Shown one piece after another: positions 1 to 64,000 of a DNA stretch of 64,000 bases. The position numbers were made by a program, and so were the translations under genes. A model generated the notes under the pieces. It saw only the letters and a list, made by a program, of their open reading frames with translations, was not told the origin of the DNA and made no database searches. How positions within the stretch are numbered: the stretch's first letter is position 1; every line of letters starts with the position of its first letter. The stretch lies in assembly GCA_030737835.1 (NCBI GenBank), contig JAUJYN010000064.1, positions 1 through 64,000 on the forward strand, given 5' to 3'. Origin of the DNA: Acorus gramineus (lineage: Eukaryota > Streptophyta > Magnoliopsida > Acorales > Acoraceae).

Positions 1-44
1 CAAAGAAAATGATACATACTATCAAAGGAAAAAAAAATACTTAC

Positions 45-3000
45 TATCTCCTTCGATCGGCGCAGATAATTAATCACATTTTGCAGGTCATTTTCTCCTT
101 TTGATTCTGAACTGATCATACTGGAAGAAATTCCAGCAGAGCTACGCTCCCTGTCAGCGAATTTTACATGAAGCTCTTCCAATCGTTTGTGCAATATATG
201 ATTCTGAAAATAGAAGTCATTATATATTAAAAACCCCAATAGTGTTTGACATATTAAAATTAGCTAGATTGAATAAGACAAGTACATTTTGATGGAACCT
301 ATGACGTCATATTCGGCAGGAATTGATAATATGAATTGACAATTGTATTTACTAAATATGAATGGATACTCAAAAATTACTGAATCAATTTCTTTATATA
401 TTTTTTTTATAAGAAATGTACGAGGAATCATATTAAAATGTTGCACCTCCAAGAAAAGGAGACAAGGAATCTATAAGGTTTTGTCTTAGAAGAAAATTAG
501 AGACCATATGTCAATGCAAAGGAAATTTACTAGAATTATGCAAAACATTAACAAATACTTCTAATGCTTCAGAGAAATTAATTACATAAATATAAAGCTA
601 ATGCCTTGTTTACTCCCTAAATTCCAAAAATGTTCCCATAGTCTCTGACTATAACTTCCCTAACAAACTGATCTAAACATTTTGATGGAAGTGTGGAACA
701 GCAAATATAACATAAAATTGGAAATCACACTTTGGGGATTTTATGGAAAAAAGACGAATTTTTAATGGAGCCAATGAAATAATACAGATCTCAACTTGTG
801 GTACACAACCTTTTTCAAATCTTCTTATGAATTCACATTTCAAGAACATTTACAAGCATATACCAAACGCAAATACAGTACAAAGAGTTTCCGTACACAA
901 ATGATAAGACTTTCCAACTTTGAGGATAAATTTAATGAAGAGGTAATTTATCAACTAGGGTCACTATGAATGAATTTACTATATGCCAAACTAGCGTCAA
1001 CAAAATGATTTTCATTTAAAAAATTAAATGTGCATATTTTACATAAATATCAAATGAGGCCTAGAGAGTATCCACCTGTTCATTAATTTCATTATACTTT
1101 CTCTCGGCCTCACTCTTTGATTCCAGCAACACTAAACGCTCTGTGTCCCATCTTGTCTGCAGTTCCTCCTACAATGTATTCAGGAAACACACCATTATAT
1201 AATACTGAATTCGATTTGAGCTGCCTGTTTTGGCATGTAAAAAAATAATTTTAAAGCATATAAAGTAAGAAAGAAGTCACCCCGAGTCATTAAAAACCAA
1301 TCACAAATAAATAACTTTTGAAATTTTCTTTTGGCATAATAAAAGCAAAAGAAAAAGATTAAATAACTGCTTCATTGGCTACCACTATGGAAGTTAGATA
1401 AAAATGTATCAGATTATTAATGATATTGTGTTTGTGATTATACAGGATTGTGTTTGTAATTATACAGGGAAAGAACTATAGCGTCATGCAACAGCTAAGA
1501 AAGAAACCCCAAGAGAACTTTTTTTATTTGAAGATGTATGCAACTCATAATAGAAGTACTAGTCAATTATGTCATTCAATTTGAGACATACCCATATAGA
1601 CTAGGTCAGAGACCATATATTATGTTCTTCAAGTTTTTTTCATATGAAGTCAATCCGTGAACAAGCAGAGGATGACCTCAAGTGAGTATCATGAGGCCAT
1701 GGGATCAGAAAAATCACTGTTTCCATCAGGAAGGTCTGTGGATATTTCTTCATTATTATTTGGATAACAAATAACAATGAAACTGAATGGTGCCGGAAGT
1801 TTTACTGACCCCCCTTCCTGTCCAATTGTTTAGCCTACCATGAGAATGAACAAAATCAAAATGCTTCCAAGTATATGACTGAAGGAATACATTTCCAATT
1901 CAAGAAAACAAAATTAGAAACCTCTGACATATTTGAAACACTCCAAACTATTACCAAGAAAAGGGGGAAAATAAACATTTTTACTCTTTTCATTACCATT
2001 ATATTTCTCTGATATTTAGATCCCATGTAAGGCTTTAGATCATTAGATAAGCCAAACACCGGTGGCATAAATGTCCTTGAAAACACAAAAACCTGATGGA
2101 AACTTAGGTGGTTAGAGACCTAGGAAGCACGAACACCTCAATCAACATGTCGTTTCTGTGTTGGACATCTATGGGACATGCCACACAACACAACATTCAT
2201 TGGACACAGGACGAACACAACCATACATGTCTAAATTTCAAAAATACATTTTCTGAATTTCAAACACACATTGGCACATGATGAACACGGGCATGGACAT
2301 ACAACACTCATGTAGCAGAATTTGTGGCATTTTTTCTTACTAACTACTAATAAGGTTTTTGCTTGCATAAAACCAAATTATGTTAAAGAATTAGTAGGGA
2401 TAATAGTTGACACAACATTGTACTTGAATCAATTTTTATAGTATATGGATGTATGCTCCTTTTTCTCAAATAGTCATAATATACAGCATATATACTATTT
2501 ATTTATTCAATGCCATGTTATTGCCATGTCATTGTCCTAATTTTCAAGATTTGTCATGTTACCGTGTATCTACCATGTTGTGTCTATGTCCCATATAAGT
2601 GTCTATGCACCATAGTTATGGGCACATGTGTCAATGTACTTGGTGCCTTGGTGGGTGCTGGGCTAGCGGGATCAAAACTAGGGCTTGTGGGTCACTATAT
2701 TTCAATAAAATGGCATTTTTTTTCATGTCAGACCCACAACGTTAGCCTAATGAAAGAAACAAATAAAAATTCTTAATCAAGTGCAAAAAGGACAGACTTG
2801 AAATCCTAACCATGTAGGGAAAGGTTGCAAATTTTTTTCCCGGTTTTTCCATGTATTGGTAAAGATGATTTCCATAGACCATTCTATTCATCAAATGATT
2901 AAAAAAAAATAAACAAGGGCAATAAAATTTTGGGTTTTTTATTTTTTAGTCCCTGTAAACTATATGATTTAGTGATCGATCCCTCACTTCTTTATATTTC

Positions 3001-6000
3001 AGTTTAAGTCCCTAGATTTAAAGAGCATGTTTCTTATTAGTCCCTGAAAGGGACCTATCCCTAAATTTTTTTATTTTCTTTTTAGTGCCTGGGAGGACTA
3101 AAAGAAACATATCCCTTTAATCTGGGGACTTAAACTGAAATATGAAGAAGTGAGGGATCGATTACTAAATCATATAGTTTATGAGGACTTAAAAATAAAA
3201 AAACCCTTATAAAAAATATTTAAAAAATTAGTATCCTCCTACCATTTTAAGTTAATACTGAGAACAATGCTGAAATTTCCAAATTGCATCCCTGTACATG
3301 TTTCCACAGTAAGAAAAACAACAAATTACCTATGTAGTTCAAAGTGTTGTTGCTGTGATCAGCCAAGAAACTAATGCTGCATCATGTTTAACAGTTTTTT
3401 TCAGTGACACTCTGTCAAAATTGACAAGAACTTTTTCGAGTAACATACTTCTAGGGCAAAGCAATTAGCTCAATTATGACAGAAAAAATCTGAAATAGTT
3501 GTGGCAGAGAGGGTATTTTAGTAGACACTGCATATTTTGACAATTATGTCATATTAACAGACATGAAAAAGAAAATTTGTAGTTACTACAGATTCGGGAA
3601 ACTTTTTATCCTTACAAGTCCAGCACTGCCTTCGCCTGTACAAAAAAATAAAAAACTCCGACAAACAATAAATATCAGCTATTGGTTCAAGGGAATTACA
3701 ACCCGAAAACACAAAATTTATAACTTAGGTTTTGCTACTCAGCATCATAAGCTAAAAATGATGAAATATTAAAGTTAACCAAGCAATGCAATCAGAGATG
3801 TGGATGTGAGTTTGATTAGGAACAAGGACAGATGCTATGATCATAAACCAGTACATATAGAGAAAGAGAACATCAACATAGCACAGAAATCTTACTTTTT
3901 CTGCCTTTTGGCTGTTGGCTAATCGGCGCAAGTCTACTAATTCCGCCTGTACACCGGCCAAAGCCTCAGAAGTTTTTGTCAACTCTTGTATTGTCTCAGA
4001 TTGAAGGATAACCTACAGAAGATAGAACAACTTAACTCTTGTATTGTCTCAGATTGAAGAAACCTATATTGCTTGTCACATACATAGCTGAACAAAATAT
4101 TTAGAACATACAACAATTAAACCAATTGTTCTAGTCATATTTTGGGAAAACAAATTCTATTTAATATATTTATAACATTATTTAACAAAAAAAAATTTAA
4201 AACAATACAACAATTAGGTAATTTTGGATATTTTATAACTATATAATAATAGGAATATTTTGGCACATCATTTTGCATGGCATCATATTATACGTGCATC
4301 AAATGTTATTCTCCTTGTGTATCAAATAAAAAAATATTTATAAAAAATTAAATAAAATCCAACAGTGACTCAGCTATCAGAGCACCTCTTGGTAGGTTGG
4401 TAGAGACAAAATCCAACAGTGACTCAGCTATCACACTTCAAAAAATAATCCTAATAGAACAGAAATCCAAACCTACCCAGACCCGAAAATTTGTCTCCAT
4501 CCACACCAAAAATGACCTTCTTAACCTCCAAAGCCAGAAGATCTGGCAGACACTTCAAGTCTTCATGGAACCAGACTGGTCTAACCTATCTAAAATGCCC
4601 CACCAAAGCTTCTTTAATCCAGAACGCATCCACCACCTCCTGACCATTAACAAATAGCTTAAATTTTGTTGATTCGCCTTCTTTGGTTGGCCATCTTGTG
4701 GAAAAACTCCGTGTTATTGTCACCCTCCTTAAGCCATAGTGCCCTTGACGATTGTCTCCATTCCACCTCCTCAGTCCTCAAGATTTTCATTAATTAACTT
4801 TTCTCGTGCTTCTGTCCTCTCTGTATTCCTCAGAGAAGACTTGCCTCCTCCCATGCACCAAAAACACCTATCCCCTCTCCTTCATTCTGCTTTCTCTTTC
4901 TTCCTTTTCCCACACTTCTAGTCTTGCTTGTAGCCTTTTAACTTTGAAAGCAAGTTTCATTGCCCCTGTGAGACCCTGCACTAGAACCTCCAAGAAGAGG
5001 ACACCACTTCTGCAAAGCCCTAGCACTGAAGCCACCATACTTCAAACCTGAAGTGCCTCTGCCACCTGTCACTCTCCCTCAATGAACAACAAAGGGGATT
5101 GGTCTGAGCAAATTTATGGGAGACCCTGGAGAGAGTAAAGCGGGAATGGCTCCTCCCACAAATAATCAGTCAAAACACTGTCTAAATCGAGCCATGTAAA
5201 ATCCTGTTTGGTGAGTCAATGTCCACCAAGCCTTCCAACCCAATCTATTCGATAAAAGCCTCCATGGCTTTGGAAATTCCACCCATTTGACTATCTTTGA
5301 CAAACCATATAACGTTGAAGTCTCCCATCACGCACCAACGACGTCTCCCATAATGTTTTTTAGACCCAACCACTGCCTCCCTGAAGCGCCTTCAAAAATC
5401 TCCTTGCCAACAGACATTTCATGTCCCCTTAACAGAGGAACTAACTTCCTCTGCTATGACCCTGGCAGTTGGGGTGTAGTGTGAGTCGTTGTAACTTTGA
5501 CAATATTGAAATTATTCGTGGTAACATCTACCTTCTTTCAAAATAAAAAGACCAAATTCAGATTTTTGTAACAGCCCAACCAGGTACATTTTTCCTAGCA
5601 CTTTTTATAAAATGACATTAAAATTAAAAAAAAAAGTTTGGTAACATTATTTAGAAGCACCACCTTAATACGAAAAGCTAGTGGCAAGTGGCAACCATGA
5701 TCCCAACGCTACCTAGGACTTTCTATTCAATAAAATTGCATATGTTAAAGAATAAAAAGATCATAAATATAGGTAAGGCCGAGATGATCCCCGAAAAAAA
5801 AAAATAATAATAATATTTCTATTTTCCATTATTGATTTCGTTTTTATCTTTTATTGCTAATTACTTGGCTTTCATGAAATGAAATTGAGGTACAAAATAA
5901 TTATAGCAAAAAACCATTGCAACATTGATTGATAACAAAAATATATGTCTATATGTTTATCTTTCATAAAACAAAATAGTGCTTCACACGTTCAACAAAC

Positions 6001-9000
6001 GAGTGCCCTCAGGTAATTTAATAAGGCATTCACACAGAACATGTACAACATCCAAGTTAACATACAGGCACAAACAACCTTACTGCAAAAAATTAAGATA
6101 AGAGACAAACTCTTCTCTCAAAAATAAAAAATACTCAAGTTTACTATGACATAAACAATGAACACAAAAAAAATTAACTAAACGAAATCTTTTTTTAAAT
6201 AAGGAGGCATCAATCCAATAAAACTTTGACAGGCTAAACTCATAATTATATAATTAATCATTGGTTTGCAATAAAGTAGAACCTGTCTTTCATAATTATC
6301 CTGTGCCGAACGCCAGCGTAGGTGCTCTTTCTCTAGATCCTCTTTCAACAGATTAATCTGAAATTCCATCGCCACAATTTGCGATCTATAACAAGATAAT
6401 TCATGTAGAACAACATCAATAGCTATAAATTAGAAAACATCATTAAGAATGTTGAACACATTCATCTACTCCAAATATAAGTCCTTAAATTGGCCTCACG
6501 TCTTCATAGAACTTTCTTCCTTCAATCGTTCAATATCTGACTGTGCAGCTAAAAGAGCGTCCTCTTTGGCTGAAACTGCTGAAGAAGCCTCACTGGACTT
6601 CAAGATAACATCGGACTCAAGCTCAGAGACCTTTTCACTCAGTGAAAGAATTTCAGCTTCTAATGTCTTCTTCTTCTTCTCCGACTGTGGAAAATTGAAG
6701 AATGTCAAATTTAAGTAAGAAAAATAACAGTTCAAAATCAAGATAAAGAAAACTTGTAATAACTTTGTATTAGAAAGATTCTTCACATTAAGAGTTGGGT
6801 ACAACTTCAGCGCACAAGGGAATTCAAAACCATTCAACATAAGTTACATACCCAAAATCCATTATTGAAATGAAACCACAAGCCGTTATCGAAATGAAAC
6901 CACAACCATATAGATTACCTCAGACTTATATTCCTCATGAGCAGCTTCAATCTGCTTTAAAGCAATTTCATTCACCTGGGCTATTTGTTTATACTGCCAT
7001 GACAGAAAGTGAAAAGTACATTAATTCTCCATAAATTTAAAATAAATCCACTTTTAAGAACTTAGGAACCTGTTGCATGTAGTCCTTGTTAATTTGGGCT
7101 TCCTCTTTAAGCTTTTCCATTTCTTCTTTCAATTTCTACAAATCAAGAGTAGCATAATGAAGAACAAATTTCAAAATTGCTACCTTTGCATAGTATAACA
7201 TATTAATATAAGAAGATCACAAGGTATCAAATGGTCAAATGGTAATAAACATCCAGCATGGCTATGCATAGTTTATAGATACTGACCTCAGTCATAGAAG
7301 AAATAGAAGTATGACTAGCATCCAGCCCAACATCCTGCTTAGCAAAAGAAAATTGAAATGTTCAAATGCAAAAAATAAGATATATAATATTATACATTTT
7401 AACACACATGAAACTTCATCTGGGTTATAAAACCCATAAAACTGTGGCTATATATAATATATATTAACAAAAAAAAAAATTGCACCCATGATGGATCCTT
7501 TATAATCCAGCTCATGTGCATTTAGCCGTGGACGCAATTTATAAATGTTCACTTGATACCTCTGGTATCAAGTTCTCCTTGTTGTTTGTGTTCTTTTTAG
7601 TGATTTAGTGCCAGATACGATTATTTGTATGCCCATTTTCTGTTGCCCATGTCAAGAATCAATCATGCCATATCTGTATAAGATCAGCATCCTTAAATGG
7701 CAGATATACTTTGAATTTGAGGGCTCCAGTTTATTAGTGCTTGAGGCAGCTGTTATGTTTAGAGAATAATAAACAGGACCATCTGCTGGTTATACAGAGA
7801 ACTTTTCTATGATGCATAATTTCCACTGGTTATGAATGCATTTCTTTGTGACACCCTAAAACAATGGGATATTTAATGGAATAGGAGTCAAATATCCCCT
7901 TCTACTGTTGTATCATCAAAAAAGAAAGAAAGGGAGGACAAATTAATAACAACATATATTTTCCAGAAGAAACGGGAATGAATGTACCTTTGTTCCAGAA
8001 GATTCTGCCTTCGCTTTCAATTCAGAATATCGAGCCTATAATGCATTTTCACATATCAAATCTTCAAATACTTGGAAAAAAAAAAGAATCTTTTTAAAAT
8101 ATTCCTTCCAGATTTCTGAAAGAAAACCCACCTCAGCTGCCGCTGCTCTAGCCTCAGAAGCAGCAATGCGATGCAAAGCATCAGCTAACTCCTTTCTCGA
8201 TTCATCCATTTGGTCCATGGCGTGCTCTATTTTCTTGTCTTTTTCAAGTGTAAGCATCCGCACACGATCTCGTTCTTCTTGAAGCTCTGCCTTGGCTTCA
8301 GCCCAATCCCTCTGTTCAATATAAATAAACAAAAACATTTACTTCTAGGACAATCATTTATATATGAAGATTAATTTGTCCCTTACCAAAAATATCATTC
8401 ATATATGTAGATATTCTTCAGCATTTGGTTCAAATAAAACATTTTCTATCACAATTTCTTTTGTTAACTCTCTTGATATCTATCTAGCATACTCTAGCTG
8501 GTATTCTTAAGGGTCTCAAATGCTGTTGTAGGCCTTTAACAACCAGTCTTAGCATGCATTTTCAATGATTTCCATTCTTGTTTCCTAGGTTCTCAATCCA
8601 GATATGCCCTCTTGAGTCACACAAATTACTTAAAATTACATCCAATAATTGAAGGGCCTTGCTAGATTAACATAAATAATCAGCAATTAGAGAAGCTATT
8701 AAGTGGGGCATTGATGGGTTAAATATACAGGAATACAATGAAATTGACTCAGAGATATTCTAAGCACAAGTGAACCATTCAATCAATAGACTTGGATCAG
8801 CTTTGGGAAAGAGGTGAATATTTTTCCAACTTGCAAAAGATGTAAGAAAAAAAAACCTGCAAATGATATGTTTACACTTGCGTGCACTGAGATTAGGTGG
8901 TGCAGAAGAAAAAACTGATAAAAAGATGTAATAAATAAATCCATGCAGCTAATATCGTCTCGTAGAAGTGACACACAGGTTAGATAGTTGTAGATGATTA

Positions 9001-12000
9001 AAAAAAATTTCATACATCAGAAAAATACAATGATGCACCAATTTTCGTTTTACTATGGCATAGGATGGAAAGTATAACTAAAGAACCAAAGACCATCAAT
9101 GCCTACTTCAGTTCGTCTGATATAATCGTCCTGCATCCTCCTTTCCATAGCTCTTGCATCCTGTAACATTTAACAGCAACAAAAAATCATAGAGATAAAA
9201 ATAAAAATAAAAAGACGGAAGTTAATTATGTAGAAGCTTAGGTAGGCATACATCACGGGCCTCTTGAGAACTTTGGATTGTGTCCAGACTCGCCTGAATG
9301 AAAAAGCAATAAAACATAAAAAAGGAGGCAAACAGTGCCTATGAGACATGCCTAATCCAGCATTGCAAGGCGATAATTGCTGTTACCTGAAGACGACGCA
9401 CTCTATCTGATAAACTTTGAACTTCTTCTGATGCTCTTTTCTCTGAGTTTACCATGATTTCTCTTTCATGCTTCAAAATGGAAACCTGTTCAGAAACACA
9501 GGACGGTGAACATCATCCTTATCATGTCTTTTACCGGCTGTAAAATACCCATACCTCCATAGATAATTTTCGCGCATTCTCCTCAGATGCTTGCAACAAA
9601 TCGGAACTTTCCCTGAGCCTTCGTTGGTAGTCAATTATCAACTGGGTGAATTCTACATTTCTAGCACGTATGCCATTGGCCTCATCTCTCTGAGATGTGA
9701 CATTGATGGCTAGTTTCAAAATACATATTATACAAATAAATAAATGAAAAAGGAAATCACCCAAATAAGAAGTACCTGATGCTCATATTCCCTAATGAAG
9801 CTATCAAGACGTTCCCTAACGAACTTTGATTCCATTGCTAACTTATCACGCTCCAGCCTTAATGACATAACCTCACTCCTGCAAAAGAAACAACATGAGA
9901 AGTAGAAAATTTAAGTATAAATTCCCAGAAGTCAATTCAGTGTTTAAGTTATTGTAAGTGAACGGTGTACAATGAGATCATAATTATAAAAAGACAATAA
10001 AAACAGAAGTTAAAGAAAGATAAAGATAATCAGACAAAATAGATGAATTCATTCAAGTGAAGATAATCAGACAAAATAGATGAATTCATTCAAGTGATAG
10101 ATAAGTGAAAAAGAGAATTCCATTATCTCGACTGAAGAAGTATTTACTAACTCATGAATAAAGCTGGCATTTAGTTAGAACTCTGTCAACGCACACAGAC
10201 AAGTATCATCACGTTGGCAGTATTAAACAATAATTTAACATTAATCATGCTTTCTTTGAGTTCCCATACTTCCATGAATGGTGCCTGCACTAGAGTGCAA
10301 AAAGCGAAACTACAATACCTTTTGGCAATACATTTTTTTTTTATATAAAGAGAATTTTTTTTCCTTATGGCCTTACATATTTATGGCATTACACTTGGAA
10401 AGTAGGGAATTAGCAGCAGAGAAAAATGCATAGAAGCAGGTGCAAAAGCTAGAAAACATCCTCTTTTTTAAAAAACAAAAATTACACATTGATAATTCCA
10501 TGGAGAAATGCATATATTGTATGTATCACATGATGCGGCACACTGACTATAGGCTAGGAGCCTAGGAGCATGGTTACTGATTGCAAAATTAGGGGATAAA
10601 ATTTGAGGGTAGTATAAATTAAGATTTAAGGTCTAAAAGTTCAAGGAATAGGGCTTTAAAGGATTGGAATAAAATGACCAGGGCTTGCTGGTCTTCCTTT
10701 TTTTATTTTTTATCATTTTATTATTACTGCAGATGGTTGATGCGGAGAAAGAATTTTGGCAATGTATGTATTAGCTAAGAGAACATCAAGGACAAAGTAA
10801 GGGATGTAGCATGAGTTACAATGAGAAGAAATAAGAAAGGTTGTGTAACAAAGGGTAAAGGAATAAGACAAGATAAATTAAAATGGTTAAAATCCAATCT
10901 AAGGACTCTAGTACCCCAATTGTTTTTAAAAAATTATTCTTAGCCATCCATCATGCAAATGCACTTGCATACCACTTGTTTATCTGCAACATGTATAACT
11001 AAGCATCACGTTAGCATCAAGAGTTCCAAGTTAGCAAAAAGAGGAACCACATAAGGAACTGAAACAAATGTTGGACTCTTATTAAATAGTATCTGAACAG
11101 AGAGAACTGGAATTCAAATTTCCAGTTTCATTCCACTGAAATTTAGTTTTGAGATCTAGTTCCAACAGCTAAACCCGAAAATGCATATCTTCCCTTAAAA
11201 TTAGAAATTACTGGCATGTGATAGGTGTATGAGCCCAAACATGTCAGCCATGTTCCAACAAACTTAGATCCAAGCTCTGAAGAAGTTAAGAATCATGTTG
11301 TCGATCTTCAGAGCAGGGCTGAGGGGCAGCATGCAAAGTTGTTGAAACTGCTTGGAAAAGCACGAGCATAAAATGGGAAGAAGAAAAATCAAAATGACCG
11401 TGTGAAAGATAAATTTCAGTGACCAGAATGTAAGAAACATAAACTACACAACTTAATGATGTGACTGAGCATATAATCAGTTAAATTCTACACGGTCAGT
11501 TATATAGCACAACAACTTCATTAAATGAATCCAATTCTTAAAAATGTTGTAGACAAATCAAATGACAATAATGACATTGGGGCTTAAATCAGCTTCCAGT
11601 TTAGACGATTAACCTACCTGGTTATGTCCTATCAGCTACATAGTTATCTAGTAGCTCTTTTGCAAAGAGAAACCATACCAGATTATCACTTACCAAACTG
11701 AAAACCAAAGCAGTACTGAACTAAATTGATTATCTGACCTGAACTCTAGCAACTATAACTCATGGGCAGAGAAATCGACAAATGGAAAATAATATCGGTA
11801 GCTATATTTAGTGCCAAACTCTTTCCTTTCGCCTCACCTTCTGTTCATCATCTGATCATAGTGAAAAAACAAAAGCACCTTGAATCCAGTAAACCCCTCC
11901 TCAGTCAAAATACAGGCCTTTGCTTACTCACAGCTCTACAGGTGAAAAGGCATTCCCCAAAGTACCGGTTGTTTAAAGCTTGAATCTTGTGACCACTCCA

Positions 12001-15000
12001 TAGGAGAGTAGCAGATAAATATCTGGCTTTGTGGGGGTTTCAACAACATCGAAAACGTTCTTTTTGTTAAGGAAAGGTGGAAATGCACAACCTGTGTAAC
12101 AATATTTAGAAGGGGGGGGGGGGGGGGGGAACAAAAAAAAGAAAAGGATAAGCTCCAAACATGGAGAGGGACAGGACAAATTTCCAGAAAAAATACAAAC
12201 AACCAAAAAAAAAACAGAGATGAGAAGTCATCCAAGAAAAGAACCCATGCAAGGAACACAAAGCATCAAACCAACCATCCTGACACAACCCATGGCTCAT
12301 GCCATCCACTCAGTCAAATCCCATAGGAAAGAGTCAGCATACCATCATACATCACAGAGGAAGGTTTTTCATGCAAATGATTTCGGCATTTAGAAGCACT
12401 GTACAAATACATAAAAAATGTACTTCCCACATCCACATACTTAAAGATGAAACGAAGCAACAAAGATTTAAAATATATGTTGAGATCAGGCATGCCCCAT
12501 ATAAAAAATACACCACAAAAACATTTCAGTGGAGAATAAAGGGATCTACACTACCTAGATTTGACCAAATCATCCTCAAGATTTTTAGCTCGTTCCACAA
12601 GCTGTTGATGGGCTTTTCTGGTAGCTTCCTGAAAATCAAATTTGCACACACAATGGAAGATAAGCCCCAAAAAAATGTGATGTGAATGAGGTAATTGACA
12701 TATGGGGATTGACGGTCAACATTTAGCAAGCAAACCTGAGAACCTTCAATAAGAAGCATCAGGCCTGCCCTTCGATCTTCTGCATGTGCATCTAAATAAT
12801 AAAAAATTAGCTAGGTGCTGACAGGAACGTAAATACAGAAAACAGATGTTGACAACAGATCCAAAATAGAGAACCAAATCACGCATAAATGTTTTTAAAC
12901 TCAGACATTCATGTATTTGTAGAAAATGTACTATAAGCTTCCCAATGGGAAAAACAGGAAAATGGCACTTCAAGAAAGAGAAATGACAAAGTTTGCAGGA
13001 TGACAAAACCTAAAATAGGTTCAGCAGATTGAGAAAAATCCGAGCGAGGCTTGTGTGCCTCTTCATACAATCTCTTGTACATTGCAACCTGTGCAAGAAA
13101 AAATGTAAATATAAGAAATTGGCGAATGAATGAACAATCACATCAACCGTAAACACACAAAAAAAAAGAACTTGCCGAGCTGTGAAGTGATTCTATCATG
13201 CGACCTTGCTCCTCCGATCTTTTCAAAACAACAGAAACTTTGGAGGTAGCTTCATCAATATGCTTTTGAAGCTCCACCTTGAAACTCTCCTAAAAATGAA
13301 CATTAATGAGGGTGTAAATTTCCTTTCGAACCATCAAAGCGAGGAAAAAAAAGTTTTCAAGTGTGTTCCTCATGATGGTAGGAGTATCTACTCCTAAAAT
13401 CATAATGACCCAATTTTTAAGAAAAGTAGTAATTGCCCCCCAAGTGATCTCTATGTATATTCTCCTGCACTCGAATAGATATTCATTCCTAGTGAGCTAT
13501 ATACTCCAACACACCGCAGGTGGGACAAGCTATTAAAACTTGGCTAGAGCACTATGATCACCTCGCCAGAGCATTATGAAGCGAGAAAGCATGGTTCCCC
13601 AAAATAAACATATGCGTACACATGCATAAGCACAAAAGAGGAGAATGCTAATGTAGTGTTTAGATTATTTTACTCTGTCCACAAGTTCTAAACAAAATAA
13701 ATTACAATTCAGAAGACAAAAAAGGTTGCAGCAAAAGCATCATATAACCAATATAAGATATTCCAAAACTAAGAGTATACTTAAACATAACTGTAATAAT
13801 ACCTTTAATTCAGCATCTTGTAATTCATTATGGCGAGAAAGATCACGCACAAGGCTTCGGAGATGAACATTTTGTTCAACTAATCCCTTTATATCCCTAA
13901 AGGTCAACTGCACCAACATTATGATACCACAAGCAGTCAAGGATATATCATTCTGTCATGCTAGGAAAAACTCATTTTTTCAAAATAGGACAGAAAAGAA
14001 TGTAACTTACAAGATGTTCTGAAATAACTTTATCAGCATCAGATTCAGTGCTGTGTTGAACTACATCTCCTGGGATTATATCACCATCCAAAACCTCACC
14101 CATTCCACTACAACGTAGTTGAACATCTCGGCATTCTTTAAGGAGAACAGTCACCTAATCACCACAATGCAGCCAGTCCAATGATGCCCAAGATAGAGAC
14201 AATCAAATATACGAGTTCCAAAATATGGTGACAAAGAAAATTTGAAAATCCTCTAAGATTCCATAAATAAGAATTTAAAGATCCTGTCGAGACTCCATTA
14301 TATGAAAGTAAAATTCTTATTTATGGAATCTTAGTTGATTTCACTTTAATATAATTATATGAAAGTGAAATCATAGTTAATCTACTTGATTTGAAAATAT
14401 GTAGTAATCAAAATTCAAAATACCAAAAAAAACATCGTTTGTCAATAACACATTATTTGAAAATAAGAGGAAGTGCAAACTTTCATGTATTTGAAAATAA
14501 GTCAACAAATGCAGCCTTATTAAACCTCCTCAAAATAAATAAAATTTCTAGTGTACACGTAGGGCATGTCTTTCTCACTAATTTTTAAATAACCACCGAA
14601 CAAATTTTCATATAAACAATCATAGGATTCCAAAGAACATATTTTAGGTGAAATAAAAGACCAAAAAACAGCAGCTCTGACAAAGTCAATTCTAACCTGT
14701 GTTTCAAGGTCAACTATCTCCTTTTGAGCAACATTGTATTCTCGTTCATGCCTCTTTAACTCAGCCTGAAGAGCAAATTTGTCAAAGAACAAACTCAAAG
14801 AGCGATCATGGCCAAATTTGTCAAAGAACAAACTCAAAGAGCGATCATGGCATAAGACATGATAAATAGCTGCATACTTTCAGTTCTTGGATAGTATTCT
14901 CATGACTAGCCAGCTCCGAACGGGACTGCTGCAGTTTATGGTTCATCAAATCATACGCCTCGACCATCCTGTCATGTTCAGCTAAGATGCAAGAAAACTG

Positions 15001-18000
15001 ATGTCAATACCATGTAAAAGGCTACTGAAAAGAGGTATGACATTAAAATGACAGTTTAATATCAAAAGAAAAAAAGAGTAACAAACTGAAAATGGGTTAA
15101 TAAATTCAGAGCACCTAGCCAAAGAATTTCATAGCATGATACATAAGTTTTCTAGTAAATAAATGCATATATCAGATCACAAAAAAACCAGATTAATGAA
15201 TGAGATCGTTTGGAGAAAAAGTGAGGGAGTGAAAAATATTATAGTAATTTTTTTAAATAGAAAAGAATCGTCCTATAAAACATGGTCATACAATGTTCAG
15301 TCATCCATAGCCGGACCATAGCCCCATGAAATCTACAAAGCAGAACAAAGCTCATGCAATAGTAATGACTGTAATGAAGATCAGAATGCTAAGGTGGATC
15401 ATGCATGAGTGGCAAAACTATGAAATGTAAATCTAAAAATGAACATTTTAGAAAAAAACTGAAAAGTAATATCAATAGAGGACAAGGAGTGGGAATATCA
15501 TTTAATTTAAGATACAGAAAGAAAGGTATTCTGGCTTGCAAACATGAATGCATAGGATACCAAGCTTTTTCTGTTGACAAAAAGAATCCAACTAACATAT
15601 CACATAATATTCCTTTAGAGGATCTTTCATTTCAAATTAAATTTCTATGAAGGAACAGTATATATTTAACCCATCCACTACTAGATCTCGTTTCATATAT
15701 CAGACGTATTCTCCAACAAGGATGTAGAAATCACAAGAAACCAAAACAAATAAGAGATATAAACCCCTCAAAATGAGACTTGTTACACCATAGCTTTTCA
15801 TCATGAACTTTTTACACTAAACAATACAAGGTCCCCATAATAGCAAATTGAAATTATTTAAGTTCATTTTAGTGTAGTGGGTGATTTTGTTTTTATTTTT
15901 TGGAAAGAGGGAACTTCCCAATTTATTTTAACTAGAAAATTAAAGGTGGTATACAAAATAGTCTCTCTTTTTCTTTCTTTTTTCTTTTGGAAAAACAGCT
16001 CGTCAATTTACCAACTGGATTAATATGTGGGGAATAGAGACTCTGTTCGTTATTACTACAAAGTCTTGAAGCCGATAACAAAAAGCAAGCAAAAGTTAAA
16101 AGGGGAAAGAAAGTGTAGTTTTATCTACCTCGCTCTTCAAGAATGAACTCAGACCTCTCCTCAATTTCACTCAGAACCTGCAAATATTGAATTAAAAAAG
16201 GGTGAATTATAAATTGTTTGATGGCTATCACTGCAAGCATATGTTCAGAGTTCGCTACATCAATAATATGGTTTTATGAGGCACATGCTGCAGCAGGCAA
16301 GGTTGTTACTCAAGTTATTACATAACAGAAACAACAAGTTTCAGGATGCTGGACAAAACGTCAGCCATTGAGACAATTGAGATGTATTACGAATGTGCTT
16401 CTGAACGGGGAATTAATGAAAATGACTACTGAACATATCTAAAAACCATTGGCATTAGTTCATGGTTGAGATGGAATATGAAGTCATCCAAAATATGCTA
16501 TGCAATTTTCTATTTCAGGTGTGCATTCTTTGAAATTTTAATATTCGCAATTCAAATAAGCCTATCTCATACAACAAAACCCATAAACCCACTTTTAGGG
16601 TGTGACAGAGTTATCCGTCCCTGATAGCTATACTAGGATAGATAACAATCCATGTAGAATAAGAAAATTTTTGTTTGGTTACCTTTTCTGTTTATTCTCA
16701 TAAGGAAACGTAAAAGTAAACTTTTTCATGGTTTTGTTCACTTTAGAAAAAAAGGAGGATAAGTAATGGATAATAATTATGACTTTTATATGACAAGTTG
16801 ACAACTATATCCTCCATAAATTGTTTGTATTTAGGAATAAATGTGAGAGGTGTGTGATATGATAGATGTGACATGTTTTTTCAATGCGCGTGAGGGTGTT
16901 AGATTTTTTTTTTTTTAAAGGACACAGAAAAGCATTTTTATCCATTTGCATAGAAATCCAATCCAAAACATTGAAATCATATCATGAACAACTTATATGT
17001 TGTGCATTAAAATAAAAAAAATAAAAAAACTTAGATGTTGTGCAATGGCATTTGTTAAGAAAATGTAGGATCCTCTACTTTAAAGAGAAACCCCCAAACA
17101 AGGTGAGATTTTGTGGAATGGCATTATGGGAGCAATACAAAAATTGCAATGCCATAATGGTAAATTTGACTTTTCACCATATTATAACTTGGTCTGACCT
17201 TCGTTTTTCCATCTCCTCATAACCCAATCAGGCCCCGCTCTTCTCCCTGCCCTGCCCACTTAACACCCCCCCCCCCCCACCTCACAGTCCATCTCTTTCC
17301 CTCCTCTCTCCTCTAGCCTTTAGACGAAGAATCATTGATAGGAAGGTGACATCTCTCTCCCTCCCTATCTCTCTTTCCCTCTCCCCTCTCCCTCTTTTTC
17401 TCTCTCCTTCTCTTTCCATCTCTCTTACTTATTTCACTCTCTCTCTACCACTCTCTTTCCATCTCTCTCTCTCCTCTCCCTCCTACCCTTCCTCCCCTCC
17501 CCACCCCCCACCACCCCGTCTTTGTCTCTTTCTTCGTCCTGACCGCCTTCCTCTTTCTCCCCCCTTGCTCTCTCTCTAACTAACCTGTTTTTTCTCTCTA
17601 AACCACTTGTGTATTACTTTTGAAATCGTATGACTCATATTATTTCCAAAATACCAAATATCAAAATGGGACCACTGGAGACTCCCATTGGATAAGATTC
17701 AACTGATAGAAAAGTTGGCTGACATATAATCTACATCACAAATACAGATATAATTGCAAGACATATATACATCACAAGAAACAACTGTATGTTGGACATT
17801 ATGGTTGATAACTAATGAAAGACTCAACAATGGCAAGCTGGGAAAACAAAACATTTGGGCAGCCAGTGCTAGACTTTTGAAAGCCTGATGCACCCACATT
17901 TTGAAAGTTGTCAAAATCAGAATAAATTGGGAAGGGAGATTCCTAGTGGCATAAAAGAGAACATATGCTAAAAAATGGGGTGAGGGATACCTAATGTCCC

Positions 18001-21000
18001 AAACCGCTCTCTCATTTTATTTTCCTCTCTTGTACTGTCATTTCTCCATTTTACTCCTTGTAGTTCTTACAAGTTTTCAATTACATGCTAACCACAATCC
18101 ATTTTTCAAAAAAGACGTTTTTTTTATAATCAACCCACACCCGAATTCCCTTATTCCTTTTGTAGCATGTAGAGGCATCTATTTGTCAAATCAAAATTGT
18201 TCACAATCAAATACGCAACAAGAGGATATTTTTATATATAATTTACCAACCTATTTATTCCAAGCTTGAGGGTAATTGTGGAAATTGTTATAATTTTGTT
18301 TTCTTTCAGTCATATGCAACGTGAACATTGAATGCACATTGCAAACCCAACTTTGGCTAGTTGGCTAGGACCTCCCCTCTCTGTGAAGGGTATCAAATCA
18401 CAGGGAGCACCAATCAAAAAAAAAAAACATTGGATCCACATTGTTATTTCTTAGTCACTACTAAAATGCGATTTGTTTAGGGGCATACTGATCTTTTGCC
18501 CATATGCCCGAGTAACTGTAGAACAAGAATTGGCTGCAGAATGTGCAGTGGACTCACAGACCACTCTCATGTTCATTTGTTTTATCTTTGCTCTCCTCAC
18601 TCTGTTTTTTCTCACGAAGACAACTTGTAATTTTTGAGAGGGAGATAACCAATTACTGAAAGAATGGGGTACAGACTACAGTGCCAGAAAAAAGAAAACA
18701 TATGGATATAATTCCATCAAAAAAAAAAAAATTACCCGCTTCAATAGAGCTTCAGAATGTTTGCGCCCCAATTGTTCATGTCGCAATGCATCAGCAGCTT
18801 CTTGATATTTCTCGTACATTTTAGTCAGCTAAAGTAAAAAACAACAATGATAAATAATTAACAAGTACCAATTTAACAACCAAAAAAGGGATACCTACGG
18901 TATTTTCAAAAATAAAAATAACTAAATAAATAAATACAATTTTAAAAAGGCAAAAGTCATAGGTAAAGGATCGTTTGTGGCAAGCCACAAAGTAACCTCC
19001 AGTGCATGCACCAATTAGAGGTGGTGTGCCCACCTACGTGGCACACCACCAGGCTGGCCACAAGCTGTAACTAGACAAAGCAGATCTGATCCCAAAGGCA
19101 TAAAAGAAAAGAATTTTAAAATGAAGCATAAGCTCTTACACTCCATCCATCCCGGGTAAGGGAAGCTGCTAAGGCTGTCCCAGAAATATTCATCAGCATC
19201 TTAGGAACAAGCTTATGATTTCTCTCATCATTGATATCCCTTCAAGTTTTAATCAACCCAACCATGAAATTAGCATACAGAGTGCGCAAAAGAAGAAGAG
19301 CATTAGCATACAGACAATTCCAAATGCAACCTATGAAAATGTCAATAACTAGCACATTGAAGTGTAATTTTGACCTCATTACGAGAAAAAAGAACATGAT
19401 ACATGCAACATAAATTATAAGATCCTGAATGAAATCTACAAGTAGTCTTTCAAAAATGACTGTCAATGTAGCAAGAAGTGATTTTTGTTTGGTTGCGATG
19501 CTATCTTGAGATACATCATACACACTTGGAACATATTTGAATACTGTGGCAGTCTGATTCAAAAATAGAAAATAATCCCCTGTTTACAAATTTGCTAACC
19601 CCATTCAAGGTTAACAGTTTCTTTAGGCATTCAAGTTAGACACCTTTATCCAATATCAAACATGTGTATACTAGTAATTAAAGAACAACAATAAAAGTTC
19701 ACCATGTGCATACAATGACAAATATTATGAAGCTTTAATTTTGTTTTCTTTGACAGAATATTATGAAGCTTTAATTATTTTTTTCTTTGACGGAATTAAA
19801 TGGAAAATTATGAAGTCAGCCATGATATGATGAACATTTAAAAAAATTGGTGGAAATTCTACCACCTTCATTCACATAAAATAATAGCAGTGCAATTCCA
19901 AGAGAAAAGTATAAAGCAAAACATGAAACAAGCAAAGCCAAAATAGAAAGAAAGTTATACGGAGAAGAGAGGAGAGAAGTAAAGTAAGACAGAGAAAGCA
20001 TGTCCATCAAGATTAGACAAACAGATGATGAGAGATCTGCTCTAGTGATCTTCATCCATCCAGGATACCAAAACAAGATACGATGAACTGCTAGTACATT
20101 ATTCTCAATTTGTGTGTTTGATAACACATGAATTAAAGGATCACTTAAAAAAAAATGAATCGATGTATCAACGCTTAAGAACATAAAGTACCAATAGGCA
20201 TTCATAAAGTTGGAAACATACATTCCTTCTGTAAGAGAGCCCATTTCTGAACTGGTTATGGGTGAAAGACCCCATTCATTAGCCCTTCTAGCTTTTTCAA
20301 GTTCCATTTCACACTTTTCAAATTTCAGTTTCAACTCTGCAACCTCCTAAACAAGTTTCACAAACACCAAAAGAAAAATAAATTATAATTGGTAACTTGA
20401 TAGAAATTGGCAACTTAATAGAAATTTCTCATTTTGAGTATGACAAAACAAATAAAACGAGATCATGAGATATCCGCCTTTAAACAATAAGACAAAAAAA
20501 GATTAGTACATATAATATGAATAGAAAAATAAATTAAAACAACAGTTTGAATAACATATTTAAACAACCACTAAGATCCCTTCAAGGGAGAAAAATAACA
20601 CCACCTTTTCATTATCTCTCTTTGTTGATGCTTCCTTTTCAAGTTGCTCTTTGTAATCATTTTCAACTTGGCTCAAATAAGTCTGCAAGAACAACAGAAA
20701 TCAAGAAGAGAAAACAAAGAACGAATGTTATATGGCAAGTTCTAGCCAGAATATATTTATAAAGCACCTCTAAAGCTTTGATCACACCCTCTTGTTCTCC
20801 TGCCTTTCTGGACCATTCGTCAGCACTCTCTTTGTACAGTTCAACAAGCTTGGAAACCTTTGAAAGACCAAGAGTATATCAACAAAGAAATCTTCAAAAA
20901 AGGAGCATATGGTAAGTGAGCACATACATGCTTGCATGTAAAAGAGCACATACATAAACACATTGTACTTCACAATAGGTTTATATAAACGTCTAAGTAT

Positions 21001-24000
21001 TTAACATAGGACATGTACAATATAATAATCCCATCTACATTTGAATCAGATGGCAATAGGCTGAACAGGGGAAAAAACAATCAAGAGGCACCCACGCAGA
21101 AACAATCGACTTGCAGATTTTTTTTTTTTTTTTTGGAGAAAAAGTATACATTCTACCACATTATATATATTGGTGTATAAGGCTAGCAGAACAAAATGAA
21201 CTTTCATGCATAGAGTGCCACTCAAAAATTAATAAAAACAATAACAATTTAATAAAATTGTGCACTCTCACCTTTTGCCCCCCCCCCCCCCCCCCCCAAA
21301 AAAAAAAAGGAACATTAGGTTGCAAGGTCATGATTATTTTGTGGGAAAAATGATCGGTCATTTACTACATAACCCAAAGGCATTAAAGAAAATATATACA
21401 AAAGTGATGAGAAGCATCACAATAAACAAACTGTCGGTTACAGACTCACTCCTTGATTACAAGTCTACCACACACAAAACGAACCGAGGATGTGCCTGCA
21501 CAACAACGGCTCCAATCAGAAATAAATCTCTGCACAAAGTTTCACACTTTTTCAAAACAAAATTAGCCACGGCAGAATGTCACATGTATCTAGCCAACCA
21601 TTTCGCTAAGGTCGTCGTCGCGATGATAATTTGATTCGTCTTTTTGCTCCTATCTCCTTTCTTCTTGAGACGTTTCCCTACCTCCTACATTTGCTCGAGG
21701 GAGGTGAAGTTCTGATTTGAAGCAGGTCGTCTCTCCAAGAACCCTCCAAACAAGTTTGGTTGTGGGGCATAAAAGGAATAAGTGCTTCGTAGTATACACC
21801 TGAGAACCACAAACGCCAAAATCCATAGGGTCCACCTGGCCCACCAAGATCTGAAAGCTTTATTGAGGAGACTCTCTTGGTACAAAAAGCACACAAATTT
21901 TTGTAATTTTAGAGGTACCTTGATGCCCAAAATTTCTCTGCTCTTGGCTGCCAAAGATGCATCATAGGGTCGATTTCTTCTCCACCAATCATATCCCCAC
22001 TTTACCGAGTACCATCTAAAGGATGAGGCAACTATCTCACCAAGTCTGCTACGTCCTCCAGGATGCCAAAATGTTGAAGAAGGTTCAGAAGAACTAAAGT
22101 ACTCATCTTCCTCCTCCCGGAGATTGCATCTCGTCACCACCTCCCAATGACCGGTGTTACCATCTAAATTCCAGAAATCTCTGTCCAGCCATCCTGGTTC
22201 ACATCCATCATAAAGATCCTCACAAAGTGTTCCCTCAAAGGACTCGAATTGCACCATACAAAAAACTATAACCAGATCTGATCCCCTATACCAGTTTTCC
22301 ATGCAATAGTCTCACAAAAAGGCTCTATTAGGCTTCCAATGTCTTTCCAGATCTTCGACGATCTATAGGAGACTGGTGGGAAAATGGAATGAGTGTGAGA
22401 ATTGGAGCAATATCTTGCCTCCACAACCCTACGCCATAGAAGACCACAATCTGATAACCAACTTCAGAGCCACTTGCTAAGAAGAGTCGACTTGATATCC
22501 TTGACGCACATGATACCCATACCACCACATCTTTTCCTATCGTAGATAGGGTCTCAATCAACTAGATGGCCTGGTGTTGGGATTAGACCCATTCCAAAGG
22601 AATTTTATCCTTATCACCTCCATCTTTTCAAGGACACCCTTGAAACTTAGAATAGAGAGAAAAAGAAAAGTAGAAGGTTTGAGAGGACCACTTGGAGGGG
22701 GTCAATCTACCCCCCATGCTCAGTAATCTGCCAGCCCACCCTTCGAGTCTTCTAGAGAATCTGCACAAAACCGCAGTCCAATCCCTAGAGGAAATGTTCC
22801 TAGTGCTCAGAGGGAACCCCAAATCTCTAATAGTAGAGACTCAACCTTACTCCCAAGGACCCGAAAACGTCTGCTAACCTCCTCATACCATTAGCCTCCA
22901 TATTAATCCCAAGGATCGAGCTTTTGCTAAATTTATTAAGAGATCTGAGAGAAATCCAAAACATCTTACTACAAACATGATACTCTGAACCGACTACACA
23001 TCAGCCACCCAACAAAGTAACATCCGCGTACTGGACGTGAAATAGGAGCGGCCCTCAAACACTGCATGGTTAAACCACGCACCCCTCCTTTCACCTCAGC
23101 CATCATCAGCATGCAGCTCAAAGCATTTGTCACAATGATAAACAACGGTGAGAGAGGATTGCCTTGTCAAAACCCTTTCTGGAAAAGTCATGAAATTTGT
23201 GACGCCTTATTTTTTCACTGTTAGCTTTTGGCGGGATGAGGGTGTCCTTGTCTTTTTTGAAAAAATGGTACGCATCCTACCTCAATTTTATCAAGAGAAG
23301 TGCCCTAAGATACAAAATCACATACATCAACAAGAACACCAAAAAAACCCCAAAGGGGGAAGTAGAAGAGGTATCTACCCCCACACTCCCTCATACACAA
23401 CCATACTAGCAACTACCGTTGAATAACAATTTGATTTCCCATAACCAACACACTAGTAGCCCCCGTGTAATGAACTCCCCAATCTTTAATAAAACATTAT
23501 GTCGACTCCCAAATATTTTCCACATCCTCCCGCTCCACGGAACAAAATGTCATTACACGTTAACCAAATGGCCCACACAGAAGCAGGCACAAAGGACTGA
23601 AAAACCTTCACCGAGACACTTCAATTCCCTCTTTGCCTCAACTTCCTAGGGTGAGGGTGTCTATTAAATGTGCTCCTCTCCCATTGGTCCTTTTTCCTCT
23701 CTTCTTTTGATACAAATTCCTTATCAGCAGCCATTTTGCTAGTTCAAATGTATTTAATGTTAGTTTTTTTTTTTTTTTTGTTGACAAAGATGCATGTCAC
23801 TATAATCTTTAGTCAATATACATCAAGTGATGGGTTTGTCTTTTATTTTTAGCGATCTTCCATGATAAAAAACCATAGTCCAACATTAAAAGATTAAAAA
23901 AAAAGGTGAACACCCCAATAAAAAACAAAAAAGGACCCCCTTTAATCCATATAAACTATCAACTGAAGAACCATCAACTAGTAGAAGAGAAACTCGAAAC

Positions 24001-27000
24001 ATTTTATTGTTCAATCAGTAATTTGCCACCTACAAATTCCACTCTGCTTGCACATGCATAAATAAAACTGACCCCAATGCGTGATAAAGTTTTTGTTGCC
24101 TCCCATATGTTCTCGAAGTAAAGAGTCACTCCTTTGAATATCACTTGATCATGCACCAATCATATTGCCCATACTCCTGCTAGTGTGATCTACTGGGAAA
24201 TTGTCTTTCTTACTTCTATCTCCTCTGGTTTTAGGCCTTTTCTCAGTGTGTATTTTGTCTTTTCAAGCTCATATAATACGAAGCCCAGATTGCATACTAA
24301 TGACCTTCAGCAGGACTTTGGATACACCTTTACAATGAGGCAAAAATCAATAACATTACAAAAGTTGATTTTTAAAATCTTTTTTTTTTTTTTTTTTTTT
24401 TTTTGCGGGGGGGAGGGGGGGGGGGGCGCACTGGTATGAATCCTACCACTAAATTTTATTAATCAAAGTGGGGTACAATTCCAATATACAGGAAAAAAAA
24501 ACAGAACAGGAGAGGAAAAAAAAAACTAATAGATGAGATATCTACTAGCTGAAAGCAGCCCCTGCCGCTATGCTCCAATCACAAATTTGCCCTCTTCCAC
24601 ACTCACACTCATTTGCAGAAATGTAAGCTAGCAAGCAAAAGATTGTTAACTGTAACATAGACAAAATAATTTTCAAATTTCCAAAGCCAATAAAAAAGAG
24701 CGCTAGAATTTTCTAAAGAACTCACAGTTGACAATTCAGCAGAAAATCGTTCTTCATTTACAGCAGCAGTTTCTTTCGATGAGCATAGCGACTGCATCAT
24801 GTCAATGAAGTGAATTAAAAAAAAAGGAAACGATCAATACGACACAGACATATCCACATTACAAAAATATCATACTTCTTCAGTGGACGTGAGTCTTGTT
24901 TCTAGTTCCCGTACTCTTTCTTTATGCCAGGTCAATGAGCTGGTACATTCGTTAATTTTTCTATCCAGCTGAGAGCATAAGCACACAATCAACAAAATAG
25001 TGTCAAATATAGAAGTGCATGACTAATGGACTAGTGTCAGATGCACTTACATCAGCAACTTTACCAGACATTTCTGCTTCAAGACTCATTTGATTCTTAC
25101 GAACTTCAACAAGGTTATTAACTTTTGCAGTCAACTCCTCATTAAGCCATGTGTTATGCTTCTCAATTAATTCTTTCTCCTGTAAAATTATATACATGAC
25201 ACCCACTATAAAACTTAGAACCCGTGATGGAAAAGCTGCATTTCTGCATAATCGATTTTCCAAAATAAATTTGCTGAAACCAAATGTAGCAGTACGGCAT
25301 TGCAAAAGGTCCACATGTATAATTTTCCTTTTCTTGGAGAGAGGAGGGAACCCATGAATTTGGACAAATAAGGTAAACATCCGAAGTAAGATAGGAAAAG
25401 ATGAGGCATTTTCTCAAAGAAGAGAATAAAGACAAAATAAATGCCAAAAGAGCTACCTCACAGAAAATGATCCATCCCAAACCATACCAGTTTTATTATC
25501 TACAACATCCATTACAATTATCAGAGCCAGTTTACTTTAGATCTTCCCCTCCCTTTGTTTCAATAGCACTGATCCTACTTTGCTTTCCCCTTCTTAAGAT
25601 GCAATTAAAGGAAAACTTTGTGTTATTGTCCTCCTTACTTCTTCTATGAATCCATATCAAAAGTCAAAATAGAACTATACATATTCTACTACTAATGACA
25701 CTAACAATTTTTTTGGAATAGAAGGTAGGGTCACTAGGATTTATTAATAACAATAAACAACTGTACCACGAATGGAAAAGATGGGGAAAAGGACTGAAAA
25801 ATGCTCCCTTGATAAGGCATGTTCCCACACAAAAGAGGAATGACATGACTGGCATTTAGCAAACTAACAACAAGAAAAAACAATTCTAGAACTAATATCA
25901 TAATTGAGAGATAATGACCACCGTCAAAAAAAAATAAGCAACATCCAGGAACCTGTGAAAGACGAGCACACGCTGCACGACAACGCTCCAATTCAGTTTC
26001 AATGTCATGTAATCTGGCCTCTTTCTGAGCACGATTCTCTGATAAATCAACCTTCAACACATGGAAAGAACAGGTGTCAGAGAAGGTATTACTCATTTCA
26101 ACATATTTCATTGCATATTATGGCAATTAATATAAGTATAGCAATAGTAATGGATTTCATAAAAGAGGATAATTGCATGAGCATGAATCATATATGTAAC
26201 AGAATAGATTGCATGGGGTCAGCAATCGGGAAAAAAAATCCATGTTCTGTTGGAATCCATCAGTTAAATTCTAACAAAATAGATTGTACCCCAATATATA
26301 ATTATGTGTAAAAATGAATTTTGGTGGTAGGGTGGTAGGGTTCATACGACATTCCCTAAAAAAAAGGAACAAAAACACCTCATAATGCCTCATTTAATTG
26401 TTTTTTTTTTTTTGTATATTAAGTAATGACGTCCATCAAACAAAATGGAGAGAAGGGATCACCTATAAGAAAGAAAACAAAAGAAGGCAAAAATCAAAGA
26501 AAAGTCGAAAGCCCTCATTTAACATGAAAGAAAGCCCACATTTAACTTGAAAAAATTCCATCTAGGGTTTTTGACCTGCATCAGCCGAGGAGATCATTCT
26601 CAGAACTTTTTAAAAAGCTAAATTTCCAGCATTGGTCATGCATGCAGTGGGTTGGTGTAGTTGGCCCATGTGAAAAGATTATATTTTCAAGTGTATGACA
26701 GTTTACATAGAGAATAATTGGGCTAATATCATTTAACACTTGTGTGACTGGGTGAAGTTTATTTCGGGGTGGATTGTGGAATTGATTTCGGAGGCTTAGA
26801 AGTGGGGGTAGGGTATATTTGTTTCTTGTAGTTTTCTTCTTCTTCTTTTCTTTTTTGTTTTGGTTTAAAGAAATCTCTCAACTCCGTAAGGTTAATCAAG
26901 AGAGTCCCAAATTCCATTCAAAAAATACAATTCTCTATCCTTTTTTCACCAAGAACAATCAACGTACAATAGTTGTATGAATAGTATTATAATTGCTAAC

Positions 27001-28499
27001 ATTTCCAGATGTTGATTAAACTTTAATATATAATCAATTTTGAAGTCCTATTTTTCACTACAAACAAAACAACAAAAAAGTACATCCAAGTAAGTCAGTT
27101 TTCAAAGGAACTATTATGTAATGTACATAACAGGTTTGTTCAGATCATGAATTTGAAGGAAACTGGTAGCAATCACATTAGAAAAACAATTTTTTAATGT
27201 TGAAATATTGCAAGAGAATAAATAGAAACCATAATTTATTGCAACAACTGCCTCATTTTTCACCCCATTCCAAAATCTAATAACAACATTGTATTCCCTA
27301 TCTGCACTTAATTCTTTTCTTCATGTGAAATGAGTTAAGAACATATACCCCACAACTGAGACAAATTCTATAGAATAAATAATTCCTAAAAAAAACACTT
27401 CCATGCATACTGTTAGGCACGAGGTCTTTGGATTGACACAAATGCGGAAGATAAATTGGCTGGAAGCATAGCAGGAGGATGTGTCTTGTAAGTTAAATCT
27501 TTCTACTCTTTTAATTGATGATACAGAAAGGGACTCAACATAGCAAAGAGACATAAAAAGATCTGGGATGTCAAATAATCATTGAAGATGAGGGTTGTTT
27601 ATTGTCACGTGGTGCAGGAAACATGATATGCAAACGAACCCATTCTCCGGTTTTACATTCTGCCACAGGGCACCAATTGTTCCAAATCCCTGACTCGGCT
27701 AAGGGCCAATACATGCACATTTTGATTAATACCAACAACACACCAACCATGTGATTTCTTCTCTTTTGTGAATTCTTTCTTCTATTATCATGTATTCCCT
27801 TATATAGTCTGCCCGTTCTAATAAAATTGGTGGACACTACACTTCATAAATCTATCGTATACGCAAGCACAATAAATACTTTTCTTTTTCTTTTCAACAC
27901 CCAGATCACTCATTCATAGAATATATACAAAAGGTACGCACAAATCAATTACTAAAAGAAGAGACATACAATCTTGTCGACGTAATCCTTGATGAGGCCA
28001 TTCTTGTCCCCGATCTCCGCATCCTTCAGCTCCACCAACTCCAGGAGCTGCCTCTTGGACTTGTGGAGCTCCGAAACCTCGACGGACAACCTCTCAATCT
28101 CACCATCCTTTTCAATCTAAAAAAAAAAAGAAGAATAAAATCAGCCCCCCCCCCCCCCCAACAAAACGAAAACGGGAGTAAGTGAAACCCTAACCCTACC
28201 GTCTGGAGACGGAGCTGGTGGTTCTCGGCCTGGAGGTTCGCGAGGTCGGCGAGGCGCTGATCGAGGGAGGCGGAGAGGTCGGACTTCAGGGACTCGAGGC
28301 GGGAGTAATCGGAGGACAGGGAGAGGTACCTCTGCTCAAGGAGGGAGGAGGTCTGCTCGGAAGTGATGGAGGCCGCCTCGGCCTGGGCCCTCGCCGTCTC
28401 GAGCTGCACCTGGAGGTCCCTTATGAACCCGTCCGCCCTCTCCGCCACCGCCGGAGGGTCGAGGAGGCGGAGCTCCTCTTCGGTGATGAAGAGCGGCAT
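45..28499 (-). CDS. NUA: Nuclear pore anchor / TPR-like nuclear basket protein (3' part outside window)
   Basis: The product is a plant homologue of Tpr/Mlp, the long coiled-coil protein of the nuclear basket. From family knowledge it anchors at the inner face of the nuclear pore and acts in mRNA export and in SUMO homeostasis with the ESD4 protease; Arabidopsis mutants flower early. The sequence supports 35 exons that join in one continuous frame with 3624 nt of coding sequence (about 1208 residues). The start is Met-Pro-Leu-Phe at 28499, as in Arabidopsis NUA. Recognisable blocks in order are [13 protein letters not shown] (exon 1), [12 protein letters not shown] (exon 2), [10 protein letters not shown] (exon 4), [15 protein letters not shown] (exon 7), [15 protein letters not shown] (exon 10), [15 protein letters not shown] (exon 15), [11 protein letters not shown] (exon 18), [18 protein letters not shown] (exon 22) and [11 protein letters not shown] (exon 35). 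The protein is almost wholly heptad-like and rich in E, K, L, Q and R. The Arabidopsis protein is about 2090 residues, so roughly 40% lies beyond base 1. No frameshift or stop was seen in the exons. Confidence 0.94.
204..1075 (-). other. NUA intron 34, no recognised element
   Basis: This is an AT-rich intron of 872 bp between exons 34 and 35. I saw no coding remnant, repeat pair or RNA gene in it. Confidence 0.6.
2118..2640. mobile_element. Possible decayed DNA transposon with degenerate ends
   Basis: The segment begins with CCTAGGAAGCACGAACAC and ends near GTGTCTATGCACCATAG, which is a weak inverted match of the same end. Inside, words such as GGACATG and GTGTCTATG recur on both strands. 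The ends resemble those of old plant DNA elements, but the match is poor and no target-site duplication is certain. Confidence 0.3.
2932..3206. mobile_element. MITE-like inverted-repeat element
   Basis: The two halves are near-complementary over about 85-110 bp: the left arm starts GGGTTTTTTATTTTTTAGTCC at 2932 and the right arm ends with its complement, AAATAAAAAAACCC, at 3206. Shared inner words include ATATGATTTAGTGATCGATC and its complement at 3150-3175. The total length of 275 bp with no coding capacity fits a miniature inverted-repeat transposable element. I could not identify a convincing target-site duplication, so the superfamily is open. Confidence 0.75.
3981..4065. repeat. Partial duplication of NUA exon 33 and its splice acceptor
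   Basis: About 27 bp starting at 3981 (AACTCTTGTATTGTCTCAG...) recur from 4034. In transcript orientation the upstream copy (4034-4065) carries its own TATAG/GTT acceptor followed by the exon start. Splicing to it would read V-S-S-I and then a stop. Confidence 0.8.
4013..6282 (-). other. NUA intron 32, contains a LINE fragment
   Basis: This 2.27-kb intron contains a LINE piece at about 4400-5470 (separate entry). The flanks are AT-rich with poly-A and poly-T runs and nothing else recognised. Confidence 0.7.
4400..5470 (-). mobile_element. LINE (non-LTR retrotransposon) fragment, endonuclease region
   Basis: Read on the minus strand, 5300-5340 encodes WCVMGDFNV, the conserved block of the endonuclease-exonuclease-phosphatase domain of plant L1-type LINEs. 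It is followed by [17 protein letters not shown]. Downstream come RFTLS..., a segment resembling LDRFL..WEEPFP in shifted frames, and at 4500-4700 a connector region with [22 protein letters not shown] and [14 protein letters not shown]. Several stops and frameshifts break it. Its orientation is the same as NUA. The reverse-transcriptase core and both element ends are missing. Confidence 0.75.
7338..7987 (-). other. NUA intron 27, no recognised element
   Basis: This is 650 bp of AT-rich intron sequence. I saw no coding remnant or repeat structure. Confidence 0.6.
8312..9106 (-). other. NUA intron 25, no recognised element
   Basis: This is 795 bp of AT-rich intron sequence with no coding remnant or inverted repeat that I could find. 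Confidence 0.6.
9879..12554 (-). other. NUA intron 20, long AT-rich intron
   Basis: This 2.7-kb intron contains a perfect 37-bp tandem duplication (10024-10097) and a long G run near 12113-12129. No transposon protein remnant was recognised. Confidence 0.65.
10024..10097. repeat. Perfect 37-bp tandem duplication
   Basis: The unit beginning AGATAATCAGACAAAATAG occurs at 10024-10060 and again, without mismatch, at 10061-10097. The identity of the copies suggests a recent event. Confidence 0.95.
13089..13175 (-). other. NUA intron 17 with a non-canonical GC donor
   Basis: Exon 17 ends after the codons for SLHSS at 13176 and the intron begins GCAAGT instead of GTAAGT. The acceptor at 13089-13090 is AG, followed by [10 protein letters not shown]. 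The junction reproduces the conserved family sequence [14 protein letters not shown]. The nearest GT (four bases inside) would shift the frame. GC-AG introns are a known minor class that usually keeps a strong donor consensus, as here. Confidence 0.85.
13290..13802 (-). other. NUA intron 16, no recognised element
   Basis: This is a 513-bp intron without any element I could identify. Confidence 0.55.
14155..14696 (-). other. NUA intron 14 with a hairpin
   Basis: This 542-bp intron carries the inverted repeat at 14254-14333. Otherwise it is AT-rich, with repeated words such as TATGAAAGT.A.AAT. Confidence 0.6.
14254..14333. repeat. Perfect 23-bp inverted repeat (hairpin)
   Basis: The arms at 14254-14276 (TAAGATTCCATAAATAAG...) and 14311-14333 are perfect complements separated by 34 bp. 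The 80-bp structure could be a very small MITE or a foldback scar. It lies in NUA intron 14. Confidence 0.85.
14774..14851. repeat. Perfect 39-bp tandem duplication filling NUA intron 13
   Basis: The unit starting CAAATTTGTCAAAGAAC is present at 14774-14812 and 14813-14851 with no difference. The two copies make up most of the 112-bp intron 13, so the intron was shorter before the duplication. Confidence 0.95.
14982..16128 (-). other. NUA intron 12, no recognised element
   Basis: This is 1.15 kb of AT-rich intron. No coding remnant or repeat pair was recognised. Confidence 0.55.
16178..18735 (-). other. NUA intron 11 with a long pyrimidine tract
   Basis: This 2.56-kb intron contains a C run near 17269 and a CT-rich block at 17340-17585. 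No transposon protein remnant was seen. Homopolymer A runs lie at 18416-18427 and 18719-18730. Confidence 0.6.
17265..17585. repeat. C run and CT-rich low-complexity tract
   Basis: A run of C at 17268-17279 is followed by about 245 bp almost entirely of C and T (17340-17585) in CTCTCC and TCTCTC patterns. On the gene's strand it is a polypurine (GA) tract. Short open frames through it are compositional artefacts. Confidence 0.9.
19240..20221 (-). other. NUA intron 9, no recognised element
   Basis: This is 982 bp of AT-rich intron. A short partial duplication (ATTATGAAGCTTTAATT near 19727 and 19758) is visible; nothing else was recognised. Confidence 0.55.
20858..24725 (-). other. NUA intron 6, largest intron, contains a LINE
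   Basis: This 3.87-kb intron holds a truncated LINE (21650-23240), a T run at 21119-21134, a C/A run at 21281-21309 and a T20/G-rich run at 24380-24426. The sequence after the last run, ending in a degenerate AATTTTATTAATCAAAGTGGGG, resembles LINE 3'-end sequence. Confidence 0.7.
21650..23240 (-). mobile_element. Truncated LINE, reverse-transcriptase C-terminal half and zinc-binding end
   Basis: On the minus strand, 23090-23165 encodes [18 protein letters not shown], matching the QGDPLSP motif of non-LTR reverse transcriptases. About 22,470-22,600 gives pieces like [12 protein letters not shown] and [13 protein letters not shown], which correspond to the usual GGLGI..LK..N.ALLAKW block. The part at 21,690-22,300 runs open for about 205 codons and includes [13 protein letters not shown], typical of the zf-RVT region at the LINE C-terminus. 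Frameshifts and stops separate the blocks and the 5' half is absent, as in 5'-truncated LINEs. Orientation matches the host gene. Confidence 0.8.
25180..25952 (-). other. NUA intron 3, possible LINE or SINE tail
   Basis: This 773-bp intron contains TTTTTTTGGAATAGAAGG followed by GTCACTAGGATTTATTAATAA at about 25711-25750, which looks like the reverse complement of a retroposon 3' end with a poly-A tail. No coding part is attached. Confidence 0.4.
26052..27969 (-). other. NUA intron 2, no certain element
   Basis: This is a 1.9-kb AT-rich first-half intron. The stretch 27410-27840 has a different texture: it starts TGTTAGGCACGAGG, and a TATATAAGGGAATAC motif lies on the minus strand near 27795. 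It could be a solo LTR, but I found no second copy or clear target duplication. Confidence 0.4.
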
Positions 28500-28604
28500 C
28501 GCCGCGTGTTGTTGGCTCTGGTTTGTTCAAAATGGTGATGGACGTCGCGAAATGGGAATGAGAAGAGTCTCTAGGGCTTGTCGAGAGTAGAACGTTTTGT
28601 TTTT
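28500..28604 (-). promoter_or_regulatory. 5' leader of NUA, cut off from its upstream DNA by the MULE
   Basis: Only 105 bp separate the NUA start codon from the left end of the Mutator-like element. No TATA box is evident in this short stretch, so it is probably untranslated leader. The original upstream sequence should resume at 37563, on the far side of the transposon. Transcription of NUA in this haplotype would need either the element's terminal region or read-through from beyond it. Confidence 0.6.
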
Positions 28605-28651
28605 GGGTGCGTCTAACCCCACCAACCATTTTGCTCTCCCCCCCAACCACC
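28605..28651 (+). repeat. MULE left terminal inverted repeat
   Basis: These 47 bp begin GGGTGCGTCTAACCCCACCA and continue through CTCTCCCCCCCAACCACC. They match the reverse complement of 37516-37562 except at position 21 (A against G). Homology stops sharply after the TIR. Confidence 0.92.
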
Positions 28652-29502
28652 CAAATAATAAAACATACGATGTGTTTTTTCTTTTTTATGATTAACCCCA
28701 CCAATGAACCCCTCCCCACCAACTCAAAAATATGTGAATGCCATCCCCACCAACTGAATCCAAATAAAACCCCCAAACACATGCCCTCTCTCTCCCCGCC
28801 CATTTATCTACCGTCGACCGCAACGTCCGCCATCGACATCCCCGGCCGGGCAGTGTACTTCCTCCGGTGACACCCCGAAGACCTTCCAACGATCCTCATT
28901 GATTCTCACGAGTGCAAATAGATGCTCTAACTTGAAAGAATCACTTTGGTGAGTATCCATTCTTCATTGTTTGATTTTTTTAAATTTGTTTGTGTTTTCT
29001 TGTGGATATGGTGGCATGGGTGGTGATTGTTGAGATTTTTGTTGCAATGGTCATGTTTGTATTTTTAGGGTTTAGGGTTATGGTAGTAGTGATGGTGTTA
29101 GAGGTGGTTCTATTTGTATGTCATTGTGTAGGACATTTATACGTGATTGGTGGTGATTATGATAGTGTTGATGGCCATGGATATGTGTGGTTTTATAGTT
29201 TGTTTGAGTGATATGCCATATGTGTGGTTTGGATGATATGCCATGTATTGGTTGGGATGGTTGTGGTTTGCGGTAGTATTGGATGGTGATGTTCGATGGG
29301 ATAGTGGTCATGGTGTTGTAGGTGGCATTTATAGGGGTATTGGTGGTGTTTGGTCATAGTTTTATTCATTAAACATGTGTCATTGTGCCTTTACATACCA
29401 TTCATGTTAATTTGTTTATCAATGAAATATTCACACAGGTATTGAAATGATAGAGCTATGATCAACCGTTGATTTGTAGAACCACCACAAGTGCTTTGAA
29501 GT
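28652..29502 (+). other. MULE left subterminal non-coding region
   Basis: About 850 bp lie between the left TIR and the first proposed transposase codon. The part 28,960-29,350 is rich in G and T on the plus strand (GGTGGT-like words). Short open frames here have no recognisable similarity. The transposase promoter is expected in this stretch, but no clear TATA box could be assigned. Confidence 0.6.
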
Positions 29503-32402
29503 ATGAATAAAGAGGTTAGTCTTTATGCTTCCGTAGATATATTCTTCATAGACTCATAATTCAAAAAAATAATGACATGTTTATTGTATTTTCAGAAGTA
29601 TCTAATACCATTTGTTGAAGATGCCGAGGAGTCCATCCCCAACACGATGGAGGCCATGTCCAATGATGCGATCACCAACATTGACACCACCGAGCATTTC
29701 TCCACACCCTTGGTAATGTTAACGATGACTCCACTTCCTTGGTAACATGTTATGATGAAATGTGTAGCCATATAATATAGGAGGTGACATGAATGTAATG
29801 GATATTATCATTCTTTCAGGTCTTTGACACCCGAGCTGAACTAATTGATTGGGTCAAACGTGTTGGTAGAAACATTGGTGTCATAGTAGTCATTGGCCGG
29901 TCGGAAACCTCAAACCCTCGTAGATCAGCACGAGTGGATCTAATATGTGAGAGAGGAGGGGAATACGACGGTAAACCAAGAAAAAAGGACGTCAAGAAGA
30001 AGGATATAAAGAAGTGTTGAACCGGTACAAAGAAGTGTGGTTGTCTATTCAAGCTACGTGCTATTGAACACTCAGAGAGATGGTCGTTGAGAGTTCTATG
30101 TGGTATACACAATCATTCCCTCATCGTCAACTTCGAGGGCCACTCATTTGCTGGGAAGCTTCTAGAGGAGGAATACACTGTGCTAGAGGGAATGTCAGTG
30201 AGCGGCATGCGTCCTCGCGATATTCTAACGCACTTGAAGAATAGAGATCCCACCAATGTCAGTTCAATAAAGAATGTATATAACGCACGAACAAAATTAC
30301 GACTTCGAGAAACATGTGGGCGTACACAGATGCAACAGCTGATGAAGTTGATTTATGAGCATGGTTATATTGAACGACATCGAGTGGAAGATGAAGATGA
30401 GGTTGTGTCAGAGATCTTTTTTGTGCATCCCACTTCCATTCAACTAGTGAGAGCATTCCCTCTTGTGTTTATGATTGATGCTACTTACAAGACCAACAGA
30501 TACAGGTTACCACTCTTAGAGATAGTGGGAGTGACTTCGACGGGGAGGACATTTGCTGCTGCGTTTGTATATTTGCGGGCAGAGAAAGAAGAGAATTACA
30601 CATGGGCGATGGAGTGCTTCAAATCACTCTTCGATGGATCCCCCTCCCCAAAGGTAATCATAACAGATCATGAGGTCGGTCTAATGAATGCTATATCTGT
30701 GGTATTTCCATCGACTGTGAACCTCCTTTGTCGTGTGCACATAGAAAAGAATGTGGTGAAAAACTGTAGAAAATCGTTTGAAGACGTAGAAACATGGAAC
30801 AGATTTATGGGGGCATGGGCTGAAGTGATGAAGGCAATGACAGAGGTTGATTTCTGTAGAAAATTGCAACGCCTAGAGAATGAATTCATTGGTTATCCAA
30901 AAGTGATTTCATACTTGAAAGCAACTTGGTTGGATAAGCATCGTGAAAGGTTTGTCTCTGCATGGATTGACAGACATATGCACCTTGGTAACACATCCAC
31001 AAATCGCGTAGAGAGTCACCATGCTAAGCTGAAGAGACATTTGCAAACATCGGTTCACAATTTCGTGAGCTCCTGGCGAACCATCCATAATCTCTTGGAG
31101 TTGCAATTTTCTGATATAAGGGCCTCCTTCGAGGAGAGCCTAACAAAAATCCCTCACAGGTATCGAGGGTGTCTGTACCAGGACCTTGTGGGCGTAGTCT
31201 CTATATATTCCCTTCAGAAGCTACAGAACGAGATACAGGCGAGTGATGGAGTTGGCCCAGATAGCACAATTTGTGATCATGCAGTGTATACAACTTGTGG
31301 ACTACCGTGCGCCCATATGATTGGTGAATACAAGCAAGAAGGTAGATCAATACCCATTGCTGCAATTCACCCATTTTGGCGAAAGCTTGGGATAACTCCA
31401 TTCATTGATGACTTCACCGACTCGGTTGACATCGGCCCAGAAATTGAGATGCTCCTCAAACGATTCACTCATGGGAACATTGTCCAACAAAAAGAGATTA
31501 AAAAATATTTGAAAAAATTGAGTGATCCATCTGCCACGCTCCTTTTAGAGCCAACTGCTAAGGTGAACACAAGAGGCCGGAAGAAAAATGGAAAGCAAAG
31601 AGCAAAAGCATTAATAGAAGAATCAACCAAAAGATCTCCAAGTGGTTTTGAGTATGTTCTTCAGTCAATTGAGCAATCAAAGAAAGTTGATACAGTTATT
31701 AGCGAGAAGGGCTCACAATTGAACCCTGATACCATACGACCGAAGATGGCAGTGCAAAGGGGAAGGGTTCTTCGGAATCGAAACATCGAAAGCGAGAAAT
31801 ACATTGCTGAATTCCCCCCTTTCCTATCCCCATTCATAAGAAACGTATATGACGTTATCGGGGATGGTCATTGTGGATTTCGGGTGATTGCATCCTTTTT
31901 GGGCATGTCAAACGATGGTTGGAGGGATGTTAGGAATGATCTCCTGTTTGAGATCGAGCAACACGAAGAACAGTATGCAAGGGTGTTCTATGGATTGGAT
32001 CGTGTGGATGAGGTGAAGAGGACTCTGCGTTGTCAATCTTCAGTGGCCGATAGAGAGCATTGGATGTCTATGCCTGACATGGGATTTGTGATCGCCTCCT
32101 GTTACAAAATTGTGGTTGTACATATTTCAAAACATCAATGTCTGACATTCTTCACACTAAGAGATCCTCCACCTCCAATTAGTGCCCACCGAATCCTACC
32201 AATTGGTTATGTAAATGGATGTCACTTCGTTGGTTTGGATTTCACACCAGATGCTCCGTTGCCTCCTGCGGCAAGATCATGGGATCGGTTTCGTCTTGAC
32301 GTGGCAAGTGCATGGATAACGCCATATAGTGAAAGAATTGATCGATTCAAAGCTCTAGCAGGGACTGACATAGCAATGGCCGATGTTGTTGATATTGACT
32401 AG
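29503..32402 (+). CDS. MULE transposase with FAR1-type, SWIM and OTU protease domains; one internal stop
   Basis: Proposed exons are 29503-29514, 29596-29712 and 29820-32402, all joined in phase 0 with GT-AG introns. Exon 3 starts VFDTRAELIDWVKRVGRNIG, followed by CERGGEYDGKP and TGTKKCGCLFKLRA, the FAR1/MuDR-type zinc-binding DNA-binding domain. A TGA at 30018-30020 interrupts it between KKC and TGTKK, where a CGA (Arg) would fit. From Met 30087 the frame is open for 771 codons. In that numbering the MULE DDE residues are D131 (MIDATYK), D194 (ITDHE) and E309 (NRVES). A SWIM zinc finger has C396, C404, C408 and H410. An OTU cysteine-protease domain has D593/C596 (GDGHC) and H713 (GCHFVG). 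The first two parts would cut and paste the element; the OTU part, by family, removes ubiquitin. The stop suggests a broken or N-terminally shortened protein. Confidence 0.85.
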
Positions 32403-32412
32403 GCTGGCCTAC

Positions 32413-32526
32413 CATTTTGTATAGACAGTGTAAAGTCACATAGTGTGACTCATTTTGTATACACAGTGTAAAGTCACATAGTGTGACTCATTTTGTATAG
32501 ATAGCCTAAATGTCATATAATGTGAC
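32413..32526. repeat. Three 38-bp tandem repeats just after the transposase stop
   Basis: The unit CATTTTGTATAGACAGTG... occurs at 32413-32450, almost identically at 32451-32488, and in diverged form from 32489. It starts 11 bp downstream of the transposase stop codon, so it lies in the 3' untranslated region. Each unit holds the near-palindrome AGTCACATAGTGTGACT. Confidence 0.9.
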
Positions 32527-32654
32527 TGATTTTGTAAAGTGTAAATGAATCTGAATGTTCTGGGTTTGTGGTATATAATTCACTTATGTGCAACTGGATA
32601 TGTTTAGATTCATGTTAGAAATGGGTTGATTCTTGGGGGCAAAAATTTATAAGT

Positions 32655-33655
32655 CTGACAATCCATTCGACAGGCCTTTCGTCGACCTGGGAAACACTGG
32701 TCGACCAAACACCCGTCGAATTAACTGTCAGAATCGAAGTATGTTCTGACATTCTGCTCGACAGACCTTCTGTCGACCTGGGCCATACAGGTCGACAGAA
32801 CCCTTGTCGATGCACCAAACAGAACCAAAAACATGTTCTGTCATTTACTTCGACAGACATACCGTCGACCTGGGACATATAGATCGACAGATTCCCTGTC
32901 GAAACACCAAACAGAACCAACTCATTTCTTCCAGTGTGCTCGACAGACCTTCGGTCGACCTGGGCAGTACAGGTCGACAGAAGCCCTGTCGATACACCAA
33001 ACAGTAGCAACCCATTTCTGACATTTCGCTCGACAGACCTTTTGTCGACCTGGGATATCCTGCTCGACAGAATCCCTGTCGATACACCAAACAGAACCAA
33101 CCCATTTCTGACATTGGGCTCGACAGACCTTTTGTCGACCTGGGCTATCCTGCTCGACAGAATCCCTGTCGATACACCAAACAGAACCAACCCATTTCTG
33201 ACATTGGGCTCGACAGACCTTTTGTCGACCTGGGTTATACTGCTCGACAGAACCCATGTCGATACACCAAACAGAACGAACCCATTTCTGACATTGGGCT
33301 CGACAGACCTTCGGTCGACCTGGGTTATACTGCTCGACTGAAGCCCTGTCGATAGACCAAACAGTAGCAACCCATTTCTGACATTCGGTTCGACAGACCT
33401 TTTGTCGACCTGGGTTATATAGCTCGACATAACCCCTGTCGATACACCAAACAGAACCAACCCATTTCTGACATTCGGCTCGACAGACCTTTTGTCGACC
33501 TGGGTTATATAGCTCGACAGAACCCCTGTCGATACACCAAACAGAACCCACTGATGTTGTCATTCACCTCCACAGACCTTCTGTCGACCTGGGGTGCATA
33601 TGTTGACAAAAGCCTTGTCGATTCACCAAACAGAACCAAAACTGTTGTCATTCAC
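32655..33655. repeat. Array of about eleven 90-bp repeats with GTCGA palindromes
   Basis: Units start with CGACAGACC at 32668, 32759, 32851, 32941, 33031, 33121, 33211, 33301, 33391, 33481 and about 33571, giving a strict 90-bp period in the middle and more divergence at both ends. Each unit has two short hairpins: TCGACA-N7/8-TGTCGA and TCGACAG-N5-CTGTCGA. Because 90 is a multiple of three and the unit lacks stops in several frames, long open frames run through it on both strands. The array lies exactly between the convergent 3' ends of the two MULE genes. Confidence 0.96.
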
Positions 33656-33889
33656 CACAATATGTTGACACTCCAATTATGACAAAGATATAAATAACTG
33701 GTACATTTATCACACTTCAACATTCAACGATTCATAACATTAAACATTCAGTGTTCAGAAGTTCAAGAGAGGCTATTTTACAAGATCTTCACTCACAAAC
33801 ATGTACTGATTCTTTAGTTTTCCCAACAAGAAAAAAGAAATTTTCTGATTGGGGCACATGGATTGACTGTACTTTGAATCATTCTTCGG

Positions 33890-36560
33890 TCATCTGTGTC
33901 GATCATGTCTTTGCTTTGACCGCCTTTGTACAGTTTGTGCATCGGGGAGTGGCGTGCCATCCTTCAAGTGATGAATAACATCACGGATCGTGGATTGAGC
34001 GGCAGAGATAGTTGTCCTCTTATCCAGCAGCAACTCAAGATATTGGACGGCATTTGCATTACGCTACCAATGAACAAGTTCCATATAAAAAAAGAGAAAT
34101 AATTCGTATAATCAAATTACACCAAAAATAAAGGATAATTCAACAGTATACCGTATCAACATCGGATGTAGAGGCCATTTGCGCCAATTTCCTGTTATGC
34201 GGGTTTTGTACGAATCTATGACTCATTCTTTCAAACCATTTGATGTAATCTGGAACTGCATCCCATGATTGATAAACCCTGTCTCCCCTTGAAGCCACAC
34301 TTAAGACGGAATCATGCCATTGCTCCAATTGTTCCACACTACCACCATATTCTGCTTTATAGCCGGTAGAGGAGCGATTCCTTTTTGCTACTCTCTGTGG
34401 TCTAATTGGTGATCTCGGGACTGTCTGAATGTGCCCAAACTGTCGGAGTACCCTGTCAGGCATGTACGGCTCAAAAATAGAATTTATACAAAGACATCCT
34501 TTGAAGAAGGTAAACTCGCTGAGTGGTCTGTGGTCTCGGACGGATCGATATGGATCCCAATCAACCTGCGCAATGTATTGTTTCAAGTTAATGTGGATTT
34601 TAGGTAAAAATATAAAAAATAAAACATGAGAAGCTTTGGACAAGGGCTACCTGATCAGGTGCAGCAATGTCGAGGAGCTCACGAATAACTTCAACAGAAT
34701 TTTTTTGCAACCCCGGTATGTTACGACTACGAATCCACCGATCAGACCGAGGAGTTTGATCGTCGTATGTAGAGTCGGGTGCTGGGCTCAAAAAGAGGAG
34801 GTGCTCATATACCCAAACCTACGCAAAGGGTTTTTGATAAAGGATTTCAAACAAAAAACATGCCACATATAATGAGATATATACTTTTATAAAATATGAT
34901 ATGCATATTCCAATGAATTGTATGAACTATTTCATAGAAATCTATAATATTTCTAACGATGTATATATTACAATGAGTGTAGATAGTACATGTATTCGCA
35001 TTATTTAAGATTTGATATGCACACATAGCTTTAAAAAAGGGTTCCCTTATCCACATCTGAACGTTGCCTGTGTAGTTTATGTGGTCCCTGCATTATTGAT
35101 AACATCCACGCTTTTCTTCCTTTCAAATAGAAACCATGACATGTGACACTAATAATTCTTGATAGATATTTGATAGTGAGACTGATATTCTTTTTTTTTT
35201 AACAAATAAAATAAAAAAGTTGGAATAGTCCATCCCCATTTTTCAGAAAGGCATAGAATTTGGACATATATATAGCACAAGGTCTTTAGGCTGCTCAAAT
35301 ATGGTGATAAACCAGGATCCTGTGACATCCTACCAATTTTTTTTTTCTAGGGCACTCTTACAGACCTATAGAGAGAAGTTGAGAGTGAATTTGGTAGAGA
35401 AATTCCCTAGTGTTGATAAAGGATTTAAAACCAAAAGCATATGTCAAACTTTTAAATAAATAGAATCAATACATGAAGTCTACGTACCTCTAATAGTGTA
35501 AGATAACCAGAAATTTGCTTGCAGTTAGCTCGAGATGCAATACCAAGTTGCCGGTAGATATGTGCAAGTGTTGCTGTCCCCCAACCAAAGGAACCGGTAC
35601 GATCTATGTCAACCAAAAGGCTAAGGTATGCTACCGGAATAGTAAACCCAGTCTTATCACTGAATAATGTACAGCCAAGCAAAAATAATAAGTAACCTCT
35701 AACAGCAAAATCTATTTGCACGCCCGACTTCCCAGCAGACTTATAAGCAAGCTTATCTCGTAGCCACACCAACCTAACAGCATTACCATTGTACCTTCGC
35801 AACTCATCCATAATCACTGGAAGTGGCAAATTCAGGCACCCTTTCACTAAATCTGAGGCTTCGTCAATGGTTAAAGAGGTCAAAACATTTATCGCCTTCC
35901 CCATGACTGGAATGCCGACTATTTGGGCCACATCATCTAAGGTTATCGTCATCTCCCCAAATGGTAAATGGAAGGTATTTGTCTCCGGGTGCCATCGCTC
36001 CACCATTGCAGTAATTAAAGGATTATTAAGTGTCTTGAAGCAATACATTGCCAGCGGCCACAACCCACTTTGTTTCACTCGATCTGTAAAGGTTAGAGAT
36101 TCCTTCTCCAAATCCCAGCTATCTAGTGTCTTGGCCGGTTGGCGACATCGCAATGATCGGTCACCCTAAAAAAAAAGTGGAACATATATAGAGTGAATAA
36201 TTTATTTATTTTATAACAGATTAACATAATTAGTAGTTGTTACGTTACACATACCTTGCCATTCCATACACGATATGCGATATGATGCCTGTAGTCCAGG
36301 AGGAGTTCATTGGTCTCAGGCCCACCAAGAAAGGGACCTCTTATGCTATCCTCATCTACATCAGAGTCAACTGGTAAAATATCTTGTCTCTCTTCTTCTT
36401 CGACCTCGTGTCCCTCTTCATCGGACATTACTACTTCATCTTCCACTTCTTCTTCTTGAGCATGTGAGACAATTGATGTTGAAGGTGCGCTTTTAGCCAA
36501 CCTTTCAGATTGACGTCTTCGAAGAGAGGCGGTTTGAGGGATGCGTTGTTTGGGGGCCAT
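33890..36560 (-). CDS. Plant mobile domain (PMD) protein, MAIN/MAIL-like, carried by the MULE
   Basis: Five coding exons join in phase 0 to an uninterrupted 579-residue protein: 36255-36560, 35488-36165, 34651-34818, 34152-34565 and 33890-34063 (stop TGA). Residues 1-102 are basic, then strongly acidic (EEEVEDEVV, EEEERQD). From about residue 103 comes the PMD: FTDRVKQSGLWPLAM, VERWHPETNTFHLPFGEMT and ITLDDVAQIVGIPVMGK. Later exons carry WVYEHLLFLSP, VDWDPYRSVR and YIKWFERMSHRFV, also typical of the family. The family includes Arabidopsis MAIN and MAIL1, nuclear proteins needed for meristem maintenance and transposon silencing, and many copies found on transposons. I chose the start at 36560 because a good 3' splice site (TTATGCAG) ends directly before GATGGCC, implying a 5'-UTR intron. 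The gene starts near the right TIR and runs toward the transposase gene. Its role in the element is unknown. Confidence 0.88.
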
Positions 36561-37515
36561 CCTGCATAAGGTGGATTGAACATTGGCATTCAACTATAGA
36601 GCAAAAGCATTTAAAAAAAAACCAATGATATTCTAGAAGGGTAAACAATGTTCATTATTAAGAAGAATCAAATTTAAGCATTATAAAAGTAATGCCCTAC
36701 ATATGTGACTACATAATCATTCTAATTTCAATCAATTGAATTTTTTTTTTTTTAAGATTAGTGAATTATAAATGGACATGAACCACCACTCAATTCATTA
36801 GTCTTGTCAACACAACAAAATATATAAATTCATCTTCATTATTGAACATAAAACCAATCCAATTCAATTACAATCCCTAAGTTTCTATGAAAAACATAGG
36901 TTCCATCCAAAATCCCCCCTATTTTTATTTATTTTTTATTTATTTTTTTTGAAATAACCAATCTTTGAAATCACATGATGAAGCCTAAACACAGTCCAAT
37001 TCAAATATAAACCCAAGGTTTCTATGAAAAACCCTAGGTTTCTATCCAAAACTCACACAATCCAATTTAAACATAAACCCTAGGTGCCCAATGAAAAACC
37101 CTAGTTTCTTTTTTTGGAATAACCAATCTTTCAATCCACATTTTAGTTTTCCTAAACCCTAAAAACAAGATTTGAGCAATAATATTAATATTCAAATGAT
37201 TCAAGAAGAAGTAGGAATGATGGATTACCTACAATGTGATTTGCAGGGATGATTTTTGTTTCCTCCTGATGAATCTCCGGCGGTGTACGAGGATGAAAGA
37301 GGGATCCGATTGAGCAGCGGTGACTTTGTAGATCGGCTAAGGAGGAGGAGGAGAGGGAAAGGACGAGAGGGAGAGCAGAGAGAAGAAGACGGAGAGGAGA
37401 GAGGTAGTCGGTTTTAGATAAATAAGGGAGGTGGGGGTGGGATTAGATATTTAAATGAATGTTATAAATAGTGTGGTGGGATTATGTATAATAAAATGAG
37501 TAGGTTGTGGGAACA
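36561..37515 (-). promoter_or_regulatory. 5' untranslated region, intron and promoter area of the PMD gene
   Basis: A probable UTR intron runs from a donor near 37227-37233 (TTGTAG/GTAATC on the minus strand) to the acceptor at 36562. Upstream of it, 37240-37430 is purine-rich on the plus strand (GAGGAGGAGG) and includes a TAAATAAGGG motif near 37415. The transcript probably starts between here and the right TIR. Confidence 0.5.
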
Positions 37516-37562
37516 GGTGGTTGGGGGGGAGAGCAAAATGGCTGGTGGGGTTAGACGCACCC
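37516..37562 (-). repeat. MULE right terminal inverted repeat
   Basis: This is the inverted partner of 28605-28651. It ends GGTTAGACGCACCC at 37562, directly followed by ATTGTTTTT, the second copy of the target duplication. Confidence 0.92.
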
Positions 37563-37571
37563 ATTGTTTTT

Positions 37572-40061
37572 TACCATCTCCTTAGTTCTCATCGAAAATG
37601 TAATTGTTTTTATGGTACATTTGTCCCTACATTTGTCCTTACATAGCCCGTTCTGCGGTCCGATTAGTTATGATAATACGGTATATATCGCATTATTAAA
37701 AAGTGTATGATCCTATTATAATATATATAATTAAATTTTTTTTTAATTTTTAACGAAACTATATAATTACAGAAGGAACACTTATAAAAATTAAGTCATT
37801 GAAATACTTTATTCAATGGTTAATTCGTGGACATCCTAAATAATATTTTTCTTCCACGTAGTATATCATAATGAAATTTCTAAAATAATGAATCATTGTT
37901 GGATTAGAGATCCCCAACTGGCCTTTAGTATGATATGTATATTCTTGAGCCAGAGCCAATTCCATTCTCACTCTATTTATCAATATTGAGATTTGCACAT
38001 GAGCGCAAATTTGGCTATTTTAATGACTGATGATTAGGCTAATTGGCCAACTCTTCCAGTAATTCCAAATTTATATATTTAGCACCATTGGCTCGGGGTA
38101 GGTGATTGTATACACATATATAATATAATATAATATTTAAAACATTGATATTAGAAAAAATTAATTGCATTTTCCTTGCAATTTACTATTTTATATTAAA
38201 ATTTGTTTACAGAAATTATTTAAAAAAAAACAGGCTTAATTATGTTGACATGATAAACTCTAATTGTGGCTAAAGTCAATGTACTCCCGTTACACTATTG
38301 CACACATCCAGCCTTACATGCAGTCAAAAATCTTAGTCACATGAGATGTTTAATGCTTTCATCCATGAACAGGAAAAGAAAACTTTTCTTTATTATTTTG
38401 GATGGTATAGGAAAATGTAAGACTCAATCTTTTTTACAGTATAAAATGCAGACCAAACATCATCTAATAAGGCAAATGTTTTAATAGAAATTATATATTG
38501 TTTCATTTCAAATTGAATGAACTAATTTTTACTAAGTGTAAGAAAAAATTCAACAAAGTTTATATATTGTTTATTCATATATATGCTTCACTCGATTTCT
38601 AACAAGGCATATAGGACTGCATTTTAGATGGTAAAAAAGAGTGAGTGTAACAGCGCCCAATGATATATCTATAATGTTTCATAATTTTAATTATAAAAAT
38701 GACTTCTTGTTTGTTAATTATAATATATTACACATTATGTATTTAAAAATATATATTTTAAAATCATTTTTTTTGTTTATTATAATCTATTTATATCATG
38801 TATTTGAACATAAATATTCTATTATCTATTACATATGAATTTAAATTTAAAAATCATTTTTCTTATAACTTATCAATAACATATATTTGAATTTAAAATT
38901 TTGTTAAAAAATTTTGGGAATGTAAAACTGGGTCACTTTTTTTTATAAATAATATATATACACAATCTGCACCTCAACGAAAAAATAAAGCTGTTATGGA
39001 AATGAGGATTACTTATAAGTTTAACAACGCCAAAAAAAAGGGTGCAGCTATTTGCACAACCACACCCTGCATTATCCTTTATTAAACGTTCTTTAATTTG
39101 CTGGCCCACTCATCTTAAAATAATTAAATATTATTTTTCACCACGTCGCGAGAAAAAAGATGAGGAAAAATATGATTTCTTACATTATATTGTTGTCACT
39201 GAGTTTATTTAGGCATGACATCTTCTTCACCGGCCAAATAATGAGGTATAAAATTTATCCATGATTTGTGTTGTTAAAGGTTTGTATAAAGATTGCATTT
39301 GTTCATATTTTCTTAATTAGGATTTCTCTAGGGTACGTTCTGAGGGATTGAATGACATACATGAACAATAAATTTCATATTATTTTTATATGTACATTTG
39401 ATTTTTTTGATAGAAATAATGTGATTTTTTATTTTAATTTAAAATTTTTGTTTGCCTTGTTTGAAAATAAATAAATTTTTATTCTGTGATAATATTTTTT
39501 TATGATGATTTTTATTTAGTTACTGATTTATGTATGTGAGGCTTCTAAATTGATCTATAAAAACATAGCGCGCACATAAATTCAAATAATGTAAAAAAAG
39601 ACAGCCCCAAAAAAAAGAAATTATATATATATATATATGCGGGGACCGGAGACAAATATTGCCACAAACCCCATAAAGGTAAACCAGACTAACTAATCAA
39701 AGTCTCCCCCACAAATCACATAATTCCACGAAAAATCATAATCAAATAAATCCATAAACGATGCTTCCACGATCGTATGATCACTTATAAAAAGTTCAAC
39801 ATCACTCCTTTGGAGTCTTTCATCAAGGAGTACAAGTCTTTCATGTAACGTTGTGAGAAAAAAGAAAGCATAAATAAAATTTTCTTGGGGACATCACTCC
39901 AAGTCTGAAGTCCCATCGGCGGCTACTAACGTTTTGCACCAACTAAGAAGTTTCACTTCACTACCAGGAAGGTCTGTGGAAGGGATGGTACACCATGAAA
40001 ACACACACACACACACACACAATATATATAAACAGAGAAAATATACCTCCTCCAAGGGATC
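37572..40061 (+). other. AT-rich intergenic region upstream of the WRKY gene
   Basis: No coding remnant was recognised in these 2.5 kb. The 37563-38100 part should be the ancestral upstream DNA of NUA before the MULE insertion. Microsatellites lie near the WRKY end: a TA run at 39624-39638 and a CA run at 40000-40020. A TATA-like CTTATAAAAAG at about 39784 is a candidate core promoter for the WRKY gene. Confidence 0.5.
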
Positions 40062-41153
40062 ATGGCTTTGGTCGAGCTCAGTTCACTCATCGGCCACCAC
40101 ATGAGTGGTAACTCAGGTTTCGATCGCTCGCTGTTCGAGTTCGAGGAGTATTTGATGTGCGATGAGGGCTCACCGGATGTCATCGTTGCACCTCAGATGG
40201 TTCAACAACAAATTCAAATGCCAGTTCAAAATCAAGTACCAATTGGTTCCTCTATGGGGTGGAGCAGCAGTACAGAAATTCACAGTAGCAGTAGTAACAT
40301 GTGAGAAATTTTTTATTTTTAAATGGTTGTGTAGTTTTAAAGTAGTAAATTAGGTTTTGGAGCAATTGTTTTGATTTTTTTTTTTACTGATTTGGTTGAA
40401 GGACACAAGGGAGTAGTGGAATGAAGAAGATGAAGGTTGATGGTGGATCAAAGATAGCTTTTCGTACAAAATCGGAGGTGGAAATCTTGGAAGATGGTTA
40501 TAAATGGAGGAAGTATGGGAAGAAGTCTGTGAAGAACAGCCCAAATCCAAGGTAATGATGCATTTGATCATAAATATCTAGTATTGCTCAACTTAGCATA
40601 TATATGACTTGGCTTTAAAGTTGATCCACTCGATCTACTTGGTTGTGATAGCTAATATAGTGGGAAAACAACAATAGGCACTGATTTTCATTGTTTATCT
40701 ACTAGAAGTTGCCTATTTTTATAAGTGTAACCAAACATGTATCCTATAGCTTATGATCAAAACGAACTAATAGTCTAATACTCATTAAAATTTGCATGTT
40801 TTATTTTAACAAACAACATACCTCCTTTAAAAAAAAAAAAAAAAGGGACTGCACATGAGACTATATATTAAACTTGCATTTACATCAATTCTGATTGAAA
40901 TCATTAGTAAACAATACTTGATCAAAATGGTCTAAGGATGGTTGTGATGTACAGAAACTACTATCGTTGCTCGGCCGAGGGATGCAATGTGAAGAAGCGA
41001 GTGGAGCGAGATCGCGAAGATAACAGCTATGTAATAACGACGTATGATGGCGTTCACAATCACATTAGCCCTGGATTGGTTTACTACGATCCGATCAATG
41101 CGTCGTACTTGAATCCTCCTCATCAGCCGCTCCCGAGCATCCCCGACGAGTGA
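40062..41153 (+). CDS. Group IIc WRKY transcription factor, WRKYGKK variant (WRKY50/51-like)
   Basis: Three exons (40062-40300, 40402-40551, 40955-41153) encode about 195 residues. The WRKY domain reads [20 protein letters not shown] then [16 protein letters not shown]. Its C2H2 zinc ligands are C-X4-C and the final HNH in TYDGVHNH. The second intron splits the Arg codon after PNP, the conserved WRKY intron position. The heptapeptide is WRKYGKK instead of WRKYGQK, which marks the WRKY50/51/59 clade of group IIc; members act in the nucleus and modulate salicylate and jasmonate defence signalling. The small size and single C-terminal domain also fit. The frame is intact, and the start is the first in-frame Met of exon 1. 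Confidence 0.93.
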
Positions 41154-41539
41154 GGGTGCCCTGAAAATAGCTTCTTATATATGCATGTAATGATATTGAA
41201 ATCTGTATGTGAAAATGGATATGTTATCAAGGTTTTTGAAAGTTTTTAAAGGATGTAGATTCTGATTAACATGATGTTCTCGTTTAAGGGGATGAGCCTA
41301 GTAACTACTTTTAGTTTCAATTGTTGATATATATTTTTTTTTTTGCTTGGTGAATTGTTTATATTTGCAATTACAGCTTCAAATTATTATTTATCAAGAA
41401 ATTATTTGACCTACACACGATTACAGTTCCATTAGAGTATATATTTTGTTTTTTTATCAAAGCATATACTTCATTCAATGAAGTATATTTTTTCCTTAAA
41501 AAATAAAACATGTGTAAACTTGAACTGAGTTTGAAATAT
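41154..41539 (+). other. WRKY 3' flank
   Basis: This is an AT-rich stretch after the WRKY stop codon, containing the presumed 3' UTR. No other feature was recognised before the gypsy element begins. Confidence 0.5.
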
Positions 41540-42042
41540 AACGTAGCGAAAAATAGATAAAAAAATCCAACAAATGTTGAAATCTCATGAGTTCCTTAAA
41601 TCCATAAGAAAGAAAACCTCAAAAGGGAGAAAACTCAAAATATTATTGATAAAAAATAATTCCTTAGGTTACAAGTCTCATATTTATACTAATAATAGAA
41701 AATTAAAAAATTATTAAAAATAGTAAAATTCAAAACTAATTTTTCTGGTTCCATGAGATCCTAAATGATCATAGGAATCAATAGAAATTAATTTCGATCA
41801 ATTATGATAGAGATATTACAAATCTAAAACTTACTAAAAATAGTAAAAAGGCTAATTTGAAGGCCTAAATACATTTATTTTCAAAAACTACGAATTGTTA
41901 GTTGTGTAAAAACTAATCCAGAAGATCTATTCGATATTTTTCTCCATGTAAAATCTCGTGCGATTCTGAGATCATAACCCTTAATTTATAATTTATTTGG
42001 TGGACAGACCTCTTCTAGTGATCCCATCTGCATAATATGTCC
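41540..42042 (-). repeat. 3' LTR of the gypsy element
   Basis: This is the left copy of the LTR pair, aligned to 43514-44031 with many substitutions and small indels, which implies an old insertion. Its outer end is AACGTAGCG. Confidence 0.8.
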
Positions 42043-43513
42043 TGCATCAAACTCCTCTTTTTCAAATGCACTCGTCCTCGAGTTGTTGTGCTCCTCAATT
42101 GATATTTTCTTGTATTTTACCTTTGACAAATAGACATAGTCTTGACTTCAAATTTCTTCTCAATTAAATCGATCAGGTAGAAAGTTGGATATACATATAT
42201 TTGTAGCCCAAGCTTCTTGTTAGTCACAATGTTCTCACCATTAACATTGTTAATGATGGCATTAGAAATGCTCTTGTTAATGGTGCATAGAGTCTACAAC
42301 ACAAATTTCTGCAAGGGCTTTTTTATCTTTGGAGTCATCACTAAGAAAAATAACTCCTATTGTTCTCCTCCGATAACCTCTTCAAAATCAACAGAGAAAA
42401 CAACATCCTCCGTTTCTTTGCTTGTTTTGTCTTCATCAATATCTGGTTCAATGACAAAGCTGACCCGTTCTCCTTCTTCTTCTATGAACTCGACGCCATC
42501 ATATACATCACCAACTTTTGGTTCAAACAGAACTTCGCTCTCTTTATGATTTTGATTTGAGCAAAATTCTGGTTTATTGCAATCTTCACACTTCTCTAAT
42601 GATGGTAGATCATAAGAGTAGGCCCTCAAATCATCCCCATCTTTTATAGGACTTGCTCTTGTCTCCTCTTACGCATTTGGCATCTCCAATCGTGATTCCC
42701 CTTTACAATCTGATGACAATTTTGATATAATTGGGGCAAATATCGTTCATAATCTCATGACAGAAATTGATCCATGAGGAGCTCTTTCATCCTCCTCCAT
42801 GTTCGCTTTTGTCTCCTCTTCGCATTTAGCATCTCCAATTGTGATTCCCCTATCCAGCTTGATGACAATTTTGATATAATTGGGGCAAATATAATTCATA
42901 ATCTCATTGCAGAAATTGATCCATGTTTGAACATGTGCTCTTCCTCGCTGTTGTCGAAATCTCTAAAGATGGTTCCACCAAACTGTAGCACCATCTTTTT
43001 ATCTAAACACTACCAATCTGACCATCTTTTCCTCTAGGATCTCCATCATCTCAAAGAATCCCTTGACCTCTGAGATTCAGTCAAAGAAATCCTTGATTTG
43101 CATGTTTCCATTGAAATATGGAATCTCTTCATTCATTCGATAATCATAGGATTCCGTTTGCCGCCTCCTCCGCTAATATCCGTGAAGTCCATCACTTTCA
43201 TCATCCGAATCTTCCTCATTATCATATTGATAATGAAGAGGACGTTGAATCACATTCGGAGCAACAGGTCGGCCTTGGGCAAATCCCTCAGCGCGTCTTC
43301 TATCACCTTCAGGCCTTTTGTTGGTGTCGAGATTCAGACCAAAAATCATCTCACAGATCTCTAGTAATTGCTCGCACTATTCGCGTGATTGTTGTCGTTG
43401 TTCTTCAAACACTTTCCACAGGTCCTCTAACCCATGACTACCGACAATAGGCTGGTTATCTCCAGTTTGTTATTTGTCATTGAAGCCAGGCAAATCCTCA
43501 CATTGATACCACC

Positions 43514-44031
43514 AACGTAGCGAAAAACAGATAAAAAGATTCAACAAGCGTTGAGGTCTCATAAGCTCATTGAATCCAAAAAGAATCCTTAAATCCATAA
43601 GGAAAAAAACCCCAAAAAGGAGAAAACTTGAAATATTATTGATAAAAACTAATTCCTTAGGTTACAAGTCTCCTATTTATACTAATAACAGAAAATTAAA
43701 AATGACTAAAAATAATAAAATTTGAAAACAAATTTTGCTGATTCTATGAGATCTTAAATGATCATAGGAATCAATAGAAATCAATTCCGATCTGCTATGA
43801 TTAAGATATTACAAATATAAAACTTATTGAAAATAGTAAAATCGCTAATTTCAAAACCTAAATAAATAAATGTTCGAAAACTAAGAATTGTAATTTGTAT
43901 AACAACTAATCCAGAAGTTCTCTTCGATATTTTTCTTCATGTAAAATTTCATGCGGTTCCGAAATCATGATCCTTGATTTGTAATTTATTTGATGGACCT
44001 CTTCAGGTGGTTCCGTCTGTATAATATTTCA
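43514..44031 (-). repeat. 5' LTR of the gypsy element
   Basis: This is the right copy of the LTR pair, bordered on the right by an A run at 44031-44048. The primer-binding-like motif lies just left of it at about 43500-43512. Confidence 0.8.
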
Positions 44032-44788
44032 AAAAAAAAAAAAAAAAACAAACAAACAAACATTTTCCAAAAAGAAAAAAATATGTACCTACCAAAAAAT
44101 CATCAAGTCTCTATTATTGCTGCTAACCATTTGCAAGCACAAATAAAATGAATCACATTATTTCATCTGACCTCCAATTTTGTTACAAGACAAAAACTTT
44201 TAAAATTGATCCTAATCCAAAACATTTCTCTGTTCCACATACTAGACATGGAATTGAATGAAGTAAATTTCCCCCCTTGGCCGGCTGTTAGGCCATTTTA
44301 TATATTTTATTGTCCATCATTTTAATTTATTGGAATTCAGTATATGCCACAGCAGTATATATTTTATTTTATTTTTTTTTTGGGGGCGGGGGGGGGGGGG
44401 GGGGGGGGGGTGTCATGGAAGTTCTTTTCAATTATTTCCTATATGCTATATATATTGATGGAATAATGTTTGGTGTCTCATCTGTTTCGAGATCTAAATT
44501 GAAGAATTGCTAAAGAAGATTAATTTTACAGGTTTAACAAAAAAAAGTTTCAATAAATTAGATGATATATAGAAATTAGCGAAAGAAAATTCATTTCAAT
44601 GAATTTGAGAGCTAGTATTCCTTTTTGGTTTTGTTTAATATAATCTTTTGACTATCAATCAAAATAGGAGAATTTTGGTATACCACAATCCCTACTATCA
44701 ATAATCAAAATAGAAGAATTTTGGTATAACACAATCCCTACTAGCTATCCCATGGTAACGGGAGACAGGCTTCAAACATCGAGTTCTT
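44032..44788 (+). other. Spacer with a long G run
   Basis: AT-rich sequence contains a T9 run and a long G run at about 44372-44410. A short direct repeat (AATCAAAATAG.AGAATTTTGGTAT) occurs near 44658 and 44702. No coding content was recognised. Confidence 0.6.
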
Positions 44789-45033
44789 AGGGTGTGTTTG
44801 ATTGTGCGATTGCAAAATTGATTCTGCGAAAATTTGGGTTTAAAAATTGATTTTGCATGAAACTCACCCCCATGCCCCAAGTCTTTCGAAATAGCAGCTT
44901 TTGAACACTATTTACTTGAAATATGTCTGTAGGAAGCTGCTATAGTAAAACTGTTTGATTGTATATATGCTTGCAGAAACAGCTTTCTACAATCACAAAA
45001 GCTGCACAATCACGTAATCAAATACACACTTAA
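44789..45033. mobile_element. MITE-like element, possibly hAT or PIF/Harbinger
   Basis: The ends are imperfect inverted repeats: GGGTGTGTTTGATTGTGCG on the left and, in reverse complement, AAGTGTGTATTTGATTACG on the right. Length is about 245 bp. TTA next to both ends could be a 3-bp target duplication of the PIF/Harbinger type, but the 1-bp uncertainty of the ends leaves hAT possible. There is no coding capacity. Confidence 0.55.
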
Positions 45034-46649
45034 GGGTAGAAAACCCCATTTAGATAATGCAACTCACTCCAACTGCTCCATTTTATTATTAATAAACAAA
45101 GTTTTTTAAAGTAGGTGAATGTCTCATCAGACTAGCCAAAAAAAAAAAAAGTCTCATTATTATTTATTTTTTTTCCTTGTGGGTAATGGAATGTTTTAAT
45201 GATACATGCTAAAACGATATTGTTTATTTTGTTATATATCATATTTAATAATGCTTTATCAAGCCAATTGTTTTGTTTTTTTTTTAATGGGAAAATCAAG
45301 CCAATTGTTAAGAGCACTAATACATTAAATCTATTTTACAGTCCCACCTCCAATTTAGAAGTTACCCAAAACCACCTATCAATGTATGAATATTTTAAAA
45401 AAACATTAAAAAAAAATTAGTATGTTTCTGTGTATATTTTCAGAACGATTGAATATTTTATTTTAAAAAATCAGTGAGGTCTATTCACCACACACATCAT
45501 TTTTCAATGGTTAATTTGGCGTCTCATGAATATTTAGGAATAGACTATTGACCATATATCCCAAGTTTTTTTTTTTTTTGTTTCAATATAATATATCCCA
45601 AGTCTTTTGAGTTAATAAACTAAATCTAATCAAGTCAACTTATTGACTCATGAACATGCTTTTCAAGGAATGTTCAGTTGATGGACAAAATAGATCAATT
45701 TATAAGTTCAAGAGTATACTAGTTTCCAAGTGAGAAAGATCATCATAGAAATTATTTATTATACGCAATACACAGAAAAAAAACATAGAAATTATTTATT
45801 ATACAAAGTTCACGTGCAGCTACATAGAAAAGTCGTACAGATACACATAGATGAATGCAAACTTTTGATGTGGATGCAAAGACAAAAATGTGCACATGTA
45901 CTATATGTGTAACCCTTATCGATTTTCTTTATTTAAAAGATATATATTCATCCATTAAAATATATATTGTTATAAAAGTGAAGTATACACTGAGATATAT
46001 TAGTATATTTTTATTTAAAAACATATAAAAAATTAATTCATACATTGTGATATTGTAGTATACTCTAATTTATTATGCACCTTCAACTACTCCAAAATGT
46101 TACCATTAACCTCTCGAGTTAATAGGCTATTGTGATGTCTAGGGGGTGGTAAGCCCAAAAGTTCCAAGAGACCCATGAATTTGGTGTGGGTGAGGGTGAG
46201 GGTTTAGTCTCACATCGCCTAATGGTATAATATAATATGTGTTTATATGTGAGCACGGCTCTTACGCACCATAATGCATTTTTAAAGCCGTGAGTCCACC
46301 AAGGGTAAAACGGACAATATCTTGTTCTGTAAGCCTGGAGCATTGCAGCTATAACTAGTAATCAATTTCAATACAAATTAAATTAATAATGAGTCCTGTT
46401 ACACACAATTTTTATTTCATGCAGCTCCAATTCCAGTCTCATCTGCGTCAATAGAAAATCAACGAAATATAGACTCACAACTAACGAGGTATATAATTCG
46501 ATAAATTTTTTTGACATTATCTGTAAATGTATTTATACAATTCATTGAAATATATGTTTCATGTTTTTTATAAAAACATGTATATTAATAGATGAGATAT
46601 ATTATTTTAAAAAAATAGATTGTATGTAACATTATCTATTATTAATTTC
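45034..46649 (+). other. AT-rich intergenic region
   Basis: No gene was seen. The stretch 46130-46340 contains CTCACATCGCCTAATGG and CCAAGGGTAAAACGGACAAT, wording similar to sequences found in plant LTR or TRIM elements, but no partner repeat is present. Confidence 0.5.
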
Positions 46650-47140
46650 ATTTGTTTTTGAAAAAAAAAAGCAAAATCCCCTTTTCATCCAAGATAAGAA
46701 TAATCAAGAAGTACCAACAGTGAATGCCTAACATTTTCATGTCTACAAAGCAAAAAAAAAATATCGTGTCTGCATAGGTTGACGACTTTGAAGGTAAATT
46801 TTTTTCTATGGCTCATATATCATAATATGTTGATGACTAAGGTGTATTGCTGCAAGTGGGCGGCCCACCATGACACGGCATGTTCGTTTTGCGCCAATGG
46901 TGATGAGTCTACATCTCATATTATGGTGGAATGTTGGATAGTGAGATATGTTTGACATCAATTGAAGCTAGCAGTAGGCTTTGATGAAATTTCCTCGTTC
47001 ACTAACAATTTATGGGGGGTTGGTCAGTAGCTGAGTCGACATGGGGATCGAAGCATGAAAGCTAAAGTGATGTAGTCTCTAGTTCCGGCCATCACGTGGG
47101 CATTATGGTTGTCTAGCAACCATCTTATAATTTCCAGGGG
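46650..47140 (+). mobile_element. LINE C-terminal fragment, copy 1
   Basis: The stretch carries a broken zf-RVT zinc-binding region of a non-LTR retrotransposon. It reads HDTACSFCANGDESTSHIMVEC, with Cys-X2-Cys, His and Cys ligands. It is about 80-85% similar by eye to copy 2, which starts some 500 bp further on. No reverse-transcriptase part is attached. Confidence 0.65.
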
Positions 47141-47149
47141 GCTAATAAT

Positions 47150-47640
47150 TTCACCTGTTTTTGAAAAAAAAAAGAAGAGGGAGCAAAATTACCTTTTCAT
47201 CCAAAACAACGGATGCCTAACATTTTCGTGTCTCCCGAGCAAAAATAAATAAATAAATAAATCGTGTTTGGAAAGGTTGACGACTTTGAAGGTAAAATTT
47301 TTCCATGGCTCACATATAAGGATATGTTGATGACTAAAGTGCATCGCTCCAAGTGGGTGGCCGATGAAGACACGATGTGTTCATTTTGCGCCGATGGTGA
47401 TGAGTCCACATCTCATATGATGGTAGAATGTTCGATAGCGATAAGTGTTTTGCATCAACGGAAGCTCGCAATAGGCTTCAATGATCGTTCCTTGTCCACA
47501 TGATGATTTATAGGTGGCTGGTCGGTAGCTAAGTCGATATTGGGATCAAAGCAAGAAAGCTAAAGTGATGTAGTCTTTGGTTCCGGCCGTCACATGGGAG
47601 TTATGGTTGTCTAGGAACCGTCTTATTTTTAAGGGGACAC
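47150..47640 (+). mobile_element. LINE C-terminal fragment, copy 2
   Basis: The frame at 47264-47503 includes FEGKIFPWLTYKDMLMT and then MCSFCADGDESTSHMMVEC, the zf-RVT block of plant LINEs. It begins with the same TGTTTTTGAAAAAAAAAAG lead-in as copy 1. The frame is short and ends before the usual terminus, so this is a remnant. The direct arrangement suggests a segmental duplication rather than two insertions. Confidence 0.65.
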
Positions 47641-47845
47641 CGGTGTATTTTGAGAATGTATGAGATATGATGGTGGGGTTTATAAAACATCGAGGTGCTT
47701 TTTGTAGGAGGGCACGTGGGGTGTGTTTCTCTGAAGGGGCATCTTTTGATTGAGGAGTAAGGGGTATCATTTTCAGAATTAGGGTACTTGTTAGAATTCT
47801 CTTTGAGCGGTCCTTGATTCAAAGTATTTTCTTTTTTGCCTTATA

Positions 47846-48367
47846 TGTTGGGATTATGTCTCGATCCGGTGTATCACATCGGATGGCCATTATGAAACTA
47901 TATTAGGTTGGACACCTAATGAGTTGAATATTATTTAAGATTTGATTTTAATTAATATTTAAAGTGAATCTCCTAAAATAGGAAACAATATTTGTTTGTT
48001 AATTAGGAGAGTGAATATCTCCTAATTAATGGGAACAATATTTGTTTGTTAATTGAGATATTACTTGGGAAGGAAGTTATTTATCTCTATAAATATCTTC
48101 TAGGGTTTCATGGCAAGGCTAGGCAATGTATACAATGTAGAGATCCTAAGGGAAGGTTGAGAGGGTTCTAAGAGAGGGTAACTCCATGAGAGAGTTTGTG
48201 AGTCTCTTAATGTATCTCAACTATCAAAGTGGATTATCTGTTTTTTGCCCCGTGGATGTAGGCCTAGGCCGAACCACGTATATCTTGTGTTCTTCGTGTG
48301 TTGTGATGTTTCGTTCTTGTGTTCGATCTCGTGTTTGTTGGTGGCTTCCGCGATAACCTTCCCAACA
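47846..48367 (+). repeat. 5' LTR of the non-autonomous element
   Basis: Begins TGTTGGGATTATGTC and ends CTTCCCAACA. A duplicated inner word AACAATATTTGTTTGTTAAT occurs twice, and a TATAAATATC motif near 48100 may be the TATA box. Confidence 0.92.
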
Positions 48368-48368
48368 A

Positions 48369-48380
48369 TGGTATCAGAGC
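48369..48380 (+). other. Primer binding site (initiator-Met tRNA)
   Basis: TGGTATCAGAGC, complementary to the 3' end of plant initiator methionine tRNA, lies one base after the 5' LTR. Confidence 0.92.
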
Positions 48381-49296
48381 TCCAGGTTTCGACCTAGGAG
48401 GACGAGATTTGAAAAACGAAGATTAATGGCGACACGGGTCGATGAATTCATACCATCGACGAATGTATTGTTGGGAACTCCAACAACGGTGTGTCGTACA
48501 TGGTTTCATGCGAAGAAGAAGAAAGAAAGAAAAAATCATGCAAGGTTGCATGGAGCTTTCGGTGGTGGAAGAGGTATATCTATTCAGGTGTGTAATGATG
48601 ATACTAATTTGTTACGGGTCCAAGATCCACCGAGAAGCAGACGTGCAAAGACGCTCGGGGTGCAAAGTTCGCAGTGACACGCGGAGGCACGTGGGCGAAT
48701 CACGTGAAGCGTGGGTGCGGAGTTTGTACAGAAGAAGATGGAACAGTGCAACACGGTCTAAAGCGTTCTGAACCGGGTATGGGAGGAGCAGCCCCATGTG
48801 GTTCAGTTAAAAGAGCGAGTCCAGTCATCTCGCGAGCGCGTGTGTGGCATGTTCAAGGTGGAGGTAAGATCCAGATCTTCTTCGGAGATCCACGAGGAGC
48901 GTGGAATAGATGCATGTGAAATCAAGTCATGGCATTGACTTGGGGATGCGCGATTACTGAGTCCGACTCAAGGGTTGATCCACGATAAGGCGAGCGCAGG
49001 CTTATGGATCCAACAAAATTAGGCGGTGCAGACGTCCGAAGGAAGAAGTTCCTAAAATCCATTCAAGGTGGAGCTCTGAGGAGCGGGTCTAGCGCACAAA
49101 AAGACTCGTGATAGCGACTTGAAGGCTGGTGAGGCTTAAGGAAGTCGAAGACCACTTGATTGCAAGTGGAGGTGCATAGTTGCTCGCGCAGTCGTGCTTC
49201 GAAGACGACATAGAGCAAGGTGGAGACATCAACGGAAAATCTTCTAAGGGGTTCGAGGAAGTCTGAGCTTATCGGATACAAGCCAAGGTGGAGATT

Positions 49297-49806
49297 TGTT
49301 AGGATTATGTCTCGATCCAGTGTATCATATCGGATGGCCATTATGAAACCATATTAGGTTGGACACCTAATGAGTTGAATATTATTTAAGATTTGATCTT
49401 AATTAATATTTAAAGTTAATATCCTAAAATAGGAAACAATATTTGTTTGTTAATTAGGATAATGAATATCTCTTAATTAATGGGAACAATATTTGTTTGT
49501 TAATTGAGAGATTACTTGGGGAGGAAGTTATTTATCTCTATAAATATCTTCTTGGGATTCATGGCAAGGCTAGGTAATGTAGAGATCTTAAGAGAAGGTT
49601 GAGAGGGTTCTAAGAGAGGGTAACTCCATGAGAGAGTTTGTGAGTCTCTTAATGTATCTCAACTATCAAAGTGGATTCTCTGTTTTTTACCCCGTGGATA
49701 TAGGCATAGGCCAAACCACGTATATCTTGTATTCTTCGTATTGTGATATTTCGTTCTTGTGTTCGATCTCGTGTTTGTTGGTGATTCCGCGATAACCTTC
49801 CCAACA
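49297..49806 (+). repeat. 3' LTR of the non-autonomous element
   Basis: This is the second LTR copy, starting TGTTAGGATTATGTC and ending CCCAACA. It is followed directly by the TTATA target duplication. A short deletion relative to the 5' LTR is visible after the AGGTAATG position. Confidence 0.92.
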
Positions 49807-49811
49807 TTATA

Positions 49812-50123
49812 TACTTTGGACATTCATCGAACTTTAACAATAAAATTGAGGCGTTTGCCTCCCGTTACTAAAAAGGCCAAAAGAAAATACATTTTCGTGT
49901 CTGAGTTATTAATGGTACACAAATGAACACAACTTCACAAGGACAATATATGTAAATATTCTTTTGGTGGAGCCAACAAACAAGAGGATAACACACCCTC
50001 CCTTTTCATTGGCTCCTAAGGATTGCAACAAAAATAAAATCTGAAACTTTGAGAAGGAAAACAAAATCAGCTTCTTCAACAACAAAGCCCTACAAAGATC
50101 ATCGAAACCAATCTCCAAACAAG
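49812..50123 (+). promoter_or_regulatory. Proximal upstream region of the DUF1118 gene
   Basis: Only 312 bp separate the LTR element from the start codon. A GGATAAC word (GATA/I-box-like, common in light-regulated genes) lies at about 49985 and CATTGGCTCC at about 50008 contains an inverted-CCAAT-type core. The retrotransposon has therefore replaced or displaced more distal promoter sequence. Confidence 0.45.
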
Positions 50124-50799
50124 ATGGCAGTCTCAGCTTCAGCTGCCACTCACACTTCCATCTCGTCCTCCTCCCCAAAATTCATCTACTCCTCCCCGAG
50201 GAGGAGAACCTCAACAATCGTCGCCATGGCACCAAAGACGAAGGTAAAGGAAAACTAAATCCAATTCCCCAAACCTCCATAGCAGAGACTCAATTTTAGT
50301 TTTTATTTTTTGAATTCATGAGTGTGATTTGGTTAACAATTAATTTTATTGGTTGGTTAAATTTTAGGACATTGATATTTATGAGAATTGTTAGTAATAT
50401 TCCAATTTTTATTTTTATAATCTTATTTAATTTAAATATAGCTTATTCTTATATAAAATAGTTAATATAATGAATAGATGATTTTTTATGTAACTGGTAT
50501 TGTTTTATTTGTTTGGATAAATTTTTATATTTTGTGTTTGTCTTATTATATTTTTTTTTTTAACTTTTTTATCTCTTAAAACGGTAAATGAGACACACGG
50601 CCTTTTCTATTTTAATTATTGTAGAATATTTATTTAACCTTTTTTTTTTTGTGTAGGAAGCCATGAATCAATAACACGAACATGAATAAATTTGCCGAGT
50701 AGAAAACTTATTTACAAGAATTACAGGTACATTCGGGAGATTATTTACAAGAAACAATCCCATATTCATCACCCAAGTATCTCTTAAGACAACCTACAT

Positions 50800-50882
<83 letters not shown>

Positions 50883-52157
50883 CCTCTCTCTTTATTTGGT
50901 TTCTCTCTACCTTATCCGATTCTCCCCCCCAGACTCTCGATCCAACCAGATATAATCTTCGTAAGAGGGAGGAGTTACTACAAACACCTGTGCATTTACA
51001 ACTGGAAAACAGTTGAAGAAGATGTCATGACACACGTGGATACCCATGCTCTCATGGGTACCATATCTGATTAAATAAAATGTAACATTTTGTATTCGCA
51101 TTTTAAAATTTTTTTTTTTTTTTTTTTTAATAAATAGCCCATTGAGACAAACTTTTATTCCAACTTTCAAAAAACAAAATTATACAGGATGATTCTTTTA
51201 ATTCCTTTTTACGTTTAATGAAATGCATAAAGAAATTTGAGAACTTATAGTTAAAATTGGCCCACATTGTGGGACGGTAGTAGAAGGGTGTGCTTGTAAA
51301 GCCTTATAAATTTAGAATGTATTGTGGGCTCTAGTAAGATGCGCTTTATTGAGGAACGGTTTTGATTTAAAATTAGTACCATGGGGATTGGATTCAGATC
51401 CTATGCTTGTTTTTTTTATATTTATATCTTGTTTAACTCATGTAAGATTACCGCATTATCATGTATAAGATCATGTGATTGTAAATATATCAAATGAAAT
51501 TGATTTTTTTTCCATTCACATGCATTTACAACCTTTTGATAATGAAAGTCAAACAAGATACAAATATGTAAAAATAAGCAAAGGATATTAAGGCGATTTC
51601 TGTAGGCCTCTCTTCTACTGCTACCTGTATCCTATGTGTGCTATTTTTTCTTGTATGCTTTGGGAACTCCCTTATCCTTATTAAATATAAGACATTTGCT
51701 TGCCGTTTTGCAGGTGAACAAATACGACTCGACCTGGAAGAAAGAATGGTATGGCGCGGGCCTCTTCGCGGAAGGCAGTGAGGAACTCCAGGTCGACGTC
51801 GTCAAGAAGCTCGAGAAAGGGAAGGTCCTCAGCAACGTTGAGAAGGCCGGCCTCCTCTCCAAAGCCGAGGAACTCGGTCTCACTCTCTCTTCCGTCGAGA
51901 AGCTCGGCATCCTCTCCAAGGCCGAGGAGTTCGGCCTCCTCAGCCTCGTCGAGAGGGCCGCGGGCACTTCCCCTTCCGCGCTCGCTTCGGTCGCGCTCCC
52001 GCTTATCGTCGCGGCCGTGGCCGTAGTCGTGATCACGCCCGATGATTCGGCGGCGTTGGTGGCCGTCCAGGCGATTCTCGCGGCGGTGCTTGGCGTTGGC
52101 GCGGTGGGGCTCTTTGTTGGGTCGGTTGTGCTTGGCGGGTTGCAGGAGTCCGATTAG
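50124..52157 (+). CDS. Thylakoid DUF1118 protein, RIQ1/RIQ2-type
   Basis: Two exons, 50124-50243 and 51714-52157, encode 187 residues with GT-AG splicing in phase 0. The first 35 residues are rich in Ser, Thr and Ala (MAVSASAATH, SPRRRTSTIVAMAP), a typical chloroplast transit peptide. The mature part starts VNKYDSTWKKEWYGAG. Next come repeated LSNVEKAGLLSKAEELGL, LSSVEKLGILSKAEEFGL and LLSLVERAAG, the DUF1118 signature. Two C-terminal membrane helices follow (LASVALPLIVAAVAVVVIT and AILAAVLGVGAVGLFVGSVV). By family, RIQ1 and RIQ2 are grana-enriched thylakoid proteins needed for normal grana organisation and induction of non-photochemical quenching. Exon 2 is far more GC-rich than its surroundings. 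Which of the two paralogues this is cannot be settled by eye. Confidence 0.88.
50792..50878. repeat. TA then GA microsatellite in the DUF1118 intron
   Basis: About 25 TA units run directly into about 15 GA units. This compound microsatellite lies in the 1.47-kb intron 50244-51713; otherwise that intron is AT-rich with homopolymer T runs and no other element seen. Confidence 0.95.
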
Positions 52158-52636
52158 TTTTTTTTTTTTTTTTTTTTGAAGTTCAGTTCAACCTGGGTTT
52201 AATCCCTTAACATCATTTATAGAGAGGTGTTAACCGACACATCATTTATAGAGAGGTGTTAACCGACTTAACCAAAGCTCATTTCATAAGAGTCGGAATG
52301 CTTCTCTTCTTTTTTTTCTTTGGAGTTCAAAGTGTAGATATTGTTTTGAAAACTTTGGTCTCTTGGTGAGATTCGGTTTTTTTTTTTTTTTTTAATGAAG
52401 AAGGTACATCACCACCCAAATCACATTATTTTTTATGATGAACATGGGAGATTTTTTTTCTTTATATTTCCATTAAAATAAGAGTATTTCAATTATAAAT
52501 AATTTTATGTCTTACTTAATTGCTATTTTCTCATTTGTCCATTCATGGACTTCTCCATGTTTCTTTTTTTTAAGATAAATATCCGACTTTAATCTTAATT
52601 TTAAAAGAAAGGGGAACACTCAACACGAACTCCCCA
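52158..52636 (+). other. 3' flank of the DUF1118 gene
   Basis: A T18 run follows the stop codon closely. A perfect 25-bp duplication (starting ACATCATTTATAGAG near 52209 and 52240) lies within. No gene was seen. Confidence 0.6.
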
Positions 52637-53187
52637 GCACTTCGAAAGGGGAGATATATTTTCACCCCACAAGTTTTCTAACCCACCCAAAAAAAAAAAA
52701 ATAGAGAGAGAGAGATAAGAATAGAGAGAGAGAGAGAGAGGGAGAGAGAGAGCAGGAAGAGGAGCACATCCCCACACGTCCGCTTCCTCGTCGTCACTAC
52801 CACATCGCCGCAAGTCCTCTTCCCTGCCGTCACCGTTGCGTTCCCGCATGTCCGCTTCCTCCCCACCGCCGCACGTCCTCTTCCCTGCCGTCATCGTCAC
52901 GTCCCCGCACATCCGCTTCCTCACCGTCGTCGTCACGCCCCCGCACATCTCGCTGCGTGTTCACATATCATGTTTCCCGCTGTCTTCCTTCCTGCCCCTG
53001 CTCTTCCTCGACCTCAACCCACCACCACATCCACGAAATCCACCGCTTCTACCACATCTCCATCCCCATCATCTTGGGCAGTGACTGCCTCTCAGCCGTT
53101 CAAGGCTGGCTCCTCCTCTAGCCACACTTCACGTCCAAGCCCGCCACCCACTCCAACTCCTCCTAAACCCACTTTTCATCATTTGGC

Positions 53188-53220
<33 letters not shown>

Positions 53221-53324
53221 AACTCTTTTTTCAATGGTTTCCCTAACCCACCCCCAAATTTTATTTTTGGGGGTGGGTTAGAAAGCTAGAGGGGTGGAAA
53301 TATAGCTCCCCACTTCGAAAAGCC
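52637..53324. mobile_element. TIR-bounded non-autonomous element with GC-rich tandem-repeat core
   Basis: The left arm (52637-52688, GCACTTCGAAAGGGGAG...ACCCACCC) and right arm (53270-53324) are inverted repeats with scattered mismatches. Shared words include CTTCGAAA, GGGGAG and TTTCTAACCCACCC. The 580-bp interior is unlike its surroundings: a GA microsatellite (52702-52752), a GC-rich block of about three repeats of roughly 65-75 bp (GTCCGCTTCCTC at 52778, 52849 and similar near 52911) and a CT microsatellite (53191-53220). Long TIRs plus foreign GC-rich interior would fit a Pack-MULE, but I could not fix a target duplication or a parent gene. Confidence 0.65.
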
Positions 53325-54860
53325 AACCAAAAGAAGAAAAAAAAAAAAAAGTAGTAGAGACCATAAAACCCCAATCCAAGAGCAAAATAGTGGAGATATC
53401 TATCAATGACCCCTGAATCCAAAACCCCAAAAGACACCTACGCAGTACAAAGGAGGCCCCTAACGTAGTTAACCCTCCTAACACATGCACAATGCACCAC
53501 ATATTCTTTGATAAAACCCACGACCATCTCCCGTACATTTTCAAAGTACACCATCATTCTCCATGTTTCTTATACATAAGAGAATTTTGTGTAATGCCCA
53601 TTGTCATATTGTTCACAAGTGATGTGGGATTAAACGATGGTGCAAGCCCTCCACATTTTGACTAAAATGCAATCCACTACCGCGCCTCAATGTACATCGT
53701 ATGTGATAATAAAATAGTTTATTAGAGGAAACATATTTTCAATAAAGTTCTCATTGGTTCTATAGCATTCATACCTTTTTTATATATATATTTCATCTCC
53801 TAGTTACGCCTTAATCCAAATTTTTATTTGATTAAATGCATATATCAAAGATAGCCTATCTATATGGAATGCAGTTCAATTTCGTCTAATTTATGGTTTA
53901 TTGAAGGTAATATAGTTTGTGGGATGGACAATTTGGTTTCCAATTCAGTTTGATTTATGTATAAGAGAATATATTTTTTTCTTCTAAACTTAAAAAAACG
54001 TGTGGAATTGATCAGTTATGAACATGAGTAACTCTACCACAAAGGCGTAGTTACACGCAATCCCGTTTACACTCCCGTGTGATCCCATATCTGTCAATTG
54101 TTATCCAACAAAATATGTATCTCATTAAACAAAATATGTAATTCTCTTTTTCTATGATTAAATACACAAAATTCATTTGAGTATGTATTTTATTTTTATG
54201 AAAATTATATGTTTGTTTCGCTATATGAAAAATTATCTTTGAAAAATTAAAGCAATCTGAGACTTGGGACTACAAACAAGACTGTGGCAATGAAGTGCAC
54301 AATGGAAAAGGAAAGAAAGCAATTAAGGATGTGCAGTAAATTCTTTGAAGGCAGCAAGTAGTGTGCTTATCAGCAGGGAAACCAATGACCAGTGCCAAAT
54401 AAAATCTGGTCAAATTGAAGCTCCCAAACATAAAGATGAAGGGTTCACCAAAGTCCACCAAACACCGATTTGAGGTTGAGGTGACAATCATTAATAATAT
54501 TCACTTGGATGGAATACAAAAAAAATAAACTGGTGACAACCACACAATTGAGATTGGATAGCATTTGATACCAGCTGAATATTTAACAAGTAAAATGAGA
54601 AGTTCCTAAGCTCTGTTTCCATCTCATAGGGGAGCTATCTCATTCTCCTATTGGCTTTTTTGTGAACTCATTTTGGTGAGTTTTTTCAACCTATTTTGTA
54701 ACTTATGACTGTACACTTGTACATTTTGTCCGGTTATAGCAACACCACAAATCTTATATTACCAATATAAAAAAAGGGAAAATGAGAATAAAAGGCATGA
54801 TCAACCAAATGGAAACCACATTCATGATACCAATCAAAAAAAAAAAAAAAAACCGCATTC
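53325..54860 (+). other. AT-rich intergenic region
   Basis: I saw no gene or mobile-element signature in this 1.5 kb. Short open frames on either strand have no recognisable similarity. Confidence 0.5.
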
Positions 54861-55601
54861 ATGATAATGAGGGAATTGACCTGTTTAACCAAAGAACAGC
54901 GTGATCTGCTGTTTCCATATACAAGACAATTGAGCAGCTATGTGCAATTGAAAATGTTGATAATCCTCCAAACAAGGAAAAAGATAGGCTTCAATCTGTC
55001 TGTCAAACTATTCACCCCATCCTCCGGAACATCTAGATCTGGAGGAGTTGTCTTTCATCCATTGGATTGGGAATCATGGATGAAAGACTCGAAGAAAGAA
55101 AACAATGAAAATGCGGAAAGACTGAAGAACATTGCCTATGGTGATGCCAAACAAGAAGCACTAGAAGACATATTTATCTTGGCAACAATTTCTTGCTTAT
55201 GGAAGCAATATAACATTGATTGGATCATGGACAAGGAGGAAAATATACAGCCTAAGGGAGACTACTTCCAACTTCTGTGCAAGGGCTCTGATCAATTTAC
55301 TGTCACTAGCTAGGCAGCAAAATTCATAAATAAGGAAATGAAGGATGCATGGAGTAAGAGCATGAGTGGGAGATTGACAAAGATGAATGTTAGTGGTGAC
55401 CAGTATTTGTCAGAAATAAGTGAAAAAAAATCCAAAGAAACTCCCGAAATAGGGGAAAAAAATCAATGCAATAACTGTCACAAAAAGTACTCTGATGATT
55501 TGGATTTTGATGAGGGAAAGAGAAGCAATGTAGTCTACATTTTTGGACTCCCATGCATTCATGTCCCATACGAGAATGCTAAAATAGCATATGCTCTATG
55601 A
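54861..55601 (+). pseudogene. Unrecognised coding remnant with one internal stop
   Basis: One reading frame is open from 54861 to the TAG at 55311-55313 and then continues in the same frame to 55601, about 246 codons in all. Content is protein-like rather than random: GGVVFHPLDWESWMKDSKK, then KGDYFQLLCKGSDQF. After the stop come MKDAWSKSMSGRL and a CNNCHKKY motif with two cysteines and one histidine, possibly part of a zinc-binding site. I do not recognise the family. It is likely a decayed or partially copied gene; it could also be exons of a larger gene whose other parts I failed to see. Confidence 0.5.
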
Positions 55602-58600
55602 ATGGAATCTTACAAAAAAGACAAGGGGACTGGCTAGAGCATCAGTGAACAAGGCACTAACCAGAACTGTGAAGGAAACAGGTATGTAGGCCTTCAGTTG
55701 ATCCCAAACACTGAAGCAGAAAGATCTGCAAGTGGGACAATGATCAAGAGATGACCAAAGTAAAAGAAAAAATCATTTGAATGAACAAAACTCCAATTTC
55801 AAATAAACTTAAGCATTACGCACCTCTTAAAAAGAGTTTAAAATATTGATCAACCAGACTAAAGAGCACAATGACCTTTTAAGTTAGAACCAAAAGAGGA
55901 AAACTTATTGTCGGGGGGGGGGGGTGGTTTTCGTCGATTGAGATTGAGACTTTGAGAGATTTCTTCGGACATTAGTTAAGGAATTTTGTAGACTTCGCAT
56001 ATTTTTTTGAACTTTCTCAGATTTTACAGACGGATTTTGATCAACATCTCTATCAACTCGGACATACTTTTGGAGACTTGTTTTACAAATTTTTAAAATA
56101 TCAAATTCTTCTTAAACGCGATATTGGAGTTGAGTTGCTTCTCATCTCAACTAATTGCTTAGGTAAAAATCTGCTCGTGTCATGCCATCTGCAACCAAAA
56201 CCACTAACATTAAAGTCTATAATTCATCACTTTCACATTGATTCAATTGACTATAATTTCAGTGGCTTCAGTATTGCCTTTCCCTTTGCTCTTTTAGTTT
56301 TTTTCCTTTGCCATTTGGGGTTGGTGCGTGCTTGAGATTCTCCACCCATATGCATTATCAATAATAATCAATTCATTAACTAATTAACAAGACACAATGT
56401 CCCCCAATAGATGCACTAGTCATCACAAAGCTGTCCTAGGTTCTAATCACTAGACCAATTCAATTTACAAACCACAGCCTCACTTTTACCTAGTCCTTGG
56501 GATTGATTTGGATATTATATCAAATCCATCAATGGACTTATGTAGCCATGATGAGTCTCGGCATCAAAGAAGGTTTCTCAAGTCAATAATAGCCACACCC
56601 AAGCCTGAAAATGAAAGACCCCTTTGTACAGAAAACTCATATCTAATAGACAGAAGTAAAAAAAACTTACCTAAGAAGACAAACCTCAACCTCCTAGCAT
56701 GATCCATAAAATTTCACAAGGTGACCAGTCAAGGATCTAAAGTCCTCGCATTGACTTGGATTTGAACGGTGCTCCAGATCAAAATGATCCACCAACTGAT
56801 TCACAAAATATGGCAAACCTGTGCAACGAAATTTGTAATGTGACAATCTATCGAGCATGTGACTAGTTGGGAGATCTGACAGCAACATGCCTGCTGCTAT
56901 TTTAAAAAAAAGAGCCAAAAGTACACAAAAATGCGGTCTCATTGAAAAACCAAGAATAGACTTTTTCTAAAATAAATGGAAAGTAAATATTCCAAAGGTA
57001 TGATTTATTACTTGGCATAATAGTAGAAATTGAATCCAGAAGCAGCAGGAATAAAAATTGAATGTAGATAAGATGCACTTCAAATTATGCATCAGCTAAA
57101 GCAGAACAACAAAAATCATCATGACTCTGACGGATAAGAAAGAGCCTAAAAATGATGTGACCAAGCGGCTTAATGAAAAAATGCATCAAGGATGAAGATT
57201 AATATACACCAGAGTAATGGGAAGTCAAATGCATAGACTTGTATATGACTAGTGGAGCAAGAAAATCCCAACACAAATGTTGGAAATAGGCTGAGGATAA
57301 TGATGATGAAATTCTACAAGTGGTCCCATATCGAAGTGTTCAATAAAAAAATGCATTAAGTAAGTGTTGTTCTCTATCCCCGAAAAAGTACGGCCATCAC
57401 GGATAGCACTCAAAAGGAACCACAACCGAACCATTTATCTAACCTATGTTTATTAATCACAGTTAGCAAACATTTTGATACATTTGAATTCCAAGAATCT
57501 TCTCAATAAACAATATAATCAAATTCTTTTACTGATGATTCAATAGTGATGAATAAATGAATTTTGACAGCATTTCTTGGACACTAAATGCTTTGTAGTG
57601 AGATAATAGAAAAATACAACTCACCACAGGGCTAAACACAGGAAGAAAACTCACACCATTAGCCTTTCATAAACCAGATGAAAGCTACAAACCAGATATG
57701 GTCTCTGGGATAGAGTGTAAGTTGTCTACTACTTTCCAATAAAAGTTGCAGAAAGTAAGCTTCAATTTTCTGATCCCCCTAACATTCCATTCTGCGAAAA
57801 GTGCAATGGAATTTGGATTTTTGATTATAACAACTCCAAGTAATTAGAAATGTCAATTTTTTACAAAATAATCTCAGCTTTGACAATCAAATAACCAAGA
57901 GAATAAGGTTCAGTTTCCATTACAGTGATTTCCTTTCATAGAGGTAATGAAGAGAAACTTTCATTCCATAAAGATTACATTTTAAGGACCTATAGTTCAA
58001 AAGTTCCCAGTGTATTGGGTTCAACCCAGTTGTAATTGAACACTATCAATACAAAGTATTCATGAGAATACAGAAACGTGTATATTCAACCCTTTACAAA
58101 CTACCAAGGATAATAATAGCATTCTGAAATTTGAGAAACAAGATCATATTCAATATGCTTCAACTTTTCATTGAACCATATGGATATGATATATTTATAG
58201 GTGTACTGTAAATTACAAAAGTAATAAGACATGAAGGACATTGATGAAAAAGCCCTTAACATTTGGCTAGATGAAAAAATACAAAGTTGCACTGCAAGTG
58301 AATAATAAGACTACCTGTACAAGTATGGAATGACTGACAAATATGAAATTTTCTCACACCAAATGATAACCTCGGCGAGCATCTGTGACTGCACAAATTG
58401 TGCACAGCCATTTCACGTCCATGTTCAGTTTTTCCTGTCACATAAGAATTGTCACCCATCCACTCTCCACTAGACATAATATACAAAAATATTAACAGGC
58501 AGTTGCTTGATTTAACTGACAGCATATAACAGCGTAATGCTTTAAAGTGAACAAGTTTTACTGAAATTGGCTATTATATGGATCAACTTCGTGGTCATCA

Positions 58601-58800
58601 ATAATATACAAAAATTCGTTTCTCAATCCCAGTATGAAAAAGTCATTGTTAATTTGTTCAATTCCTTCTCCGATGAATAAATAAAATGCAATCCCTTCAT
58701 CCAGATTTGCATTACAGAAACAAACAAGAATAATTCCAAGAGAACACTAAATGTAAAAAGACCTTAGTTAGATATTCAAAAGAAAATATTTTCATATTTT
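55602..58800 (+). other. Intergenic region, no recognised feature
   Basis: These 3.2 kb are AT-rich with a G run at 55913-55924. No transposon protein, inverted repeat or conserved exon was recognised on either strand. Confidence 0.45.
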
Positions 58801-58829
58801 CTTGAGGATCTTCAGGATCATGGTTGTGC

Positions 58830-59735
58830 GTGATGGGATGGCATGCCAATTTTGGTCAGGGATAGGGTAGGGGTGCTAGGAGGCGCAGGTGAGGCGAAAC
58901 CTCAACAATGATGAGGTAGGCGGGTACTTGAAGATTCTGGAAGAACTTCATGGTTTAATTTGGACCCTTCAAGGAGAGAGAGAATCATGAGGAAGCCTAA
59001 GCCGTCTGAGGGTTACTAGGTGAAGAGCAGTATGCATGGGTGGGAGATCAAGGCCGACCAACACTGTTGTGGCACGAAAACAAAAGGAGGTGTGGGGATG
59101 TAAAATCCCACGCTTTCCTTTGAACAATATACCAATAAAAGGCCCTGACTAGCTAGATGCTACATCACTCGCTAGGTCCGGGTTTGGACAGTGTGTGTGA
59201 TGTGTCGAGAAGAGAAGGAATCGGTGGAGCACCTGTTTCTCTTTTGCCTGATAGCAAAGGAGGTATGGAGGAGGTTCTGTTTGGTCACGGGGATGGTCGG
59301 GTCTTTTACCTTGTTGGAGGAGTTATGGGAGGCAGGCAAGAGGCTAAGGAGTCCTGGGGATAGGAGTTTGAGGGTGAAGATCTCCCAGATATTTATCCCT
59401 GCGGTGGTCTGATCTTGGTTGACCAGAAATCATTTGGTGTGTCTAGGTAGCACTCCCAACGTGGATAACATTTGGGATTCAGCGATCAGGTTCATTTTGG
59501 ATTGGGGGAGATTCTGTATGGAGGCGAGGACTGTTCCTCTTTAGGGTGGGGGCCTCATTATGCGTGGTAAAATGTTTTGGTGTAGCTTTTTGGCTCAGAT
59601 GCACATGAAGTAGAGTCCTCCATGGAGGGTGCATCAAGTGTTTTAGTTTGCTGTATTTACTTTTTATGTATTCCCCTCTGGGCTCTTTCTATCCTATTTA
59701 ATACCAGGGCGACAGCCTACCATTTTCTGGAAAAC
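58830..59735 (+). mobile_element. LINE 3'-end fragment
   Basis: The frame from 59191 encodes CVMCREEKESVEHLFLFC and IAKEVWRRFC, the zf-RVT zinc-binding block (Cys-X2-Cys ... His ... Cys) at the C-terminus of plant LINEs. It continues with FILDWG-like text and a 3' untranslated part ending in TTTAATACCAGGGCGACAGC at about 59700, a pattern common at plant LINE ends. The upstream reverse transcriptase is missing and the frame is broken. Confidence 0.72.
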
Positions 59736-60269
59736 AAAATCACAGGAGGGATTTAAACTCGAGACCATGTGGAGCCACCAAGACAGACAAACACTATTAA
59801 ACAAATGTTTATCACTATTGGAGTTCTTGGCCTACCTTTGACTCTCAATCAAAGTTGATAAATCCTTCCATTGAAATGGTAAACAGAAGTTCCACGCCAT
59901 TCATCATGATATAGATAAAATGACAAGAAAAATCTTGATATAATATTTTGAAATTAGTAATTAAAACAACTTCACTCATAAATGAACAGAGAACTGTCAA
60001 CTGATATGAAAATGATCTTCATAAGCTTCACTTTGCAATTTGCATCTAAATGCTTTGATTTTTTAAGATCAATATATTCTAGTTCTTAGATTAATTTTGA
60101 TGGATCTTTTTACTTTGGGAGTGATCCACGCAGACCATCTTGTGTTGGAATAGGCATACTTTGTGAGTCAACCACATATTCCAACACATTGAATGAGTAA
60201 CTAGCCATTGAAGTATACTAGATTACTTCTATCACTTCTTTTACGTCTGTTACGGAACCATCTCCACAT

Positions 60270-60480
60270 GCCTTCAAGTATCATCACTGTCATGCACCCA
60301 TTTCAACCAATTGGCTCTAGTAAGGGCTTTGTCCAGGGTGAGTATCCATATGAAGCAATGGATTTTCAAAGGAGTAAGCGCTCCCCAAATTAGGCTTTCA
60401 TATGGGATGGTGGTAATGCCTTGTGGAGGATTCTTATTAAGCTTTCTATACAAGTACTCGGGGACGACTTCGAACAAACT
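60270..60480 (-). mobile_element. LINE fragment, zf-RVT region
   Basis: The minus-strand frame includes YESLIWGALTPLKIHCFIW and LDKALTRANWLKW, the block preceding the zinc-binding site in plant LINE reverse transcriptases (iW....PlKi..FiW....dk.lT). The fragment is about 200 bp, with nothing recognisable on either side. Confidence 0.65.
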
Positions 60481-61459
60481 ATGACTTTTGCTTCCACATT
60501 CAATTCTACCTCGTGGAGTACCGCAAGAAGAGAAACCAACTACGTCAATTCCATAAATTGAGGTTTTGCCAATTTAAATGGATCATTTAATTGAGCAAAA
60601 TTTATTCTATTATGATATACTAATAAAAAAAAATGGACAATATACATATAGACAAAAAGATTTAACTAGTGTGAGCACCTAGCACCCTTTATTAAAAAAA
60701 GAAAAAAGTGGACACCCAAATAACTGTCATAAAATAAATAATATCAAATTATATAGTTTTTGGTTTGTCTTTCCATTACTCTTATTTGTAAAAATGTTTC
60801 CCCATGTATACATGTATCCAAATCACTTTCCTGACATAGTGTTATATATGTGTCACTTTTTGACCTATTGACAATCATTGGAGCATTTTTAGCAGTTTTA
60901 AAATTTTTAGGGTTTTTCGATCGGAACCGCGTAATTTCAGACTGTTAGCTATCGTCTGAGCTAGAGGACTCCGATTGAAAATCTAACTGCATATTATGTG
61001 TCCTGGTGCCATTTTAAGCCACTCATGAAAATTTCATCGAATTCTGGCATCGTTTGCAAAAATTTCGCAGTTCCGGGGCGTATCCGGGTTTTTAAGTCGC
61101 GCTCTACTTAAAAGGAATCAAAATATCTGTTTTTACTATTCATCATCTTCCCGACTAGCTTTCTCTCTCTCCTCTCCTCCGATTTTCTTCCGTTCGAGCC
61201 CCTACACCCCTCAAAAAAGAAAACCTAAAGCACGGGAAGTGTAGATCGGGTCCCGATCTACGCTCCGGTGTCTTCAAATCCAAATTCCGACGATCCTAGC
61301 CTCCCCGACCTCCCCTCTCTCTCCTCTGTTTCGAGCCAAATCAAGGGCCGTGATAGATCGGGGCGTGAGAAGGCTTGTGGGAAGGGTTTCGGCGCGTGGA
61401 GATCCACCGGACACCTCCTCCTCCCCTCGGTAAGCCTCTTTTCCCTCTCATTTCTTGTC

Positions 61460-62340
61460 TAGATGATTGCTAGGGGAGGGTTTTGTGTTGGGAGGTGGTT
61501 GGTGGCGGTGGGGGTCGTCGGAGGGTGGTCGGAGGTGGTTGGAGGTGGTCGGGGCAGTGGGAGGGTGGTTGGAGGCGCTCGGCAGGCTGGGGGACTGTCC
61601 CGGGCAGCAGGGAGCAGCGGCAGCGGCCAGGCAGCGCGCAGGCCGGGCGCGCGCGGGCATGCGCGCGTGCGTGCGCGGGTGTGCGTGCGCGCGGCGTGTG
61701 CGTGGGTGCGCGCGGGCTGGTGCGTGGGGCTGGTCGTGCTGGCAGCGCTGGATGGGCTGGGGGCCTCAGGCAGCACAGGCGGCGAGCAAGCCGGCTGGGC
61801 GTGCGCGCGTGCGTACGCGCGAGCGTGCGCGCGGGCGTGCGCTCGGGGGAGCTGGTCGCGGCGGTGCGAGGCGTGCGAGCTGCTCGGGTGGTGCTGTGCG
61901 CGGGTCTGCTCGTGCAGCTGTGCGCGAGGAGCTGGTCTGGGCGCTGGTCTGGGCGCGCGCGGAGGTGCTGGCCGAGGTGCTGGACGCGCGAGGTGCGCGC
62001 GGAGGTGCTGGCCGAGGTGCTGGACGCGCGGAGGTGCGCGCGGAGGTGCTGGCGCGAGGTGCTGGCGGAGGTGCTGGCGGAGGTGCTGGGGCGCGCGGAG
62101 GAGGCGCGGGGCGGGAGCTGTGCGCGAGGCGTGCGCGGGGCGCGGCGGAGCGCGGAGGTGCGCGCGGGGCGCGCGCGGGGCGAGAGCGTGCGCACGGCGT
62201 GCGGGGCGCGTGCGGGCTGCCGCGGCTGGGCTCGGTGGACGCGCGGAGCCCCGGGCGGTGCGCGGAGTGCGCGGGCTGAGGCGCGGCGGCGCGTCCGGGC
62301 GGTCGGGTGGCCGTGCGGGGGTGCCGAGGGTGTTGGGTGA
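61460..62340. repeat. Extremely GC-rich low-complexity block inside the LTR
   Basis: From about 61490 G dominates on the plus strand (GGTGGTTGG words); from 61620 to 62335 the sequence is mostly G and C with GCGCGC and GTGCGCGCG words. Tandem units such as GAGGTGCTGGCCGAGGTGCT appear around 61961-62090. Overlapping long open frames exist in all forward frames and one reverse frame, which shows they are compositional. Confidence 0.9.
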
Positions 62341-63209
62341 TTAATTTGGGATTTTGGGTGTTTATTTGTGTATGTTATGTATTTTTGGGTGATTGTGGAT
62401 TTATACTTACAGTTAATACATTGTCTTGCAGATCTCGACGGACGGTCGCGCGTCGACCCGATTTCTGGTGAGTGGGACAACCCAACCCAGTTTGGGAGGC
62501 GTTACATGCTTTGGGCGTGTACCGACCTCCCCTGGGGCGTATAGTTGTATTAACTGTTATTTTATAATCCATGTAAGCATGATGTGTGTGTAGAATTGCA
62601 TGCCACCCTAGATTGTGTGTTAGGGACTTGCACCCTTAGGATTGTGCATGAGCCATGCATCCTGCCACCTCGCTATCATGCTAGGAAAGCCCGACCTGTG
62701 CATGCGTCCTATTAGTTTGGTTTATTTAGTTAAATGCGAACTGTAATATTAGATAGCATGCTTAGGGAATATAAGGGGGGCCTTGCGAGGTTAACATTGA
62801 GACCCGGGTTAGGGTACTCCGTGTTCCTCGTTTGGTTGTCGGATGTCCTACATCGGGACCTCAGGTTACCCTCCCAAGGTCTCTATTTTCCCTTGTATTA
62901 TGATTACTAAATGCATGTTCCCCGCATCCTGGTTATGCGCGCTGGTGGAATTCTGAGGAATTCGAGACATTAGAGTCTTAGAGATGTGCTGTCAGCGGAT
63001 CCGATGGATCATATGCGATGGATAGGCTGTTCTGTTCCCCTCGTCGGATCCGTGTAGAGACTACCTCGGCGTTAGACAGGTTGTCCCGTGCAGGGGCTCC
63101 CACTAGTAGGCGCCTCCTGACTTGGAAGGACTGCGCTGAACATGGGAGTGGCCAAACAACCGCGGAGTGAGGAGAGACTATCGGTGGACCAAGGGTAACC
63201 AACAGCCTA

Positions 63210-63395
63210 GTCAGTCCCAAAAGCCTAGGTCACCTGTTGAGAGGTGAGGGTGAGGGTATGGTGGGCCGGCGATGCGACGACCCACAGGATTATGAATGGA
63301 TGTTTATCAACCCGCTAAGTCCCAACATCCTAGGTCACCTGTTGAGGGTGAGGGTGAGGGTGAGGGTATGGGTTCGGCGATGAACGAACCCCCGG
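63210..63395 (+). repeat. Duplicated block with GGTGAG repeats in the LTR
   Basis: CCTAGGTCACCTGTTGAG occurs near 63225 and 63328, each time followed by two to four GGTGAG hexamers and then GTATGG and a CGGCGATG motif. Confidence 0.8.
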
Positions 63396-63906
63396 ATGGT
63401 GATATTATGCCACTTGTGGCTTATGAATTGATTAAATATGGTTAATATGAACTGTATGCATGGGTTGTGCTATTCACTGAGCGTGTGGCTCACCCCTCGC
63501 ATATTGTCTTTTCAGTGATCTCTGAGGGAGGAGCTTCCCGAGCGACTACACCGGCAGAGGGCAGCGCCGCGTCCCACGAGTTTTGAGGCCATCAGCACCC
63601 TTCTTTCTGTTGTACGTATATGTTCTGTGCTTGGGCACTTAGTTGGATTGTATTTGGATTTTGTTGTGTATATATGGGCATGTTGGCTCTCACAGGACTT
63701 ATGATTATGTATCGAGTCTGTAGTATGTTTTGACTACAGACTCAGTCTTTTAGCTTCCGCATTCGGTGTATATATTATGTCAGCCCTGCTTTTATCTGTG
63801 TGTCATTTTAGTGATTGTTTGTGGTTTATTATTGATTTCCTGTTACTGATATCATATATACACTTGCCGCGTCCCGGGGACGGCCGCCCTGGGGCGTGAC
63901 AAAAGT

Positions 63907-63918
63907 TGGTATCAGAGC
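63907..63918 (+). other. Primer binding site of the large LTR retrotransposon
   Basis: TGGTATCAGAGC, complementary to the 3' end of initiator-Met tRNA, lies five bases after the LTR end. Sequence from here to the window end is the element's untranslated leader. Confidence 0.9.
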
Positions 63919-64000
63919 CTGGTCCTGTCAGAGCCAAGTGTCTTCCTTTCATAGAGATGAGTCCTAGGATTTCTATATGCGTATTCTGATCCTAGTGTCT

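Follow-up and report, generated by a model that had tools for sequence, protein, structure and literature searches.

Our results place one copy of a multi-copy Mutator-like element (MULE) family in a 64-kb stretch of the Acorus gramineus genome (hereafter, the window), where a transposase carrying an OTU protease-like domain converges with a plant mobile domain (PMD) gene. On balance, we lean toward the view that the PMD protein of this family works like VANC21, the sequence-specific anti-silencing protein of the Arabidopsis MULE VANDAL21 (PMC5735166, PMC10398659), on a dyad-bearing array within its own element, and that the OTU domain acts as a ubiquitin protease.

The element is recognized as a MULE by its MULE-type DDE transposase, its TIRs with a TSD of about 9 bp, and its multiple copies at different sites. 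An earlier note on this DNA had described the TIRs, the target duplication, and two convergent genes as one unit, and the features in Table 1 bear out that description, including the position of the two genes on opposite strands. The subterminal motif CCCCACCAA has one additional copy elsewhere within the window.

Table 1. Features of the element and its flanks, in window positions.
Feature	Position	Strand	Remarks
MULE	28605..37562		element span in window
Left TSD flank	28596..28604	.	TTTGTTTTT; 8/9 bases match right flank
Left TIR	28605..28651	+	paired arms, 48 nt, 98% complementary, one flanking T/A included
Subterminal CCCCACCAA motifs, n=4	28617..28753	+	starts 28617, 28696, 28714, 28745
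Transposase gene (predicted, 3 exons)	29503..32402	+
Transposase exon 1 (predicted)	29503..29514	+	donor GT, in frame
Transposase exon 2 (predicted)	29596..29712	+	AG/GT borders
Transposase exon 3	29820..32402	+	AFT/FAR1-type DNA-binding, MULE DDE, SWIM-like zinc finger, OTU; one stop codon inside
In-frame TGA	30018..30020	+	inside DNA-binding domain of window copy
MULE transposase (DDE) domain	30465..30752	+	E 6.9e-25
OTU protease-like domain	31788..32345	+	Asp615, Cys618, His735 (793-aa ORF numbering)
38-bp x 3.2 tandem array	32413..32536	.	immediately past transposase stop
90-bp x ~11 tandem array	32654..33643	.	19-bp dyads TCGAC-N9-GTCGA; candidate binding array
PMD exon 5 with stop	33890..34063	-
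PMD exon 4	34152..34565	-	PMD domain, E 2.7e-10
PMD exon 3	34651..34818	-
PMD exon 2	35488..36165	-	PMD domain, E 2.2e-42
PMD exon 1	36255..36560	-	no Pfam match at E<=0.01
Right TIR	37516..37562	-	same arm pairing as left TIR (48 nt, 98% complementary)
Right TSD flank	37563..37571	.	ATTGTTTTT; 8/9 bases match left flank

The exact TIR 16-mer was found at 17 places in the 398.6-Mb assembly, while its reversed control was found at none. These places correspond to 13 loci (the window and L009 to L020), nine of which are full or near-full length: the window, L009, L010, L011, L012, L013, L016 (aligned from element position 348), L018 (aligned from position 8), and L020. Because all nine carry both the OTU transposase and the PMD gene, in collinear order, the two genes go together in full-length copies, a question that the earlier note had raised; a consistent lack of either gene among copies with these TIRs, which would have spoken against it, was not seen. 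The other loci are a 4.1-kb internal deletion derivative that has lost most of both genes and retains the TIRs and the array (L014), a locus with the PMD half and no transposase (L015), another with the PMD half and only the end of the transposase (L017), and one that is about half masked (L019). Perfect 9-bp TSDs flank five of the eight loci with both ends in hand (L009, L012, L013, L020, and L014); no perfect 9-bp flank match was found at L010 or L011. One contig, C43, carries two family copies (L011 and L020). Two more places, on C7 near 1.71 Mb and on C11 near 10.95 Mb, have a 98%-identical PMD exon 2, with a stop in the C11 copy, and the exact TIR 16-mer is absent at both. The PMD gene sits in the element at different genome sites, which sets aside the possibility that it is a host gene at one position.

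The transposase combines several recognizable domains. Its AFT/FAR1-type DNA-binding domain has a profile match to AFT2 (4lmg, E 2.8e-7), and in its SWIM-like finger a His occupies one ligand position, as it does in 12 of 121 aligned sequences, the window's included. Profile and fold evidence together confirm the proposed fusion of an OTU domain to the transposase C terminus; the assignment rests on these two lines, as the region has the OTU fold and gave no Pfam match up to E 10. The catalytic Cys and His with an upstream Asp are present in the window protein, and the catalytic residues are complete in 80 of the 95 relatives that span the OTU site (120 were listed, 25 of which do not span it). 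We infer an active ubiquitin protease, which would protect the transposase or strip ubiquitin at chromatin or repair complexes, and the domain could interfere with host control. Judging from its in-frame stop, which may be a sequencing error, the window copy appears to be transposase-defective and would transpose only with transposase supplied by another copy.

The PMD gene has five exons that encode 579 aa without interruption, and all four of its introns are GT-AG and in phase 0. When three exon frames (exons 1, 2, and 4) were searched against Pfam at E<=0.01, PF10536 alone was returned, in exons 2 and 4, and the DUF1985 signature was not found. The best match is another Acorus gramineus protein (P0121), with 6 differences over 406 aligned residues, and in a tree of 36 PMDs, a set without an Arabidopsis reference, the window PMD groups with five other Acorus sequences (SH-aLRT 100). 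No Arabidopsis proteins were among the best 120 of 162 and the best 120 of 375 PMD matches listed. The connection to VANC21 comes from fold comparison. Specifically, the model of a 49%-identical PMD relative matches VANC21 (PDB 9lnj), a DNA-bound anti-silencing factor and the only close fold found for this modeled relative, and the window PMD protein probably has a VANC21-like fold too. The PMD-VANC likeness is structural only, and 9lnj was not reached by the sequence-profile searches (A2, A3, A4). Comparison of the PMD with viral structures gave nothing at E<=0.001, and scans of viral contigs gave no relatives.

If the PMD protein works like VANC21, it would recognize short dyads within the tandem array that its element carries; its binding would keep the element family free of DNA methylation, which would permit transposase expression and transposition, and array and protein would change in step as families diverge. 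The row of 90-bp repeats between the transposase gene and the PMD gene may be the landing site. Its consensus unit contains TCGACA/TGTCGA four times, forming two 19-bp dyads, a 6-mer count that was attained by 2 of 5000 shuffled units. With up to three mismatches allowed, 22 dyads fall inside the array and one elsewhere in the window; all 26 sites of TCGACAG in the element are inside the array, and no dyad occurs in the TIRs or the remaining element. CpG reaches an observed/expected ratio of 0.91 within the array, compared with 0.66 for the element and 0.60 for the window. The nine full-length copies and L014 have arrays of 7.2 to 11.9 units, and the partial copy L017 has one of 6.2 units; in a region-by-region comparison of seven copies, the mean gap was 0.165 in the array and at most 0.011 in other regions. 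Observations that run against a VANC-like reading include the single dyads found elsewhere in the genome and a mean identity between the seven copies that is higher in the array (0.955) than in the TIRs (0.93 and 0.92). A better conservation of the TCGA columns relative to the rest of the unit was unsupported, with 20 of 89 shifted masks doing equally well or better on the window units. As for motifs of known systems, the DOWN motif has no site in the window, while the element has no site for the VANC21 motif YAGTATTAY and one for the VANC6 motif.

Similar arrays accompany other PMD copies. A genome search with PMD exon 2 returned at least 151 matches, in identity groups near 100, 80, 75, 64-66, 57, 53, and 39%, from which ten stretches were sampled (L021 to L030). 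An opposite-strand transposase is present in six of them (L021, L022, L023, L027, L028, and L029), along with a 45-aa fragment in L030. In seven of the ten, arrays with units of at least 88 bp flank the PMD gene on its transposase side. Six of the seven are located between both genes, namely those of L021 (124 bp x 9.2), L022 (240 bp x 5.6), L023 (88 bp x 5.2), L027 (126 bp x 8.4), L028 (126 bp x 9.1), and L029 (90 bp x 5.9); the seventh, in L025 (91 bp x 10.9), belongs to a 7.8-kb stretch in which no recognizable OTU transposase was found. A comparable array is absent from L024, L026, and L030; L024 shows a 43-bp x 4.2 array and repeats of two copies, and its stretch contains no transposase. 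These three count against the VANC-like reading, and the PMD of L030 closely resembles that of the array-bearing L025.

The half-sites of the dyads differ among these arrays. Exact dyads with 5-bp arms and a spacer of 9 are built on TCGAC in the window (20 dyads), L021 (9), L022 (14), and L029 (4), on TAGAC in L025 (18), and on TCGCC in L027 (4) and L028 (3; elsewhere in our analysis, 4 were counted for each of these two). L023 has no exact dyad of this form and contains CGAC-N8-GTCG instead (4-bp arms, spacer 8). A spacer of 9 ranks top only in the window, L025, L027, and L028, with higher scores for spacer 20 in L021 (12 vs 11), spacer 13 in L022 (20 vs 18), and spacer 19 in L029 (9 vs 6), which weighs against the VANC-like reading. 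Per 1000 shuffled units, spacer 9 was obtained 0 times for the window, 5 for L021, 1 for L022, and 0 for L025, and any spacer from 4 to 14 was obtained 0, 76, 12, and 6 times, respectively; this test, which covered the window, L021, L022, L023, and L025, was weak for L021 and failed for L023. The dyads that these arrays share could derive from a single ancestral array, and common descent may explain part of the similarity among arrays whose units otherwise differ in length and sequence.

An argument can be made that the array serves the transposase instead, as a binding or enhancer site for its AFT/FAR1-type zinc finger that aids end pairing or expression, while the PMD does something else. 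The relationship of the transposase DNA-binding domain to AFT2 fits such a role, as does the retention of the array along with the TIRs in the deletion derivative L014. Nevertheless, we regard it as unlikely, given the confinement of the dyad to the array and the occurrence in L025 of a PMD and an array without a recognizable OTU transposase in the stretch. Alternatively, the PMD could be a decoy of the MAIN/MAIL1 silencing complex, for example, by binding PP7L, and the array a functionless by-product of slippage. In its favor, silencing by MAIN and MAIL1 does involve PP7L (PMC7156037), Ikeda et al. have speculated about transposon anti-silencing via captured PMDs (PMC5418596), Table 1 of PMC6446971 places minisatellites near transposase open reading frames in some other MULE groups, and L026 and L030 have a PMD without such an array. 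We doubt this explanation as well, however: the arrays keep to one flank of the PMD in seven of the ten sampled stretches, several share the 19-bp dyad spacing despite differing units, and the only close fold is that of a DNA-bound anti-silencing factor.

The PMD is under purifying selection. Across 36 copy pairs, which are non-independent and include broken copies, the PMD has a pN/pS of 0.26 (its core, 0.14) and the transposase one of 0.31 (its OTU region, 0.36), so that constraint on the PMD equals or exceeds that on the transposase. Six of the nine full or near-full-length copies retain an open PMD frame, and three an open transposase frame. The broken transposase frame of the window and the broken PMD frame of three copies could suggest that the element simply captured a host PMD gene in the manner of a Pack-MULE, gains nothing from it, and is now decaying, but this is highly improbable beside the pN/pS of the PMD core, the presence of the gene in all nine copies, and its open frame in six of them.

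The likeness to the VANC system lies in the VANC fold, modeled for a PMD relative, and in family-specific tandem motif arrays in noncoding DNA. There are also differences. The window protein is a PMD (PF10536) in which DUF1985/DUF287, the named domains of VANC, were undetected; VANDAL TIRs are degenerate, whereas those of the window element are long and intact (98% complementary); its transposase carries an OTU domain, unlike that of VANDAL21; and its dyad differs from YAGTATTAY. Because the DUF1985 signature and degenerate TIRs were not found and we infer the DNA binding, we describe the PMD as working like VANC and not as a VANC. In layout, with a PMD gene on the strand opposite the transposase, the element resembles MULE groups 42 and 47 to 50 in Table 1 of PMC6446971. 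Antisense PMD genes are listed there for several plant groups (MUDR, MUDRAVI2, MDR, and MULE-Monocots), in which transposase and PMD are often antisense, the TSD is 9 bp where indicated, and the TIRs are mostly tens of base pairs or more. In contrast to the window element, that table lists neither an OTU domain nor an array for these groups, and it gives an ovarian tumour domain only for MuDR-6_HM of Hydra. A ubiquitin/SUMO-class cysteine protease on a transposase or transposon protein is shared with Ginger1 (PMC2836005) and with the Ulp1-carrying Kaonashi MULEs (cited in PMC13317346), but Ginger1 belongs to another superfamily and the Kaonashi plant MULEs carry Ulp1, not OTU. With MAIN and MAIL1, the Arabidopsis PMD-C silencing factors, the window protein shares the PMD by domain name (PF10536).

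Some of these ideas have precedents. Antisense PMDs in MULEs and the capture of PMDs from hosts are already published (PMC6446971; PMC5418596), and an anti-silencing role for PMDs was suggested in 2017 (PMC5418596). The earlier note was right that the element is real and about its architecture, but its antisense PMD and its anti-silencing idea were not new; the latter gains support here from the motif arrays and from the VANC21 match of the modeled relative. In the open-licence literature, the longest result lists of which were partly covered, we found no structural PMD-VANC link and no description of an OTU-fused plant MULE transposase. We claim no priority for the fold link. What was not found in the literature searched is the combination of a modeled VANC21-like PMD fold, dyad arrays next to the PMD gene that vary among families, a PMD under purifying selection, and a transposase that ends in an OTU domain.

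A broader reading can be put forward, although we stop a little short of believing it. PMD would be a sequence-specific DNA-binding fold common to MAIN/MAIL1 and VANC, flowering-plant MULEs would pair a PMD with a dyad array of their own, the two co-evolving, to get past host methylation in a family-specific way, and MAIN/MAIL1 would recognize a short motif of their own, the DOWN motif, through the same surface, so that silencing and anti-silencing would both draw on a single domain. How the MAIN/MAIL1 PMD complex acts has been described as largely unknown (PMC8616336), and direct recognition of the DOWN motif by MAIN/MAIL1/PP7L is left open in print (PMC9899485, PMC7156037). The modeled VANC21-like DNA-binding fold and the candidate arrays with family-differing half-sites lead to a concrete binding test, and the system offers a direct way of testing the role of a plant silencing protein family that is still poorly understood. 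If our reading is true, the OTU protease would be a further transposon tool, and sequence-specific anti-silencing would reach beyond the VANDALs of Arabidopsis to MULEs that carry a PMD in other flowering plants.

The dyad TCGACAG-N5-CTGTCGA, which recurs in the candidate binding array beside the plant mobile domain (PMD) gene of the MULE, also occurs singly in the A. gramineus genome outside the fetched arrays (e.g., contig C1 near 4.37 Mb and contig C2 near 29.47 Mb). With up to one mismatch allowed, the own-genome search returned 857 sites, compared with 14 for the reversed control. Close to where the transposase gene ends there is a second, small array, with a repeat unit of 38 bp in the window and of 77-78 bp in four other loci of the family (L012, L013, L016, and L017).

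The own-genome search with PMD exon 2 also recovered a form about 39% identical to it, at dozens of places with nearly equal scores among the matches listed. Around one of these (L026), neither an OTU transposase nor a large array was found within a 7.8-kb stretch. This form is possibly the retrotransposon-borne PMD-A.

Features of the window outside the two MULE genes
Feature	Position	Strand	Basis
First exon of gene	28203-28499	-	protein start (10 letters, not shown)
Second, small array	32413-32536		
DUF1118 protein	51606-52154	+	Pfam E 2e-46
Overlapping long open frames	61459-62501	both	open-frame scan of window

Upstream of the gene on the left, the MULE starts 105 bp from the ATG. We take the first-exon product of this gene to resemble the N-terminus of the plant nuclear pore anchor NUA/TPR; its sole Pfam match was a sub-threshold coiled-coil. 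The overlapping open frames belong to DNA that appears to be repetitive and rich in GC. Two of the stretches sampled around other PMD copies, L021 and L025, likewise contain GC-rich arrays.

Among the protein database matches listed, OTU-MULE transposases bear the names PKS-NRPS hybrid synthetase or FAR1-RELATED SEQUENCE, and PMD relatives are called MAIN-LIKE or serine/threonine-protein phosphatase 7 long form. Such names label transposon proteins of these two kinds as host genes.
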